A stretch of DNA of 64,000 nucleotides, taken from Aphelocoma coerulescens. Its lineage: Eukaryota > Chordata > Aves > Passeriformes > Corvidae. The notes under the pieces were generated by a model. It made no database searches, was not told the origin of the DNA, and worked only from the letters and a program-made list of their open reading frames with translations. Positions 1 to 64,000 of this stretch are shown here, in pieces. The position numbers and the translations under genes were made by a program. The stretch covers positions 1,178,001 through 1,242,000 of the forward strand of contig NW_027184063.1 in assembly GCF_041296385.1 (NCBI RefSeq), written 5' to 3'. The first letter of the stretch is position 1. Each line of letters starts with the position of its first letter.

Positions 1-489
1 AGTGGCTTTCTCACTGCTCTGCTGCACACGGCCAATACATTTCCTCTGCCCCTGTGCCAGGACAATGCCCTGGGCCAGTTCTTCTGTGAAATCCCACACA
101 TCCTCAGGCTCTCCTGCTCAGACACATACCTGTGGGAATTTGGGCTTCTTGCTTTTAGTACTTTTCCTTTTTTGGGTTGTTTTGTGTTCATGCTTTTCTC
201 CTATGTGCAGTTCTTCAGGGCCATGCTGAGGATCCCCTCTGAGCAGGGCTGCCATAAAGCCTTTTGCACGTGCCTCCCTCACCTGGCCGTGGTCTCTCTG
301 TTTATCAGCCCTGGCACATTTGCTCACCTGAAGCCCCCCTCCATCTCATCCCCATCCCTGGATGTGGTGGTGTCAGTTCTGTACTAGGTGGTGCCTCCAG
401 CCCTGAACCCCCTCATCTACAGCCTGAGGAACCAGGAGCTCAAGGATGCCCTGAGGAAAATGATGACTGTATCTTTTCAGAAGCAATAA
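1..489 (+). pseudogene. Olfactory receptor, family 14-like, 3' part with nonsense codon (copy A)
   Basis: This is the C-terminal part of a seven-transmembrane odorant receptor whose 5' end lies outside the window. The frame opens at base 1 in the TM4 region. It keeps extracellular loop 2 cysteines, the TM5 FSYVQFF segment, a KAFCTC version of the TM6 KAFSTC motif, and the TM7 PALNPLIYSLRN signature. Compared with the two other copies, AAC-TCG has become TAC-TAG, giving a stop at 385-387 just before TM7. The frame then continues open to the normal TAA at 487-489. The stop removes TM7 and the tail, so a functional receptor is unlikely. The TM6 loop also reads FISPG where the others read FLSTG. 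The stop codon TAA overlaps an AATAAA. Confidence 0.93.
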
Positions 490-1740
490 ACTCTCCTTTT
501 CTGCTCCAGAACCTTCAGAATGTGACTCTTTATGATCTCAGCTTTTTTTTCCTATTTGTCCATTTTTTCATTGGTGCCTTCTTTTCTTCTTTTTGTAGTG
601 TTATGCTGTTTTTTATAAAATCCTGTAGTACTGCTCTTAGCATTTCTACATGAATGTCTGGCTTTCTTTGGAAACACAAAGACTTTCAGGAGGCTTCTTC
701 CCTGTGCATTTGAATCAAAAGGAGTGTCTGCCCTGACTTGTGTGTCCAAGGTTTGTTCCTCAGCCCTTCTCTGGCTCTGCAGGGGCAGTGCCTGTGGGCA
801 CAGCTGGAGGGAAGATACTCCCAGCAGCAGCACAGCCAGGGACAATGGCCCAGCCTCTTCCCACCTCTGCTCTTCCCAGCCCATGGAACCCAGAGTCAAT
901 TGTGACAAAGTGGGGCCTCTTCAGACAGAGGTTGGTGTGGAAACAGTGCCACCACTCAGGGAACCCAGTGTCCATTGTGACACAGTGGGACCTCATGGAA
1001 GCTAGAACATCTTTGTGATGCAATGGAATCTCATGGAATCAAGGGCAGTTGTTATAGAGAGGGGCCTCATGGAACACAATGGCCACAAAAACATTGCCAG
1101 GCCCAGTAGAAAGAAGGCGCCTGGGGAGGGCACTTGGACACTGTCTCTTGCAGCAGACTCTGGGTCTGCTGCATCACTTTGCATCACGTGCAGTCCTGTG
1201 GAGCAAGGCCTCAGGAATAAATTTTGGGAGCACTTTGGGAGGTCTTTGATGGATTATGACACCCCCTCAGCTGCCTCTTGTGAATATCCCGTGGATATGG
1301 CCTTTCCAGTGTTGGAGGTTTCCCAGCTGGGCCAGTTTGTGTAAGGGAGGATGGGTGTTCAGTGCCTCTGACCAGAGGTGGCACCACAGACCTGAAACCT
1401 CCTTGTTCCCCCTCAGTGGCAGGGGAGTCTGTGTAAACCTGTGTAGGCCCTCTGTGGACTGTGGTCTCCTCCACCCCAAACCCAGCCAGCCATGATTTTG
1501 TGCTCTTTGGTTTTCTTGTGGATGTGTTCTTTTCCCTCAGCCTTGATTACTTCTGCCTAGAACCTGAGATGATTGCACAGTAGTGTCCCCTTTCTCTTAG
1601 CTCTGTGACTGAACTCCCAGTCCAAAGTGCCAGTCAGGCATCTTCAAGGAGGGCTGGGCTTCTGTGGCTGTAGCTTCTTGATACAGTTTTTGCTAGAATG
1701 GGCAAAACTCCTTCATAACAATGTTTAAGGTATGAACCAT
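490..1740. other. OR 3' flank, no gene recognised
   Basis: This stretch follows the OR and recurs at 30640-31260 plus 32596-32965 (copy B) and at 53584-54840 (copy C). It starts with a T-rich tract after the OR stop. About 880-1090 contains diverged units of the 37-bp TCATGGAACC-type minisatellite. The many short ORFs are not consistent with a protein family I recognise. Confidence 0.6.
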
Positions 1741-2030
1741 TTCAGTCCCTGACAGCTTTATGCCATGGCTCCATGAGGTTCCATAACCTCACTATGGACT
1801 CAGTCTCAAGCTGCATTAGGCCCTGCTCTGTCCCACTGGATGCTTAATTCCATGAGGTTCCATTTGGTGGCTGTGGTCTCCTGGTTCCATGAGGCTCCAC
1901 TGTGACATGTTGGAGCCTTGTTCCAGGAGATTCCATAGAGTCACAATGGACTCCTGTGTTCACATAGGCCCCACGGTGTCACATCAGAGCCTTGGTTCCA
2001 TGAGTGGCAGAACCCACATTTTGGCATTCT
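1741..2030. repeat. 37-bp minisatellite array (A, block 1)
   Basis: Degenerate tandem units are built around GGTTCCATGAGG and CACTGTG(T/A)CAC, spaced about 37-38 bp apart. The same family recurs in both orientations through the window. Confidence 0.8.
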
Positions 2031-3190
2031 TGCAGTTTGTCCAGGAACTGTACAAACGACTCTGCCAGACCCTGTAGGATCTTAGCAAAAGACACGTTAG
2101 CATCAATACCCGTCCCCAGGAGTTGCCGCAGGGCTTGCCGGGCTAGGTGGGTGATGATATCATACACGTCACACAGGTAGCCTGTCTGCGCTGTAGGGAC
2201 TGCGTACGGACCCTCTGCGGTCAGCTGTGCGGCAACGATGGGTGGATTTCTGTCTTGCAGCACTTCCGCCTGGGTAGTACACAGCTCACGGTAGTCACGG
2301 TCAAGATCATTCTCATTATGCTTTTGCAGTCATTAGGTACGAGGATGTACACAGTACTTATGGAGTCCAGGTAACTTAGGACGTGACAGAAGGATACGCC
2401 GCTTTCCTTTACTAGCATCCTCAGTTCTTTGATTACTTTATAGTCTAGTTCCCTGTAGGCCGGGCGTTGCTTCGGCGCATATATAACCAGACAGGCAGTA
2501 ACAACCGCCAGGTCGTTCTCCTCCATCGCGGCTTCCCTACACTTCCGCCAGTGCTGGGTTACAACGTCATCATTGTGGGCAGGAAGGGAGTCCGAAGCTT
2601 GCTCACGGTCTGGGACTTCCATGCCGAGGAAGCCAACTGTGTAGGGATTTTTTTATCATGTAAATCAATTCTGTAGGGGATGGGAGAATCTCGGGGTAGC
2701 CGGATGCATCAGATACAGGTTCAGGAGGTGCTGAGGGCTCAGGGGAATCAGCTTCTGAAGCCGCATAATGGCCAACATCCACGGAACTTCCCTTAAAGTC
2801 TGCCATGATCGTTCCCCATGTAGCGAGGTGCCTGCAAGCTTCGGCATTGCTGTCCCTGGCGATATCAAAAAGTCTCTGCCCTACCACTTGCCAGACTTCT
2901 GATTGAAGGGGCCCACTGAAGGGAAAATCTCTAACCTAATCGGACACCCAGTCCAGCAGGGTGCTTAATTTCACATCAGCAATACCAGTAGTTTGCCGAT
3001 GTAGGAGCCGCCATACAGGTCCAATCTCCTTCTTTGTTCCAGGGATCTTCCACCTCCCATATTGCTTCCACTGGTTACTCACCTGATAGGTGAGGTGCAT
3101 GCACTTGAATTCCTTGAGTTCCTTCACCGAACTCTTCCCGGTCAACCAATTCCTAACACAGTGGAAAGTGCTATCGGAGTGGTGCACACC
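2031..3190 (-). pseudogene. Betaretrovirus/ERV-K-like gag fragment (copy A)
   Basis: Read on the minus strand, broken frames give a retroviral Gag. First comes an N-terminal matrix-like part (about 3190 down to 2640). It is followed by a capsid-like part containing LDYKVIKELRMLVKESGV (about 2450) and the helix FAKILQGLAESFVQFLDKLQ (about 2050), which is the capsid major-homology-region position. A TGA-type break near 2939 and a deletion of about 25 bp near 2300, relative to copy C at 55400, destroy the frame. The downstream (pol) part is absent: the fragment ends inside minisatellite DNA. It is an old remnant with no expected activity. The assignment rests on capsid-type motifs; the exact ERV subgroup is inferred. 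Confidence 0.72.
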
Positions 3191-3491
3191 CTTCACCGCT
3201 TTTATTGGTCCCAATTCGGGCCAGCCACTTGCAGCAATGGGGAACAAAGACAACAGAACCCCTTGTATGACCCAAGAAGATCCCTTTATTTCCAGAATCA
3301 CCCCCTCTTTATACCTTTCATCTCAAATGAAACCAAACTGAAGAACCATAACAGAACTTAACAGCAGAAGGGCACCCATTGGCTGGCACAGCTGCCGTGC
3401 TGCGGTCCACGCATCCTATCAGCCAGTCAGCTTCCCGCTCATATGCTGTGCAAACCTTCCTCCAGCCAATCACAGTCCCTCTGCCAATTGT
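3191..3491 (-). mobile_element. LTR remnant of the gag-bearing ERV
   Basis: On the minus strand this holds inverted CCAAT boxes (about 3380 and 3460), a TATA-like TATAAAG (3307-3313) and AATAAA (3285-3290). Downstream is TGGCCCGAATTGGGACC (3207-3223), which resembles a shortened tRNA-Lys primer-binding site. A second AATAAA right after that motif makes the LTR/leader boundary uncertain. Copy C lacks this whole block: its sequence jumps from the equivalent of about 3050 to 3492. Confidence 0.55.
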
Positions 3492-3639
3492 CACTCAACC
3501 GACTCTCTCCTCACTCGCAGCTGCCTCTCACCCTTCACCCAACTTCCAACCGCCCAGCCCGCAGCGGGGCCTTTCCCACAGGGCCTTCTGCTGAGCATAA
3601 GCTTCAATCACTTTAACAAATGTAATCCCATATTCCACA

Positions 3640-4280
3640 ACTGTGGTCTCTTGGGTTCCATGAGGCTCCGTTGAGTCACAGTAGAGCCCTGGTTCCATTG
3701 GGTTCCAGAACTCCACTGCGGTCTCTTTTATTCCATCAGGCCTCACTGTGTCAAATCAGAGCCTTGCTTCCATGAGGTTCCAAGACCTCACTGTGGTCTC
3801 CTGAGCTGTGTTATGCCCTGCTGAAACATATTGGAGGCTTGGTTCCATGGGATTCCACAGCCTCAGAATGGTCTCCTGTGTTCGTGAGGCCCTGGTTCGT
3901 TGCTATATAGCCTTGGTTCCAGGACTTTCCATAACCTCACTATGGACTATTGGGTTCCATGAGGACCCGCTGTGTCCCACTGCAGCCTTGGTTCCGTGAG
4001 GTTCTATACAGTGGTTATGGTATCCTGGGTTCCGTGAGGCCACACTGTGTCATTTTAAGGCTTTTTTCCATGAGGTTCCAGAACCTCACTGTGGTCTCCT
4101 GAGCTGCATTAGGCCCTGGTGTGTCATAGTGGAGCCATGGTTGCATGAGGTTCCATAACCTTTCTCTGGTCCCTTGGGTTCCATGAGGGTCCTCTGTGTC
4201 ACACTGGACCCTTGGATCAATGGGGCTGCATACCCTCACTATGGTCTCCTGTGTTCCATCAGGCCCCGCTAGGAGACATT
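3640..4280. repeat. 37-bp minisatellite array (A, block 2)
   Basis: About 17 degenerate units carry the GGTTCCATGAGG core, spaced about 37 bp, often alternating with CACTGTGGTCTCCTGAG-type halves to give a weak 75-bp higher order. The block is repeated in copy C at 56320-56960. Confidence 0.85.
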
Positions 4281-6285
4281 CTGAGTCACCTGGTCCTCCA
4301 CAGGTGCCCCCACAGGCTCAGGTAGGGGCTAGGAAACATGAGCATGGTGGGATGGCCAGGGTACTCCCAGGGGCCCGTGCAGCCAGGTACCCATCTGTCC
4401 ACAGACCCTCCTGTGCCCCCCACCCCACAACCCACGTGGGCTATTCCAAGGTACCCCCCACTCTGACACCCCTCCCACCCTGTCCAGGTGTCCCTGACAC
4501 CTGCAGCCATGTGTGAGGGGGAGCAGAGGCACATGGAGCTGGGAACAGGGCCATCGTGGCACAGCGACCTCACCCACCCCATTCCCCACCTCTGTGTGTC
4601 CTCTGAGCCCCTGGGGATCTCCAGTCCATGGACCTCCTCGGCCTCCTGGAGGAGTCCACAACCATCCCTAGAGGTCCCTGTCCCCCTGGAGGTCCCCAGC
4701 CCAGCAGGTCCCCACCCATACCAGCACCAGTCATGTGGGTTCCATTCCACGAGCTCCAGGGTGACATCTCCTGCCACCCTGAGAGCCCGGCCCGAGGACA
4801 GGATGTTTCCACTTTCCACGGCGATTTCTGTTGGTTCACCGTGATTTGCAGGGACATGGGGATGGCAGGGACAGAGGGGACAGCAGGGACATCAGGGACA
4901 GTGGGGACACTGATGCCCCCAGAAGCACGGCTGTGCCTGCCATGGGGAGCTGAGCTGCCACTGCTGGGGGTCTCACCTTGTACTGGCCCTCGTGGGGCTC
5001 GATCAAAATGTGCAACTCTCTCTCCTTCCATCTGAAGTGACTGTCCCCAGTCTTCTCCTCTTCTCCCCAGGGTCATGCAAGTGGTATCCAGCCCCTCGGT
5101 GACATGAAATGACAGCTGGAGGAGTTGTTGTGGCACACAGCACAGCAGAGACACCCAGAACCTGCAGCAACAGCACCCATGGGTGGGGGGTTCCAGCACC
5201 CCCACAGGCCACGGAGGGGCCCCCAATGCACCCCCACACCACAGGGGTCGGGGACCCTCGGACACATCCCCCCAGCCTGGGCACAGCCCAGTCCAGTCCC
5301 GCTCCTCCCACCCACTGAGTCCTGTCCCCGCCTGGGACCCGCACAGTGCCCAGTTTGAGGACACCCCCATGGTCTTCCTGCCCCTGTCCCGAATGAATCT
5401 TTGCCCATTCCCCAGAGACCCTGAGCAGCTTTGAGGTGATGGCTGGGGACAGAGACAGAGTGGAAACGGTGGCCGAGAGGTCACGGCTGCCCCCCACATA
5501 AATTCCCCTGGCCAGGTACAGCTCTCCCAATCCCCTATGGCCCCTCAGCCCCAGACACCAACCACCATCTATGGAGCTCCTCCTCAGTGCCATGGAGACT
5601 CTCAAGGCCACCCCCAGCCCCTTGCCCCACAGGGCACCACTTGTCCCCATCAGATCCAACACCACCTCCAAAGTGACCACTCCTGGGCACAGAGAGGGCT
5701 GTGCTGCCCTGCAGCTCCCTGCAAACCACAGCGGTGCCTTCGAGGCCACAACCCGAGTCTCAGACAGTTTCCCACTCTTTATGTCTGGAGCTGACCAAGA
5801 AATGCCCCATGGTGGGGTGCCCCTTTCCTGCAGTCACCGCAATGACCAATGCCAAACTGAGCCCTCGCTGAGGCTTTCCCCAGGAGAAGCTGCATTTGTT
5901 CCCCCACAGGGCAGCCTGTTCTTTCAGGGGGCAGTGGGCACAGGGGCAACAGCAGTCCCGAAGGAAGCGGGATAGCCTGCGGAACAGCCTGATGCCAAAC
6001 AGACTTCAGTGTCACAAAGGCAGAGGAGAGGGGGTCCCTGGGAGGCAAAGCCCGGCAGATCTGATTTTCCTGGCAGGTTTCATCTGGCAACAGTCCTTGG
6101 ATACACAGAAATTTGGAAGAGGAATCTCAGTTTTGGCCATGGGCCCCTGGAGGAGAAGGACGGATCTGTTCCATAGGAAGGAAAACACAGAGCCCCAGAG
6201 CTCCAGGGGCAGATGAGAAGCGACTCTCAACATTCCAAGATCAGCTGGAGCTGTCAGGTGACCACCAGGAGGCCAAGCCAGCCAG
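4281..6285. other. Unrecognised low-copy block with exon-like segments
   Basis: This GC-rich block recurs in copy C (56961-58955) and partly, inverted, in D (50330-51150). On the minus strand near 5030-4970 there is an exon-like segment whose frame reads FRWKERELHILIEPHEGQYK and ends directly at a consensus GTGAG donor. The segment is nearly unchanged in C. GACAGGGACA-type short repeats lie at 4850-4910. Long minus-strand ORFs here are probably compositional. I do not recognise the gene, if there is one. Confidence 0.5.
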
Positions 6286-6289
6286 AGCT

Positions 6290-6505
6290 GTTCCAGGTTC
6301 CCTTGCTTCCACGGGGTCCCTCAGTGTCACAAAAGTGTCCTTGGCTCCAGCAGTGTCACAAGGGACTCTGTGATTCCATGAGGACCTGCAGGAGCACAAT
6401 GGTCGCCTTGGATCCATGGGGCCTCTCAGAATCACACTGGCCCCTTGCTTCCATGGGGCCCAGCAGTGCCCTGATGATCCTCTTGGATCCAATTCCAAAA
6501 TTACA
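6290..6505. repeat. 37-bp minisatellite array (A, block 3)
   Basis: Units of CCATGGGGCC and CAGTGTCACAA type form a GGGGCC-richer variant of the same minisatellite. Counterparts are at 50110-50330 (inverted, D) and 58960-59180 (C). Confidence 0.75.
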
Positions 6506-7640
6506 GGGCTCCTAAGCAAAAATGCAGGAAAAGGAGGAACAGCTCTTTACTATAAAATACAGAGAGAGCACAACAGAACAAACAACACCACGGGAACAGA
6601 AGGTTCCCACTCGCTAAGCACAAACCATCATGGGATACTGCATCCCTGACTCAGCCCCAAGACAGGTTTGAGAAATGAGCCTTGTGGGAAACCCACCTGG
6701 CACAGAGGATTTTCCATCTGGCAACACGGGGGATGCTCTGGGGGCTGCTGAGATACTGAAATGTTGTGGTTCACAGCTGAAACTTTGTCAGGAAGAGCTT
6801 TTTGCCCATTATGGCAGAACTGTATAAAGGAGCTGCCACCACCCAAGCACCCCCTGTCCCTGAATGTGCCTCCTGAGGGGAACTTTGGCCTGCAAGTTGA
6901 GCTAAGGAACCTTGAGATCAGGGAAAGGGGGACTCTTAGCCAGGGATCTCAGGTCTAGGGAGAAGGAAACAAGGCTGAGGGAGGAGAATGAATCCACCAG
7001 AAAGCCAAGGCCAGAGCTGTCCTGAAAATCAGCCCTGGCTGGGGGAGGCCCCAGCCCCCAGACCCATTTGCTGAGGCCAGGTTTGCACCCCCATCCCCCA
7101 ACCAAGGGGGCAGGAGGAGAGTTTGGGGGTGTGGGGTAACCCCTGCCCAGGGGGAGTGAACACCACCCCCCTTACCCAGACTGGCTCAGGTGTGAAACCC
7201 CCACCCCGGGAAGGCCACACACACAGGGGACAGTGTCACACTCGCCCCTCCCCAGGGGAGGTCTCTGTCCCTGTCACTCCCTTACTCTCCCCCCTTTTCT
7301 CTTTCACAGGCTGGGGCCTTTGCAAAATGTGAGAATCATTTTTCTCTTCATCCCTGTCACCTCTGGGGCAGCTACACAGAGTTTATCCTTCCTTTAAATC
7401 ATCTGTATTGGGCCGAACTTTCACTTTTCTTTGACAGGAACCTGCCAGCAGCTGAGCTGGAGCTGTGCGGGAACTGCTGGACCTTTGAATTGCCACCATA
7501 ACTGCTTCGGCTGTCGGTTCATTCATGGTTGGGGTTTGTTTGCGTTTTCATCACAAGTGACTTGTGGGAAGAGCAAACATTCCTCCAAGCATTTTAGGTA
7601 GAGTTAAGTTTGATTTCTGCCAAGTTTATTTTGTCCGGTG
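6506..7640. other. Conserved intergenic block, no gene recognised
   Basis: This stretch recurs in B (32965-33830, partial), D (49000-50100, inverted) and C (59190-59950, with about 360 bp missing). It contains a TATAAAG within CTGTATAAAGGAGC near 6822-6833 and CCCC-rich stretches, but no coding pattern was found. Confidence 0.5.
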
Positions 7641-8170
7641 CCCAGGGGATGCTCAAGGGGTCTCTGTGCCACTCTCCCTGGGGGATGCTGGGGAGGGGCT
7701 TGGTGGGGTTGTCCCTGTCCCTCTCACTCCAGGGCATTCCCAAGGCAGTGTCCCTGTCCCTTTCAGCCTTGGGGATGCTCGGGCATCTCCATCCCTCTTG
7801 CCCCAGGGAATGCTTGTGCGGGACTGGGGACCAAGGGCTCTGTGTCCCTCACACTGCTGAGTGTGCTCAGGGGGTGGGGGGCTTTCTGACCTTCTCATAC
7901 CTGGGGATGCCGGGGGGGGTCTCTGTCCCTCTCACCTTTGGAGTGACCCTGCCCAAGCACCATCGGGGTGAGAGCGACACAGACACCCCCAAAACCCCTC
8001 ACACGCGCCTCCTGAGAATGCCAAGGGGAGAAGGAGAGAGACCCTCACCAGGCACTGAGTGGGGTGAGAGGGACAGAGACCATCCCCACCCCCCAATCAT
8101 TCCCAGACAAGAGAGGCTTGGAAACCCCCCTGGGACTCCCCAGGTAGGAGAGGGATAGAGAAACTAAACT
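7641..8170. repeat. GTCCCTCTCAC-type degenerate minisatellite (A)
   Basis: Diverged repeats of roughly 35-60 bp carry the core (T/G)TCCCT(C/G)TCAC followed by CCAGGG or TTGGGG. They appear in both orientations within the block. Copies lie at 33830-34330, 48480-48990 (inverted) and 59960-60470. Confidence 0.7.
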
Positions 8171-9660
8171 TGGGGGGCAGCTGGGTTGTCCAAGATCCAG
8201 GTGCTGCCACGCTGCCCCTACATTCCACACGAGCATTCCGGGAAGGCGGCCCTGAATGTGACCCTTGGCGGTCAGGCATCAGCCTTCACATCCCTATGGG
8301 AGCAGAGACAGAGAGGACGAGAGACTTTCCCCCTCTTAGTCCTGTGGAAGGGTGAAGCCCAGCTGCCCTTTTCTTCTGCTGCCTCCTCATCTCCTCGGCA
8401 GAGGATGTCAAACTCCCCAGGAGCAGGAAGAAGCCCATTCCGGGTTTCCTTGTGTCTGCAGCCTGGAACATCCACTCCCAGCACAGCACTTTGTGAAAGC
8501 CCTGCTGAATGACAGCAGGAGGAGGTTTGTGAGAAAGGCAGGAAATTGTATTTTGATAGGAAATCACAATTCCAAATTCTTTCTTTCTGTCCATTTATTT
8601 TCAGTCAGTTCTGGTCTGGTTTCCAGAGTGCCACCTTCTCAGCTGATTGTATTTGTGTTCTCCTTCCTCTTCTGCCTTTCTTTGCCTGCTCTGTTTGTCT
8701 CTCAGTGTCTCTCTGGAGCCAGGGCAGCTCCCACCAAAGGCCCTCCCCTGATTTTGTTCCCAATCCACCAGCTAAAACAACCATGGATGAGGTGATGAAG
8801 GCAGGCAGTGAAATGTCACTGGAAGATCTTGCAGCACTTGGCTTTTGGCTCCTTCCTGAGAGCTTTGCCTTCAAGGGCAGGAACATCTTCTCCTTGCTGG
8901 GAACTGGAATTCCAGATGCCTGGAGGGTGTGCCGTGGATGCCAGAGGGGCATTCCCGAGGCTCGCAGGGTGCTGGTCCTGCCGTGCCTCCCACGGGAGCT
9001 GTGCAGGGCCAGGGGACAAGGTCCAGCAGCTGGGTGGGCTCCCAGAGCAGACAGCAAAGGCTGCTTTGCTGGACATTTCCCAGCACATTCCCAGCTGGAA
9101 GCAGAGGGAGGAAGGAAAGGCAAGCGAGTCCCTGCCAGAAGCCCGGAAGGATTGGGGTGGGAAGGGACCCTGCCCGTGGGTTAGTGGGCTGAAAGCCAAG
9201 TGGAGCAAGACCTTACAATGCCATCTCCCTGCCAGCCTGTGCTGCTGACAGGAGCAGGGTGCCACTTTAGCCCTCTGTGGGTGAGACCAAACTGTGCATT
9301 CCACTCCCCTTATCTCATTTCTGATGAGCTGTTCATGATGGGTCCTTTGCAGGAGCTGCCCAGTGCACCCCCAACCCCTCAGGCTATGAGGAGCTGGCTG
9401 TTAAATGAGATAAGGAAGGAGAGGCAAACCCTGGGAGGCAGGGCAGTGTTTCTTTTTCTGCACACCAATGACTCAGCTGTGATAACTCCCTCCGGGGTAG
9501 CAGCAGCAGCACAGTCCCACCCAGCCTGAGGGCTCACCTCTGCTGATGGGCCATCATGGACTGAATGGCCCCAGCACAATGGGCAGCTGCAAGGACTGAG
9601 ACCATCAAGGCTCCCAAAAAATCCCATGACTCCCAGGATGACATCATTCCATTGTGAAAC
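8171..9660. other. Conserved block upstream of the ZNF promoter, with a four-copy ORF
   Basis: This block is present in all four units (34330-35800, 47000-48475 inverted, 60471-61960). The ORF reaching 9184 includes MDEVMKAGSEMSLEDLAALG and stays open in every copy. However, the surrounding DNA is just as similar between copies, and no known domain is seen. I therefore do not call it a gene. Confidence 0.4.
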
Positions 9661-9699
9661 TGCCCGCCCTGGGGGAGGGGCTGAGCATTCCCACCTGAA

Positions 9700-9850
9700 C
9701 CTGAGCATATAAAATCTGGGTTTGAGGCCTTCTGGCAGCACTCAAGAGATCCAGGGCAGGAGCAGAACTCCAACAGGACTGTGACCACTGCTGTCGACAA
9801 GACTGCACCCATCACTTGGACAGGACAGTGTGTCTACCACTGCGACCAAC
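9700..9850 (+). promoter_or_regulatory. TATA promoter and possible 5' UTR exon of ZNF-1
   Basis: TATAAAA at 9708-9714 follows a GGGGGAGGGGCTGAGC GC/GT-box-like stretch. It sits about 530 bp upstream of the ZNF leader exon. The downstream sequence through CGACCAACAG then meets GTTTTG, a possible non-coding first exon and donor. The arrangement is retained in all four copies. Confidence 0.55.
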
Positions 9851-10244
9851 AGGTTTTGTTTTCTTTCCTTTTGCTTTGCATGCAGCGGGACCAGGTGGTG
9901 CTCAGCACAGGAACTAACCACCACCGTTCTGCTCTTGTCCCAGGGTGCCTGGTTATACTCAGCCTTTGTGGGTTACAGCTGTATCATGGTATTTCTTGTC
10001 ATCTCTTTGGTGAATTGTAACTCCCACCTTCATCTCTCTTGGGGCAGATCAGTGGGGTTCATTTCTCATGCCAGTTCAATCCAGCACAGTGTTTGAGAGG
10101 ATTTTACAGTCATGATATGCCCGGTGACTTCTAGAGAAGGACTAAGCCAACCCCTAAGAAGGACTAAGCCAACCCCTAAGCCAACACACTCACGCCTTGT
10201 TTTTCCCTCCAAACCAGGATTTCCCACTCCCAAACCTTGGCCAG

Positions 10245-11322
10245 ATGGAGGTGGAGGCTGTGAGAAAGAGGAAGATGCCCCAGGACACCCAGGCAGGTGA
10301 GGAGGAAGTCCCTGCCCCTTTCCCCCTCTCTCCTGCTCCATCTCCCAGCCCAGCATCGCCCCCGGCTGCAGGACAACCCCGCTGCCGAGGCCGTCCTGCC
10401 GGGGACGGATGGGGGGGATCTCCTTCCCCTTCCCTGTGGCACGGAGGCAAATCCCATCCTCTCCTTGTCCTTCCTCCCCCAGACAAGGAGCTGAGGATGG
10501 AGCCCAGGGAGGACAAATCCCCACGGCAACACCTGGTGGAAGAGGCCATTTTGAGCAGCTCCACAGTGCAGGAATCCAACAGGGAGGAAAACCACCGGAG
10601 ATCCCGCAGGAGGAGGGGCTGCAAACGCAGCCCAGGGAGCTGTGAGGAGGAAAAACCCACCCTGTGCCGGGAAGGTGGCCGGGAGATCCAGCCAGCATTC
10701 AAACTTGGTGGTCCATGAGCAGTGTCACGCTAGGGAGAAACGCTACAAGTGCTTGGAATGTGCGAAGAGCTTCAGCCGGAGCACCAACCTGATCCACCAC
10801 CAGATGATCCATACTGGGGAACGGCCCTATGTGTGTGGGGAATGTGGGCAGAGCTTCAGACAGAGCTCCAGCCTGATCCAACACCGGTTGATTCATACTG
10901 GGGAACGGCTCTATGTGTGTGGGGAATGTGGGAAGAGCTTCAGACAGAGCTCCAGCCTGATTCACCACCAGAAGATCCACACTGGCGAGAGGCCCTACGA
11001 GTGTGGCGAATGTGGGAAGAGGTTTCAGACCAGCTCCAGAGTTCTCCTGCACCAGTGGATTCACACAGATGAGAGGCCCTTCCGCTGCCCCGACTGCGGG
11101 AAGGGCTTCAAGCGCAACTCCCACCTCATCAGGCACAAGCGCATCCACACTGGGGAGAGGCCCTACGAGTGTCCTGAGTGTGGGAAGAGCTTCAGGCAGA
11201 GACATAGTCTTAGCTGCCACCGGAGGATCCACACTGGGGAGAGGCCCTACAAGTGTCCCGAGTGTGGGAAGAGCTTTATCCAGAGCTCTCACTTGACCAG
11301 ACACCAACGGTGCCACCAGTAA
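10245..11322 (+). pseudogene. C2H2 zinc-finger protein, frameshifted (ZNF-1, copy A)
   Basis: This is a nuclear DNA-binding-type C2H2 protein of a passerine multicopy family without KRAB. Leader exon 10245-10296 encodes [17 protein letters not shown] and ends at GTGAGG. Exon 2 starts at 10483 after CCCCCAG. One extra G at about 10679-10683 (GGCCGGGAGAT against GGCCGGAGAT in the other copies) shifts the frame and gives a stop before the fingers. After the insertion seven fingers remain open in register, with CX2C-X12-HX3H spacing and TGERP linkers, to TAA 11320-11322. The finger part could be translated from an internal ATG, but the natural product is broken. The poly(A) position reads AAGAAA (11532-11537). 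Confidence 0.9.
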
Positions 11323-11409
11323 GGGAAGCCCTGCAAGTGCCCCGAGTGCAGGAAGAGCTTCGTGCACTGCTCCAACTTCATCTCGCAGCAGAGGATCCAT
11401 GTCGGGTGA
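11323..11409 (+). pseudogene. Degenerate extra zinc finger beyond the stop codon
   Basis: Directly after the TAA, the same frame reads [13 protein letters not shown] and then ISQQRIHVG before a second stop. This is a finger and linker lying beyond the stop, with its first histidine replaced by Gln. The arrangement recurs after every ZNF copy, so the stop is ancestral to the array. Confidence 0.8.
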
Positions 11410-11818
11410 TGCACAGTGACCCCCGTTGGGCAGAGACCTGGTGACCCCTGTTCCAGATGATCCCCATTGTGGGGGGAGGATGTTTGAGAGATTTATTTCC
11501 CTTCTCATTCTCATGCTCTGATTTCATTGCTAAGAAATGCAATCCCTGTCCCCAGACTGGGTCTGGTTTTCCATGCTGGTGGTCGGGGCGGGAGCTCTCC
11601 TGGTCCTTTTCTCAGCTCCTGGGCCTTTCCTCAGCCAACCAAAGAAGTCACTAAACAATTTTGAGCCACTCTGAGCTTTTCTCGCTGATGACTGCCCAGG
11701 TGCCAAGCAGATCTGCCGCACCCAGACCTCCCCACCTGGGCGCCCCTCACCTCCAGTGCCCCCCGGGAGCAGAATTAAGGGAGAGAGGGGAGGTTTCATC
11801 ACCTGCCCAGAGCTGGGG
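11410..11818. other. ZNF 3' UTR/flank to MHC fragment, no gene
   Basis: This is shared 3' sequence of the ZNF unit followed by the MHC class II 5' flank. Equivalents are 37626-38036, 44926-45330 (inverted) and 63702-63990. No ORF of interest. Confidence 0.6.
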
Positions 11819-12382
11819 ATGGGGCAGCTGAGGCCATACTGGTGGCACTGGTGGTGCTGGGAGCCCCCTGGCCACAGGCATGGAGCTCTGAGGTGAGCCA
11901 AGGAGTGGGACCCCCTAAAGCAAGAATGGGAAGGGAGCTGAGGACTGGGGGATGATGGGAGAGGCATGGGAAAGCTTAGAAATTGGGGAATGGAAGGGTG
12001 GGATCCCAGAACTGGGCAGGAGGGGGCCGGGGATTGGGAGGATTGTGTGAAAAGGGTTGGGAAAGGGTTAAAAGGGGGGACTGGGACCCCCAAACTGATG
12101 GGGGCAGGGGCTGGCAGCTGGGGATTGAAGGGAAAGGAGTGGAGAAAACGGAAAAGGGTGGAAATGAGGGTGGGACTGTGGGAAGGAATATCCCATGGTG
12201 GCCGTGGAGCAAGGGGTTGTGGAGTGGGGATCTGGGGTGGCCCCCTGAGCTCTTGGCTTGCTGTGGGGTGCTGAGGGCTGCTGGGGGGGCACCCCCTGAC
12301 CTGTGTTCTGCATACACAGGACTCTTCCAGCACGTGGTAAAGTCAGAGTGTCGCTTCATTAATGGTACCGACCAGGTGAAGT
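11819..12382 (+). pseudogene. MHC class II beta chain fragment, exons 1-2 (A1)
   Basis: MHC IIB forms the antigen-presenting beta chain. Signal-peptide exon 11819-11892 ends at GTGAGC, but its ATG is out of frame with the leader codons (ATGGGGCAGCTGAGG against ATGGCAGCTGGGG in copy B). A G-rich intron of about 430 bp follows. Exon 2 opens at 12320 after CATACACAG and covers only the first part of the beta-1 domain (FQHVVKSECRFINGTDQV, with the N-glycosylation site). It stops abruptly at about 12382, where retroviral sequence begins. Exons 3 onward are absent. Non-functional. Confidence 0.82.
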
Positions 12383-12925
12383 TACCCCTCCAAAGTCTGA
12401 GGGAAACATGGCTGCAAAGGTGGAAGCGCAGGCTCCCGACCCTGGGGGTGGAGCAGAGGAGAAACGAGCAGTCCTAGCTCCCGGCCGCAAATGGCACCGC
12501 ACCACTCCCCTCTGCCGGACAGCGGATCATCGTCCGACGGTGAAGCAGCCTCTACGGCTTTGTCACCCACAGAGCCAGAGCCAGCCAGGGCTGCCGGGGG
12601 TCAGCCTCAAGAGGAGGAGAACCACCGAGAGATGATGCATGAAGTAATCAAGAAGCTTGCTGAATTGCCTACACGTCAGGATGCGCTGGAGTCTAAGGCT
12701 TGTGAAACCACACTATCAGCACCATGGCATCCTGTGCACCCACTGGTCAAGAGAGCCACCAGAACTCCTACGTTCCCATCGGGAGAACCGAGCACAGTGC
12801 CTACGGCCCCTCCCTTCCTGCGAGAGGAGGTGCAGCCATCGCCTCCGTCAGCCCTGACGGCGAGGACTGATCCATTGTGACGGAGATGGAGTGGAGTTGT
12901 CCGTAATGCAAACATTCGGAGAGGT
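12383..12925 (+). mobile_element. Retroviral 5' flank of env segment
   Basis: This sequence joins the truncated MHC exon to the env ORF. It carries a Pro/Ser/Glu-rich ORF (12491-12880, 129 codons) without a recognised domain, possibly a leader or fused upstream viral reading frame. No LTR is evident at the left edge. Confidence 0.5.
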
Positions 12926-14275
12926 TTGCTTCTCGTAAGCATCCTAACCGGGTCCCGCGCAATGTTGACAGCAATCCAGAAGAGACAAAACATGTGGGTC
13001 ACCCTAGCTGATTTAATGGGGCAAGGCTCCATGTGTCTGAGCCTGGCCACGCCAGGGGACCCATTTTGCACCTGTTTAATCGGGGTCCCACATTTTAACC
13101 CGCAAGACTTCCGAGGGATGCTAAACAGCAGCTCCCTGATAGGGAACGGCACAAACAATGGCAAGTGTTCAGGGCTGACCGGACTCAAGCCTGCGCAGCA
13201 GCCTGCCTGCTGGCAAGGTGCATTCTTGATAAGCATCAATGTCACCATGGGAACACCAGAAGAGTTAGATCTACTGGGTTCCACAAACCAAACTGGGGAT
13301 GGTTACATGACATTCGAGCCTCCCGCTACCCGTCAATTAAATGTTAATAGGCGCCTTTGGGCCACTGTCGACCCTCTTGCAGACAGGTTTCTGAGAAACC
13401 ACGAGTCCGAAGCAATTTACAACCGAATCAACCTCGCGGGTCAAGCCCTGAAACGCCTCCCCAGTGGTACGTTCTTAATATGCGGTGACCGCGCGCGGAA
13501 TGGGGTTCCAGCCAGCCCACATGGAGGACCGTGCTACTTAGGGAAACTCACTCTGTTCCATCCAGGCCTGCATCGACTCTTAAATATCACCCACCGCACT
13601 AAAAGCAAGGTGCGGCGTTCAATCCATGAGCTCAAACATAAAAGGAATGAAGAGCCTGTCTTTTGGAGTCGTAGTATAATTTGGCAAGCATCTATGTTTG
13701 TACCTGGTGCTTCAGCAGCCAAGGCTGACGCTATTTTGCATAAACTTGCTTGCTGGGTGAAGGATGAGCTAAACATAACTTCGCAGATGCTTAATGAGCT
13801 AAGCACAGATGTTACTAGTGTTAGACATGCAGTATTACAAAATCAAGCAGCCATTGATTTTCTACTACTAGCTCACGGCCGCAGCGACGAAAAGTTCCAG
13901 AGAATGTGCTGTATGAATCTTTCTGACCACTCTGTCTCAATTCACAAGCACCTCTCTGACCTCCAGAGGGGCCTGCACAAGCTTTGGGAGAATGACAACC
14001 CTATTGGAAATGGGCTTAAGGGTCTGAGTATCACCGGATGGCTGCGTACCTTAGAAGTAAAAGGCTGCCAATTGCTATTTGTAGTTAGATTAGGCTTAAT
14101 AGTACTTGGGTGTATTTTTTCTTGCCTTAAAGTGGGGCTGAGAAAAATAATCGACCAGGCCTGGATTGCCCAAAAAGTAAACAAAGGATATGTAGAGGAA
14201 TTCCTTGTGGAATGGGGGCATATGATACCCCAGGAGAGCTTGGGCACCCCAGGGTTGTTGCAGAAGCAACCCTGA
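12926..14275 (+). CDS. env: Alpharetrovirus-like endogenous env, long open frame
   Basis: The frame of 449 codons is uninterrupted. The N-terminal part looks like a truncated surface subunit with NGT/NIT-type glycosylation sites. A basic region near residues 225-240 (KVRR, KHKR) fits the host-protease cleavage position. The transmembrane subunit follows, with the conserved core LQNQAAIDFLLLAHG, then RMCCMNLSDHS, and a hydrophobic anchor near residues 375-400. The cysteine pair after RM is present, but the partner expected seven residues earlier is not (Asp). No clear signal peptide is visible at this start and the surface part is short, so it is probably a 5'-truncated envelope. Membrane fusion ability is not expected. 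Similarity to avian leukosis-type TM is judged by eye. Confidence 0.75.
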   Translation: MLLVSILTGSRAMLTAIQKRQNMWVTLADLMGQGSMCLSLATPGDPFCTCLIGVPHFNPQDFRGMLNSSSLIGNGTNNGKCSGLTGLKPAQQPACWQGAFLISINVTMGTPEELDLLGSTNQTGDGYMTFEPPATRQLNVNRRLWATVDPLADRFLRNHESEAIYNRINLAGQALKRLPSGTFLICGDRARNGVPASPHGGPCYLGKLTLFHPGLHRLLNITHRTKSKVRRSIHELKHKRNEEPVFWSRSIIWQASMFVPGASAAKADAILHKLACWVKDELNITSQMLNELSTDVTSVRHAVLQNQAAIDFLLLAHGRSDEKFQRMCCMNLSDHSVSIHKHLSDLQRGLHKLWENDNPIGNGLKGLSITGWLRTLEVKGCQLLFVVRLGLIVLGCIFSCLKVGLRKIIDQAWIAQKVNKGYVEEFLVEWGHMIPQESLGTPGLLQKQP

Positions 14276-14525
14276 CGGGGCCTCAGGCTGAAGATAGGCT
14301 TGCAAGGCGCCTGCTAGCCGGCAGCCTTGAACAGCCTTGGCAAAGGGTATACACTGGTCAGCTCCCCTGCTGCTTAGAGGCTTTCTCATGGGAAAGGGGC
14401 GTGACCTTTGCAAAGTATAACTTGGTGTAAGTAAACAATAAAACTGGAGCATGATGCTCAAATCATATTGGCGTTCGTGTCTCCAGCTGGTTCCCCTGAA
14501 CCCGGGACCTCCCCCCCGCTAAAAA
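14276..14525 (+). mobile_element. 3' LTR-like end of env segment
   Basis: Short AT/GC-mixed sequence with AATAAA near 14436-14445 (AACAATAAAACTGG) follows env and looks like U3-R-U5 of a short avian LTR. It ends in a C-rich stretch where MHC intron sequence resumes. Exact edges and target duplication are not found. Confidence 0.5.
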
Positions 14526-15071
14526 GAATGATGGGAGAGGTGTGGGAGAGCTTAGAAATTGGGGATTGGGAAGGGTGGGATCCCAAAACTGAGCAGGCGG
14601 GGGCCAGGGATGGGAGGGTTGTGTGAAAACAGTGGGGAAAGGGTTAAAAGGGGAGACTGGGACCCCCATACTGATGGGGGCAGGGGTTGGTAGCTGGGAA
14701 TTGATGGGAACAGAGGGGAGAAAAAAGAAAAAGGGTGGAAATGAGGGTGGGACTGCGGGAAGGAAGATCCCATGGCAGCCGTGGAGCAAGGAGTTGTGGA
14801 GTGGGCATCCAGGGTGGCCCCCTGAGCTCTTGGCTTGCTGTGAAGTGCTGGGGGCTGCTGGGGGGGCACCCCCTGACCTGTGTCCTGCATACACAGAGCT
14901 CTTCCAGCACTTGGTAAAATTTGAGTATTGCTTCATTAATGGTACCAAACAGGTGAGGTTCATGGTGAGGTTCAGCTACAACCTGGAGCAGCTCCTGCAC
15001 TTGGACAGCAATGTGGGGCACTGCGTGGGGGACACGCTGTATGGGGAGAAACAGGCCCGCTACTGGAACAC
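14526..15071 (+). pseudogene. MHC class II beta fragment, intron 1-exon 2 (A2)
   Basis: This is a second MHC IIB piece in copy A. It starts inside the G-rich intron 1 (same sequence as 11950 onward). Exon 2 begins at 14897 after ATACACAG and covers about 58 codons of the beta-1 domain, including FINGT and YGEKQARYWN. The exon is cut after TGGAACAC at 15071 by the LTR of the ERV-L-like provirus. The same cut occurs in copies B and D. Confidence 0.85.
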
Positions 15072-15651
15072 TGTCCTGGGGTGATGTTATGAGGCTGCTT
15101 TATTCCTTAACCCTCTGCTCAATGCCCAAGGACGCTGTGTCTTTAGGATGGACCTGGGGTGGGGCCAGAGCCACAGTACCCGGCTGAGGGTCGGTTCAAC
15201 GGCTAGAGCCCAACGGCTCAGGGGCGCCTGGGTCTTGGCAGGGCCTTGGAGGGAGTGCGCCGTGAGCGTTGTGCGGCTCCTTGGGTTTTTTGGCGTTCCA
15301 GCTGGCTGGAAAAAGGCTCTGTTGGGTTTTCTTGTTCTTTTTCCCTTCCCTCCCCCTTGCCTCACTGCCTGCCTTCCCTCTGGTCCAGGGAGCCTGCGAG
15401 TTGACCCCGGTGGGCTGGTCCAAGCCCGTGTGTCTTTTCCTTCTCTGGGAATTTGTTGTATTTCATGGTTTTTCCCCTGTTCTACCCTGCTTTGTTTGGT
15501 GTTAATAAAGAGTTTCGGGTTTTTTCCCACTTTCAGTTCTTGTGACCCACTTGTCTTACTGGTGGAGGAAATGGGGAGGTCCTTTTCCCTTTGGAGGAGA
15601 CACTCATTCCAGAGTGTTTCCTCCTGAAGTCTTGTCTCCAAAACCGAGACA
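15072..15651 (+). repeat. 5' LTR of ERV-L-like provirus (A)
   Basis: The 580-bp LTR runs TGTCCTGG to CCGAGACA. A poly(A) signal AATAAA lies in GTTAATAAAGAG (about 15500), followed by a T-rich/GT-rich stretch. Confidence 0.85.
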
Positions 15652-15657
15652 TAAATT

Positions 15658-15677
15658 TGGCACCCAACTTAAGGGGC
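15658..15677 (+). promoter_or_regulatory. Primer-binding site, tRNA-Lys-like
   Basis: TGGCACCCAACTTAAGGGGC lies six bases after the LTR end. It resembles the complement of a tRNA-Lys 3' end with a few changes. Assignment of the tRNA is tentative. Confidence 0.5.
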
Positions 15678-15886
15678 ACGTGGAATTGGGGAAATAAAAT
15701 CAAAACCATTTTGGTTTGAATCACTTTTGTATTGAGGCACAGCAGTAAGACCATGCTGCTTGATTTAATAATTTTTCTGTGGAAGCTAGCCATAAGTACA
15801 TGTCCACAGCTATGGGCAGTCGGGTCCCTGGCTTACACTTTTAGAAGTCAGAAATAAGAATCAGCACTGCCATTTTTATATGCCTG

Positions 15887-17439
15887 GTGGCAGTGATTCA
15901 TCGAAGTTTGGCTGAAGTAATGGAAGCCATGGAGAAGGTGTATGTCATGTTGTTTTCCCATTCTGGCCTTGGTAGCTTCCTTTTGGAATGTATTAGAAAT
16001 TACACCCAGCTTGTTAGGGGAAAAGCAGGGGATGATAATTCCCAGCCCTTCATCTCCTTCTTCCCCTTCAGATCTGGCACGTCACATTTTGAAAGTGTCC
16101 CGTTTCCTCTGGATGTCAAAGATGCCACCTTCTTGTTATGTTATCTAGCAGGGTTTCTCTATGTGGTCTCCAGCTTGTCTAAAATAAGGGCTGAGATTTC
16201 CAGAGGGGTTGCCCAGACACCTGCCCCAGTTGCAGAAAATCCTAAGTGCTGTGGGGTATGGGAGGACATAGGCCTGACCCTGAAGCACTTTTCTGACCCA
16301 GGAGCCTGGAACCTCCCCCCTGAACAATTTCAGAATCCAGCTGAGGTGGGGAAGTATCTGAAGGAAAACTGCAATAACAACACTGATGAAAAGGAAAAGC
16401 TCATTGCCATGTGCTGGGTCCTGGCTAATGCTAACCGCACGCTGCTGGATTCTGTAGGGCAGAAGATACAGCCAGAGGGGCAGGAGAATAAGGCAGCAGA
16501 CACCCCAATCACTCCAGCTGCAGCTAAAGCAGATGGGGAGCCTAAACCAACAACAATTGCCCCTGTCCAGAGAAAGAAACACAAAGCCAAATCCATTTGC
16601 CCACTGGATGATGATGATGGGCAGCCAGGACCTTCACAGCCAGCAGAGCAAGTGGAACCTGAAATCATTACCGAGTCCCTGTCCATAGAGAGCCTTCGTA
16701 CCCTGAGGAAGGATTGCACCCAACGGCCTGATGAAACTATATTAAGTTGGATGGTCCAAATCTGGGACACTGCAGGCAATGGTACAATTCTGGATGGCAC
16801 TGAAGCGAGGCATTTGGGGTCCCTGTCACGTGATCTAAGTATCGACCTAGGGATGACAAGGGGCCCTGAAGCTCTCAGTCTCTTGACACGGCTCTTAAGA
16901 AGGAAAGATGCCTGTGCCGGGAAGATCTCCAGAGTCAGCTAAACCCCTGCCAGACCAAGGAACAGGGGATCCAACGCCTGAGGGAACTGGCAGTGATAGA
17001 GATCATATTCTCAGATGACCAAGCAATTAGGAGCCCTGACATGGTAAAATGTACACCGGTGATGCAGCTGAAACTTGCACGACACACACCACCAGAATAC
17101 ACCCCTGCTTTAGCAATGATGACGTGGAATGACGGGGACGAGACAGTGAGTTCTGTGGTGAGGAGGCTCCGGGTGTATGCAGACACTGTGCAAGGCCCAA
17201 CACAAGCAAGAATTGCAGCTGTGGAAAAGAGTCTGTCAGAGACCATAGAGAAGATGGAAGATAGGATGGACAAGACTCATCAGAAACTCAGGAAGGAGCT
17301 GAAAGAGGGCCTTTTCCAAATCGCATCAGTGCAGAGCAGGGGCCCTGTTACCAGAAGCAGACGTCCCACGGCTAGAAGAGAGGGAACACCCCAAGAACTG
17401 AACTATGGTTCTTCCTGTGTGACAGTGGGGAAGACATGA
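15887..17439 (+). pseudogene. gag: ERV-L-like gag, frameshifted (A)
   Basis: The first open stretch (15887-16942) gives a 351-residue Gag N-terminal and central region, with a Pro/Lys-rich linker (about residues 200-245) and an acidic DDDDG run. Near 16900-16940 the frame shifts, and Gag-like sequence continues in another frame to 17439, ending in a coiled-coil-like, charged segment (EKSLSETIEKMEDRMDKTHQ). No zinc-knuckle CCHC box is seen. The start at 15887 is the first ATG; a later ATG (about 15920, MEAMEKVYVM) may be the real one, since copy B opens there. Copy B at 42511 is nearly identical but truncated. Confidence 0.75.
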
Positions 17440-17639
17440 GGAGGTGGGATGGAAAACCAACTTCTGTCCTGGCAGCACGGGTGTGTGAATTGAAGGATGG
17501 TAATGCTGAGAGAGGAAGTTACCCCAGAAGGGAAGTAGCAAGAGTTTTGAATGATAACCAGCACTAGAGGGGCCCTGCCTCTAGCCAGGTAGAGGTCAGG
17601 GAAAATTGCATCTTTTGGACAGCGTGGGTCCGATGGCCT

Positions 17640-17967
17640 GGCACATCAGAACCACAGAAATAGGAAGCCTTGGTTGGCATGGACGTGCAGTGCACCTTGA
17701 TTCCATTGCGACACATCAGGGCAGAGCCGGTTTCTACTTCTGGAGTGACAGGGGGATCGCAGCAGTTGACCCTGCTTGAAGCTGACATGAGCCTAACTGG
17801 ACAAGAGTGCAAGAAACATCTCATTGTGACTGGCCCAGGGGCCTTGTGTATTCTGGGCATAGACTTTCTCCGGAGTGGGTATTTCAAAGACCTGAGGGGA
17901 CTCAGGTGGGCCTTTGGAATCTGCTGTGGAGGCAGAGGGCATTAGGCAATTGAACACCTTGCCTGGG
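17640..17967 (+). pseudogene. pro: ERV-L-like protease fragment
   Basis: The ORF at 17670-17945 includes the C-terminal retropepsin-type segment ALCILGIDFLRSGYFKD. The active-site DTG is not visible because the frame is open only after its expected place. The sequence is cut at about 17968 by an LTR-type insertion. Confidence 0.55.
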
Positions 17968-19130
17968 TGTAGCGGGTTGGGTTTGTAACCAGGCAGAAAC
18001 ACCAATTTAGTGCTTTGGTCCAAGATACTTGTGAGATAAGAATTAGGAGAAACGCAAAGCAGGCACCAAACTTGAGAGAATATAAAGAAGTTTATTAACT
18101 GACCTAAAAGAGGGGAAAAAAAATTATACCATTCCGATCGAACTCTCCTCCTCTGCCCACCTTCCTCTTTCTCCCACTGACAATGTAAAAAATGTCAACC
18201 CTTAAGATGTTCAGTCTGTTTACCACTTCCATAATAACCTTCTTCAGTCCATTTAGAAAGAGAAGTCTCTTCTTGCTTGTGCTATGAACACATTATCACA
18301 ACGTGACAGCTGCCCACTTCCAAATATTGTTCAGTCCATTTAGGAAGAGGCCTCTCTGCTCGCATGTGTGTCCCTTCCCCTGACCTGCAGCTTTTCCCTC
18401 AACTGCTTTCGAGGGTTCAATCTTGAAGTTTTTGGGGTACTCCTTTAAGGTTGAGCTGTTCAGAAACAGAAGTTCTCTTCACCCATCTCTGGGAGCATTT
18501 CATCTCTAAGAACAGAGGCCCTTCTCCTTCCCTGGGAGCAAAGGGTCTTCCTCATCTTCATCTCTAGGACTATCTCTGGGAGCATCTCTAGGAACTGAGG
18601 TCTTCTCCTTTTCCATTTGGAGCAAAAGTCCTCATCGCTTCCATCTCTCCCTGTCCAAACTTCTCTTGAAATTACAGCTGCTTCAGCATCTGCCTATCTC
18701 AGCGCAGCTGCTTTTGCTCAGGAGTTGAACACTCCACCCCCCATATCTTCATGAAATTACAACAGGACACTCAGATATATCATAGCTTCACAACAGACTT
18801 CCAGCTTTAAGCATCTCCTCTCTCTCTTCCGCCAGGTTTTCAGCTCTTCACAGCACTAAAAGGGTTAATCTCACCTCGGCCTTGCAGCTGGAATGTGGCT
18901 TCTCGCTATTGGTCACCTGACCTCTGCCAGACAGTGGTGCCGCTTTTGCTGAAATCTTGGCCGCAGTGGAGGGGTGGGGGAGGGGGGAGCCGAGCCGCGC
19001 TGGCTGCCCACAGCCCTGCTGGGGGGGGGTGTCATCCTGGAGCCGTGGCCTGGCCCAGCCTGGCCCAAGAAGGCCTGGGCGTGGCCCACTGGCTCCCCAC
19101 TCAGGCCCCGCAGCCACTTGTCCCAGCATC
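17968..19130 (-). mobile_element. LTR-type insertion between pro and pol
   Basis: Sequence foreign to the provirus begins with TGTAGCGGGTTGGG. On the minus strand it has AATAAA (within GTTAATAAACTTC, about 18090) and an adjacent TATATTC. The left half is CT-rich and the right half (18950-19110) is very G/C-rich. Right edge and target duplication were not resolved, so the extent is approximate. Confidence 0.5.
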
Positions 19131-19445
19131 AGAAACGAGAGAGAGCTTGAGGAGGAGTTTGTCTATTCTTAAGTGTGGATCACAGAGGCGGTCACAATTT
19201 TAAGTGGCTTAAAGAATTGTCCATATTCAAACTGGCCATCTGATAGGTCCTGTGCAGTCATAGAGGAAGCTGTAAGAAGAACATCACTTCCGAGACCCAG
19301 CTTGCTAACCTATGACAACTGGGCTAACCAAGAATCCTTCTGCAGTTGGGCTCCTGAAAGTAGAAGAGCAGTGAGTGCCAATGGCCACCTCAACAGTGCA
19401 TCACCGGCAGTACCGAACAAATAGAGATGCCATAATTCCCAGCCA

Positions 19446-21170
19446 CACGACGATCCTGAACTGGAGAGCCGAGGGGTGGTCAGCACGACCCACTCACCCT
19501 TCAACAGACCCATTTGGTCTGTGCGCAAGTCTGACGGGGAATGGAGATTGACTGTGGACTATCGTGCCTTGAATGAAGTGACTCCACCATTGAACACTGC
19601 TGTACCGGACATGTTGGAGCTACAGTATGAGCTGGAGTCCAAAGCAGCGAAGGGGTACACCACTATTGACATTGCCAATGCATTTTTCTCCATTCCTCTG
19701 GCAGTAGAGTGCAGGCCTCAGTTTGCCTTCACTTGGAGGGGTGTGCAGTACACCTGGAACCGACTGCCCCAGGGGTGGAAGCACAGTCCCACCATCTGCC
19801 GTGGACTGATCCAGACTGCACTGGAAAAGATTGAGGCTCCAGAACATCTGCAGCACATCGACAACATCATTGTGTGTGGGAACATGACAACGGAGGTATT
19901 TGGGAAAGGAGAGAAAATCATCCAGATTCTCCTGGAAGTCGGCTTTGCCATCAAGACAAGCAAAGTCAAGGGACCTGCTTAAGAGATCCAGTTCCTGGGG
20001 CTGAAGTGGCAAGATGGACGGCATCAGATTCCCACTGAGGTCATCAAGAAGATCACAGTGATGTCTCCACCAACCAACAAGAAGGAAACACAAGCTTTCC
20101 TAGGTGTCATAGGCTTTTGGAAGATGCACATTCCTGAGAACAGCCAGATCGTGAGCCCTCTCTAGCTGGTCACCTGTAAGAAGAATGATTTCTACTGGGG
20201 CCCTGAACAGTAGCAAGCCTTTGCCCAGATCAAGCAGGAAATCACTTATGCAGTAGCCTTGGGCCCAGTAAGGACAAGACCAGAGGTGAAGAACGTGCTC
20301 TACTCTGCAGCCGGGAACAATGGTCTGTCCTGGAGCCTGTGGCAGAAGGTGCCTGGTGAGACTTGGGGTCAACCACTGGGATTCTGGAGCCAAAGCTACA
20401 GAGGCTCAGAATCCCACTGCACTCCAACAGAGAGGGAAATCCTGGCAGCCTGTGAAGGAATCCAAGCCGCTGAGGAGGTCATTGGCACCGAAGCACAACT
20501 CCTCCTGGCACCCCGACTACCGGTGCTGGGGCGGATGTTCCAAGCAAAGGTTCCCTCTACCCACCACACCACCGATGCTAGATGGAACATGTGGATTGCT
20601 CTCATCACACAACGCGCCTTGGAAACCCAAATTGCCCTGGGACCTTAGAAATAATCACAAATTGGCCCAAATGTGAAAGCTTTGGTCTCAGTGACGAAGA
20701 AGAACAGGAACAAGTGACATGCGCTAAGGACGCTCCACCGTACAACCAACTGCCAGCGCAAGAAACACGCTACGCTCTTTCCACTGATGCTTCTTGTCGC
20801 ATTGTAGGGATGAAATGAAAGTGGAAAGCAGCCATATGGAGTCCCACACAACAGCTTGCAGAAGCCACTGAGGGAGAAGGTGGATCGAGCCAACTTGCCG
20901 AACTCAAAGCCATCCAGTTGGCTCTGGACATTGCTGAAAGAGAGAAGTGGCCAGAGCTCTACCTCTACACTGATTCATGGATGGTAGCCAATGCTCTGTG
21001 GGGGTGGCTGGAAAGGTGGAAAAAGGCACACTGGCAGCTCAAGGGAAAATCAATCTGCGCTGCTGATGAGTGGAAAGACATTGCCACTTGGGTAGAGAAG
21101 CTACCTGTGAGAATCCGCCATGTAGATGCCCATGTCCCCAAGAGTGGGGCTGATGAGGAACACTGAAACA
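19446..21170 (+). pseudogene. pol: ERV-L-like pol: reverse transcriptase and RNase H
   Basis: The RT palm and fingers are readable from about 19476 (VDYRALNEVTPPLNTAVPD, then FTWRGVQYTWNRLPQGWKHS). The catalytic YXDD box reads HIDN, so one catalytic aspartate is lost. Stops occur at about 19981, 20164, 20210, 20647 and 20816. The RNase H part is recognisable by STDAS (about 20780), AELKAIQLALDIAE and YTDSWMVANAL. Enzyme activity is not possible. The overall pattern fits ERV-L-class pol; this is judged from motif style rather than a search. Confidence 0.8.
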
Positions 21171-22155
21171 ATGAACAGGTAGATCAGGCTGTGAAAATAG
21201 AGGTGTCCAAGATAGATTTGGGTTGTCAGCACAAGGGAGAGTTGTTCCTAGCTTGATGGGCCCATGATGCCTCAGGCCATTAAGGCAGAGATGCCACCTG
21301 TAAGTGGGCATAAGGCTGAGGGGTGGATCTAACCATGGACAGTATCTCCCAGGTTATCCATGGCTGTGAGACATGTGCTGCAATCAAGCAGGCCAAGCGG
21401 GTGAAGCCTCTGTGGTATGGTGGGCGATGGTCTAAATACAAGTATGGAGAGGCCTGGCAGGTTGATTACATCACACTGCCTCAAACCTGCCAAGGCAAGT
21501 GCTATGTGCTCACAATGGTGGAAGCCACCACTGGATGTTGGGGTCCCTCCCCCCTGCCATGGAGCCCTGGGAGAGGGGCCCTGGGGGGAAAAACACGGGG
21601 TTTCCCTGCCCCTGGTCAGCCTCATTCCCCATTGGTTGTTTTGTGCTTCCCTGTGTGGCCAAGAACCCTCGGGTCCCATGACTGGAGGACTTCCTCAGCT
21701 GAGCCCCAGCCATGCGGCTGGATAAATAAACATCTCTGAAACATCTACCACAAATCTGTCCATATATATTTTTTTCCACGGGACTCCTGGTTTGATATAT
21801 GCGTGTTACAGTAATCCCCGCTGTAACAACTGGATGGTTGGAGACCTACCCTGCGCCTCACGCTACTGCCCGGAACACCATCCTGGGCCTGGAAAAGCAA
21901 GTCCTTTGGAGGCATGGTACCCCTGAGAGAATTAAGTCTGACAATGGGACTCATTTCAAGAACAGCCTTATCAACACCTGGGCTAGAGAACAGGGCATTG
22001 AGTGGGTGTACCACATCCCTTACCATGCACCAGCAGCTGGGGAAATGGAAAGGTGCAATGGCCTGCTAAAAACCACCTTGAAGGTACTGGATGGGGGAAC
22101 TTTCAAAAACTGGGAGGTGTATTTAGCTAAGGCCTCATGGTTGGTGAACACCTGA
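21171..22155 (+). pseudogene. pol: ERV-L-like integrase, split by a solo LTR
   Basis: The integrase zinc-binding part shows CETCAAIKQAK (about 21370). The catalytic triad is visible as WQVDYITL (first Asp, about 21455), IKSDNGTHF (second Asp, about 21935) and GEMERCNG (Glu, about 22040). The 293-bp LTR at 21536-21828 sits between the first and second catalytic residues. The C-terminus ends at a TGA after WLVNT. No env follows; 22156-22547 is non-coding up to the polypurine tract GGAATAAGGGGTGGAA. Confidence 0.8.
21536..21828 (+). mobile_element. Solo LTR of the Y-box-element family
   Basis: A TGTTGGGG...CTGTAACA LTR of 293 bp is flanked by perfect 6-bp duplications ACTGGA (21530-21535 and 21829-21834). 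It contains GATAAATAAACATCTCTG (poly(A) signal). It is clearly of the same family as the LTRs at 40164-40439 and 42101-42389. Confidence 0.92.
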
Positions 22156-22547
22156 GGCTCCACCAACCGAGCAGGGCCTGCCCAATCCAAACCCCTGCAT
22201 ATAGTAGGGACACGGTCCCAGCAGTGCATGTCAGGGGACTCTTGGGAAAAACTGTTTGGATTACTTCTGCATCGAGTCCAGACAAACCCATCCGTGGGGT
22301 TGTCTTTGCTCAGGGGCCAGGTTGTACATGGTGAATAATGCAGAAGGATGGAGAAACACGTTGCGTACTGCAGGGAGATTTGATGGTGGGTGAGAACCGC
22401 TTGTAATGTTGGAATGCCTGTACATGTTTGTTGAGTGTCACTGCCACTGTTTGTATATAGCTGTATAAATATGGATAAATATGTGTGTTTTGAGTTGAAA
22501 TGTATTAATTTGGGCATTGAGCAGACAGTATGGAATAAGGGGTGGAA

Positions 22548-23577
22548 TGTCCTGGGATGATGTTGTGAAGCCGCTTTATTCCTTAACCGTCTGCTCAATG
22601 CCCAAGGAGGCTGCATCTTTAAGATGGACCCCAGGGGCAGAGCCAGAGCCACAGGACCGAGTGGGGGTCGGTTGAATGGTGGGGGCCCAATGGTTCAGGG
22701 GCTTGGGGGTCTCGGCGGGGCCTGGGAGGGAGTGCGCTGGGAGCGCTGTGTGGCTCCTTGGGGTTTTGTTCTGGTTAGCTGGAAAAAGGTTCAGTTGGAG
22801 ATTCCCTCCCCCTTGCCTCACTGCCTCCCTTCCCTTTCCTCTGGTCCGGGAAGCCTGCGGGGTGGCCCCAGCAGGCTCGAGGGATGGCCCCAGCTGGTCC
22901 GAGCCTCTGTGTCTGTTCCTTCTCTGGGCATTTGCTGTATTTTGAGGTTTGTTTTTTCCTGTTCTACCCTGTTTCCTTTTGTGTTAATAAACTGTTTGGG
23001 GTTTTTCCCACTGTCACTTGCTGTGAACAATTGGTCTCATTGGTGGAGGAAAAGGGAAGGGCCTTTTGCCTTTGGAGGAGACGCTCATTCTGGAGCACTT
23101 CTGATGCCTTAAGAGGCCTCCTAGAAACAGAGACTAGAAGGGAGTAAGGGAATAAAAGTAGGTATTTATTTGAAAGGCCTTCAAAGGTACCCCCTGGGGA
23201 GCCAGAGGCTAGTGCCAAGTTGGACCCCAAGATGGATGACAGCTCACAAGTTCTTCACACTTTTATAGGTTTGGTTCATTTACATAGCAGGCTTAATTCT
23301 CCAATTAAAGCTTCAGTTTAATGACGGCATTTTCCCTCTGCTTCCTCCCCTTAGAGGCTCTTTGGGTGATACTTTTTGGGCCTAGGATGGTCTGGGTGTC
23401 CTTGAAGAACAGGCCCAGAGAGGCTTTGTTATGTCTACCTAGCACGAGAGAGCAGAAATGAACAGGATACAAGAAACTTCCGAGTTACACACTAAGCAGT
23501 ACAGAATTTGAAAAATAGAGAAGTTAAAACCTAAGGCATCACTTCCTCCTAAAATTTTGTCTCAAAAAACTGAGAGA
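22548..23577 (+). repeat. 3' LTR of ERV-L-like provirus, interrupted
   Basis: It starts TGTCCTGGGATGATG just after a polypurine tract and carries GTTAATAAACTG. It is interrupted at 23101 by a solo LTR and resumes at 23542 (CTTCCTCCTAAAATTTTGTC). It is much more diverged from the 5' LTR than expected for a young element. Confidence 0.8.
23102..23541 (-). mobile_element. Solo LTR with 10-bp perfect terminal inverted repeats
   Basis: The 440-bp element starts TGATGCCTTA and ends TAAGGCATCA, exact inverted repeats. The flanks share CTTC (4-bp duplication). An AATAAATACC on the minus strand (about 23160) suggests minus orientation. It sits inside the 3' LTR of the ERV-L-like provirus. Confidence 0.85.
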
Positions 23578-25680
23578 CTGGTCAAGGAGCAACCTGTGTC
23601 TTTCTAGGACAGGAATGTTCACTTCTACCAGTGATGGGTTTGAAGTCCAACAATCAGGAATCACCTCGATAGAAAGAGCAGTAGAAGAGCGACAGGAAGA
23701 AGAAAATTCTTCTTGGTGTCATTGGCTTCATGGCTGCCAAATTGGAGGCTGCTGGGCAATGCATTTGTGGCAGTCACTGTAATCACTGCAGTGTGAGCAC
23801 TTGGTGTGTTATGATTCCATGTGAGAGCTCTTGTGACACTTTGTGCTGGGAAATGGAGCACTGAGACTTGTCTAAAAAGACACACAGTCTCAAGAAAAAA
23901 GGTGGATATGAATATAATAACAGAGAATAGCGACTAATTAGGCATGTTTTAAAAAGAATGTGAATTATAGCTCTGGGTAAAGAACTTGAAGAGAACTTAA
24001 TTGAAGAACAAGAGGCGATGCTGTACTAGTTGGAAAACAAACTAGTGGGAGACACCAAGTCAGAATAACAATAGGAAAACAAAAATAAAGGCAGAAAACA
24101 CTGGTTCAGACTGACAGAGTCAAGATACAACCTGAGTCCCTGTTAATCAGGGTGGTGGCAGCAGTCTGGTAGAATGGTGGCTGCAGTCCTCTGAAGTGGT
24201 GATGCTGTAGAAAAAAGGGGTCTGCTCTTCCTCAGGTCCAGTGGTGGCTGAGTAGCTCCTGTCCTCTGGAAATCCAGTGGAAGGGTAGTTTCTGGTGTTC
24301 AGAATCTCAGATTATATCCAGGATGGAATGCTTGGTTCCTCCCTCTGGGTGGAGCATCTCACAATGGGGTAATGAGTCATGAGGCCAAGTGTTGATTAGG
24401 CTCATTAACAGAAGATAGTCTGGAGGGAGTTATCTCTGAGTCATGGGGCAGGACAATGATGGGCCATTAACAGCAAGATAGTCTGGGGGGAGGAGGCAAG
24501 GAAACACTGCCCCACCTGGTTTCAACAGCTCATGAGGATGGTAATAGAACACACTGCAACCCAGGACAGATGCCTTTATGCCTAATACTTAAATCGAAGG
24601 TTCTATTATCGAAAGAATTGGTATGCAGGTTGTAATTCATCTGTAGGTCCAAGCACTGATTAAAGCAGCAAGGCCTGAACAACAGGCCCTGAGTCAAAGT
24701 TGACCTCTAGATGAACCTTCCAACCAAAAGTTATCTTTGTATCTGCTCATTCATGAAGCATTATGAGCAATATGATCTCTCTATGTGTTCATTGGTGAAA
24801 GGTGGATTTACCTTTCTGTGTTTGAAAACCAGACAAGACCCCATCTGGCCTTGTTTGGGGGTGAAGGATCAAAGTCAACTCCCTTGCTCCTCCTTGAGCC
24901 CTGGCCAGGCTTTGGGAGAAGCCAAAGAGAAGACTGAAACCAGATGTTCCCACACTTGAAGTGATGTCAGCTTGTTTGTTTGACAGTGTAAAAGCTGGGC
25001 CCTCTCACAGCGAGGGTGGAGCCTCGTTGCCTGCAAAGGTGGAGGCACTGCAGGAATTCCCAGTGTGCAGGAGTGGCTCTGCAGTCCTTGGCTGGGACAG
25101 TTTCCCCCAGCTGATGGGTGGGTCTGGCTGATGGTAAAGTCTGAGGGTTACAGGGGATGGAGCTTGGTTAATCACTGCAGGCAATCTTTGGCAGTGATGA
25201 TTGGGGGCATTGCTGAGCTTAACCTTTTGTAATTCTTTGCTAATGATTGTGTGCTTTGCTAAGCTTCCCTTTTTGTAATTCTTTACAGTTTTGCATTATA
25301 TAAATTACACAATTCCATCAGTTGGTGTCTGTGTCTGGTGCTGACTCTGCCCACTGGCAAAACAGGGCCCCGTCCTGCCTAAGAGTTACCTGGGAAAACA
25401 CAAACCCTCACTCCAAATGTCCCCCCTTCCTCCTTGTTCCCCCCACTTATACACTGGCCATGATGTCCTGCGGTCTGGGATATCCCTGGGGTCAGTTGGG
25501 GTCACCTGTCCTGGCTGTGACCCCTGCCAAGCTCCCCCGCACCCCCAGCCCCTCCCCAGCATGGCCGGACGAGGGGCAGGAAAGGCCTTGGCTCTGTGCA
25601 GGCTCAGCAAGAACAAAACCATCTCCGTGTGATCAACGCTGTGCTCAGCGCAGACCCAAACACAGCCCCACAGAAAGGCC
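23578..25680. other. AT-richer intergenic sequence, LTR-like remnants
   Basis: No gene was found. About 24120-24540 has LTR-like paired motifs (AGATAGTCTGG occurring twice, at about 24410 and 24475). About 25200-25310 repeats TTTTGTAATTCTTT twice and ends in a TATAAA-like stretch. The few ORFs are short and not family-like. Confidence 0.5.
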
Positions 25681-25689
25681 TGGCAAGGA

Positions 25690-26260
25690 AATTCCCTCTG
25701 CCACAGCCCACAGCAGCACCGTGTGGCAATCCACCATCACCACGGCTCCATGGGCTCCTTTCCATGCCCCCGGCCCTGGCCACGGGACCTTGGGCTGGTG
25801 GCCACGGCAGCCAACTGTGGCACGGGGCTCCGTGCCCATGTCCATGGCAGCAGTGCCCGGCCATGGGCCCTGAGTGCAGGTGACCGTGCCAATCCCCATG
25901 GCAGCAGGGCCAAGCGTTGGTGTCCGTGGCACCAAAGTGAGGAATGGGTCCCTGTGGCTGCTGCCGTGGCACCTGAGGGCATCAGCGAGTGTCACTGCAA
26001 TTGTAGCTGGCACCAGCCCCGGCACCGCTCTGTCCTGAGGGCTGCCATGGCAGCCGAGGGCAGCCACAGGTCTGCGGGCAAGTGGCCACAGACCCTGACT
26101 GCAGAAATAGGCCCTGGATTGGTTTCCAAGGGAATTGGAACTGCTGAGGGTTGCCATGGCATCCAACCCCTGCAGTAGGGGTCAGTGTCCATGGCCACAG
26201 CATTGGTCAGTGTCCATGACCACAGTCCCTTGCAATGGCCCAGTGCAGGTTGGGATGATC
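25690..26260. repeat. CCATGG-rich degenerate repeat
   Basis: A loosely periodic run of GCCATGG, CCACGGCA and TGTCCATGGC words is probably an old minisatellite. Both strands show spurious ORFs because of the repeat. Confidence 0.55.
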
Positions 26261-26799
26261 ATCCACCCTCACAGCTGACCCAGGCCATGCCTGGAGTGGT
26301 CTTGGTGGCACCTTGGGCTTGGCACACTTTGAGGAGGGTGCCTGTTTTCAGTGGGGAAACTTAGGAATTTCAGATTCTTTAAAAAAAAAGAAGAAAACCC
26401 CTCCTTGGCTGAGTGCAGCCAGTTCTCCAAGCAAAGCAGGTCCCAGGTGAGTGAGGAGAGACAGCATGGGCTTGGGGATGTGGAGCAGCGTTGTCCACAC
26501 TGGGTCAGACCTCAAGGCACAGCTTCTGTGACCAGGCCAGACCTCCTGAGGAGAGACCCTGCACCAATAGCAATCACAGAATGCTGCAATCACCTCTTCT
26601 CTAAAGAGAACAGCAATGAAATACACCCCTTAAAACAAGAATACGTATTTATTGGAAGCTCTTTGAAATATTTCTCCACAACTGCAGAAGGAAACTTTCC
26701 TAATGAACTGCACTCGAGCAGAGGGAAATCAAGGCCGAGCCGCGGTTTGTCAGGACTTGCTTGATCCTAATGAGCCCCGTGGTGCATTTGATGCTGAGC

Positions 26800-27720
26800 C
26801 CTGGAACCTCAGGGCCTGAGAGGAGATTGCACAAACCTCTCATAGTGTTGGTATCAAAAGGGAAGCACCAAGTACTTACAAAACAGAAGCACCCTGAAGC
26901 ATTAACGAGCCCCACTGAGTGTTGGTACTGACAAAGGCTCTCCAGGGACTAATTAAAGCAGATAATTGGGGGCCTGGATTGCACAAACCTCTCCTAGAGT
27001 TGGTATCAATAGGGAAGCACCAAGTACTTACCAAACAGAAGCACCCTGATGTTGCAAAATGAATCGACGACTTAGGTGAGGAGAGACATTGCAGGCAACC
27101 CATACGATTGATATATGCAAGCTCCGTTTATTAGCAATACAAAGGCACTTATATAGAGTATTGAATACAAGCTTATCAGTTCTATAATTAGTTGAAACTT
27201 ATAAAAGCACATTCTGACCTCTACATAATTGGGTTAGATAAAAAGACTACATTTGGCAAGCTTCTTATTGTTTATGTTTTGTCTTGAGAGATCAAAGATC
27301 TTCCTCCCTTCTTAGGGATAGTCCATCTTATCAGCACAGCTGCACCTCTCAAAAACTCCCTTCTGGTTCCCAGGTTGGTTTCTCACACAGGGATTTGTCT
27401 CATGTAGAATTTTTCTCACACAGGCCTTTTTACTTGTACAGTTGGATTATTGATCCAATCATTCTATCAATGAGCCATGTCCGTGCTCCTCTAACCATTC
27501 TCCAATAACCTGAAGCAATAATGAGCCCCACTGAGTGTTGTTACTGACAAAGGCTCTCCAGGGACTAATTAAAGCAGATAATTGGGGGCCTTGATTGCAC
27601 AAAGCTCTCAGACATTCCAAGGCAAAAGCCAAAGCCACAGTCCTTTGGAAAACCTGCAAACCCTGGGAGCATTCAGGAGCCCCCCAGGGCCATTCCTGAC
27701 CAAGGCTCCCCAGGGACTCC
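26800..27720. repeat. About 153-bp tandem repeat, interrupted by a solo LTR
   Basis: The phrase GATTGCACAAACCTCTC with GTTGGTATCAA recurs at about 26828 and 26980, and a third, changed copy (GATTGCACAAAGCTCTC) is at about 27593. Between copies lie CCCCACTGAGTGTTG and GACAAAGGCTCTCCAGGGAC. A more diverged copy reaches 27720. Confidence 0.75.
27050..27508 (-). mobile_element. Solo LTR inside the 153-bp repeat
   Basis: Sequence absent from the neighbouring repeat units is flanked by CCTGA on both sides (27045-27049 and 27509-27513). The minus strand has TATATAAGTG (about 27150) and AATAAACGGA (about 27125). It begins TGTTGC but ends AATAA rather than CA, so the right edge may be off by a few bases. 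Confidence 0.65.
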
Positions 27721-28099
27721 TTCCAGCAGATCCCTGAGGCCACTGGGATGTGGGGGGGATGCTGAGGGCAGGACAAGGGGCTGACAGTGCCCAGCCTTGC
27801 TGGGGCTGTGCCCAGGAGGCCCCGGTGCCTCAGGACAAGGTGTCTCCTCACAGCCCTTGGTGGCCCAGATGCTGCTGTGCCCCAGGGTACCAAGACTTGG
27901 CTTCTCTTTGTCCACTCCTGTCCTCCCTGCCTCCAGTTCTCTGCTCTGACTGCAGCCTGGGGACACTTTCTCAGTCGTGTCCCTCACTGGGACCCATTAA
28001 CAGTGTCAGGAACTTTGGAGTTTGAATCTGACTCAGAATTCTTGAGAGGTTTTTGCCAGTCCCTGTCAGGGACTGATGTTCAGGGCCTCAGCACCAAGC

Positions 28100-28865
28100 C
28101 CTGAGAAGGTCATTACAGTCCTTGTGCTGTATCTGTGCTGCTGAGCTGGGCCGGGCTCCTGGCACACAGGCAGCACTTGGCAAGCGGCAGCGCTGCAGAG
28201 AGACAGCTCTGGCCAGGAGCAGCTCCTGGGCACAGCCCAGCAGGGCTGGGGCACTGCCTGCAGCCAGCCCAGGCACAGCACAGAGGCTCACAGGGCTTCA
28301 ACTCAGCCGGGGCTGGGAGCACAGAGCAGAGCTCACTGAGGGCTCACCAGAGCAGAAATCCTCAGAGAGTTTGAAACAGTCATCGTCTGGCTGTGGGAAG
28401 AGAAGCTGCAGCACCTGGAGGCATCTCCTGAAGCTGGCCCATCCCACAGCTTTTCAGAGCTTTGCAGAGCACTCCCAGAGTTGCTGCAGTCTGGGGGATG
28501 TGGCCCTAGGGCAGGGCTGGGTTTCCGTGCTGCAGCACCCGAGGCCCAGCACAAGGCAGCTCATGTTGCCAGGCTCTGCTGCAGGGCTGAGCAGCCGGGG
28601 CTGCAGCCAGGGGTGGCCAGGGCTGTCCTGCAGAGCAGGGTCCTGCAGCCCAGGGCGCTGTGCTGGGGCAGGGACTCTGCTGCCTGCCAGGGGCAGCTCT
28701 CAGCCGGCCCGGGGAGCTGCTGCCAGCGCTGGGGGAGGAGCAGTGGGGGGAAGGAGTGACCCTGAGCAGGGCAGGTGCTGCTGCTGAGAGCTGCTGGCTT
28801 TGGCAGGGCTGCTCCCAGCTCCAGACCAGCCTGGGCACAGCTCCGGAGGCACTTCCCAAAAGAAG
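28100..28865 (+). promoter_or_regulatory. OR-2 upstream region with possible 5' UTR exon
   Basis: GC-rich, CAG-rich sequence ends in CCCAAAAGAAG followed by GTAAGCC, a strong splice donor at 28866. A matching acceptor (CTCCATGAACAG) lies at 29690, just before the OR start. Copy C preserves both (donor after 51421). This fits the usual OR structure of a non-coding leader exon spliced to a single coding exon; it is an inference. Confidence 0.5.
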
Positions 28866-29712
28866 GTAAGCCAGGGATTGCTGTCAAGATCAGGAGCGTT
28901 CCTGAACCTGTTTGGATTTCCTGCTTGGAGCAGGTTGGGAAGGTTGCGGGATGAGAGAAGCAGAACAGGAGTTGTAATTCCAGAATGACAGAACATTCTG
29001 AGTCTCTGCTATTGTCCTTGTTATTGTTATTATTATTACTCCGCTCACATTGTCACTGTTAATCTGGTGCTCTCAGGTGGGCTCTGGGATCTGCAGCAGC
29101 TGAGTCAGGCTCTGCCCTTGGGATTCCTGCCAGACAGGGCTGTCCATGGGAATGGGATGTCCAAGCTTCCCTGTGCCATGTTGGGCTGTGGGCAAAGCAG
29201 TCCATGGGAAAGGGGAATGAGCTGAGCCTCCCTCCCTGAGATACCATCGTGGGTACACCCATGGCTCTCCTCGCTGTGTCCTTCCAAGAACCTCAGAGAA
29301 GCAGGAATGATGTGTGGGTAGGAAAACCTTTCCTAAAACTCACTCCTGCCATCCCTGTCCTGTGGAACTGAGAGTAAAACTGCTACCAAGCCTTTCTAGG
29401 AGGGAGTCCACTGACAAATCCTGACTCTCCAGCCTTGTCCCTCTGCCACACGGCCACAAACCCAGGGCAGCGAGGCAGCAATGGCTCCTCGACAGCCCCC
29501 ACGCACAGGCCTGGCTGCTCCTGGCACACTCAGACAGCACAAGTGGAGCTCAGGCAGGCAACTGGGTGAAGGTTTTCCCAGAGCAGGTACAAGGGTGGGG
29601 CAGTCCCAGCGGCACAGTCTGCAGGGAATGGCACAGGTTTGGCTCCAAGCAGCCTGTCCTGACTTGTCACTGTCCTTTCTCCATGAACAGGTGCCCATGG
29701 CCAGACACAGCA
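28866..29712. other. Putative OR-2 5' intron
   Basis: No gene was found. It contains a TTATTGTTATTATTATTACT run (about 29020). Compared with copy C it lacks about 410 bp (C 51842-52246). Confidence 0.5.
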
Positions 29713-30639
29713 ATGTCCAACAGCAGCTCCATCAGCCACTTCCTCCTGCTGCCATTGGCAGACACGCGGCAGCTGCAGCTCCTGCACTTCTGCCTCTTCC
29801 TGGGCATCTCCCTGGCTGCCCTCCTGGCCAACGGCCTCATCATCAGCGCCGGAGCCTGCGGCCAGCACCTGCACAGCCCCATGTTCTTCTTCCTGCTCAA
29901 CCTGGCCCTCACCGACCTGGGCTCCATCTGCACCACTGTCCCCAAAGCCATGCACAATTCCCTCTGGGGCACCAGGCACATCTCCTACACAGGATGTGCT
30001 GCTCAGGTGTTTCTGATTGTCTTCTTCCTTGGAACACAGGATTTCCTCCTCACCCTCATGTGCTACGACCGCTATGTGTCCATCTGCAAAGCCCTGCACT
30101 ACGGGACCCTCCTGGGCAGCAGAGCTTGTGCCCACATGGCAGCAGCTGCCTGGGCCAGTGGCTTTCTCACTGCTCTGCTGCACACGGCCAATACATTTTC
30201 TCTGCCCCTGTGCCAGGACAACGCCCTGGGCCAGTTCTTCTGTGAAATCCCACACATCCTCACGCTCTCCTGCTCCGACACATACCTGTGGGAATTTGGG
30301 CTTCTTGCTTTTAGTACTTCTCCTTTTTTGGGTTGTTTTGTGTTCATGCTTTTCTCCTATGTGCAGTTCTTCAGGGCCGTGCTGAGGATCCCCTCTGAGC
30401 AGGGCTGCCACAAAGCCTTTTGCATGTGCCTCCCTCACCTGGCCTCTCTGTTTCTCAGCACTGGCACATTTGCTCACCTGAAGCCCCCGTCCATCTCGTC
30501 CCCATCCCTGGATGTGGTGGTGTCAGTTCTGAACTCGGTGGTGCCTCCAGCCCTGAACCCCCTCATCTACAGCCTGAGGAACCAGGAGCTCAAGGATGCC
30601 CTGAGGAAAATGATGACTGTATCTTTTCAGAAGCAATAA
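29713..30639 (+). CDS. Olfactory receptor, family 14-like (OR-2)
   Basis: This is an intact 308-codon odorant GPCR of the plasma membrane. MSNSSS gives an N-terminal glycosylation site. TM1 has LLANGLII, TM2 starts HSPMFFFLL (about 55-62), extracellular Cys95 is present, the TM3/loop motif is MCYDRYVSIC (116-125), TM6 has KAFCMC, and TM7 has PALNPLIYSLRN. The start at 29713 fits the family; an in-frame ATG at 29683 would lie across the proposed acceptor. Against copies A and C it lacks two valines in TM6 (HLASLF against HLAVVSLF), a 6-bp in-frame deletion that may affect folding. The TAA overlaps an AATAAA. It belongs to the expanded avian OR14 clade, by motif recognition. Confidence 0.92.
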   Translation: MSNSSSISHFLLLPLADTRQLQLLHFCLFLGISLAALLANGLIISAGACGQHLHSPMFFFLLNLALTDLGSICTTVPKAMHNSLWGTRHISYTGCAAQVFLIVFFLGTQDFLLTLMCYDRYVSICKALHYGTLLGSRACAHMAAAAWASGFLTALLHTANTFSLPLCQDNALGQFFCEIPHILTLSCSDTYLWEFGLLAFSTSPFLGCFVFMLFSYVQFFRAVLRIPSEQGCHKAFCMCLPHLASLFLSTGTFAHLKPPSISSPSLDVVVSVLNSVVPPALNPLIYSLRNQELKDALRKMMTVSFQKQ

Positions 30640-31029
30640 ACTCTCTCTTTTCTGCTCCAGAACCTTCAGAATGTAACTCTTTACAATCTCAGCTTTTTTT
30701 TTCCTATTTGTCCATTTTTTCATTGGTGCCTTTTTTTCTTCTTTTTCTAGTGTTATGCTGTTTTTTATAAAATCCTGTAGTACTGCTCTTAGCATTTCTA
30801 CATGAACGTCTGCCTTTCTTTGGAAACACAAAGACTTTCAGGAGGCTTCTTCCCTGTGCATTTGAATCAAAAGGAGTGTCTGCCCTGACTTGTGTGTCCA
30901 AGGTTTGTTCCTCAGGCCTTCTCTGGCTCTGCAGGGGCAGTGCCTGTGGGCACAGCTGGAGGGAAGAGACTCCCAGCACAGCAGCACAGCCAGGGACAAT
31001 GGCCCAGCCTCTTCCCACCTCTGCTCTTC

Positions 31030-32275
31030 CCAGCCCATGGAGCCCAGAGTCAATTTTGACAAAGTGGGGCCACTTCAGACAGAGGTGGTGTGGAAACAGT
31101 GCCACCACTCCTGGAACCCAGTGTCCATTGTGACACAGTGGGGTTTCATGGAACCCAGAACATCTTTGTGATGCAATGGAATCTCATGGAATCAAGGGCA
31201 GTTGTTATAGAGAGGGGCCTCATGGAACACAGTGGCCACAGAAACATTGCCAGGCCTAGTAGAAAGAAGGCGCCATTGTGGCACAGCAAGGCTTCATGGG
31301 ACCTAGGAGAGCACAGGGTCACAATGGAGTCTCATGGAACCAGTGGTCAATTGTGACATGGCAGGGTCTCATGGAACCCAGATTCCACCGGGACATTGCC
31401 AAGGCTGGTGCAATCAAGGGTCCACTGTGACACAGAAAGGCCCCGTGGCACCCAGGAGACCAGTGTGGGGCAATGGATTCTCATGCAACCAAGGCGCCAT
31501 TGGAACAAAGCCGGGCCTGAGGGCCAGCCAGTGCCACTGGGACATCTCCAGCCTTTGAGGAAGCAAGTGTCCATGGTGACACAGCACAGCCTGATGAATC
31601 ACAGGAGAGCACAGTGACGCCATGGAATCTTGGGGAACCAAGTGTCCATTGTAAAGACAGTGGGGCCTCAATGAAGCCAGGAGACCATTGTGATGCAATA
31701 GAACCTCCGGGAAGCAAGTCTCAGTTGTTCCAAAGAGGGGCTGCATGGAAACCAGGGGAGCGTTGGAACACCGTGGAAACCGATGGAAGCAAATGTCCAC
31801 TGTTTGATGTTGTGGCCTCACAGAGCACTGGAAGCCATTGACACACAATGGAAAAACATGGAACTACGGCTCCCTAGTGGCAGAGGAGGGCCTCATGGAA
31901 CCAAGGAGACTTCTGTGATGCAATGGAATCTCAAGGAACCAAGGGTCAATTGTCAACACATCAGCCTCTCCTGAAACTAAGGAGAACATTGTGATGCAGT
32001 GAAATCTCATGGAACCATGTGTCAATTATGAACACAGCAGCGCCTCATGGAAGCCAGGTGCAACTGGAACCGTGCCATGGCTCATGGATGGAAGGGGCTA
32101 TTGTGACACAGTGGGGCCTCTTGGAACCCAGGAAACCATTGGGGGCAATGGAATCTCATGGAACCACGGCTCTGTTGTGACACAGTGGGGCCTCTTGGAA
32201 CCCAGGAGAACATTGTCACACAGAGATATCTCATGGAACTAAGTGTAAACTCTCAGCACAGCAGGATGTCACAGT
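31030..32275. repeat. Large 37-bp minisatellite array (copy B)
   Basis: About 33 units of TCATGGAACC(A/C)AG with CATTGTGA(C/T)(A/G)CAGTGGGGCC are spaced about 37 bp, often pairing into 75 bp. Copies A and C have only a short stub at this position. There GGCGCC continues directly into TGGGGAGGGC, whereas in B the array follows GGCGCC. Confidence 0.9.
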
Positions 32276-32595
32276 CCAATCTTGAAAGGAATTAGAAATG
32301 CCTCTGTCCAAATTAAGGTGCAAACAAGACCAAGACCAAAGTCAATAGTACGGGCTTTATTTAATAGCAAATATGAGAGAGAGAGAGAAGAGAAAGAGAT
32401 AGAAAAGAGGTTGGGGGGCAGAAAGAGCATGAGAGAGACAGATGAAAGAAAATACACCACTCCATGCATCCCACTGGGATCCCAATGATGCTCTCCAGCT
32501 GGTCTTTTTGGTGGTAAGAGTCCCCCTAAAAGCACAGAATCCAATGGATTAATATATGCTCAGGGCAGGTGGGAATACCCAGGTACCTCCCCTGG
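32276..32595 (-). mobile_element. LTR-like fragment at end of B array
   Basis: Sequence unlike the minisatellite has minus-strand TATATTAAT (about 32550) and AATAAAGCCC (about 32355), plus a GAGAGA purine tract. It is missing from copies A and C. Ends were not defined. Confidence 0.45.
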
Positions 32596-33829
32596 GGGAG
32601 GGCACTTGGACACTGTCTCTTGCAGCAGACTCTGGGTCTGCTGCATCACTTTGCATCATGTGCAGTCCTGTGGAGAAAAGCCTCAGGAATAAGTTTTGGG
32701 AGCACTTTGGGAGGTCTTTGATGGATTATGACACCCCCTCAGCTGCCTCTCATGTGAATATCCCGTGGATATGGCCTTTCCAGTGTTGGAGGTTTCCCAG
32801 CTGGGCCAGTTTGTGTAAGGGAGGATGGGTGTTCAGTACCTCTGACCAGAGGTAGCACCACAGACCTGAAACCTCCTTGTCCCCCTCAGTGGCAGGGGAG
32901 TCTGTGTAAACCTGTGTAGGCCCTCTGTGGACTGTGGTCTCCTCCACCCCAAACCCAGCCAGCCATGAAACTTTGTCAGGAAGGGCTTTTTGCCCATTAT
33001 GCCTGAACTGTATAAAGGAGCTGCCACCACCCAAACACCCCCTGTCCCTGAATGTGCCTCCTGAGGGGAACTTTGAGCTGCAAGTTGAGCTAAGGAACCT
33101 TGAGATCAGGGAAAGGGGGAATCTTAGCCAGGGATCTCAGGTCTAGGGAGAAGGAAACAAGGCTGAGGGAGGAGAATGAATCCACCAGAAAGCCAAGGCC
33201 AGAGCTGTCCTGAAAATCAGCCCTGGCTGGGGGAGGCCCCAGCCCCCAGACCCATTTGCTGAGGCCAGGTTTGCACCCCCATCCCCCAACCAAGGGGGCA
33301 GGAGGAGAGTTTGGGGGTGTGGGGTAACCCCAGCCCAGGCGGAGTGAACACCACCCCCCTTACCCAGACTGGCTCAGGTGTGAAACCCCCACCCCGGGAA
33401 GGCCACACACACAGGGGACAGTGTCACACTCGCCCCTCCCCAGGGGAGGTCTCTGTCCCTGTCACTCCCTTGCTCTCCCCCATCTTCTCTTTCACAGGCT
33501 GGGCCCTTTGCCAAATATGAGAATCATTTTTCTCTTCATCCCTGTCACCTCTGTGACAGCTACACAGAGTTTATCCTTCCTTTAAATCATCTGTATTGGG
33601 CCAAACTTTCACTTTTCTTTTACAGGAACCTGCCAGTAGCTGAGCTGGAGTTGTGCGGGAACCACTGGACCTTTGAATTGCCACCATAACTGCTTGTGCT
33701 GTCGGTTCATTCATGGTTGGGGTTTGTCTGCGTTTTCATCACAAGTGACTTGTGGGAAGAGCAAACATTCCTCCAAGCATTTTAGGTAGAGTTAAGTTTG
33801 ATTTCTGCCAAGTTTATTTTGTCCGGTGC
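32596..33829. other. Fused flank blocks in copy B, no gene
   Basis: The block matches A 1120-1490 up to about 32965, then jumps to the equivalent of A 6778. About 5.3 kb of A (gag fragment, arrays, unrecognised block) is therefore absent here. No gene seen. Confidence 0.65.
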
Positions 33830-34330
33830 CCAGGGGATGCTCAAGGGGTCTCTGTGCCTCTCTCCCTGGGGGATGCTGGGGAGGGGCTTGGTGGGGTTGT
33901 CCCTGTCCCTCTCACTCCAGGGCATTCCCAAGGCAGTGTCCCTGTCCCTTTCACCCTTGGGGATGCTCGGGCATCTCCAACCCTCTCGCCCCAGGGAATG
34001 CTTGTGCGGGACTGGCGACCAAGGGCTCTGTGTCCCTCACACTGCTGAGTGTGCTCAGGGGCTCTCCAACCTTCTCATACCTGGGGAGTCTGGGGGAGTC
34101 TCTGTCCCTCTCACCCCTGGGGTGACCCAGCCCAAGCACCATTGGGGTGAGAGCGACACAGACACCCCCAAACCTACACAAGCACCTCCCAAAAATCCCA
34201 AGGGGAGAAGGACAGAGACCCGCACCAGGCACTGAGTGGGGTGAGAGGGACAGAGACCATCCCCAGTCCGGAATCATTCCAAGACAAGAGAGGCTTGGAG
34301 ACCCCCCCCGGGACTCCCCAGGTAGGAGAG
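33830..34330. repeat. GTCCCTCTCAC-type minisatellite (B)
   Basis: Counterpart of 7641-8170, with a few unit-length differences. Confidence 0.7.
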
Positions 34331-35848
34331 GGATAGAGAAACTAAACTTGGGGGGGCAGCTGGGTGGTCCAAGATCCGGGTGCTGCCACGCTGCCCCTCC
34401 ATTCCACACGAGCATTCCAGGAAGGCAGCCCTGAATGTGACCCTTGGGGGTCTGGGATCAGCCTTCACATCCCTGTGGGAGCAGCCACAGAGAGGACGAG
34501 AGACTTTCCCCCTCTTAGTCCTGTGGAAGGGTGAACCCCAGCTGCCCTTTTCTTCTGCTGCCTCCTCATCTCCTCGGCTGAGGATGTCAAACTCCCCAGG
34601 AGCAGGAAGAAGCCCATTCCGGGTTTCCTTGTGTCTGCAGCCTGGAACACCCACTCCGAGCAGAGCACTTGGGAAAGCCCTGCTGAATGACAGCAGGAGG
34701 AGGTTTGTGAGAAAGGCAGGAAATTGTATTTTGATAGGAAATCACAATTCCAAATTCTTTCTTTCTGTCACATTCATTTTCAGTCAGTTCTGGTCTGGTT
34801 TCCAGAGTGCCACCTTCTCAGCTGATTGTATTTGTGTTCTCCTTTCCCTTCTGCCTTTCTTTACCTCCTCTGTTTGGCTCTCAGTGTCTCTCTGGAGCCA
34901 GGGGAGATCCCACCAAAGGCCCTCCCCTGATTTTGTTCCCAATCCACCAGCTAAAACAACCATGGATGAGGTGATGAAGGCTGGCAGTGAAATGTCACTG
35001 GAAGATCTTGCAGCACTTGGCTTTTGGCTCCTTCCTGAGAGCTTTGCCTTCAAAGGCAGGAACATCTTCTCCTTGCTGGGAACTGGAATTCCAGATCCAT
35101 GGAGGGTGTGCCGTGGATGCCAGAGGGGCATTCCCGAGGCTCGCAGGGTGCTGGTCCTGCCGTGCCTCCCACGGGAGCTTTGCAGGGCCAGGGGACAAGG
35201 TCCAGCAGCTGGGTGGGCTCCCAGAGCAGACAGCAAAGGCTGCTTTGCTGGACATTTCCCAGCACATTCCCAGCTGGAAGCAGAGGGAGGAAGGAAAGGC
35301 AAGCGAGTCCCTGCCAGAAGCCCGGAAGGATTGGGGTGGGAAGGGACCCTGCCCGTGGGTTAGTGGGCTGAAAGCCAAGTGGAGCAAGACCTTACAATGC
35401 CATCTCCCTGCCAGCCTGTGCTGCTGACAGGAGCAGGGTGCCACTTTAGCCCGCTGTGGGTGGGACCAAACTGTGCATTCCACTCCCCTTACCTTATTTC
35501 TGATGAGCTGTTCATGATGGGTCCTTTGCAGGAGCTGCCCAGTGCACCCCCAACCCCTCAGGCTATGAGGAGCTGGCTGTTAAATGAGATAAGGAAGGAG
35601 AGACAAACCTCTGCTGCATGACTCCGCTGTGATAACTCCCTCCGGAGTAGCAGAAGCAGCACAGTCCCACCCAGCCTGAGGGCTCACCTCTGCTTATGGC
35701 CCATCATGGACTGAATGGCCCCAGCACAATGGGCAGCTGCAAGGACTGAGACCATCAGGACTCCCAAAATATCCCATGACTCCCAGGATTACATCATTCT
35801 ATTGTGAAACTGCCCGCCCTGGGGGAGGGGCTGAGCATTTCCCACCTG
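34331..35848. other. Conserved block upstream of ZNF-2 promoter
   Basis: Equivalent of A 8171-9660. The long ORF here extends to 327 codons only because of a frame variant upstream. It lacks about 30 bp present in A near 9430-9460. Confidence 0.45.
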
Positions 35849-35849
35849 A

Positions 35850-36000
35850 ACCTGAGCATATAAAATCTGGGTTTGAGGCCTTCTGGCAGCACTCAAGAGA
35901 TCCAGGGCAGGAGCAGAACTCCAACAGGACTGTGGCCACTGCTGTCGACAAGACTGCACCCATCACTTGGACAGGACCCTCTCCACCACTGCGACCAACA
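35850..36000 (+). promoter_or_regulatory. TATA promoter of ZNF-2
   Basis: TATAAAA at 35859-35865 lies in the same setting as copy A and about 510 bp upstream of the leader exon. The possible first exon ends CGACCAACAG before GTTTTG. Confidence 0.55.
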
Positions 36001-36377
36001 GGTTTTGTTTTCTTTCCTTTTGCTTTGCATGCAGCAGGACCAGGTGGTGCTTAGCACAAGAACTAAGCACCACCGTTCTGCTCTTGTCCCAGGGTGCCTG
36101 GTTATACTCAGCCTTTGTGGGTTAGAGCTGTATCATGGTATTTCTTGTCATCTCTTTGGTGAATTGTAACTCCCACCTTCATCTCTCTTGGGGCAGATCA
36201 GTGGGGTTCATTTCTCATGCCAGTTAAAACCAGCATGGTGTTTGAGACGATTTTACAGTCATGATATGCCCGGTGACTTCTAGAGAAGGACTTGGGCAGG
36301 AGCAACCCCTAAGCCAACACACTCACGCCTTGTTTTTCCCTCCAAACCAGGATTTCCCACTCCCAAACCTTGGCCAG

Positions 36378-37538
36378 ATGGAGGCGGAGGCTGTGAGAAA
36401 GAGGAAGATGCCCCAGAACACCCAGGCAGGTGAGGAGGAAGTCCCTGCCCCTTTCCCCCTCTCTCCTGCTCCATCTCCCAGCCCAGCATCGCCCCCGGCT
36501 GCAGGACAACCCCGCTGCCGACGCCGTCCTGCCGGGGACGGACTGGGGGGATCTCCTTCCCCTTCCCTGTGGCACGGAGGCAAATCCCATCCTCTCCTTG
36601 TCCTTCCTCCCCCAGACAAGGAACTGAGGATGGAGCCCAGGGAGGACAAATCCCTGCAGCAGAACCTGGTGGAAGAGGCTATTTTGAGCAGCTCCACAGT
36701 GCAGGAATCCAACGGGGAGGAAAACCACCGGAGATCCCGCAGGAGGAGGGGCTGCAAACACAGCCCAGGGAGTTGTGAGGAGGAAAGACCCACCCTGTGC
36801 CAGGAAGGCGGCCGGAGATCCAGCCAGCATTCAGACTTGGTGGTCCATGAGCAGCGTCACGCGAGGGAGAAACGCTACAAGTGCTTGGAATGTGCAAAGA
36901 GCTTCAGCCGGAGCACCAACCTGATCCACCACCAGTTGATCCATACTGGGGAACGGCCCTACGTGTGTGGGGAATGTGGGCAGAGCTTCAGACAGAGCTC
37001 CAACCTGATCCAACACCGGTTGATTCATACTGGGGAACGGCTCTATGTGTGTGGGGAATGTGGGAAGAGCTTCAGACAGAGCTCCAACCTGATTCACCAC
37101 CAGAAGATCCACACTGGCGAGAGGCCCTACGAGTGTGGCGAATGTGGGAAGACGTTTCAGACCAGCTCCAGAGTTCTCCTGCACCAGCGGATTCACACAG
37201 ATGAGAGGCCCTTCCGCTGCCCCGACTGTGGGAAGGGCTTCAAGCGCAACTCCCACCTCACCTGGCACAAACGCATCCACACCGGCGAGAGGCCCTACGA
37301 GTGTCCTGAGTGTGGGAAGAGCTTCAGGCAGAGACATAGTCTTAGCTGCCACCAGAGGATCCACACTGGGGAGAGGCCCTACGAGTGTTCGGAGTGTGGG
37401 AAGAGCTTCAGCCAGAGCTATAGTCTTAGCTGCCACCAGCGGATCCACACCGGGGAGAGGCCCTACGAGTGTCCCGAGTGTGGGAAGAGCTTCTCCAGGA
37501 GCTCTCACTTGACCAGACACCAACGGAGCCACCAGTAA
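36378..37538 (+). CDS. C2H2 zinc-finger protein, eight fingers (ZNF-2)
   Basis: This is a putative nuclear DNA-binding protein. Leader exon 36378-36429 ([17 protein letters not shown]) is spliced at GTGAGG to exon 2, 36616-37538 (acceptor CCCCCAG). Together they give 324 residues in frame. Reading through the intron is also open, but the shared splice sites and the family layout favour splicing. A basic, low-complexity linker ([10 protein letters not shown]) precedes eight complete C2H2 fingers with TGERP-type linkers; the fifth finger has TDERP before it. It has one more finger than copies A and C ([20 protein letters not shown]). There is no KRAB or SCAN domain. A ninth degenerate finger lies beyond the TAA. 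The poly(A) position reads AAGAAA (37748-37753). Confidence 0.92.
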
Positions 37539-38036
37539 GGGAAGCCCTGCGGGTGTCCCGAGTGCAGGAAGAGCTTTGTGCACTGCTCCAACTTCATCTC
37601 GCAGCAGAGGATCCATGTCGGGTGATCCACAGTGACCCCCGTTGGGCAGAGACCTGGTGACCCCTGTTCCAGATGATCCCCATTGTGGGGGGAGGATGTT
37701 TGGGAGATTTATTTCACTTCTCATTCTCGTGCTCTGATTTCATTGCTAAGAAATGCAATCCCTGTCACCAGACTGGGTCTGGTTCTCCGTGCTGGTGGTC
37801 GGGGCAGGAGCTCTCCTGGTCCATTTCTCAGCTCCTGGGCCTTTCCTCAGCCAACCAAAGAAGTCACTAAACAATTTTTAGCCACTCTGAGCTTTTCTCA
37901 CTGATGACTGCCCAGGTGCCAGGCTGATCTGCTGCACCCAGACCTCCCCACCTGGGCCCCCCTCACCTCCAGTGCCCCCCGGGAGCAGAATTAAGGGAGA
38001 GAGGGGAGGTTTCAGCACCTGCCCAGAGCTGGGGAT

Positions 38037-38800
38037 ATGGCAGCTGGGGCCATACTGGTGGCACTGGTGGTGCTGCGAGCCCCCCGGCCACAGGCATGGA
38101 GCTCTCAGGTGAGCCGAGGGGGTGGGAAGAGGAGTCGAGGTATGGTGGGAAAGGTGGGGAGAGGAGGGAAAATGCGTGTGTGGGACCCATAAAATGAGTT
38201 GGAGGGGGAGTGGGACCTCCTAAAGACAGAACGGGAAGGGGGCTGAGGACTGGGGGACAATGGGACAGGCACGGGAAAGCTTAGAAATTGGGGAATGGAA
38301 GGGTGGGATCCCAAAACTGGGCAGGAGGGGGCCGGGGATTGGGAGGATTGTGTGAAAAGGGTTGGGAAAGGGTTAAAAGGGGGGACTGGGATCCCCAAAC
38401 TGATGGGGGCAGGGGCTGGCAGCTGGGGATTGATGGGAAAGGAGGGGAGAAAACAGAAAAAGGGTGGAAATGAGGGTGGGACTGCAGGAAGAAAAGTCTC
38501 ATGGCGGCCGTGGAGCAAGGGGTTGTGGATTGGGGATCTGGGGTGGCCCCCTGAGCTCTTGGCTTGCTGTGGGGTGCTGGGGGCTGCTGGGGGAGCACCC
38601 CCTCACCTGTGTCCTGCATACACAGAGCTCTTCCAGCACATGGTAAAGTCCAACTGTTGTTTCATTAATGGTACAGACGAGGTGGGGTTTGTGGTGAGGT
38701 TCAGCTACAACCTGGAGCAGCTCCTGCACTTGGACAGCAATGTGGGGCACTGCGTGGGGGACACGCTGTATGGGGAGAAACAGGCCCGCTACTGGAACAC
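38037..38800 (+). pseudogene. MHC class II beta fragment, exons 1-2 (B)
   Basis: Exon 1 (38037-38108) encodes an intact signal peptide, MAAGAILVALVVLRAP, and ends at GTGAGC; the ATG is in frame here. The G-rich intron follows, and exon 2 (38626-38800) covers the first 58 codons of the beta-1 domain with FINGT and YGEKQARYWN. It is cut at TGGAACAC by the LTR. No exons 3-6, so no functional beta chain. Confidence 0.87.
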
Positions 38801-39292
38801 TGTCCTGGGGTGATGTTATGAGGCTGCTTTATTCCTTAACCCTCTGCTCAATGCCCAAGGACGCTGTGTATTTAGGATGGACCTGGGGGTGGGGCCAGAG
38901 CCACGGGACGCGAGTGAGGGTCAGTTCAACGGCTAGAGCCCAACGGCTCAGGGACTCCTGGGTCTCGACAGGGCCTTGGAGGGAGTTCGCCGGGGGCGTT
39001 GTGCGGCTCCTTGCGTTTTTGGTGTTCTGGCTAGCTGGAAGAAGGTTCTGTTGGGTTTTCTTGTTCTTTTTCCCTTCCCTCCCCCTTGCCTCACTGCCTC
39101 CCTTCCCTTCCCTCCAGTCCGGGGAGCCTGTGGGTTGGCCCCGGTGGGCCCGCGGGGTGGCCCCGGCTGGTCTGAGTTGGTGCATCTCTTCCCTCTCCAG
39201 GAATTTGATGTATTTCGGGGTTTGTTTCCCCTGTTCTACCCTGCTTTGTTTGGTGTTAATAAACAGTTTGGGTTTTTTCCCACTTTATGTTC

Positions 39293-39892
39293 TGCCTCTG
39301 TGTCCAGTAAGAGCAGGTCCTACCACGCCCGGTCAGCTCTGGACACAGCAGGCTGCGGGGACCAGCCTCCGGTGTAGGAATGACCGGAGGTCTGGCTCGT
39401 GGATCCTTCCGGGGGACCACAGGGACCGAAGCAGGTGGCGGAGGAAAGGAGGCAGGCCTAGAGTTGGGTAGAATCCAGAAGGTTTATTGTACCCCCAGAC
39501 GGAGGTCCTCACCAACCAGGGGAGCCCAGCTCTATGGCACTGAGCCAAGGCGTGCAAGGGATTTTATGGGGGGGTGGCGGTCAAGGGAGGGGTTACAAAA
39601 GAACCAATAGGGCAGGGGAAGGGTAGGGCAAACAGGGTGATGAACACTTACAGGAACAAATGGTAACAAAGTAAGGGAGGGGCTCCTATCCCAGGACCAA
39701 TCGCCTGGCCCCCTGGCTAGAACTTTCTAGACGCCTGGGAGGTGAACCAGAGTGACAGACAGAGCCCCGGGAGGAGACAAAACTGATAGATAGGGAGATT
39801 TATATAAAACAGGGAGGGCGCCAACTGGGATAAACCAAATACACAGAACTTAAGGGGAATGCCCGGACTGAACCAACATAAACACTCCCACA
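39293..39892 (-). mobile_element. Solo LTR nested in the B LTR
   Basis: The 600-bp element starts TGCCTCTG and ends CTCCCACA, with perfect 6-bp duplications ATGTTC (39287-39292, 39893-39898). The minus strand carries TTATATAAATC (about 39800) and CAATAAACC (about 39485), giving its orientation. It is absent from the A and D copies of the host LTR. Confidence 0.92.
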
Positions 39893-40163
39893 ATGTTCTT
39901 GTGACCCACTTGTCTTACTGGTGGAGGAAATGGGGAGGTCCTTTTCCCTTTGGAGGAGACACTCATTCCAGAGTGTTTCCTCCTGAAGTCTTGTCTCCAA
40001 AACCAAGACATAAATTTGGCACCCAACTTAAGGGGCACATGGAATTGGGGGAAAAAAATCAAAACCATTTTGGTTTGAATCACTTTTGTATTGAGGTACA
40101 GCAGTAAGACCATGCTGTTTGATTTAATAATTTTTCTGTGGAAGCTAGCCATAAGTACATGTC

Positions 40164-40439
40164 TGTCGGGGTCTCCTCCCCCCGCCATGTAGCCCTGAGG
40201 GGAGACACGGGGTTTCCCTGCCCCTGGTCAGCCTTGTTCCCCATGGGTTGGTTTGTGTTTCCTGCGCAGGCAAGGACCCTCGGTTCCTCGTGACTGTAAC
40301 AGTTCCTGGGCAGAGCCCGGCCATGTGGCTGGGGAAATAAACATCTCTGAAACATCTATCAAGAATCCGTCTATATGTATTTCTTTTCCACGGGACTCCT
40401 GGTTTGATATAGGCGTGTTACAGTATCGCCACTGCAACA
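40164..40439 (+). repeat. 5' LTR of Y-box element
   Basis: Contains GGGGAAATAAACATCTCTG (poly(A) signal) and ends CTGCAACA. The bases after it (AAATGGTGGGGAATTGTG) should be the primer-binding site, but I could not assign a tRNA. Confidence 0.9.
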
Positions 40440-40528
40440 AAATGGTGGGGAATTGTGAGCAGAACGATCCCTGATCCCTTAGCGACCGATTTGCGTGAGT
40501 AAACCCTAGAAACTTTGGATTCCTCTTC

Positions 40529-41068
40529 TTGGTTTTGTTTTGCTATTCCATATCTAAACTATGGAGGAACCGTGGGAAGACTCTTGGCTTTCAGAGCCGC
40601 ATATGGACATTTATCAAACTTAAAATGATTCTTGAACAACGATTTGTAAATTTTAGCTTGATTCAAGCTCAAAAAGAACTGAAACACTTCCTGGCATGGT
40701 TGTTTAAGAACTTTTTCTATGTTTCTTGGGATTTAATTCTTACCAAGGGCTTTTGGAAGACCGTTTGGACACAGTTAATATTTGAGTCAAAATATATGCC
40801 GATGGAAGAATATTTTCGTGAATATTATTTAATTACCGAGACTGTTGAGCAATGTCAGCTGTGTCCTGGTGAAGGGAAGCCTGGCTCAGGGACCGTGCGA
40901 CCCAGGGCGTGCACCGAGCGCTCTGCGAGCAGCAGCGAGGCAGCTCCCGTGCACGGGCAGAGCCACGCGAGCCGCAGTGTCGGTGGCGGAGCGGGGAGCG
41001 GCGGGAGCGGCGCGGCCCAGCGGTGCCCGCCCGGCCCCGTGCAGCGCGTGGTGGAGCGAGCCCCGTGA
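40529..41068 (+). CDS. Gag-like N-terminal ORF running into GC-rich sequence
   Basis: The ORF has 179 codons. Residues about 33-100 (from MILEQRFVNF, with LKHFLAWLFKNFFYVSWDL) look like a retroviral matrix domain with aromatic helices. From about residue 115 the frame enters CpG-rich DNA and becomes Ser/Gly/Ala-rich, with no domain. The switch at about 40880 marks the likely fusion point between viral and captured sequence. Assignment as Gag is by pattern and position after the 5' LTR. Confidence 0.6.
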   Translation: MVLFCYSISKLWRNRGKTLGFQSRIWTFIKLKMILEQRFVNFSLIQAQKELKHFLAWLFKNFFYVSWDLILTKGFWKTVWTQLIFESKYMPMEEYFREYYLITETVEQCQLCPGEGKPGSGTVRPRACTERSASSSEAAPVHGQSHASRSVGGGAGSGGSGAAQRCPPGPVQRVVERAP

Positions 41069-41345
41069 ACGCCTGAACGAGAGGGGCGGCGCGCGGGCAG
41101 CGGCTGGCGGCGGTGGTGGTAGAGCGGAGCTGCGCCCAGCCGTAACGCGCGCTGGAGCAGGGCATGGGGGGGTCATCGCTTGGGGGCGCAGAGACATTGG
41201 TGCAGCCCCAGGCAGCGGCAGCAAAGCTGTGACCAGAGGAGGCGACGTACGGCAAACGGAGCGGCGCAGCGTGGCCCGGCCCGCGCGGCCACGAAGCTGA
41301 CCCCGGGAAAAGCGCGCAGGAACCAGCAGCGCAGACAATTCCAAC
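40880..41345. other. CpG-rich segment, likely captured 5' UTR
   Basis: Very GC-rich with many CG dinucleotides (GGAGCGGCGGGAGCGGCGCG-type runs), unlike the surrounding DNA. It leads into the cold-shock ORF and resembles the 5' UTR of a housekeeping gene. Its origin is inferred from composition and position. Confidence 0.6.
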
Positions 41346-41903
41346 ATGGGAGCGACTGAAAGAGAGAGCAAAGACACAGCGAGACAGAAAACAGCAGCCA
41401 CTCGGAAAAAGGAAAAGACCATAGTAGCTAAGAACTTAGGGATAGGGAAATGGTATAATGTTAAACAAAATTATGGTTTTATAACAAGATGTGATAACCA
41501 GCAAGACATATTGGTGCATAGAACTGCTATTAAAAAGAATAACCCTGAAAATTGCATCCCAAGCTTGGGAGATGGAGAGGTGGTGGAATTCAAAATCATA
41601 CAAGGTAGAAAAGGGTTACAAGCATCGCAGGTCACTGGGCCTGATGGTGTTCCTGTGAAAGGCAGTATATATGCTAAAAATCGTAGTCATGTTAGACAAT
41701 ATCTCCTTGGTAGGCCCCCCTACAGTCTCCCTTTCCTAATCCCACCTTTCCCTTTTACCCTATGTCCTATTACCCCCAGTGTATTCCCAATCCGTTTTTC
41801 CATCCATGGTTTCCCTCACAAAACCATACCTTTGCCAATTGTTTCCCCAAAAATCCCTTTCCAGTGCCGAGTGGGGGATGAAAAGGGGGAGGGAAGAAAT
41901 TAA
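41346..41903 (+). CDS. Y-box-type cold-shock domain protein inside retroelement
   Basis: The ORF is intact at 185 codons. Residues about 29-100 form a cold-shock domain: GIGKWYNVKQNYGFITR includes RNP1 (NYGFITR, 42-48), and DILVHRTAIKKNNP holds RNP2 (54-58). GDGEVVEF and VTGPDGVPVKGS complete the fold, the order seen in vertebrate YBX proteins, which bind single-stranded nucleic acid and mRNA. The N-terminus is short and Lys/Arg-rich. The C-terminus (from about 125) is Pro/Phe/Ile-rich and lacks the alternating basic/acidic tail of host Y-box proteins. There is no intron in the domain, consistent with capture from mRNA. Sense to the LTR. Whether it is expressed is unknown; it could instead be an old accessory gene of this ERV lineage. 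Confidence 0.88.
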   Translation: MGATERESKDTARQKTAATRKKEKTIVAKNLGIGKWYNVKQNYGFITRCDNQQDILVHRTAIKKNNPENCIPSLGDGEVVEFKIIQGRKGLQASQVTGPDGVPVKGSIYAKNRSHVRQYLLGRPPYSLPFLIPPFPFTLCPITPSVFPIRFSIHGFPHKTIPLPIVSPKIPFQCRVGDEKGEGRN

Positions 41904-42100
41904 ACCCTCTCCTGCCTCAGTTTCCCCACAAAGCATGCTCAGAGAGTTCTGTCTCCCTTCTGTCAGCCCTAAGATGTTCCACAGAATCTGTTTGGACATT
42001 TAAAGACTCAGGAGGGTGGCTTGTTTTGTTTTCAAAACTGTTCTTGTTATGTTTATCCAGTTGTCTCCATTCTCCTTTTATTAAAATAAAATGGGGGAAA
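41904..42100 (+). other. 3' non-coding part of Y-box element with polypurine tract
   Basis: T-rich sequence ends TTAAAATAAAATGGGGGAAA directly against the 3' LTR: a polypurine tract for plus-strand priming. Confidence 0.75.
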
Positions 42101-42389
42101 TGTCGGGGTCTCCTCCCCCTGCCATGTAGCCCTGGGAGCCTTGAGGGCACAGACACACGGGGTTTCCCTGCCTCTGGTCAGCCTCATTCCCCATGGGTTG
42201 GTTTGTGTTTCCTGCGCGGGCAAGGACCCTCGGTTCCCCGTGACTGTAACAGTTCCTCAGCAGAGCCCGGCCGTGCGGCTGGGGAAATAAACATCTCTGA
42301 AATATCTATCAAGAATCCGTCTATATGTATTTCTTTTCCATGGGACTCCTGGTTTGGTATAGGCGTGTTACATTATCCCCACTGCAACA
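42101..42389 (+). repeat. 3' LTR of Y-box element
   Basis: Pairs with 40164-40439. It has about 13 extra bases near position 36 (GAGCCTTGAGGGCACAG region). Confidence 0.92.
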
Positions 42390-42510
42390 CATGTCCACAG
42401 CTATGGGCAGTCGTGTCCCTGGCTTACACTTTTAGAAGTCAGAAATAAGAATCAGCACTGCCATTTTAATATGCCTGGTGGCAGTGATTCATTGAAGTTT
42501 TGCTGGAGTA

Positions 42511-43473
42511 ATGGAAGCCATGGAGAAGGTGTATGTCATGTTGTTTTCCCATTCTGGCCTTGGTAGCTTCCTTTTGGAATGTATTCGCAATTACACCCAG
42601 CTTGTTAGGGGAAAAGCAGGGGATGATAACTCCCAGCCCTTCATCTCCTTCTTCCCCTTCAGATCTGGCACGTCACCTTTTGAAAGTGTCCAGTTTCCCC
42701 TGGATGTCAAAGATGCCACCTCCTTGTTATGTTATCTAGCAGGGTTTCTCTATGTGGTCTCCAGCTTGTCTAAAATAAGGGCTGAGATTTCCAGAGGGGT
42801 GGCCCAGACACCTGCCCCAGTTGCAGAAAATCCTAAGTGCTGTGGGGTACGGGAGGACATAGGCCTGACCCTGAAGCACTTTTCTGACCCAGGAGCCTGG
42901 AACCTCCCCCCTGAACAATTTCAGAATCCAGCTGAGGTGGGGAAGTATCTGAAGGAAAACTGCAATAACAACACTGATGAAAAGGAAAAGCTCATTGCCA
43001 TGTGCTGGGTCCTGGCTAATGCTAACCGCACGCTGCTGGATTCTGTAGGGCAGAAGATACAGCCAGAGGGGCAGGAGAATAAGGCAGCAGACACCCCAAT
43101 CACTCCAGCTGCAGCTAAAGCAGATGGGGAGCCTAAACCAACAACAATTGCCCCTGTCCAGAGAAAGAAACACAAAGCCAAATCCATTTGCCCGCTGGAT
43201 GATGATGGGCAGCCAGGACCTTCACAGCCAGCAGAGCAAGTGAAACCTGAAATCATTACCGAGTCCCTGTCCATAGAGGGCCTTCGTACCCTGAGGAAGG
43301 ATTACACCCAACGGCCTAATGAAACTATATTAAGTTGGATGGTCCGAATCTGGGACACTGCAAGCGATGGTATATTCTGGATGGCACTGAAGCGAGGCAT
43401 TTGGGGTCCCTGTCACTTGATCTAAGTATCGACCAAGGGATGACAAGGGGCCCTGAAGCTCTCAGTCTCTGGA
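42511..43473 (+). pseudogene. gag: ERV-L-like gag, truncated (B)
   Basis: Near-identical to 15920-16890 of copy A. The ORF of 304 residues stays in frame until a small indel near 43365-43375 leads to a TAA at about 43425. Gag-like sequence runs to 43473, then is replaced by inverted leader. One codon of the acidic DDDD run is missing. Confidence 0.8.
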
Positions 43474-43475
43474 CA

Positions 43476-44169
43476 GTCTTACTGCTGTACCTCAATACAA
43501 AAGTGATTCAAACCAAAATGATTTTAATTTTTTTTCCCGCTTCCACGTGACCCTTACGTTGGGCACCAAATTTATGTCTCGGTTTTGGAGACAAGACTTC
43601 AGGAGGAAACACTCTGGAATGAGTGTCTCCTCCAAAGGGAAAAGGGCCTCCCCATTTCCTCCACCAGTAAAACAAGTGGGTCACAAGAACTGAAAGTGGA
43701 AAAAAAACCCAAACGGTTTATTAACACCAAACAAAGCACGGTAGAATAGGGGAAGAAACCACGAAATACAACAAATTCCTGGAGAGGGAACAGACACACA
43801 GGCTCAGACCAGCTGGAGCCACCCCGCAGGCCCACTGGGGCCAACCAGCAGGCTCCCTGGACTGGAGGGAAGGGAGGCAGTGAGGCAAGGGGGAGGGAAG
43901 GGAAAAAGAACAAGAAAACCCAACAGAACCTTTTTCCAGCTAGCCAGAACACCAAAAACCTGAGTCGCACAACGCTCCCAGCGCACTCCCTCCCAGGCCC
44001 TGCCACACCCCGGAGCCCCTGAGCCGTTGGGCTCTAGCCGTTCAACTGACCCTCACCCGGGTCCCGTGGCTCTGGCCCCACCCCCAGGTCCATCCTAAAG
44101 ACACAGCGCCCTTGGGCATTGAGCGGAGGGTTAAGGAATAAAGCAGCCTCATAACATCACCCCAGGACA
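43476..44169 (-). mobile_element. Inverted LTR and leader of the ERV-L-like provirus (D)
   Basis: Reverse complement of the A leader (43476-43574, primer-site region near 43550) and LTR (43575-44169, TGTCCTGGG end at 44169). AATAAA on the minus strand near 43720. The LTR has neither the nested solo LTR of B nor any new insert. Confidence 0.9.
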
Positions 44170-44925
44170 GTGTTCCAGTAGCAGGCCTGTTTCTCCCCAT
44201 ACAGCGTGTCCCCCACGCAGTGCCCCACATTGCTGTCCAAGTGCAGGAGCTGCTCCAGGCTGGAGCTGAACCTCACCACAAACCCCGCCTGGTCTGTACC
44301 ATTAATGAAACAACAGTTGGACTTTACCATGTGCTGGAAGAGCTCTGTGTATGCAGGACACAGGTCAGGGGGTGCCCCCCCAGCAGCCCCCAGCACCCCA
44401 CAGCAAGCCAAGAGCTCAGGGGGCCACCCCAGATCCCCACTCCACAACCCCTTGCTCCACGGCCTCCATGGGACCGTCCTTCCTGCAGTCCCACCCTCAT
44501 TTCCACCCTTTTTCTCTTTTCTCCCCTCCTTTCCTATCAATCCCCAGCTGCCAGCCCCTTCCCCCATCAGTTTGGGGGTCCCAGTCCCCCCTTTTAACGC
44601 TTTCCCAACCCTTTTCACACAATTCTTGTAATACCCACCCCCATCCTGCCCACTTTTGGGATCCCACCCTTCCCAATCCCCAGTTTCTAAGCTGTCCCAT
44701 TGTCCCCCAGTCCTCAGCCCCCTTCCCGTTCTGTCTTTAGGGGGTCCCACTCCCCCTCCAACTCATTTTATGGGTCCCACACACCCATTTTCCCTCCTCT
44801 CCCCACCTTACCCACCATACCCGCACTCCTCTTCCCACCCCCTCAGCTCTCCTGAAAGCTCCATGCCTGTGGCCAGGGGGCTCCCAGCACCACCAGTGCC
44901 ACCAGTATGGCCCCAGCTGCCCCAT
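44170..44925 (-). pseudogene. MHC class II beta fragment, exons 1-2 (D, inverted)
   Basis: Exon 1 (44925-44852) has the out-of-frame ATG seen in A1, and its donor GT has changed to GA (CTTTCAGGAGAGC). Exon 2 is 44344-44170 with FINGT and YGEKQA(C)YWN, cut by the LTR at the same base as A2 and B. Non-functional. Confidence 0.85.
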
Positions 44926-45410
44926 CCCCAGCTCTGGGCAGGTGCTGAAACCTCCCCTCTCTCCCTTAATTCTGCTCCCGGGGGGCAGAGGAGCGGAGGG
45001 GGCCCAGGTGGGGAGGTCTTTGTGCAGCAGATCTGCCTGGCACCTGGGCAGTCATCAGTGAGAAAAGCTCAGAGTGGCTAAAAATTGTTTAGTGACTTCT
45101 TTGGTTGGCTGAGGAAAGGCCCAGGAGCTGAGAAAAGGACCAGGAGAGCTCCCGCCCCGATCACCAGCACGGAAAACCAGACCCAGTCTGGGGACAGGGA
45201 TTGCATTTCTTAGCAATGAAATCAGAGCACGAGAATGAGAAGTGAAATAAATCTCCCAAACATCCTCCCCCCACAATGGGGATCATCTGGAACAGAGGTC
45301 ACCAGGTCTCTGCCCAACGGGGTTCACCTGACATGGATCCTCTGCTGCGAGATGAAGTTGGAGCAGTGCACAAAGCTCTTCCCGCACTCGGGGCACTCGC
45401 AGGGCTTCCC

Positions 45411-46404
45411 TTACTGGTGGCACTGTTGGTGTGTGATCAAGTGAGAGCTCCTGGAGAAGCTCTTCCTGCACTCAGGACACTCGTAGGGCCTCTCCCCAGT
45501 GTGGATTCGTTTGTGCCTGGTGAAGTTGGAGTTGGTACCTGAAGCCCTTCCCGCAGTCAGGGCAGCGGAAGGGCCTCTAATCTGTGTGAATCTGCTGGTG
45601 CAGGAGGAGACTTGAGCTGGTCTGAAACCTCTTCCCACATTCGCCACACTTGAAGGGCCGTTTCCTTGTGTGGATCATCTGGTGGCGAATCAGGTAGGAG
45701 CTTGTGCTGAAGCTTTTCCCACATTCCCCACACACATAGGGCCGTTCCCCGGTGTGGACCTGGCAGTGTCGGTTTAGGTAGGAGCTCTGGCTGAAGCTCT
45801 TCCCACATTCCCCACACACATAGGGCCTTTCTGCGATGTGGATCATCTGGTGGTGGATCAGGTTGGTGCTCCGGCTGAAGCTCTTCGCATATTCCAAGCA
45901 CTTGTAGCGTTTCTCCCTAGCATGACACTGCCCATGGACGACCAGATTTGAGCTCTGACTGGATCTCTGGCCACCTTCCTGGCACAGGGTGGGTCTTTCC
46001 TCCTCATAACTCCCTGGGCTGCGTTTGCAGCCCCTCGTCCTGCACGATCTCCGGTGGTTTTCCTCCCCGTTGGTATCCTGCACTGTGGAGCTGCTCAAAA
46101 TGGCCTCTTCCACCAGGTTCTGCTGTGGGGATTTGTCCTCCCTGGGCTCCATCCTCAGTTCCTTGTCTGGGGGAGGAAGGACAAGGAGAGGATGGGATTT
46201 GCCTCCGTGCCACAGGGAAGGGGAAGGAGATCCCCCCCGTCCGTCACCGGCAGGACGGCCTTGGCAGTGGGGTTGTCCTGCAGCCGGGGGTGATGCTGGG
46301 CTGGGAGATGGGGCAGGAGAGAGGGGGAAAGGGGCAGGGACTTCCTCCTCACCTGCCTGGGTGTCATGGGGCATCTTCCTCTTTCTCACAGCCTTCGCCT
46401 CCAT
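45411..46404 (-). pseudogene. C2H2 zinc-finger protein, nonsense and frameshift (ZNF-3, D)
   Basis: Leader exon 46404-46353 and exon 2 from 46166 use the same splice sites as the other copies. Finger 1 has lost a cysteine (LEYAKSF), and some linkers are altered (HIAERP, HTRKRP). After finger 4, GAG has become TAG (45579-45577). One extra base follows in finger 5 (about 45530-45540), after which RHKRIH and a last finger are in frame to TAA 45413-45411. Six finger positions in all, with a different set ([22 protein letters not shown]) from the other copies. The product would stop after three good fingers. Poly(A) position is AAGAAA (45211-45206). Confidence 0.9.
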
Positions 46405-46789
46405 CTGGCCAAGGTTTGGGAGTGGGAAATCCTGGTTTGGAGGGAAAAACAAGGTGTGAGTGTGTTGGCTTAGGGGTTGCTCCTGCCCATGTCCTTCTCT
46501 AGAAGTCACCGGGCATATCATGACTGTAAAATCCTCTCAAATACCGTGCTGGATTGAACTGGCATGAGAAATGAACCCCACTTATCTGCCCCAAGAGAGA
46601 TGAAGGTGGGAGTTACAATTCACCAAAGAGATGACAAGAAATACCATGATACAGCTGTAACCCACAAAGGCTGAGTATAACCAGGCACCCTGGGACAAGA
46701 GCAGAACGGTGGTGCTTAGTTCCTGTGCTGAGCACCACCTCGTCCCCCTGCATGCAAAACAAAAGGAAAGAAAACAAAGCCTGTTGGTC

Positions 46790-46930
46790 GCAGTGGTAGA
46801 CACACTTTCCTGTCCAAGTGATGGGTGCAGTCTTGTCGACAGCAGTGGCCACAGTCCTGTTGGAGTTCTGCTCCTGCCCTGGATCTCTTGAGTGTTGCCA
46901 GAAGGCCCCAAACCCAGATTTTATATGCTC
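46790..46930 (-). promoter_or_regulatory. TATA promoter of ZNF-3 (inverted)
   Basis: Minus-strand TATAAAA at 46925-46919 lies in the same context as the other copies. First-exon sequence continues to about 46795. Confidence 0.5.
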
Positions 46931-48475
46931 AGGTTCAGGTGGGAAATGCTTAGCCCCTCCCCCAGGGCGGGCAGTTTCACGATAGATAGATGTCATCCTG
47001 GGAGTCATGGGATATTTTGGGAGCCTTGATGGTCTCAGTCCTTGCAGCTGCCCATTGTGCTGGGGCCATTCAGTCCATGATGGCCCATCAGCAGAGGTGA
47101 GCCCTCAGGCTGGGTGGGACTGTGCTGCTGCTACCCCCGAGGGAGTTATCACAGCTGAGTCATTGGTGTTCAGAAAAAGAAACACTGCCCTGCCTCCCAG
47201 GGTTTGCCTCTCCTTCCTTATCTCATTTAACAGCCAGCTCCTCATAGCCTGAGGGGTTGGGGGTGCACTGGGCAGCTCCTGCAAAGGACCCATCATGAAC
47301 AGCTCATCAGAAATGAGATAAGGGGAGTGGAATGCACAGTTTGGTCTCACCCACAGAGGGCTAAAGTGGCACCCTGCTCCTGTCAGCAGCACAGGCTGGC
47401 AGGGAGATGGCATTGTAAGGTCTTGCTCCACTTGGCTTTCAGCCCACTAACCCACGGGAAGGGTCCCTTCCCACCCCAATCCTTCCGGGCTTCTGGCAGG
47501 GACTCGCTTGCCTTTCCTTCCTCCCTCTGCTTCCAGCTGGGAATGTGCTGGGAAATGTCCAGCAAAGCAGCCTTTGCTGTCTGCTCTGGGAGCCCACCCA
47601 GCTGCTGCACCTTGTCCCCTGGCCCTGCACAGCTCCCGTGGGAGGCACAGCAGGACCAGCAAAATGCAAGCCTCAGGAATGCCCCTCTGGCATCCACGGC
47701 ATGCCCTCCAGGCATCTGGAATTCCAGTTCCCAGCAAGGAGAAGATGTTCCTGCCTTTGAAGGCAAAGCTCTCAGGAAGGAGCCAAAAGCCAAGTGCTGC
47801 AAGATCTTCCAGTGACATTTCACTGCCAGCCTTCATCACCTCATCCATGGTTGTTTTAGCTGGTGGATTGGGAACAAAATCAGGGGAGGGCCTTTGGTGG
47901 GAGCTGCCCTGGCTGCAGAGAGACACTGAGAGACAAACAGAGCAGGCAAAGAAAGGCAGAAGAGGAAGGAGAACACAAATACAATCAGCTGAGAAGGTGG
48001 CACTCTGGAAACCAGACCAGAACTGACTGAAAATGAATGTGACAGAAAGAAAGAATTTGGAATTGTGATTTCCTATCAAAATACAATTTCCTGCCTTTCT
48101 CACAAACCTCCTCCTGCTGTCATTCAGCAGGGCTTTCACAAAGTGCTCTGCTCGGAGTGGATGTTCCAGGCTGCAGACACAAGGAAACCCGGAATGGGCT
48201 TCTTCCTGCTCCTGGGGAGTTTGACATCCTCAGCCGAGGAGATGAGGAGGCAGCAGAAGAAAAGGGCAGCTGGGGTTCACCCTTCCACAGGAATAAGAGG
48301 GGGAAAGTCTCTCGTCCTCTCTGTCTCTGCTCCCACAGGGATATGAAGGCTGATCCCAGACCCCCAAGGGTCACATTCAGGGCTGCCTTCCTGGAATGCT
48401 CGTGTGGATTGGAGGGGCAGCGTGGCAGCACCCGGATCTTGGACCACCCAGCTGCCCCCCCAAGTTTAGTTTCTC
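46931..48475. other. Conserved block upstream of ZNF-3 promoter (inverted)
   Basis: Reverse-oriented equivalent of A 8171-9700. The four-copy ORF is open on the minus strand (48139-47447, 230 codons). Confidence 0.45.
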
Positions 48476-48479
48476 TGTC

Positions 48480-48990
48480 CCTCTCCTACCTGGGGAGTCC
48501 CGGGGCGGTCTCCAAGCCTCTCTTGTCTGGGAATGATTCGGGGGTGGGGATGGTCTCTGTCCCTCTCACCCCACTCAGTGCCTGGTGAGGGTCTCTGTCC
48601 TTCTCCCCTTGGGATCCTCGGGAGGTGCTTGTGTGGGTTTGGGGGTGTCTGTGTCGCTCTCACCCCAATGGTGCTTGGGCTGGGTCACCCCAGGGGTGAG
48701 AGGGACAGAGACTCCCCCGGCCTCCCCAGGTATGAGAAGGTTGGAGAGCCCCTGAGCGCACTCAGCAGTGTGAGGGACACAGAGCCCTTGGTCCCCAGTC
48801 CCGCACAAGCATTCCCTGGGGCAAGAGGGATGGAGATGCCCGAGCATCCCCAAGGCTGAAAGGGACAGGGACACTGCCTTGGGAATGCCCTGGAGTGAGA
48901 GGGACAGGGACAACCCCACCAAGCCCCTCCCCAGCATCCCCCAGGGAGAGAGGCACACAGACCCCTTGAGCATCCCCTGGGTGCCGGACA
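48480..48990. repeat. GTCCCTCTCAC-type minisatellite (D, inverted)
   Basis: Reverse-oriented counterpart of 7641-8170. Confidence 0.7.
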
Positions 48991-50105
48991 AAATAAACTT
49001 GGCAGAAATCAAACTTAACTCTACCGAAAATGCTTGGAGGAATGTTTGCTCTTCCCACAAGCCACTTGTGATGAAAACGCAAACAAACCCCAACCATGAA
49101 TGATCCGACAGCACAAGCAGTTATGGTGGCAATTCAAAGGTCCAGCGGTTCCCGCACAGCTCCAGCTCAGCTGCTGGCAGGTTCCTGTCAAAGAAAAGTG
49201 AATGTTCGGCCCAATACAGATGATTTAAAGGAAGGATAAACTCTGTGTAGCTGTCACAGAGGTGACAGGGATGAAGAGAAAAATGATTCTCATATTTGGC
49301 AAACGGCCCCAGCCTGTGAAAGAGAAGATGGGGGAGAGCAAGGGCGTGACAGAGACAGAGACCTCCCCTGGGGAGGGGCGAGTGTGACACTGTCCCCTGT
49401 GTGTGTGGCCTTCCCGGGGTGGGGGTTTCACACCTGAGCCAGTCTGGGTAAGGGGGGTGGTGTTCACTCCCCCTGGGCTGGGGTTACCCCACACCCCCAA
49501 ACTCTCCTCCCGCCCCCTTGGTTGGGGGATGGGGGTGCAAACCTGGCCTCAGCAAATGGGTCTGGGGGCTGGGGCCTCCCCCAGCCAGGGCTGATTTTCA
49601 GGACAGCTCTGGCCTTGGCTTTCTGGTGGATTCATTCTCCTCCCTCAGCCTTGTTTCCTCCTCCCTAGACCTGAGATCCCTGGCTAAGAGTCCCCCTTTC
49701 CCTGATCTCAAGGTTCCTTAGCTCAACTTGCAGCTCAAAGTTCCCCTCAGGAGGCACATTCAGGGACAGGGGGTGCTTGGGTGGTGGCAGCTCCTTTATA
49801 CAGTTCTGCCATAATGGGCAAAAAGCCCTTCATGACAAAGTCTCAGCTGAGAACCACAACATTTCAGTCTCTCAGCAGCCCCCAGAGCATTCCCGGTGTT
49901 GCCAGATGGAAAATCCTCTGTGCCAGGTGGGCTCCCACAAGGCTCATTCCTCAAACCTGTCTTGGGGCTGAGTCAGGGATGCAGTATCCCATGATGGTTT
50001 GTGCTTAGCGAGTGGGAACCTTCTGTTCCCGTGGTGTTTTGTTCTGTTGTGCTCTCTGTATTTTATAGTAAAGACCTGTTCCTCCTTTTCCTGCATTTTT
50101 GCTTG
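48991..50105. other. Conserved intergenic block (D, inverted)
   Basis: Equivalent of A 6506-7620, full length here, unlike B and C. No gene recognised. Confidence 0.5.
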
Positions 50106-50330
50106 GGAGCCCTGTAATTTTGGAATTGGATCCAAGGGGATCATCGGGGCACTGCTGGGCCCCATGGAAGCAAGGGGCCAGTGTGATTCTGAGAGGCCCC
50201 ATGGATCCAAGGAGACCATTGTGCTCCTGCAGGTCCTCATGGAATCGCAGAGTCCATTGTGACACTGCTGGGCCCCGTGGAGCCAAGGACACTTTTGTGA
50301 CACTGAGGGACCCCGTGGAAGCAAGGGAAC
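50106..50330. repeat. 37-bp minisatellite (D, inverted)
   Basis: GGCCCCATGGAACC-type units; counterpart of 6290-6505. Confidence 0.75.
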
Positions 50331-51150
50331 CTGGAACAGCTCTGGCTGGCTTGGCCTCCTGGTGGCCACCTGACAGCTCCAGCTGATCTTGGAATGTTGA
50401 GAGTCGCTTCTCATCTGCCCCTGGAGCTCTGGGGCTCTTTGTTTTCCTTCCTGTGGAACAGATCCGTCCTTCTCCTCCAGCGGCCCATGGCCAAAACTGA
50501 GATTCCTCTTCCAAATTGCTGTGTATCCAAGGACTGTTCCCAGATGAAACCTGCCAGGACAATCAGCTCTACCGGGCTTGGCCTCCCAGGGACACCCTCT
50601 CCTCTGCCTTCATGACACTGAAGTAAGTCTGTTTGGCGTCAGGCTGTTCCACAGGCAATCCCGCTTCCTTCAGGACTGCTGTTGCCCCTGTGCCCACTGC
50701 CCCCCAAAAGAACAGGCTGCCCTGTGGGGGAACAAATGCTGCTTCTCCTGGGGAAAGCCTCAGCGAGGGCTCAGTTTGACATTGGTCATTGCGGTGACTG
50801 CAGGAAAGGGGCACCCCACCATGGGGTATTTCTTGGTCAGCTCCAGACATAAAGAGTGGGAAACTGTCTGAGACTCGGGTTGTGGCCTCGAAGGCACTAC
50901 TGTGGTTTGCAGGGATCTGCAGGGCAGCACAGCCCTGGCAGTGCCCGGGAGTGGTCCCTTTGGAGGTGGTGTTGGATCTGATGGGGACAAGGAGGACTCT
51001 GTGGGGCTGGGGGTGGCCTTGAGACTCTCCATGGCACTGAGGGGGAGCTCCATAGATGTGAGTTGGTGTCTGGGGCTGAGGGGCCATAGGGGGTTGGAAG
51101 AGCTGTACCTGGCCAAGGGAATGTGTGTGAGGACAGCAGTGACCTCTTGG
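50331..51150. other. Part of unrecognised block (D), ending at the duplication junction
   Basis: Inverted equivalent of A 5480-6285. It ends at about 51150 (GACCTCTTGG), where OR upstream sequence begins (CCGGGGCTGCAGCC, equal to 28595 onward). Confidence 0.7.
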
Positions 51151-52668
51151 CCGGGGCTGCAGCCAGGGGTGGCCAGGGCTGTCCTGCAGAGCAGGGTCCT
51201 GCAGCCCAGGGCGCTGTGCTGGGACAGGGACTCTGCTACCTGCCAGGGGCAGCTCTCAGCCGGCCCGGGGAGCTGCTGCCAGCGCTGGGCGAAGAGCTGC
51301 GGGGGGAAGGACTGACCCTGAGCAGGGCAGGTGCTGCTGCTGAGAGCTGCTGGCTGGGGCAGGGCTGCTCCCAGCTCCAGACCAGCATGGACACAGCTCT
51401 GGAGGCACTTCCCAAAAGAAGGTAAGCCAGGGAATGCTGTCAAGATCAGGAGCGCTCCTGAGCGTGTTTGGATTTCCTGCTTGGAGCAGGCTGGGAAGGT
51501 TGCAGGATGAGAGAAGCAGAACAGGAGTTGGAATCCCAGAATGACAGAACATTCTGAGTCTCTGCTATTGTCCTTGTTATAGTTATTATTATTACTCCTC
51601 TGACATTGTCACTGCTATCTGGTGCTCTCAGGTGGGCTCTGGGATCTTCAGCAGCGGAGTCAGGCTCTGCCCTTGGGATTCCTGCCAGTCAGGGCTGTCC
51701 ATGGGAATGGGGTGTCCAAGCTTCCCAGTGCCCTGTGGGGCTGTGGGCAAAGCAGTCCATGGGAAAGGGGAATGAGCTGAGCCTCCCTCCCTGAGATACC
51801 ATCGTGGGTACACCCATGGCTCTCCTCACTGTGTCCTTCCAAGCTCTGAGCTGCCCTCCTGGGTGCAAATCTGTGCCAGAGCCTCTCGGTGTGCCCTGAA
51901 TGTCCCCCGGGGAAGTGCAGAGATGCCACAGCTGAGGAAATGCTGCTGGGTTTGCCAAGGGCAGCGTGAGTGTCCCTGGCAGAAGGGGGTGCTGAGACCT
52001 TGCTCAGAGACCTTTTCTCTAAAGTGAGACATTCAGGGATCCCTGTGCTCTGGGCAGGGTCTGGTTTATGCCAGGGTGAGCCGGGAGTGTGATTGTGCTC
52101 TGACTGCAGCCAAAGGGGCAAGCCTAGGGCAGTTGGGAACAAGCCCATGCAGCCCCTCAGCTTGCCCTGAGCCACAGGGAATCCTTTGCCTCTCACCTCT
52201 CTCAGTGGCAAAGGTGGAGTGCAGCAGAAATGCTGGGGATTTCTGACCTCAGAGAAGCAGGAATGATGTGTGGGTAGGAAAACCTTTCCTAAAACTCGCT
52301 CCTGCCATCCCTGTCCTGTGGAACTGAGAGTAAAACTGCTACCAAGCCTTTCTAGGAGGGAGTCCACTGACAAATCCTGACTCTCCAGCCTTGTCCCTCT
52401 GCCACACGGCCACAAACCCAGGGCAGTGGGGCAGGGATGGCTCCTCGACAGCCCCCAGGCACAGGCCTGGCTGCTCCTGGCACACTCAGACAGCACAAGT
52501 GGAGCTCAGGCAGGCAACTGGGTGAAGGTTTTCCCAGAGCAGGAACAAGGGTGGGGCAGTCCCAGTGGCACAGTCTGCAGGGAATGGCGCAGGTTTGGCT
52601 CCAAGCAGCCTGTCCTGACTTGTCACTGTCCTTTCTCCATGAACAGGTGCCCATGGCCAGACACAGCA
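51151..52668 (+). promoter_or_regulatory. OR-3 upstream region with possible leader exon and intron
   Basis: Equivalent of 28595-29712. Possible exon end AAAAGAAG with donor GTAAGCC after 51421 and acceptor before 52647. The intron keeps a 410-bp stretch (51842-52246) that OR-2 has lost. The proximal part upstream of the exon is cut short by the junction at 51150. Confidence 0.5.
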
Positions 52669-53583
52669 ATGTCCAACAGCAGCTCCATCAGCCACTTCCT
52701 CCTGCTGCCATTGGCAGACACATGGCAGCTGCAGCTCCTGCACTTCTGCCTCTTCCTGGGCATCTCCCTGGCTGCCCTCCTGGCCAACGGCCTCATCATC
52801 AGCGCCGGAGCCTGCGGCCAGCACCTGCACAGCCCCATGTTCTTCTTCCTGCTCAGCCTGGCCCTCACCGACCTGGGCTCCATCTGCACCACTGTCCCCA
52901 AAGCCATGCACAATTCCCTCTGGGGCACCAGCCACATCTCCTACACAGGATGTGCTGCTCAGGTGTTTCTGATTGTCTTCTTTCTTGGAACACAGGATTT
53001 CCTCCTCACCCTCATGTGCTACGACCGCTATGTGTCCATCTGTAAAGCCCTGGGCAGCAGGCCTTGTGCCCACATGGCAGCAGCGTCCTGGGCCACTGGC
53101 TTTCTCACTGCTCTGCTGCACACGGCCAATACATTTTCTCTGCCCCTGTGCCAGGACAACGCCCTGGGCCAGTTCTTCTGTGAAATCCCACACATCCTCA
53201 GGCTCTCCTGCTCCGACACATACCTGAGGGAATTTGGGCTTCTTGCTTTTAGTACTTTTCCTTTTTTGGGTTGTTTTGTGTTCATGCTTTTCTCCTATGT
53301 GCAGATCTTCAGGGCCATGCTGAGGATCCCCTCTGAGCAGGGCCGGCACAAAGCCTTTTGCACGTGCCTCCCTCACCTGGCCGTGGTCTCTCTGTTTCTC
53401 AGCACTGGCACATTTGCTCACCTGAAGCCCCCCTCCATCTCGTCCCCATCCCTGGATGTGGCGGTGTCAGTTCTGAACTCGGTGGTGCCTCCAGCCCTGA
53501 ACCCCCTCATCTACAGCCTGAGGAACCAGGAGCTCAAGGATGCCCTGAGGAAAATGATGACTGTCTCTTTTCAGAAGCAATAA
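52669..53583 (+). CDS. Olfactory receptor, family 14-like, with loop-2 deletion (OR-3)
   Basis: The frame is open for 304 codons in a GPCR nearly identical to OR-2. It has MSNSSS, LLANGLII, HSPMFFFLL, MCYDRYVSIC, KAFCTC and PALNPLIYSLRN. Six residues of intracellular loop 2 (HYGTLL after CKAL) are missing by an in-frame deletion. This is the most conserved part of the loop that contacts the G protein, so coupling may be impaired. TM6 is full-length (HLAVVSLF). Start chosen by alignment with OR-2. The stop TAA overlaps an AATAAA. Confidence 0.9.
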   Translation: MSNSSSISHFLLLPLADTWQLQLLHFCLFLGISLAALLANGLIISAGACGQHLHSPMFFFLLSLALTDLGSICTTVPKAMHNSLWGTSHISYTGCAAQVFLIVFFLGTQDFLLTLMCYDRYVSICKALGSRPCAHMAAASWATGFLTALLHTANTFSLPLCQDNALGQFFCEIPHILRLSCSDTYLREFGLLAFSTFPFLGCFVFMLFSYVQIFRAMLRIPSEQGRHKAFCTCLPHLAVVSLFLSTGTFAHLKPPSISSPSLDVAVSVLNSVVPPALNPLIYSLRNQELKDALRKMMTVSFQKQ

Positions 53584-54840
53584 ACTCTACTTTTCTGCTC
53601 CAGAACATTCAGAATGCAACTCTTTACAATCTCCGCTTTTTTTTCCTATTTGTCCATTTTTTCATTGGTGCCTTCTTTTCTTCTTTTTCTAGTGTTATGC
53701 TGTTTTTTATAAAATCCTGTAGTACTGCTCTTAGCATTTCTAGATGAACGTCTGCCTTTCTTTGGAAACACAAAGACTTTCAGGAGGCTTCTTCCCAGTG
53801 CATTTGAATCAAAAGGAGTGTCTGCCCTGACTTGTGTGTCCAAGGTTTGTTCCTCAGCCCTTCTCTGGCTCTGCAGGGGCAGTGCCTGTGGGCACAGCTG
53901 GAGGGAAGAGACTCCCAGCACAGCAGCACAGCCAGGGACAATGGCCCAGCCTCTTCCCACCTCTGCTCTTCCCAGCCCATGGAACCCAGAGTCAATTGTG
54001 ACAAAGTGGGGCCTCTTCAGACAGAGATGGTGTGCAAACAGTGCCACCACTCAGGGAACCCAGTGTCCATTGTGACACAGTGGGACCTCATGGAAGCTAG
54101 AACATCTTTATGATGCAATGGAATCTCATGGAATCAAGGGCAGTTGTTATAGAGAGGGGCCTCATGGAACACAATGGCCACAAAAACATTGCCAGGCCCA
54201 GTAGAAAGAAGGCGCCTGGGGAGGGCACTTGGAAACTGTCTCTTGTAGCAGACTCTGGGTCTGCTGCATCACTTTGCATCACGTGCAGTCCTGTGGAGCA
54301 AGGCCTCAGGAATAAATTTTGGGAGCACTTTGGGAGGTCTTTGATGGATTATGACACCCCCTCAGCTGCCTCTCATGTGAATATCCCGTGGATATGGCCT
54401 TTCCAGTGTTGGAGGTTTCCCAGCTGGGCCAGTTTGTGTAAGGGAGGATGGGTGTTCAGTGCCTCTGACCAGAGGTGGCACCACAGACCTGAAACCTCCT
54501 TGTCCCCCCTCAGTGGCAGGGGAGTCTGTGTAAACCTGTGTAGGCCCTCTGTGGACTGTGGTCTCCTCCACCCCAAACCCAGCCAGCCATGATTTTGTGC
54601 TCTTTGGTTTTCTTGTGGATGTGTTCTTTTCCCTCAGCCTTGATTACTTCTGCCTAGAACCTGAGATGATTGCACAGTAGTGTCCCCTTTCTCTTAGCTC
54701 TGTGACTGAACTCCCAGTCCAAAGTGCCAGTCAGGCATCTTCAAGGAGGGCTGGGCTTCTGTGGCTGTAGCTTCTTGATACAGTTTTTGCTAGAATGGGC
54801 AAAACTCCTTCATAACAATGTTTAAGGTATGAACCATTTC
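53584..54840. other. OR-3 3' flank
   Basis: Equivalent of A 490-1740 without the B array. No gene. Confidence 0.6.
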
Positions 54841-55125
54841 AGTCCCTGACAGCTTTATGCCTTGGCTCCATGAGGTTCCATAACCTCACTATGGACTCAG
54901 TCTCAAGCTGCATTAGGCCCTGCTCTGTCCCACTGGATGCTTAATTCCATGAGGTTCCATTTGGTGGCTGTGGTCTCCTGGTTCCATGAGGCTCCAATGT
55001 GACATGTTGGAGCCTTGTTCCAGGAGATTCCATAGAGTCACAATGGACTCCTGTGTTCACATAGGCCCCACGGTGTCACATCAGAGCCTTGGTTCCATGA
55101 GTGGCAGAACCCACATTTTGGCATT
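54841..55125. repeat. 37-bp minisatellite (C, block 1)
   Basis: Counterpart of 1741-2030. Confidence 0.8.
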
Positions 55126-56166
55126 CTTGCAGTTTGTCCAGGAACTGTACAAACGACTCTGCCAGACCCTGTAGGATCTTAGCAAAAGACACGTTAGCAT
55201 CAATACCCGTCCCCGGGAGTTGCCGCAGGGCTTGCCGGGCTAGGCGGGTGATGATATCATAGACGTCACACAGATAGCCTGTCTGCGCTGTAGGGACTGC
55301 GTACGGACCCTCTCCGCTCAGCTGTGCGGCAACGATGGGTGGATTTCTGTCTCGCAGCACTTCCGCCTGGGTAGTACACAGCTCACGGTAGTCGGTGAGC
55401 CAGCCTGCAAACTGCGCCAATGTCAAAATCATTCTCATTATGCTTTTGCAGTCATTAGGTACGAGGACGTACACGGTACTTATGGACTCCAGGTAAGTTA
55501 GGACATCACAGAAGGATACGCCGCTTTCCTTTACTAGCATCCTCAGTTCTTTGATTACTTTATAGTCTAGTTCCCTGTAGGCCGGGCGTTGCTTCGGCGC
55601 ATATATAACCGGACAGGCAGTAACGACCGCCAGGTCGTTCTCCTCCATCGCGGCTTCCCTACACTTCCGCCAGTGCTGGGTTACAGTGTCATCATTCTGG
55701 GCAGGAAGGGAGTCCGATGCTTGCTTGCGGTCTGGGACTTCCGTGCCAAGGGGGCCAACTGTGTAGGGATTTTTTTTATCATGTAAATCAATTCCGTAGG
55801 GGATGGGAGAATCTCGGGGTAGCCGGATGCATTGGATACAGGTTCTGGTGGCACTGAGGGCTCAGGGGAATCAGCTTCTGAAGCCGCGTAATGGCCAACA
55901 TCCATTCGACTTCACTTAAAGACCGCCATGATCGTTCCCCATGTAGCGAGGTGCCTGCAAGCTTTGGCATCGCTGTCCCTGGCGATATCAAAAAGTCTCT
56001 GCCCTACCACTTGCCAGGCTTCTGATTGAAGGGGCCCACTGAAGGGAAAATCTCTAACCTGATCGGACAACCAGTCCAGCAGGGTGCTTAATTTCACATC
56101 AGCAATATCAGTAGTTTGCCGATGTAGGAGCCGCCATACAGGTCCAATCTCCTTCTTTTTTCCAGG
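55126..56166 (-). pseudogene. Betaretrovirus/ERV-K-like gag fragment (C)
   Basis: Minus-strand copy of the A fragment, better preserved in the capsid part. A 190-codon frame (55648-55076) runs from YKVIKELRMLVKESGV through LAQFAGWLTDYREL, which A has lost, to FAKILQGLAESF. The frame is broken near 55750 and 55915. The LTR and leader are absent: the sequence passes at about 56167 directly to the flank. Confidence 0.75.
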
Positions 56167-56319
56167 GATATTCACTCAACCGACTCTCTTCTCACTCGCA
56201 GCTGCCTCTCACCCTTCACCCAACTTCCAACCGCCCAGCCCGCAGCGGGGCCTTTCCCACAGGGCCTTCTGCTGAGCATAAGCTTCAATCACTTTAACAA
56301 ATGTAATCCCATATTCCAC

Positions 56320-56960
56320 AACTGTGGTCTCTTGGGTTCCATGAGGCTCCGTTGAGTCACAGTAGAGCCCTGGTTCCATTGGGTTCCAGAACTCCACTGT
56401 GGTCTCTTTTATTCCAACAGGCCTCACTGTGTCAAATCAGAGCCTTGCTTCCATGAGGTTCCAAGACCTCACTGTGGTCTCCTGAGCTGCGTTATGCCCT
56501 GCTGAAACATATTGGAGGCTTGGTTCCATGGGATTCCACAGCCTCAGAATGGTCTCCTGTGTTCGTGAGGCCCTGGTTCGTTGCTATATAGCCTTGGTTC
56601 CAGGACTTTCCATAACCTCACTATGGACTATTGGGTTCCATGAGGACCCGCTGTGTCCCACCACAGCCTTGGTTCCGTGAGGTTCTATACAGTGGTTATG
56701 GTATCCTGGGTTCCGTGAGGCCACACTGTGTCATTTTAAGGCTTTTTTCCATGAGGTTCCAGAACCTCACTGTGGTCTCCTGAGCTGCATTAGGCCCTGG
56801 TGTGTCATAGTGGAGCCATGGTTGCATAAGGTTCCATAACCTTTCTCTGGTCCCTTGGGTTCCATGAGGCTCCTCTGTGTCACACTGGACCCTTGGATCA
56901 ATGGGGCTCCATACCCTCACTATGGTCTCCTGTGTTCCATCAGGCCCCACTAGGAGACAT
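56320..56960. repeat. 37-bp minisatellite (C, block 2)
   Basis: Counterpart of 3640-4280, nearly unit for unit. Confidence 0.85.
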
Positions 56961-58955
56961 TCTGAGTCACCCTGTCCCCCACAGGTGCCCCCACAGGCTC
57001 AGGTGGGGGAAGGGAAGGGCACCATGAGCATGGTGCGACGGCCAGGGTAATCCCAGAGGCCCATGCAGCCAGGTACCCATCTGTCCACAAACCCTCCTGT
57101 GTCCCCACTCCACAACCCACGTGGGCTATTCCAAGGTACCCCCCACTCTGACATCCCTTCCACCCTGTCCAGATGTCCCTGACACCTGCAGCCATGTGTG
57201 GGAGGGAGCAGAGGCACATGGAGCTGGGAACATGGCCATCGTGGCACAGCGACCTCATCCACCCCGTTCCCCACCTCTGTGTGTCCTCTGAGCCCCTGGG
57301 GATCTCCAGTCCATGGACCTCCTCAGCCTCCTGGGGTCCACAACCATCCCTAGAGGTCCCTGTCCCCCTGGAGGTCCCCAGCCCCTGTAGGTCCCCACCC
57401 ATACCAGCACCAGCCATGTGGGTTCCATTGCACGCGCTCCAGGGTGACATCTCCTGCCACCCTGAGAGCCCTGCCCGAGGACAGGATGTTTCCACTTTCC
57501 ACAGCAATTTCTGTTGGTTCACCGTGATTTGCAGGGACATGGGGATGGCAGGGACAGAGGGGACAGCAGGGACATCAGGGACAGTGGGGACACCGATGCC
57601 CCCAGAAGCACAGCTGTGCCTGCCATGGGGAGCTGAGCTGCCACTGCTGGGGGTCTCACCTTGTACTGGCCCTCGTGGGGCTCGATCAAAATGTGCAACT
57701 CTCTCTCCTTCCATCTGAAGTGACAGTCCCCAGTCTTCTCCTCTTGTCCCCAGGGTCATGCAAGTGGCATCCAGCCCCTCGGTGACACGAAATGACAGCT
57801 GGAGGAGTTGTTGTGACACACGGCAGAGCAGAGACACCCAGAACCTGCAGCAACAGCACCCATGGGTGGGGGGTTCCAGCACCCCCACAGGCCACGGAGG
57901 GGCCCCCAATGCACCCCCACACCACAGGGGTCGGGGAACCTCGGACACAACCCCCCAGCCTGGGCACAGCCCAGCCCAGCCCCTCTCCTCCCACCCACTG
58001 AGTCCTGTCCCCGCCTGGGACCCTCACAGTGCCCAGTTTTAGGACACCCCATAGTCTTCCTGCCCCTGTCCCCAATGAATCTTTGCCCATTCCCCAGAGC
58101 CCCTGAGCAGCTTTGGGGTGATGGCTGGGGACAGAGACAGAGTGGAAACTGTGGCTGAGAGGTCACGGCAGCCCCCCACACACATTCCCTTGGCCAGGTA
58201 CAGCTCTCCCAACCCCCTATGGCCCCTCAGCCCCAGACAGCAACCCCCATCTATGGAGCTCCTCCTCAGTGCCATGGAGAGTCTCAAGGCCACCCCCAGC
58301 CCCACAGGGTACACCCTTGTCCCCATCAGATCCAACACCACCTCCAAACTGACCACTCCTGGGCACAGAGAGGGCTGTGCTGCCCTGCAGCTCCCTGCAA
58401 ACCACAGCGGTGTCTTCGAGGCCACAACCCGAGTCTCAGACAGTTTCCCACTCTTTATGTCTGGAGCTGACCAAGAAATGCCCCATGGTGGGGTGCCCCT
58501 TTCCTGCAGTCACCGCAACGGCAAACTGAGCCCTCGCTGAGGCTTTCCCCAGGAGAAGCAGCATTTGTTCCCCCACAGGGCAGCCTGTTCTTTTGGGGGG
58601 CAGTGGGCACAGGGGCAACAGCAGCCCCGAAGGAAGCGGGATTGCCTGCGGAACAGCCTGACGCCAAACAGACTTCAGTGTCTCAAAGGCAGAGGAGAGG
58701 GGGTCCCTGGGAGGCAAAGCCCAGCAGATCTGATTTTCCTGGCAGGTTTCATCTGGGAACAGTCCTTGGATACACAGAAATTTGGAAAAGGAATCTCAAT
58801 TTTGGCCATGGGCACCTGGAGGAGAAGGACGGATCTGTTCCATAGGAAGAAAAGCACGGAGCCCCAGAGCTCCAGGGGCAGATGAGAAGCGACTCTCAAC
58901 ATTCCAAGATCAGCTGGAGCTGTCAGGTGGCCACCAGGAGGCCAAGCCAGCCAGA
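56961..58955. other. Unrecognised block (C)
   Basis: Counterpart of A 4281-6285. The minus-strand exon-like segment lies near 57710-57660 with its GTGAG donor retained. No gene recognised. Confidence 0.5.
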
Positions 58956-59190
58956 GCTGTTCCAGGTTCCCTTGGTTCCACGGGGCACCTCAGTGTCACA
59001 AAAATGTCCTTGGCTCCACGGGGCCCAGCAGTGTCACAATGGACCCTGTGATTCCATGAAGACCTACAGGAGCACAATGGTCTCCTTGGATCCATGGGGC
59101 CTCTCAGAATCACACTGGCCCCTTGCTTCCATGGGGCCCAGCAGTGCCCCGATGATCCCCTTGGATCCAATTCCAAAATTATAGGGCTCC
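58956..59190. repeat. 37-bp minisatellite (C, block 3)
   Basis: Counterpart of 6290-6505. Confidence 0.75.
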
Positions 59191-59955
59191 TAAGCAAAAA
59201 TGCAGGAAAGGGAGGAACAGGTCTTTACTATAAAATACAGAGAGAGCACAACAGAACAAACAACACCACGGGAACAGAAGTTTCCCACCTGCCAAGCACA
59301 AACCATCATGGGATACTGCATCCCTGACTCAGCCCCAAGACTGTCCTGAAAACCAGCCCTGGCTGGGGGAGGCCCCAGCCCCCAGACCCATTTGCTGAGG
59401 CCAGGTTTGCACCCCCATCCCCCAACCAAGGGGGCAGGAGGAGAGTTTGGGGGATGTGAGGTACACCCTGCCCAGGGGGAGTGAACACCACCCCCCATAC
59501 CCAGACTGGCTCCGCTGTGAAACCCCCACCCCGGGAAGGCCACACACACAGGGGACAGTGTCACACTCGCCCCTCCCCAGGGGAGGTCTCTGTCCCTGTC
59601 ACTCCCTTGATCTCCCCCCTTTTCTCTTTCACAGGCTGGGGACGTTTGCCAAATGTGAGAATCATTTTTCTGTTTATACCTGTCACCTCTGTGACAGCTA
59701 CACAGAGTTTATCCTTCCTTTAAATCATCTGTATTGGGCCGAACTTTCACTTTTCTTTGACAGGAACCTGCCAGCAGCTGAGCTGGAGCTGTGCGGGAAC
59801 CGCTGGACCTTTGAATTGCCACCATAACTGCTTGTGCTGTTGGTTCATTTATGGTTGGAGTTTGTTTGCGTTTTCATCACAAGTGACTTGTGGGAAGAGC
59901 AAACATTCCTCCAAGCATTTTCGGTAAAGTTTGATTTCTACCAAGTTTATTTTGT
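59191..59955. other. Intergenic block with internal deletion (C)
   Basis: As A 6506-7640, but about 360 bp are missing at 59341 (CCCCAAGAC joins TGTCCTGAAAA). No gene. Confidence 0.6.
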
Positions 59956-60470
59956 CCAGTGCCCAGGGGATGCTCAAGGGTTCTCTGTGCCACTCTCCCT
60001 GGGGGATGCTGGGGAGGGGCTTGGTGGGGTTGTCCCTGTCCCTCTCACTCCAGGGCATTCCCAAGGCAGTGTCCCTGTCCCTTTCAGCCTTGGGGATGCT
60101 CGGGCATCTCCATCCCTCTTGCCCCAGGGAATGCTTGTGCGGGACTGGGGACCAAGGGCTCTGTGTCCCTCACACTGCTGAGTGTGCTCAGGTGCTCTCT
60201 GACCTTCTCATACCTGGGGAGGCCGGGGGAGTCTCTGTCCTTCTCACCCCTGGGGTGACCCTGCCCAAGCACCATCGTGCTGAGAGCGACACAGACACCC
60301 CTAAACCCACACAAGCACCTCCCAAAAATCTCAAGGGGAGAAGGACAGAGACCCCCACCAGGCACTGAGTGGGGTGAGAGGGACAGAGACCATCCCCAGT
60401 CCCGAATCATTCCCAGACAAGAGAGGCTTGGAGACCGCCCCGGGACTCCCCAGGTAGGAGAAGGACAGAG
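59956..60470. repeat. GTCCCTCTCAC-type minisatellite (C)
   Basis: Counterpart of 7641-8170. Confidence 0.7.
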
Positions 60471-62005
60471 AAACTAAATTTGGGGGGCAGCTCGGTGGTC
60501 CAAGATGCGGGTGCTGCCACGCTGCTCCTGCATTCCACACGAGCATTCCAGGAAGGCAGCCCTGAATGTGACCCTTGGGGGTCTGGGATCAGCCTTCATA
60601 TCCCTGTGGGAGCAGAGACAGAGAGGACGAGAGACTTTCCCCCTCTTATTCCTGTGGAAGGGTGAACCCCAGCTGCCCTTTTCTTCTGCTGCCTCCTCAT
60701 CTCCTCGGCTGAGGATGTCAAACTCCCCAGGAGCAGGAAGAAGCCCATTCCGGGTTTCCTTGTGTCTGCAGCCTGGAACATCCACTCCCAGCAGAGCACT
60801 TTGTGAAAGCCCTGCTGAATGACAGCAGGAGGAGGTTTGTGAGAAAGGCAGGAAATTGTATTTTGATAGGAAATCACAATTCCAAATTATTTCTTTCTGT
60901 CACATTCATTTTCAGTCAGTTCTGGTCTGGTTTCCAGAGTGCCACCTTCTCAGCTGATTGTATTTGTGTTCTCCTTCCTCTTCTGCCTTTCTTTGCCTGC
61001 TCTGTTTGTCTCTCAGTGTCTCTCTGCAGCCAGGGCAGCTCCCACCAAAGGCCCTCCCCTGATTTTGTTCCCAATCCACCAGCTAAAACAACCATGGATG
61101 AGGTGATGAAGGCTGGCAGTGAAATGTCACTGGAAGATCTTGCAGCACTTGGCTTTTGGCTCCTTCCTGAGAGCTTTGCCTTCAAGGGCAGGAACATCTT
61201 CTCCTTGCTGGGAACTGATATTCCAGATGCCTGGAGAGTGTGCTGTGGATGCCAGAGGGGCATTCCCGAGGCTTGCAGGGTGCTGGTCCTGCTGTGCCTC
61301 CCACGGGGGCTGTGCAGGGCCAGGAGACAAGGTCCAGCAGCTGGGTGGGTTCCCAGAGCAGACAGCAAAGGCTGCTTTGCTGGACATTTCCCAGCACATT
61401 CCCAGCTGGAAGCAGAGGGAGGAAGGAAAGGCAAGCGAGTCCCTGCCAGAAGCCCGGAAGGATTGGGGTGGGAAGGGACCCTGCCCGTGGGTTAGTGGGC
61501 TGAAAGCCAAGTGGAGCAAGACCTTACAATGCCATCTCCCTGCCAGCCTGTGCTGCTGACAGGAGCAGGGTGCCACTTTAGCCCTCTGTGGGTGGGACCA
61601 AACTGTGCATTCCACTCCCCTTATCTCATTTCTGATGAGCTGTTCATGATGGGTCCTTTGCAGGAGCTGCCCAGTGCACCCCCAACCCCTCAGGCTATGA
61701 GGAGCTGGCTGTTAAATGAGATAAGGAAGGAGAGGCAAACCCTGGGAGGCAGGGCAGTGTTTCTTTTTCTGCACACCAATGACTCAGCTGGGATAACTCC
61801 CTCCGGGGTAGCAGCAGCACAGTCCCACCCAGCCTGAGGGCTCACCTCTGCTGATGGGCCATCATGGACTGAATGGCCCCAGCACAATGGGCAGCTGCAA
61901 GGACTGAGACCATCAAGGCTCCCAAAATATCCCATGACTCCCAGGATGACATCATTCCATTGTGAAACTGCCCACCCTGGGGGAGGGGCTAAGCATTCCC
62001 ACCTG
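60471..62005. other. Conserved block upstream of ZNF-4 promoter
   Basis: As A 8171-9700; four-copy ORF open at 60803-61495. Confidence 0.45.
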
Positions 62006-62007
62006 AA

Positions 62008-62160
62008 CCTGAGCATATAAAATCTGGGTTTGAGGCCTTCTGGCAACACTCAAGAGATCCAGGGCATGAGCAGAACTCCAACAGGACTGTGGCCACTGCT
62101 GTCGACAAGACTGCACCCATCACTTGGACAGGAAAGTGTGTCTACCACGGCAACCAACAG
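62008..62160 (+). promoter_or_regulatory. TATA promoter of ZNF-4
   Basis: TATAAAA at 62016-62022 lies about 530 bp upstream of the leader exon. First-exon candidate ends CAACCAACAG before GTTTTG. Confidence 0.55.
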
Positions 62161-62552
62161 GTTTTGTTTTCTTTCCTTTTGCTTTGCATGCAGCGGGACC
62201 AGGTGGTGCTCAGCACAGGAACTAAGAACCACCGTTCTGCTCTTGTCCCAGGGTGCCTGGTTATACTCAGCCTTTGTGGGTTAGAGCTGTATCATGGTAT
62301 TTCTTGTCATCTCTTTGGTGAATTTTAACTCTCACCTTAATCTCTCTTGGGGCAGATCAGTGGGGTTCATTTCTCATGGCAGTTCAATCCAGCACGGTCT
62401 TTGAGAGGATTTTACAGTCATGATATGCCCGGTGACTTCTAGAGAAGGACTAAGCCAACCCCTAAGAAGGACTAAACCAACCCCTAAGCCAACACACTCA
62501 CACCTTGTTTTTCCCTCCAAACCAGGATTTCCCACTCCCAAACCTTGGCCAG

Positions 62553-63613
62553 ATGGAGGCGGAGGCTGTGAGAAAGAGGAAGATGCCCCGGGACACCCAG
62601 GCAGGTGAGGAGGAAGTCCCTGCCCCTTTTCCCTCTCTCCTGCTCCATCTCCCAGCCCAGCATCACCCCCGGCTGCAGGACAACCCCGCTGCCGACGCCG
62701 TCCTGCCGGGGACGGACTGGGGGGATCTCCTTCCCCTTCCCTGTGGCACGGAGGCAAATCCCATCCTCTCCTTGTCCTTCCTCCCCCAGATGAGGAGCTG
62801 AGGATGAAGCCCAGGGAGGACAAATCCCCACAGCAGAACCTGGTGGAAGAGGCCATTTTGAGCCTCTCCACAGTGGAGGAAAACCACCGGAGATCCCGCA
62901 GGAGGAGGGGCTGCAAACGTAGCCCAGGGAGCTGTGAGGAGGAAAGACCCACCCTGTGCCAGGAAGGCGGCCGGAGATCCAGCCAGCATTCAAATGTGGT
63001 GGTCCATGAGCAGCGTCACGCTAGGGAGAAACGCTACAAGTGCTTGGAATGTTCGAAGAGCTTCAGCCAGAGCTCCGACTTGATCCACCACCAGTTGATC
63101 CATACTGGGGAACGGCCCTACGTGTGTGGGGAATGTGGGAAGAGCTTCAGACAGAGCTCCAGCCTGATCCAACACCGGTTGATTCATACTGGGGAACGGC
63201 TCTATGTGTGTGGGGAATGTGGGAAGAGCTTCAGACAGAGCTCCAGCCTGATTCGCCACCAGAAGATCCACACTGACGAGAGGCCCTACGAGTGTGGCGA
63301 ATGTGGGAAGAGGTTTCAGACCAGCTCCAGAGTTCTCCTGCACCAGCGGATTCACACAGATGAGAGGCCCTTCCGCTGCCCCGACTGCGGGGAGTGCTTC
63401 AGGTACAGCTGCAGCCTCAGCAGGCACAAACGAATCCACACTGGGGAGAGGCCCTACGAGTGTCCTGAGTGTGGGAAGAGCTTCAGGCAGAGATGTCACC
63501 TTATCTACCACCAGAGGATCCACACTGGGGAGAGGCCCTACGAGTGTCCTGAGTGTGGGAAGAGCTTTATCCAGAGCTCTCACTTGACCAAACACCAACG
63601 GAGCCACCAGTAA
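62553..63613 (+). CDS. C2H2 zinc-finger protein, seven fingers (ZNF-4)
   Basis: Leader exon 62553-62604 ([17 protein letters not shown]) joins exon 2, 62790-63613, through GTGAGG...CCCCCAG, for 291 residues in frame. The intron is not open in the coding frame, which supports splicing. The linker region is a little shorter than in ZNF-2 (about 18 bp missing near 62870). Seven complete C2H2 fingers follow. Finger 5 ([13 protein letters not shown]) and finger 6 ([13 protein letters not shown]) differ from the other copies at the base-contacting helix positions, so the DNA target probably differs. No KRAB or SCAN. A degenerate finger lies beyond the TAA. This copy alone has a canonical AATAAA downstream (63822-63827). 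Confidence 0.93.
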
Positions 63614-63821
63614 GGGAAGCCCTGCGGGTGTCCCGAGTGCAGGAAGAGCTTTGTGTACTGCTCCAACTTCATCTCGCAGCAGAGGATCCCTGTGGGGTGA
63701 TGCTCAGTGACCCTCGTTGGGCAGAGACCTGGTGACCCCTGTTCCAGATGATCCCCATTGTTGGGGAGGATGTTTGAGAGATTTATTTCGCTTCTCATTC
63801 TCGTGCTCTGATTTCATTGCT

Positions 63822-63827
63822 AATAAA
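63822..63827 (+). terminator. Poly(A) signal of ZNF-4
   Basis: AATAAA lies in GCTAATAAATGCAATC, about 210 bp after the stop. The other three copies read AAGAAA at this point. Confidence 0.65.
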
Positions 63828-64000
63828 TGCAATCCCTGTCCCCAGACTGGGTCTGTTTTTCCGTGCTGGTGATCAGGGCGGGAGCTCTCCTGGTCCTTAT
63901 CTCAGCTCCTGGGCCTTTCCTCAGCCAACCAAAGAAGTCACTAAACAACTTTGAGCCACTCTGAGCTTTTCTCGCTGATGAGTGCCCAGGTGCCAGGCAG

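What the first reader, a model, noticed from the sequence alone, without database searches (positions are those of the whole stretch)
40164..42389. LTR retroelement that appears to have captured a Y-box cold-shock gene
Seen: two matching LTRs, perfect 6-bp target duplications (CATGTC), a polypurine tract, a gag-like N-terminus, and an intact 185-codon ORF with both RNP motifs of a Y-box cold-shock domain, sense to the LTRs. Known: YBX proteins bind mRNA and are used in RNA packaging, and retroviruses can transduce host genes. Inference: this is a defective, gene-transducing ERV in which an RNA-binding host domain replaces gag-pol-env. It might bind its own or helper RNA. I know of no described avian element of this kind, but I could not search.
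Basis: partly seen in the sequence, partly recalled or inferred. Interest (0 to 1): 0.92.

Follow-up and report, generated by a model that had tools for sequence, protein, structure and literature searches.

The report
Crow retroelement carrying Y-box gene
A retrovirus-like insertion, in DNA that is probably from a crow relative, carries a Y-box-type RNA-binding domain likely taken from a cell's own gene, has many predicted protein relatives in the New Caledonian crow, and matches published primers so well that the insertion linked to the hooded crow's grey plumage is likely another copy of it.

Summary
Window 40164-42389 is a 2,226-bp LTR element with 6-bp target duplications. An uninterrupted paralogue of the target site lies in the same window (15536-16888), so this is a real insertion. 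The cold-shock domain is of the Y-box type (Pfam E 2e-17). The 185-codon ORF is a remnant. A Corvus moneduloides cluster of 24 predicted proteins (P0074, 440 aa) is colinear with 40561-41872 and reads in one frame: an N-domain predicted to fold like Rous sarcoma virus Gag matrix, a linker, the cold-shock domain, and a Pro/aromatic tail. The window copy has that gene in broken frames. Twelve C. moneduloides clusters (38 sequences) and one scrub-jay protein belong to the family. Two in-element PCR primers published for the 2.25-kb ERVK insertion upstream of NDP, linked to hooded-crow plumage, each match this element once (19 of 20 bases), and the size fits (2253 bp). That insertion is probably a member; the paper's main text mentions no Y-box gene. 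Best mechanism (inferred): a helper-dependent retroelement whose Gag-matrix/cold-shock fusion binds RNA in place of nucleocapsid. Not shown: expression, RNA binding, mobilisation, dN/dS. The element RNA is not enriched in the Y-box motif CAUC. New variant of gene-transducing ERVs.

The parts
40158..40163 (.). left target-site duplication CATGTC
   Evidence: sequence; empty site in paralogue 15536-16888
40164..40439 (+). 5' LTR (TG...CA), AATAAA at 40336
40440..40560 (+). leader: TGG-starting presumed primer-binding site near 40443 (tRNA not assigned); contains the match to NDP-insertion primer P_R_F_1 at 40458-40477 (minus strand, 19/20)
40561..40906 (+). Gag matrix-like N-domain of the family protein, here split over two frames (P0074 residues 1-18 and 17-114)
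   Evidence: tblastn; fold match of relative P0157 to RSV matrix
40908..41345 (+). GC-rich basic linker (0.74 GC over 40881-41345), with one stop in the CSD frame in this copy
41346..41903 (+). 185-codon ORF; cold-shock domain residues 32-98 (Pfam CSD)
41717..41872 (+). family Pro/aromatic tail, in a different frame from the CSD in this copy (P0074 residues 387-438, 94%); contains the match to NDP-insertion primer P_L_R_2 at 41801-41820 (19/20)
42088..42100 (+). polypurine-rich tract AAAATGGGGGAAA
42101..42389 (+). 3' LTR, AATAAA at 42286
42390..42395 (.). right target-site duplication CATGTC
15536..16888 (+). paralogous empty site: 1317 of 1349 columns identical to the joined flanks, single CATGTC
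21536..21828 (+). solo LTR of the same family (83-84% identical) flanked by ACTGGA on both sides

Best explanation
The element at 40164-42389 is an LTR-flanked insertion with target-site duplications whose interior holds, in broken frames, a gene that predicted crow proteins show as one 440-residue frame: an N-domain predicted to fold like alpharetroviral Gag matrix, a basic linker, a Y-box-type cold-shock domain and a proline/aromatic tail. It has no room for pol or env, so it would move only when a helper class II (ERVK-type) retrovirus supplies particles, reverse transcriptase and integrase (inferred). The cold-shock domain likely came from a spliced host Y-box mRNA (inferred: it is uninterrupted where fish Y-box genes appear to have introns). 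I propose that the fusion acts as a stripped-down Gag: the matrix part would carry it to the helper's assembly site, and the cold-shock domain would bind element RNA where a normal Gag uses nucleocapsid (inferred, untested). This window copy is decayed and would not make the full protein. The 2.25-kb insertion upstream of NDP, linked to hooded-crow plumage, is very likely another full-length copy of the same family.
Against: CAUC is not enriched in the sense RNA (7 observed, 7.08 expected) and CACC is depleted (2 against 7.81; 499 of 500 shuffles as high), so a simple self-RNA motif is not supported. One older copy (P0080) has Glu for Lys64, a residue reported as essential for RNA binding. The fusion lacks any recognised capsid domain (Pfam finds only CSD in P0074), so how it would join helper particles is open. 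The matrix match has a weak Foldseek E-value (0.32), a moderate model (pLDDT 72) and a Z within the range the tool warns about for helical bundles; the full-length model failed (pLDDT 36). No DNA of other copies was available, so there is no dN/dS, expression or helper data, and the crow proteins are database predictions. The NDP link rests on primers and size, not on the insertion's sequence. The primer-binding site was not assigned to a tRNA.
Confidence: 0.45

Rival explanations
1. The captured gene is a passenger. A helper packages the RNA through its leader, as with any defective provirus, and the fusion protein adds nothing to copying; the open frames in crows only reflect youth.
For: The window copy has lost the frame yet kept LTRs and leader; no enrichment of Y-box motifs in the RNA.
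Against: Two lineages whose CSDs share 55 of 91 residues (P0074, P0079) both have a predicted protein of 440 and 437 aa running from matrix to tail, and the RNA-stacking quartet survives in 15 of 16 rows.
Confidence: 0.3
2. The fusion protein acts on the host cell rather than on packaging, for example by competing with cellular Y-box proteins to raise translation or stability of the element's RNA or to disturb germ-cell mRNA storage.
For: Y-box proteins are abundant in germ cells and inhibit translation of dozens of mRNAs there (PMC7226217, passages), and an element must move in the germ line to be inherited.
Against: The matrix-like domain would have no purpose in this scheme; no expression data.
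Confidence: 0.17
3. An ordinary processed Y-box pseudogene that happened to land between two LTRs.
For: The CSD is uninterrupted and CpG-poor compared with the linker.
Against: The matrix-linker-CSD-tail order recurs in P0074 (24 members) and in a scrub jay, and parts of it in the other crow proteins; P0006 runs from CSD into LTR-like sequence; LTRs and duplications bracket the whole unit.
Confidence: 0.03

Closest known systems
corCorLTRK1b, the 2.25-kb ERVK insertion upstream of NDP in hooded crows (PMC7341801; sections 11 and 24 and passages read)
   Same: Full length 2.25 kb, LTR 296 bp (here 276 and 289), class ERVK, two in-element primers match at 19/20 with fitting geometry.
   Different: A different insertion site; the paper's main text has no mention of Y-box, cold-shock or open reading frame.
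Gag-onc transducing avian sarcoma viruses (e.g. Gag-Crk P47 of CT10; biology recalled)
   Same: Host coding sequence fused behind Gag matrix in a helper-dependent provirus; Gag-Crk is the top viral-structure match of the N-domain.
   Different: Endogenous and multi-copy, and the captured gene is an RNA-binding domain, not an oncogene.
Gene capture by crocodilian ERVs (KIT-ligand in CrocERV29, nectin3 in CrocERV31; PMC4299795, passages)
   Same: Host mRNA captured within LTRs, in the nectin3 case before a speciation.
   Different: KIT-ligand lies between pol and env and nectin3 is at the expense of env; here the capture is fused to a matrix-like domain and pol is gone.
Vertebrate Y-box proteins YBX1/YBX2/YBX3
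   Same: Cold-shock domain with the four stacking residues.
   Different: No basic/acidic C-terminal repeats (that feature of YBX is recalled); a Pro/aromatic tail instead; CSD 52-68% identical to zebrafish YBX1 across the 17 element rows.

Membership tests
LTR retrotransposon / endogenous retrovirus | paired LTRs (TG...CA) with target-site duplication | tested here: met
   empty site at 15536-16888
LTR retrotransposon / endogenous retrovirus | polypurine tract next to 3' LTR | tested here: met
   42088-42100, (one T within)
LTR retrotransposon / endogenous retrovirus | primer-binding site complementary to a host tRNA | tested here: inconclusive
   TGG follows the LTR; read by eye, no tRNA assigned; no tRNA gene in the window to compare
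LTR retrotransposon / endogenous retrovirus | own pol (autonomous) | tested here: not met
   of the 1661-bp interior, 40561-41872 aligns to the 440-aa fusion, leaving 121 and 228 bp; no room for pol, so non-autonomous
class II (ERVK-type) element | 6-bp target duplication and Gag of alpha/betaretroviral type | tested here: met
   two independent 6-bp duplications; predicted matrix fold match to RSV. That class II gives 6 bp is recalled
corCorLTRK1b (NDP insertion family) | the published in-element primers, size and LTR length | tested here: met
corCorLTRK1b (NDP insertion family) | full-length identity to the published consensus | not testable with these tools
gene-transducing retrovirus | host-derived coding sequence in frame with Gag between LTRs | tested here: met
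   P0074 single frame colinear with the LTR-flanked interior here; in the window copy the frames are broken, and P0074's own LTRs were not seen
gene-transducing retrovirus | capture from spliced mRNA | tested here: inconclusive
   CSD uninterrupted here; fish-like proteins P0068-P0070 seem to read through introns within the same stretch (by eye); no bird Y-box gene compared
gene-transducing retrovirus | helper-dependent mobilisation | not testable with these tools
   no bird genome could be searched; the genome search was unreachable in 15 tries
Y-box protein family | cold-shock domain with RNA-stacking aromatics | tested here: met
   met in 15 of 16 covering rows; window copy has Leu at position 85
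Y-box protein family | C-terminal basic/acidic repeats | tested here: not met
   tail is Pro/aromatic-rich

The most novel reading that the evidence does not exclude
A songbird retroelement has remade Gag from a viral matrix domain and a stolen Y-box cold-shock domain that does the job of nucleocapsid, and has spread as a parasite of helper ERVs. The insertion behind the hooded crow's grey plumage is one of its copies, so a stolen RNA-binding gene sits at one of the best-known speciation loci in birds.
Probability: 0.33. Interest if true: 0.95.

Novelty: new variant of a known kind. Interest (0 to 1): 0.83.

Why it matters
Gene capture by retroviruses is known, but the cases I know or read about capture growth, adhesion or signalling genes. 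A captured RNA-binding domain fused to a matrix-like domain, in a family that still reads open in many predicted crow proteins, would be a natural test of whether a host RNA-binding domain can stand in for nucleocapsid. It also gives the crow NDP insertion a gene content that can be checked at once from its sequence, and that bears on how the insertion lowers NDP expression.

Tried and rejected
Chance or assembly artefact: rejected by the empty paralogous site and the solo LTR. Processed pseudogene: rejected by the recurrent fusion family. Self-RNA targeting through CAUC/CACC: tested, not supported. The source paralogue could not be resolved: zebrafish YBX1 and the PDB YBX2 chain give similar identities to the element rows (differences of at most 6 points), and the tree of 31 CSD rows joins the corvid elements (support 85/88) and the 13 host Y-box rows (99/97) without a parent gene; no bird Y-box gene was among them (P0008 and P0085 were dropped before the tree). 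Pfam and NCBIfam found no Gag family in the N-domain; a PDB profile search of the family gave no retroviral chain better than E 1.3. A protein search with the N-domain gave one hit, P0157, of two candidates. Viral contigs gave no relative; genome contigs gave 27 loci, all in bacterial records, not used. A promoter scan found nothing (a bacterial model, not informative here). Of the paper's six primers I tested four: two in-element (both hit) and two flanking (no hit).

Full report
Observation. The window has a 276-bp 5' LTR (40164-40439) and a 289-bp 3' LTR (42101-42389), 258 of 276 aligned columns identical, with CATGTC on both sides. A duplicated segment elsewhere in the window (15536-16888) matches the two flanks joined at 1317 of 1349 columns and holds CATGTC once: this is the empty site. 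A solo LTR of the same family lies at 21536-21828, flanked by ACTGGA on both sides. Downstream of the element an ERV-like open frame follows (42496-43425); I take it for gag by resemblance, and Pfam finds nothing in it. By the formula of the crow paper, 18 differences in 276 bp would be about 2.1 million years.

The captured domain. The 185-codon ORF hits Pfam CSD at E 2.2e-17 and solved YBX1 and YBX2 domains at E about 1e-30. Protein searches ranked Corvus moneduloides proteins far above true Y-box proteins. In one search, 139 proteins passed and 120 were listed; 12 listed clusters are named C. moneduloides and stand for 38 member sequences by my sum of the table (names are those of the representatives only). 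These are database predictions, not measured proteins.

The full protein. P0074 (440 aa, cluster of 24) reads from MEEPWEDSW through an N-domain, a basic linker and the CSD to a tail ending PFPMPSGG. By tblastn it is colinear with window 40561-41872, but in three frames (residues 1-18 frame 1; 17-114 frame 2, 96%; 116-434 frame 3; 387-438 frame 2, 94%), and one stop lies in the linker in the CSD frame. So the window's 185 codons are a remnant with a wrong-frame tail. The 96% match also makes the window's source probably a corvid (inferred). P0006 runs from CSD into sequence that reads like the LTR and post-LTR leader (compared by eye). P0081 joins a young-type N-domain to an old-type CSD, and P0006 an old-type linker to a young-type CSD; I read these as recombinants, though gene models may mislead.

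RNA binding. In YB-1, W65, F74, F85 and H87 stack on four bases, replacing any by Ala disrupts binding, Lys64 is also essential, and CAUC is preferred (PMC7226217, passages). Of 17 element rows, 16 cover the four stacking residues and 15 keep all four; the window copy has Leu at 85, and P0080 has Glu at 64. P0074 and P0079 share 36% over their whole length but 55 of 91 CSD residues. Against a simple model, the sense RNA holds 7 CAUC against 7.08 expected and 2 CACC against 7.81.

The crow link. Weissensteiner et al. 2020 (PMC7341801; sections 11 and 24 and passages read) report a 2.25-kb full-length ERVK insertion, subfamily corCorLTRK1b, LTR 296 bp, 20 kb upstream of NDP, homozygous in all hooded crows genotyped (9 by long reads, 61 by short reads) and associated with lower NDP expression. 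Their in-element primer P_L_R_2 matches 41801-41820 and P_R_F_1 matches 40458-40477 on the minus strand, each 19 of 20 and once in 64 kb, with no hit within 3 mismatches in 100 shuffles. The two flanking primers that I tested have no hit. The internal part here (1661 bp) plus two 296-bp LTRs is 2253 bp, and the published amplicons of 659 and 564 bp leave flanks of 63 and 230 bp. P_L_R_2 lies in the coding tail of the fusion (HPWFPSQ in the family frame, read by eye). The main text has no mention of Y-box, cold-shock or open reading frame, and no other held paper names corCorLTRK1b.

Origin and wider spread. The host paralogue is unresolved. Zebra finch P0156 and unnamed P0083 carry a related CSD, and P0083 shares the tail of P0079, so the capture may be older than the crow lineage; by eye neither shows the matrix-like domain.

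Mechanism. Shown: insertion, family of fusions in predicted proteins, kept RNA-stacking residues. Predicted: the matrix fold. Inferred: helper dependence, mRNA capture, and RNA binding in place of nucleocapsid. A betaretroviral Gag already recruits cellular YB-1 for assembly (PMC4486188, passages), which makes a captured Y-box domain plausible as an assembly tool.

Noticed in passing
40164-42389 against flanks and 15536-16888: The LTRs differ more (12 of 246 non-CpG sites) than the duplicated flanks differ (22 of 1311; Fisher P 0.007), although the insertion must be younger than the duplication. Gene conversion between the duplicates or between elements is a possible cause.
   Followed up: partly
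12881-14275 and 15845-16942: Env-like frame of an alpharetrovirus-like ERV (Pfam Avian_gp85 E 1e-11), followed by a gag-like frame without Pfam match; the empty site lies just before the latter.
   Followed up: partly
55076-55861 (minus): Open 261-aa frame with Gag_p24 capsid domain (E 1.4e-25), a further ERV fragment.
   Followed up: no
whole window: Dense large duplications (blocks up to 5.8 kb, mostly 84-97% identical, direct and inverted); one frame tested in each kind is a C2H2 zinc-finger array (10555-11319) and an olfactory receptor (29425-30636).
   Followed up: no
P0156 (Taeniopygia guttata), P0083 (unnamed): Divergent CSD proteins without the matrix-like part by eye; P0083 shares the Pro/aromatic tail of the scrub-jay protein, suggesting a wider songbird family.
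   Followed up: partly
40881-41345: The linker is a 74% GC stretch with CpG observed/expected 1.0, whereas the CSD part has 0.23, as if the two had different origins.
   Followed up: no
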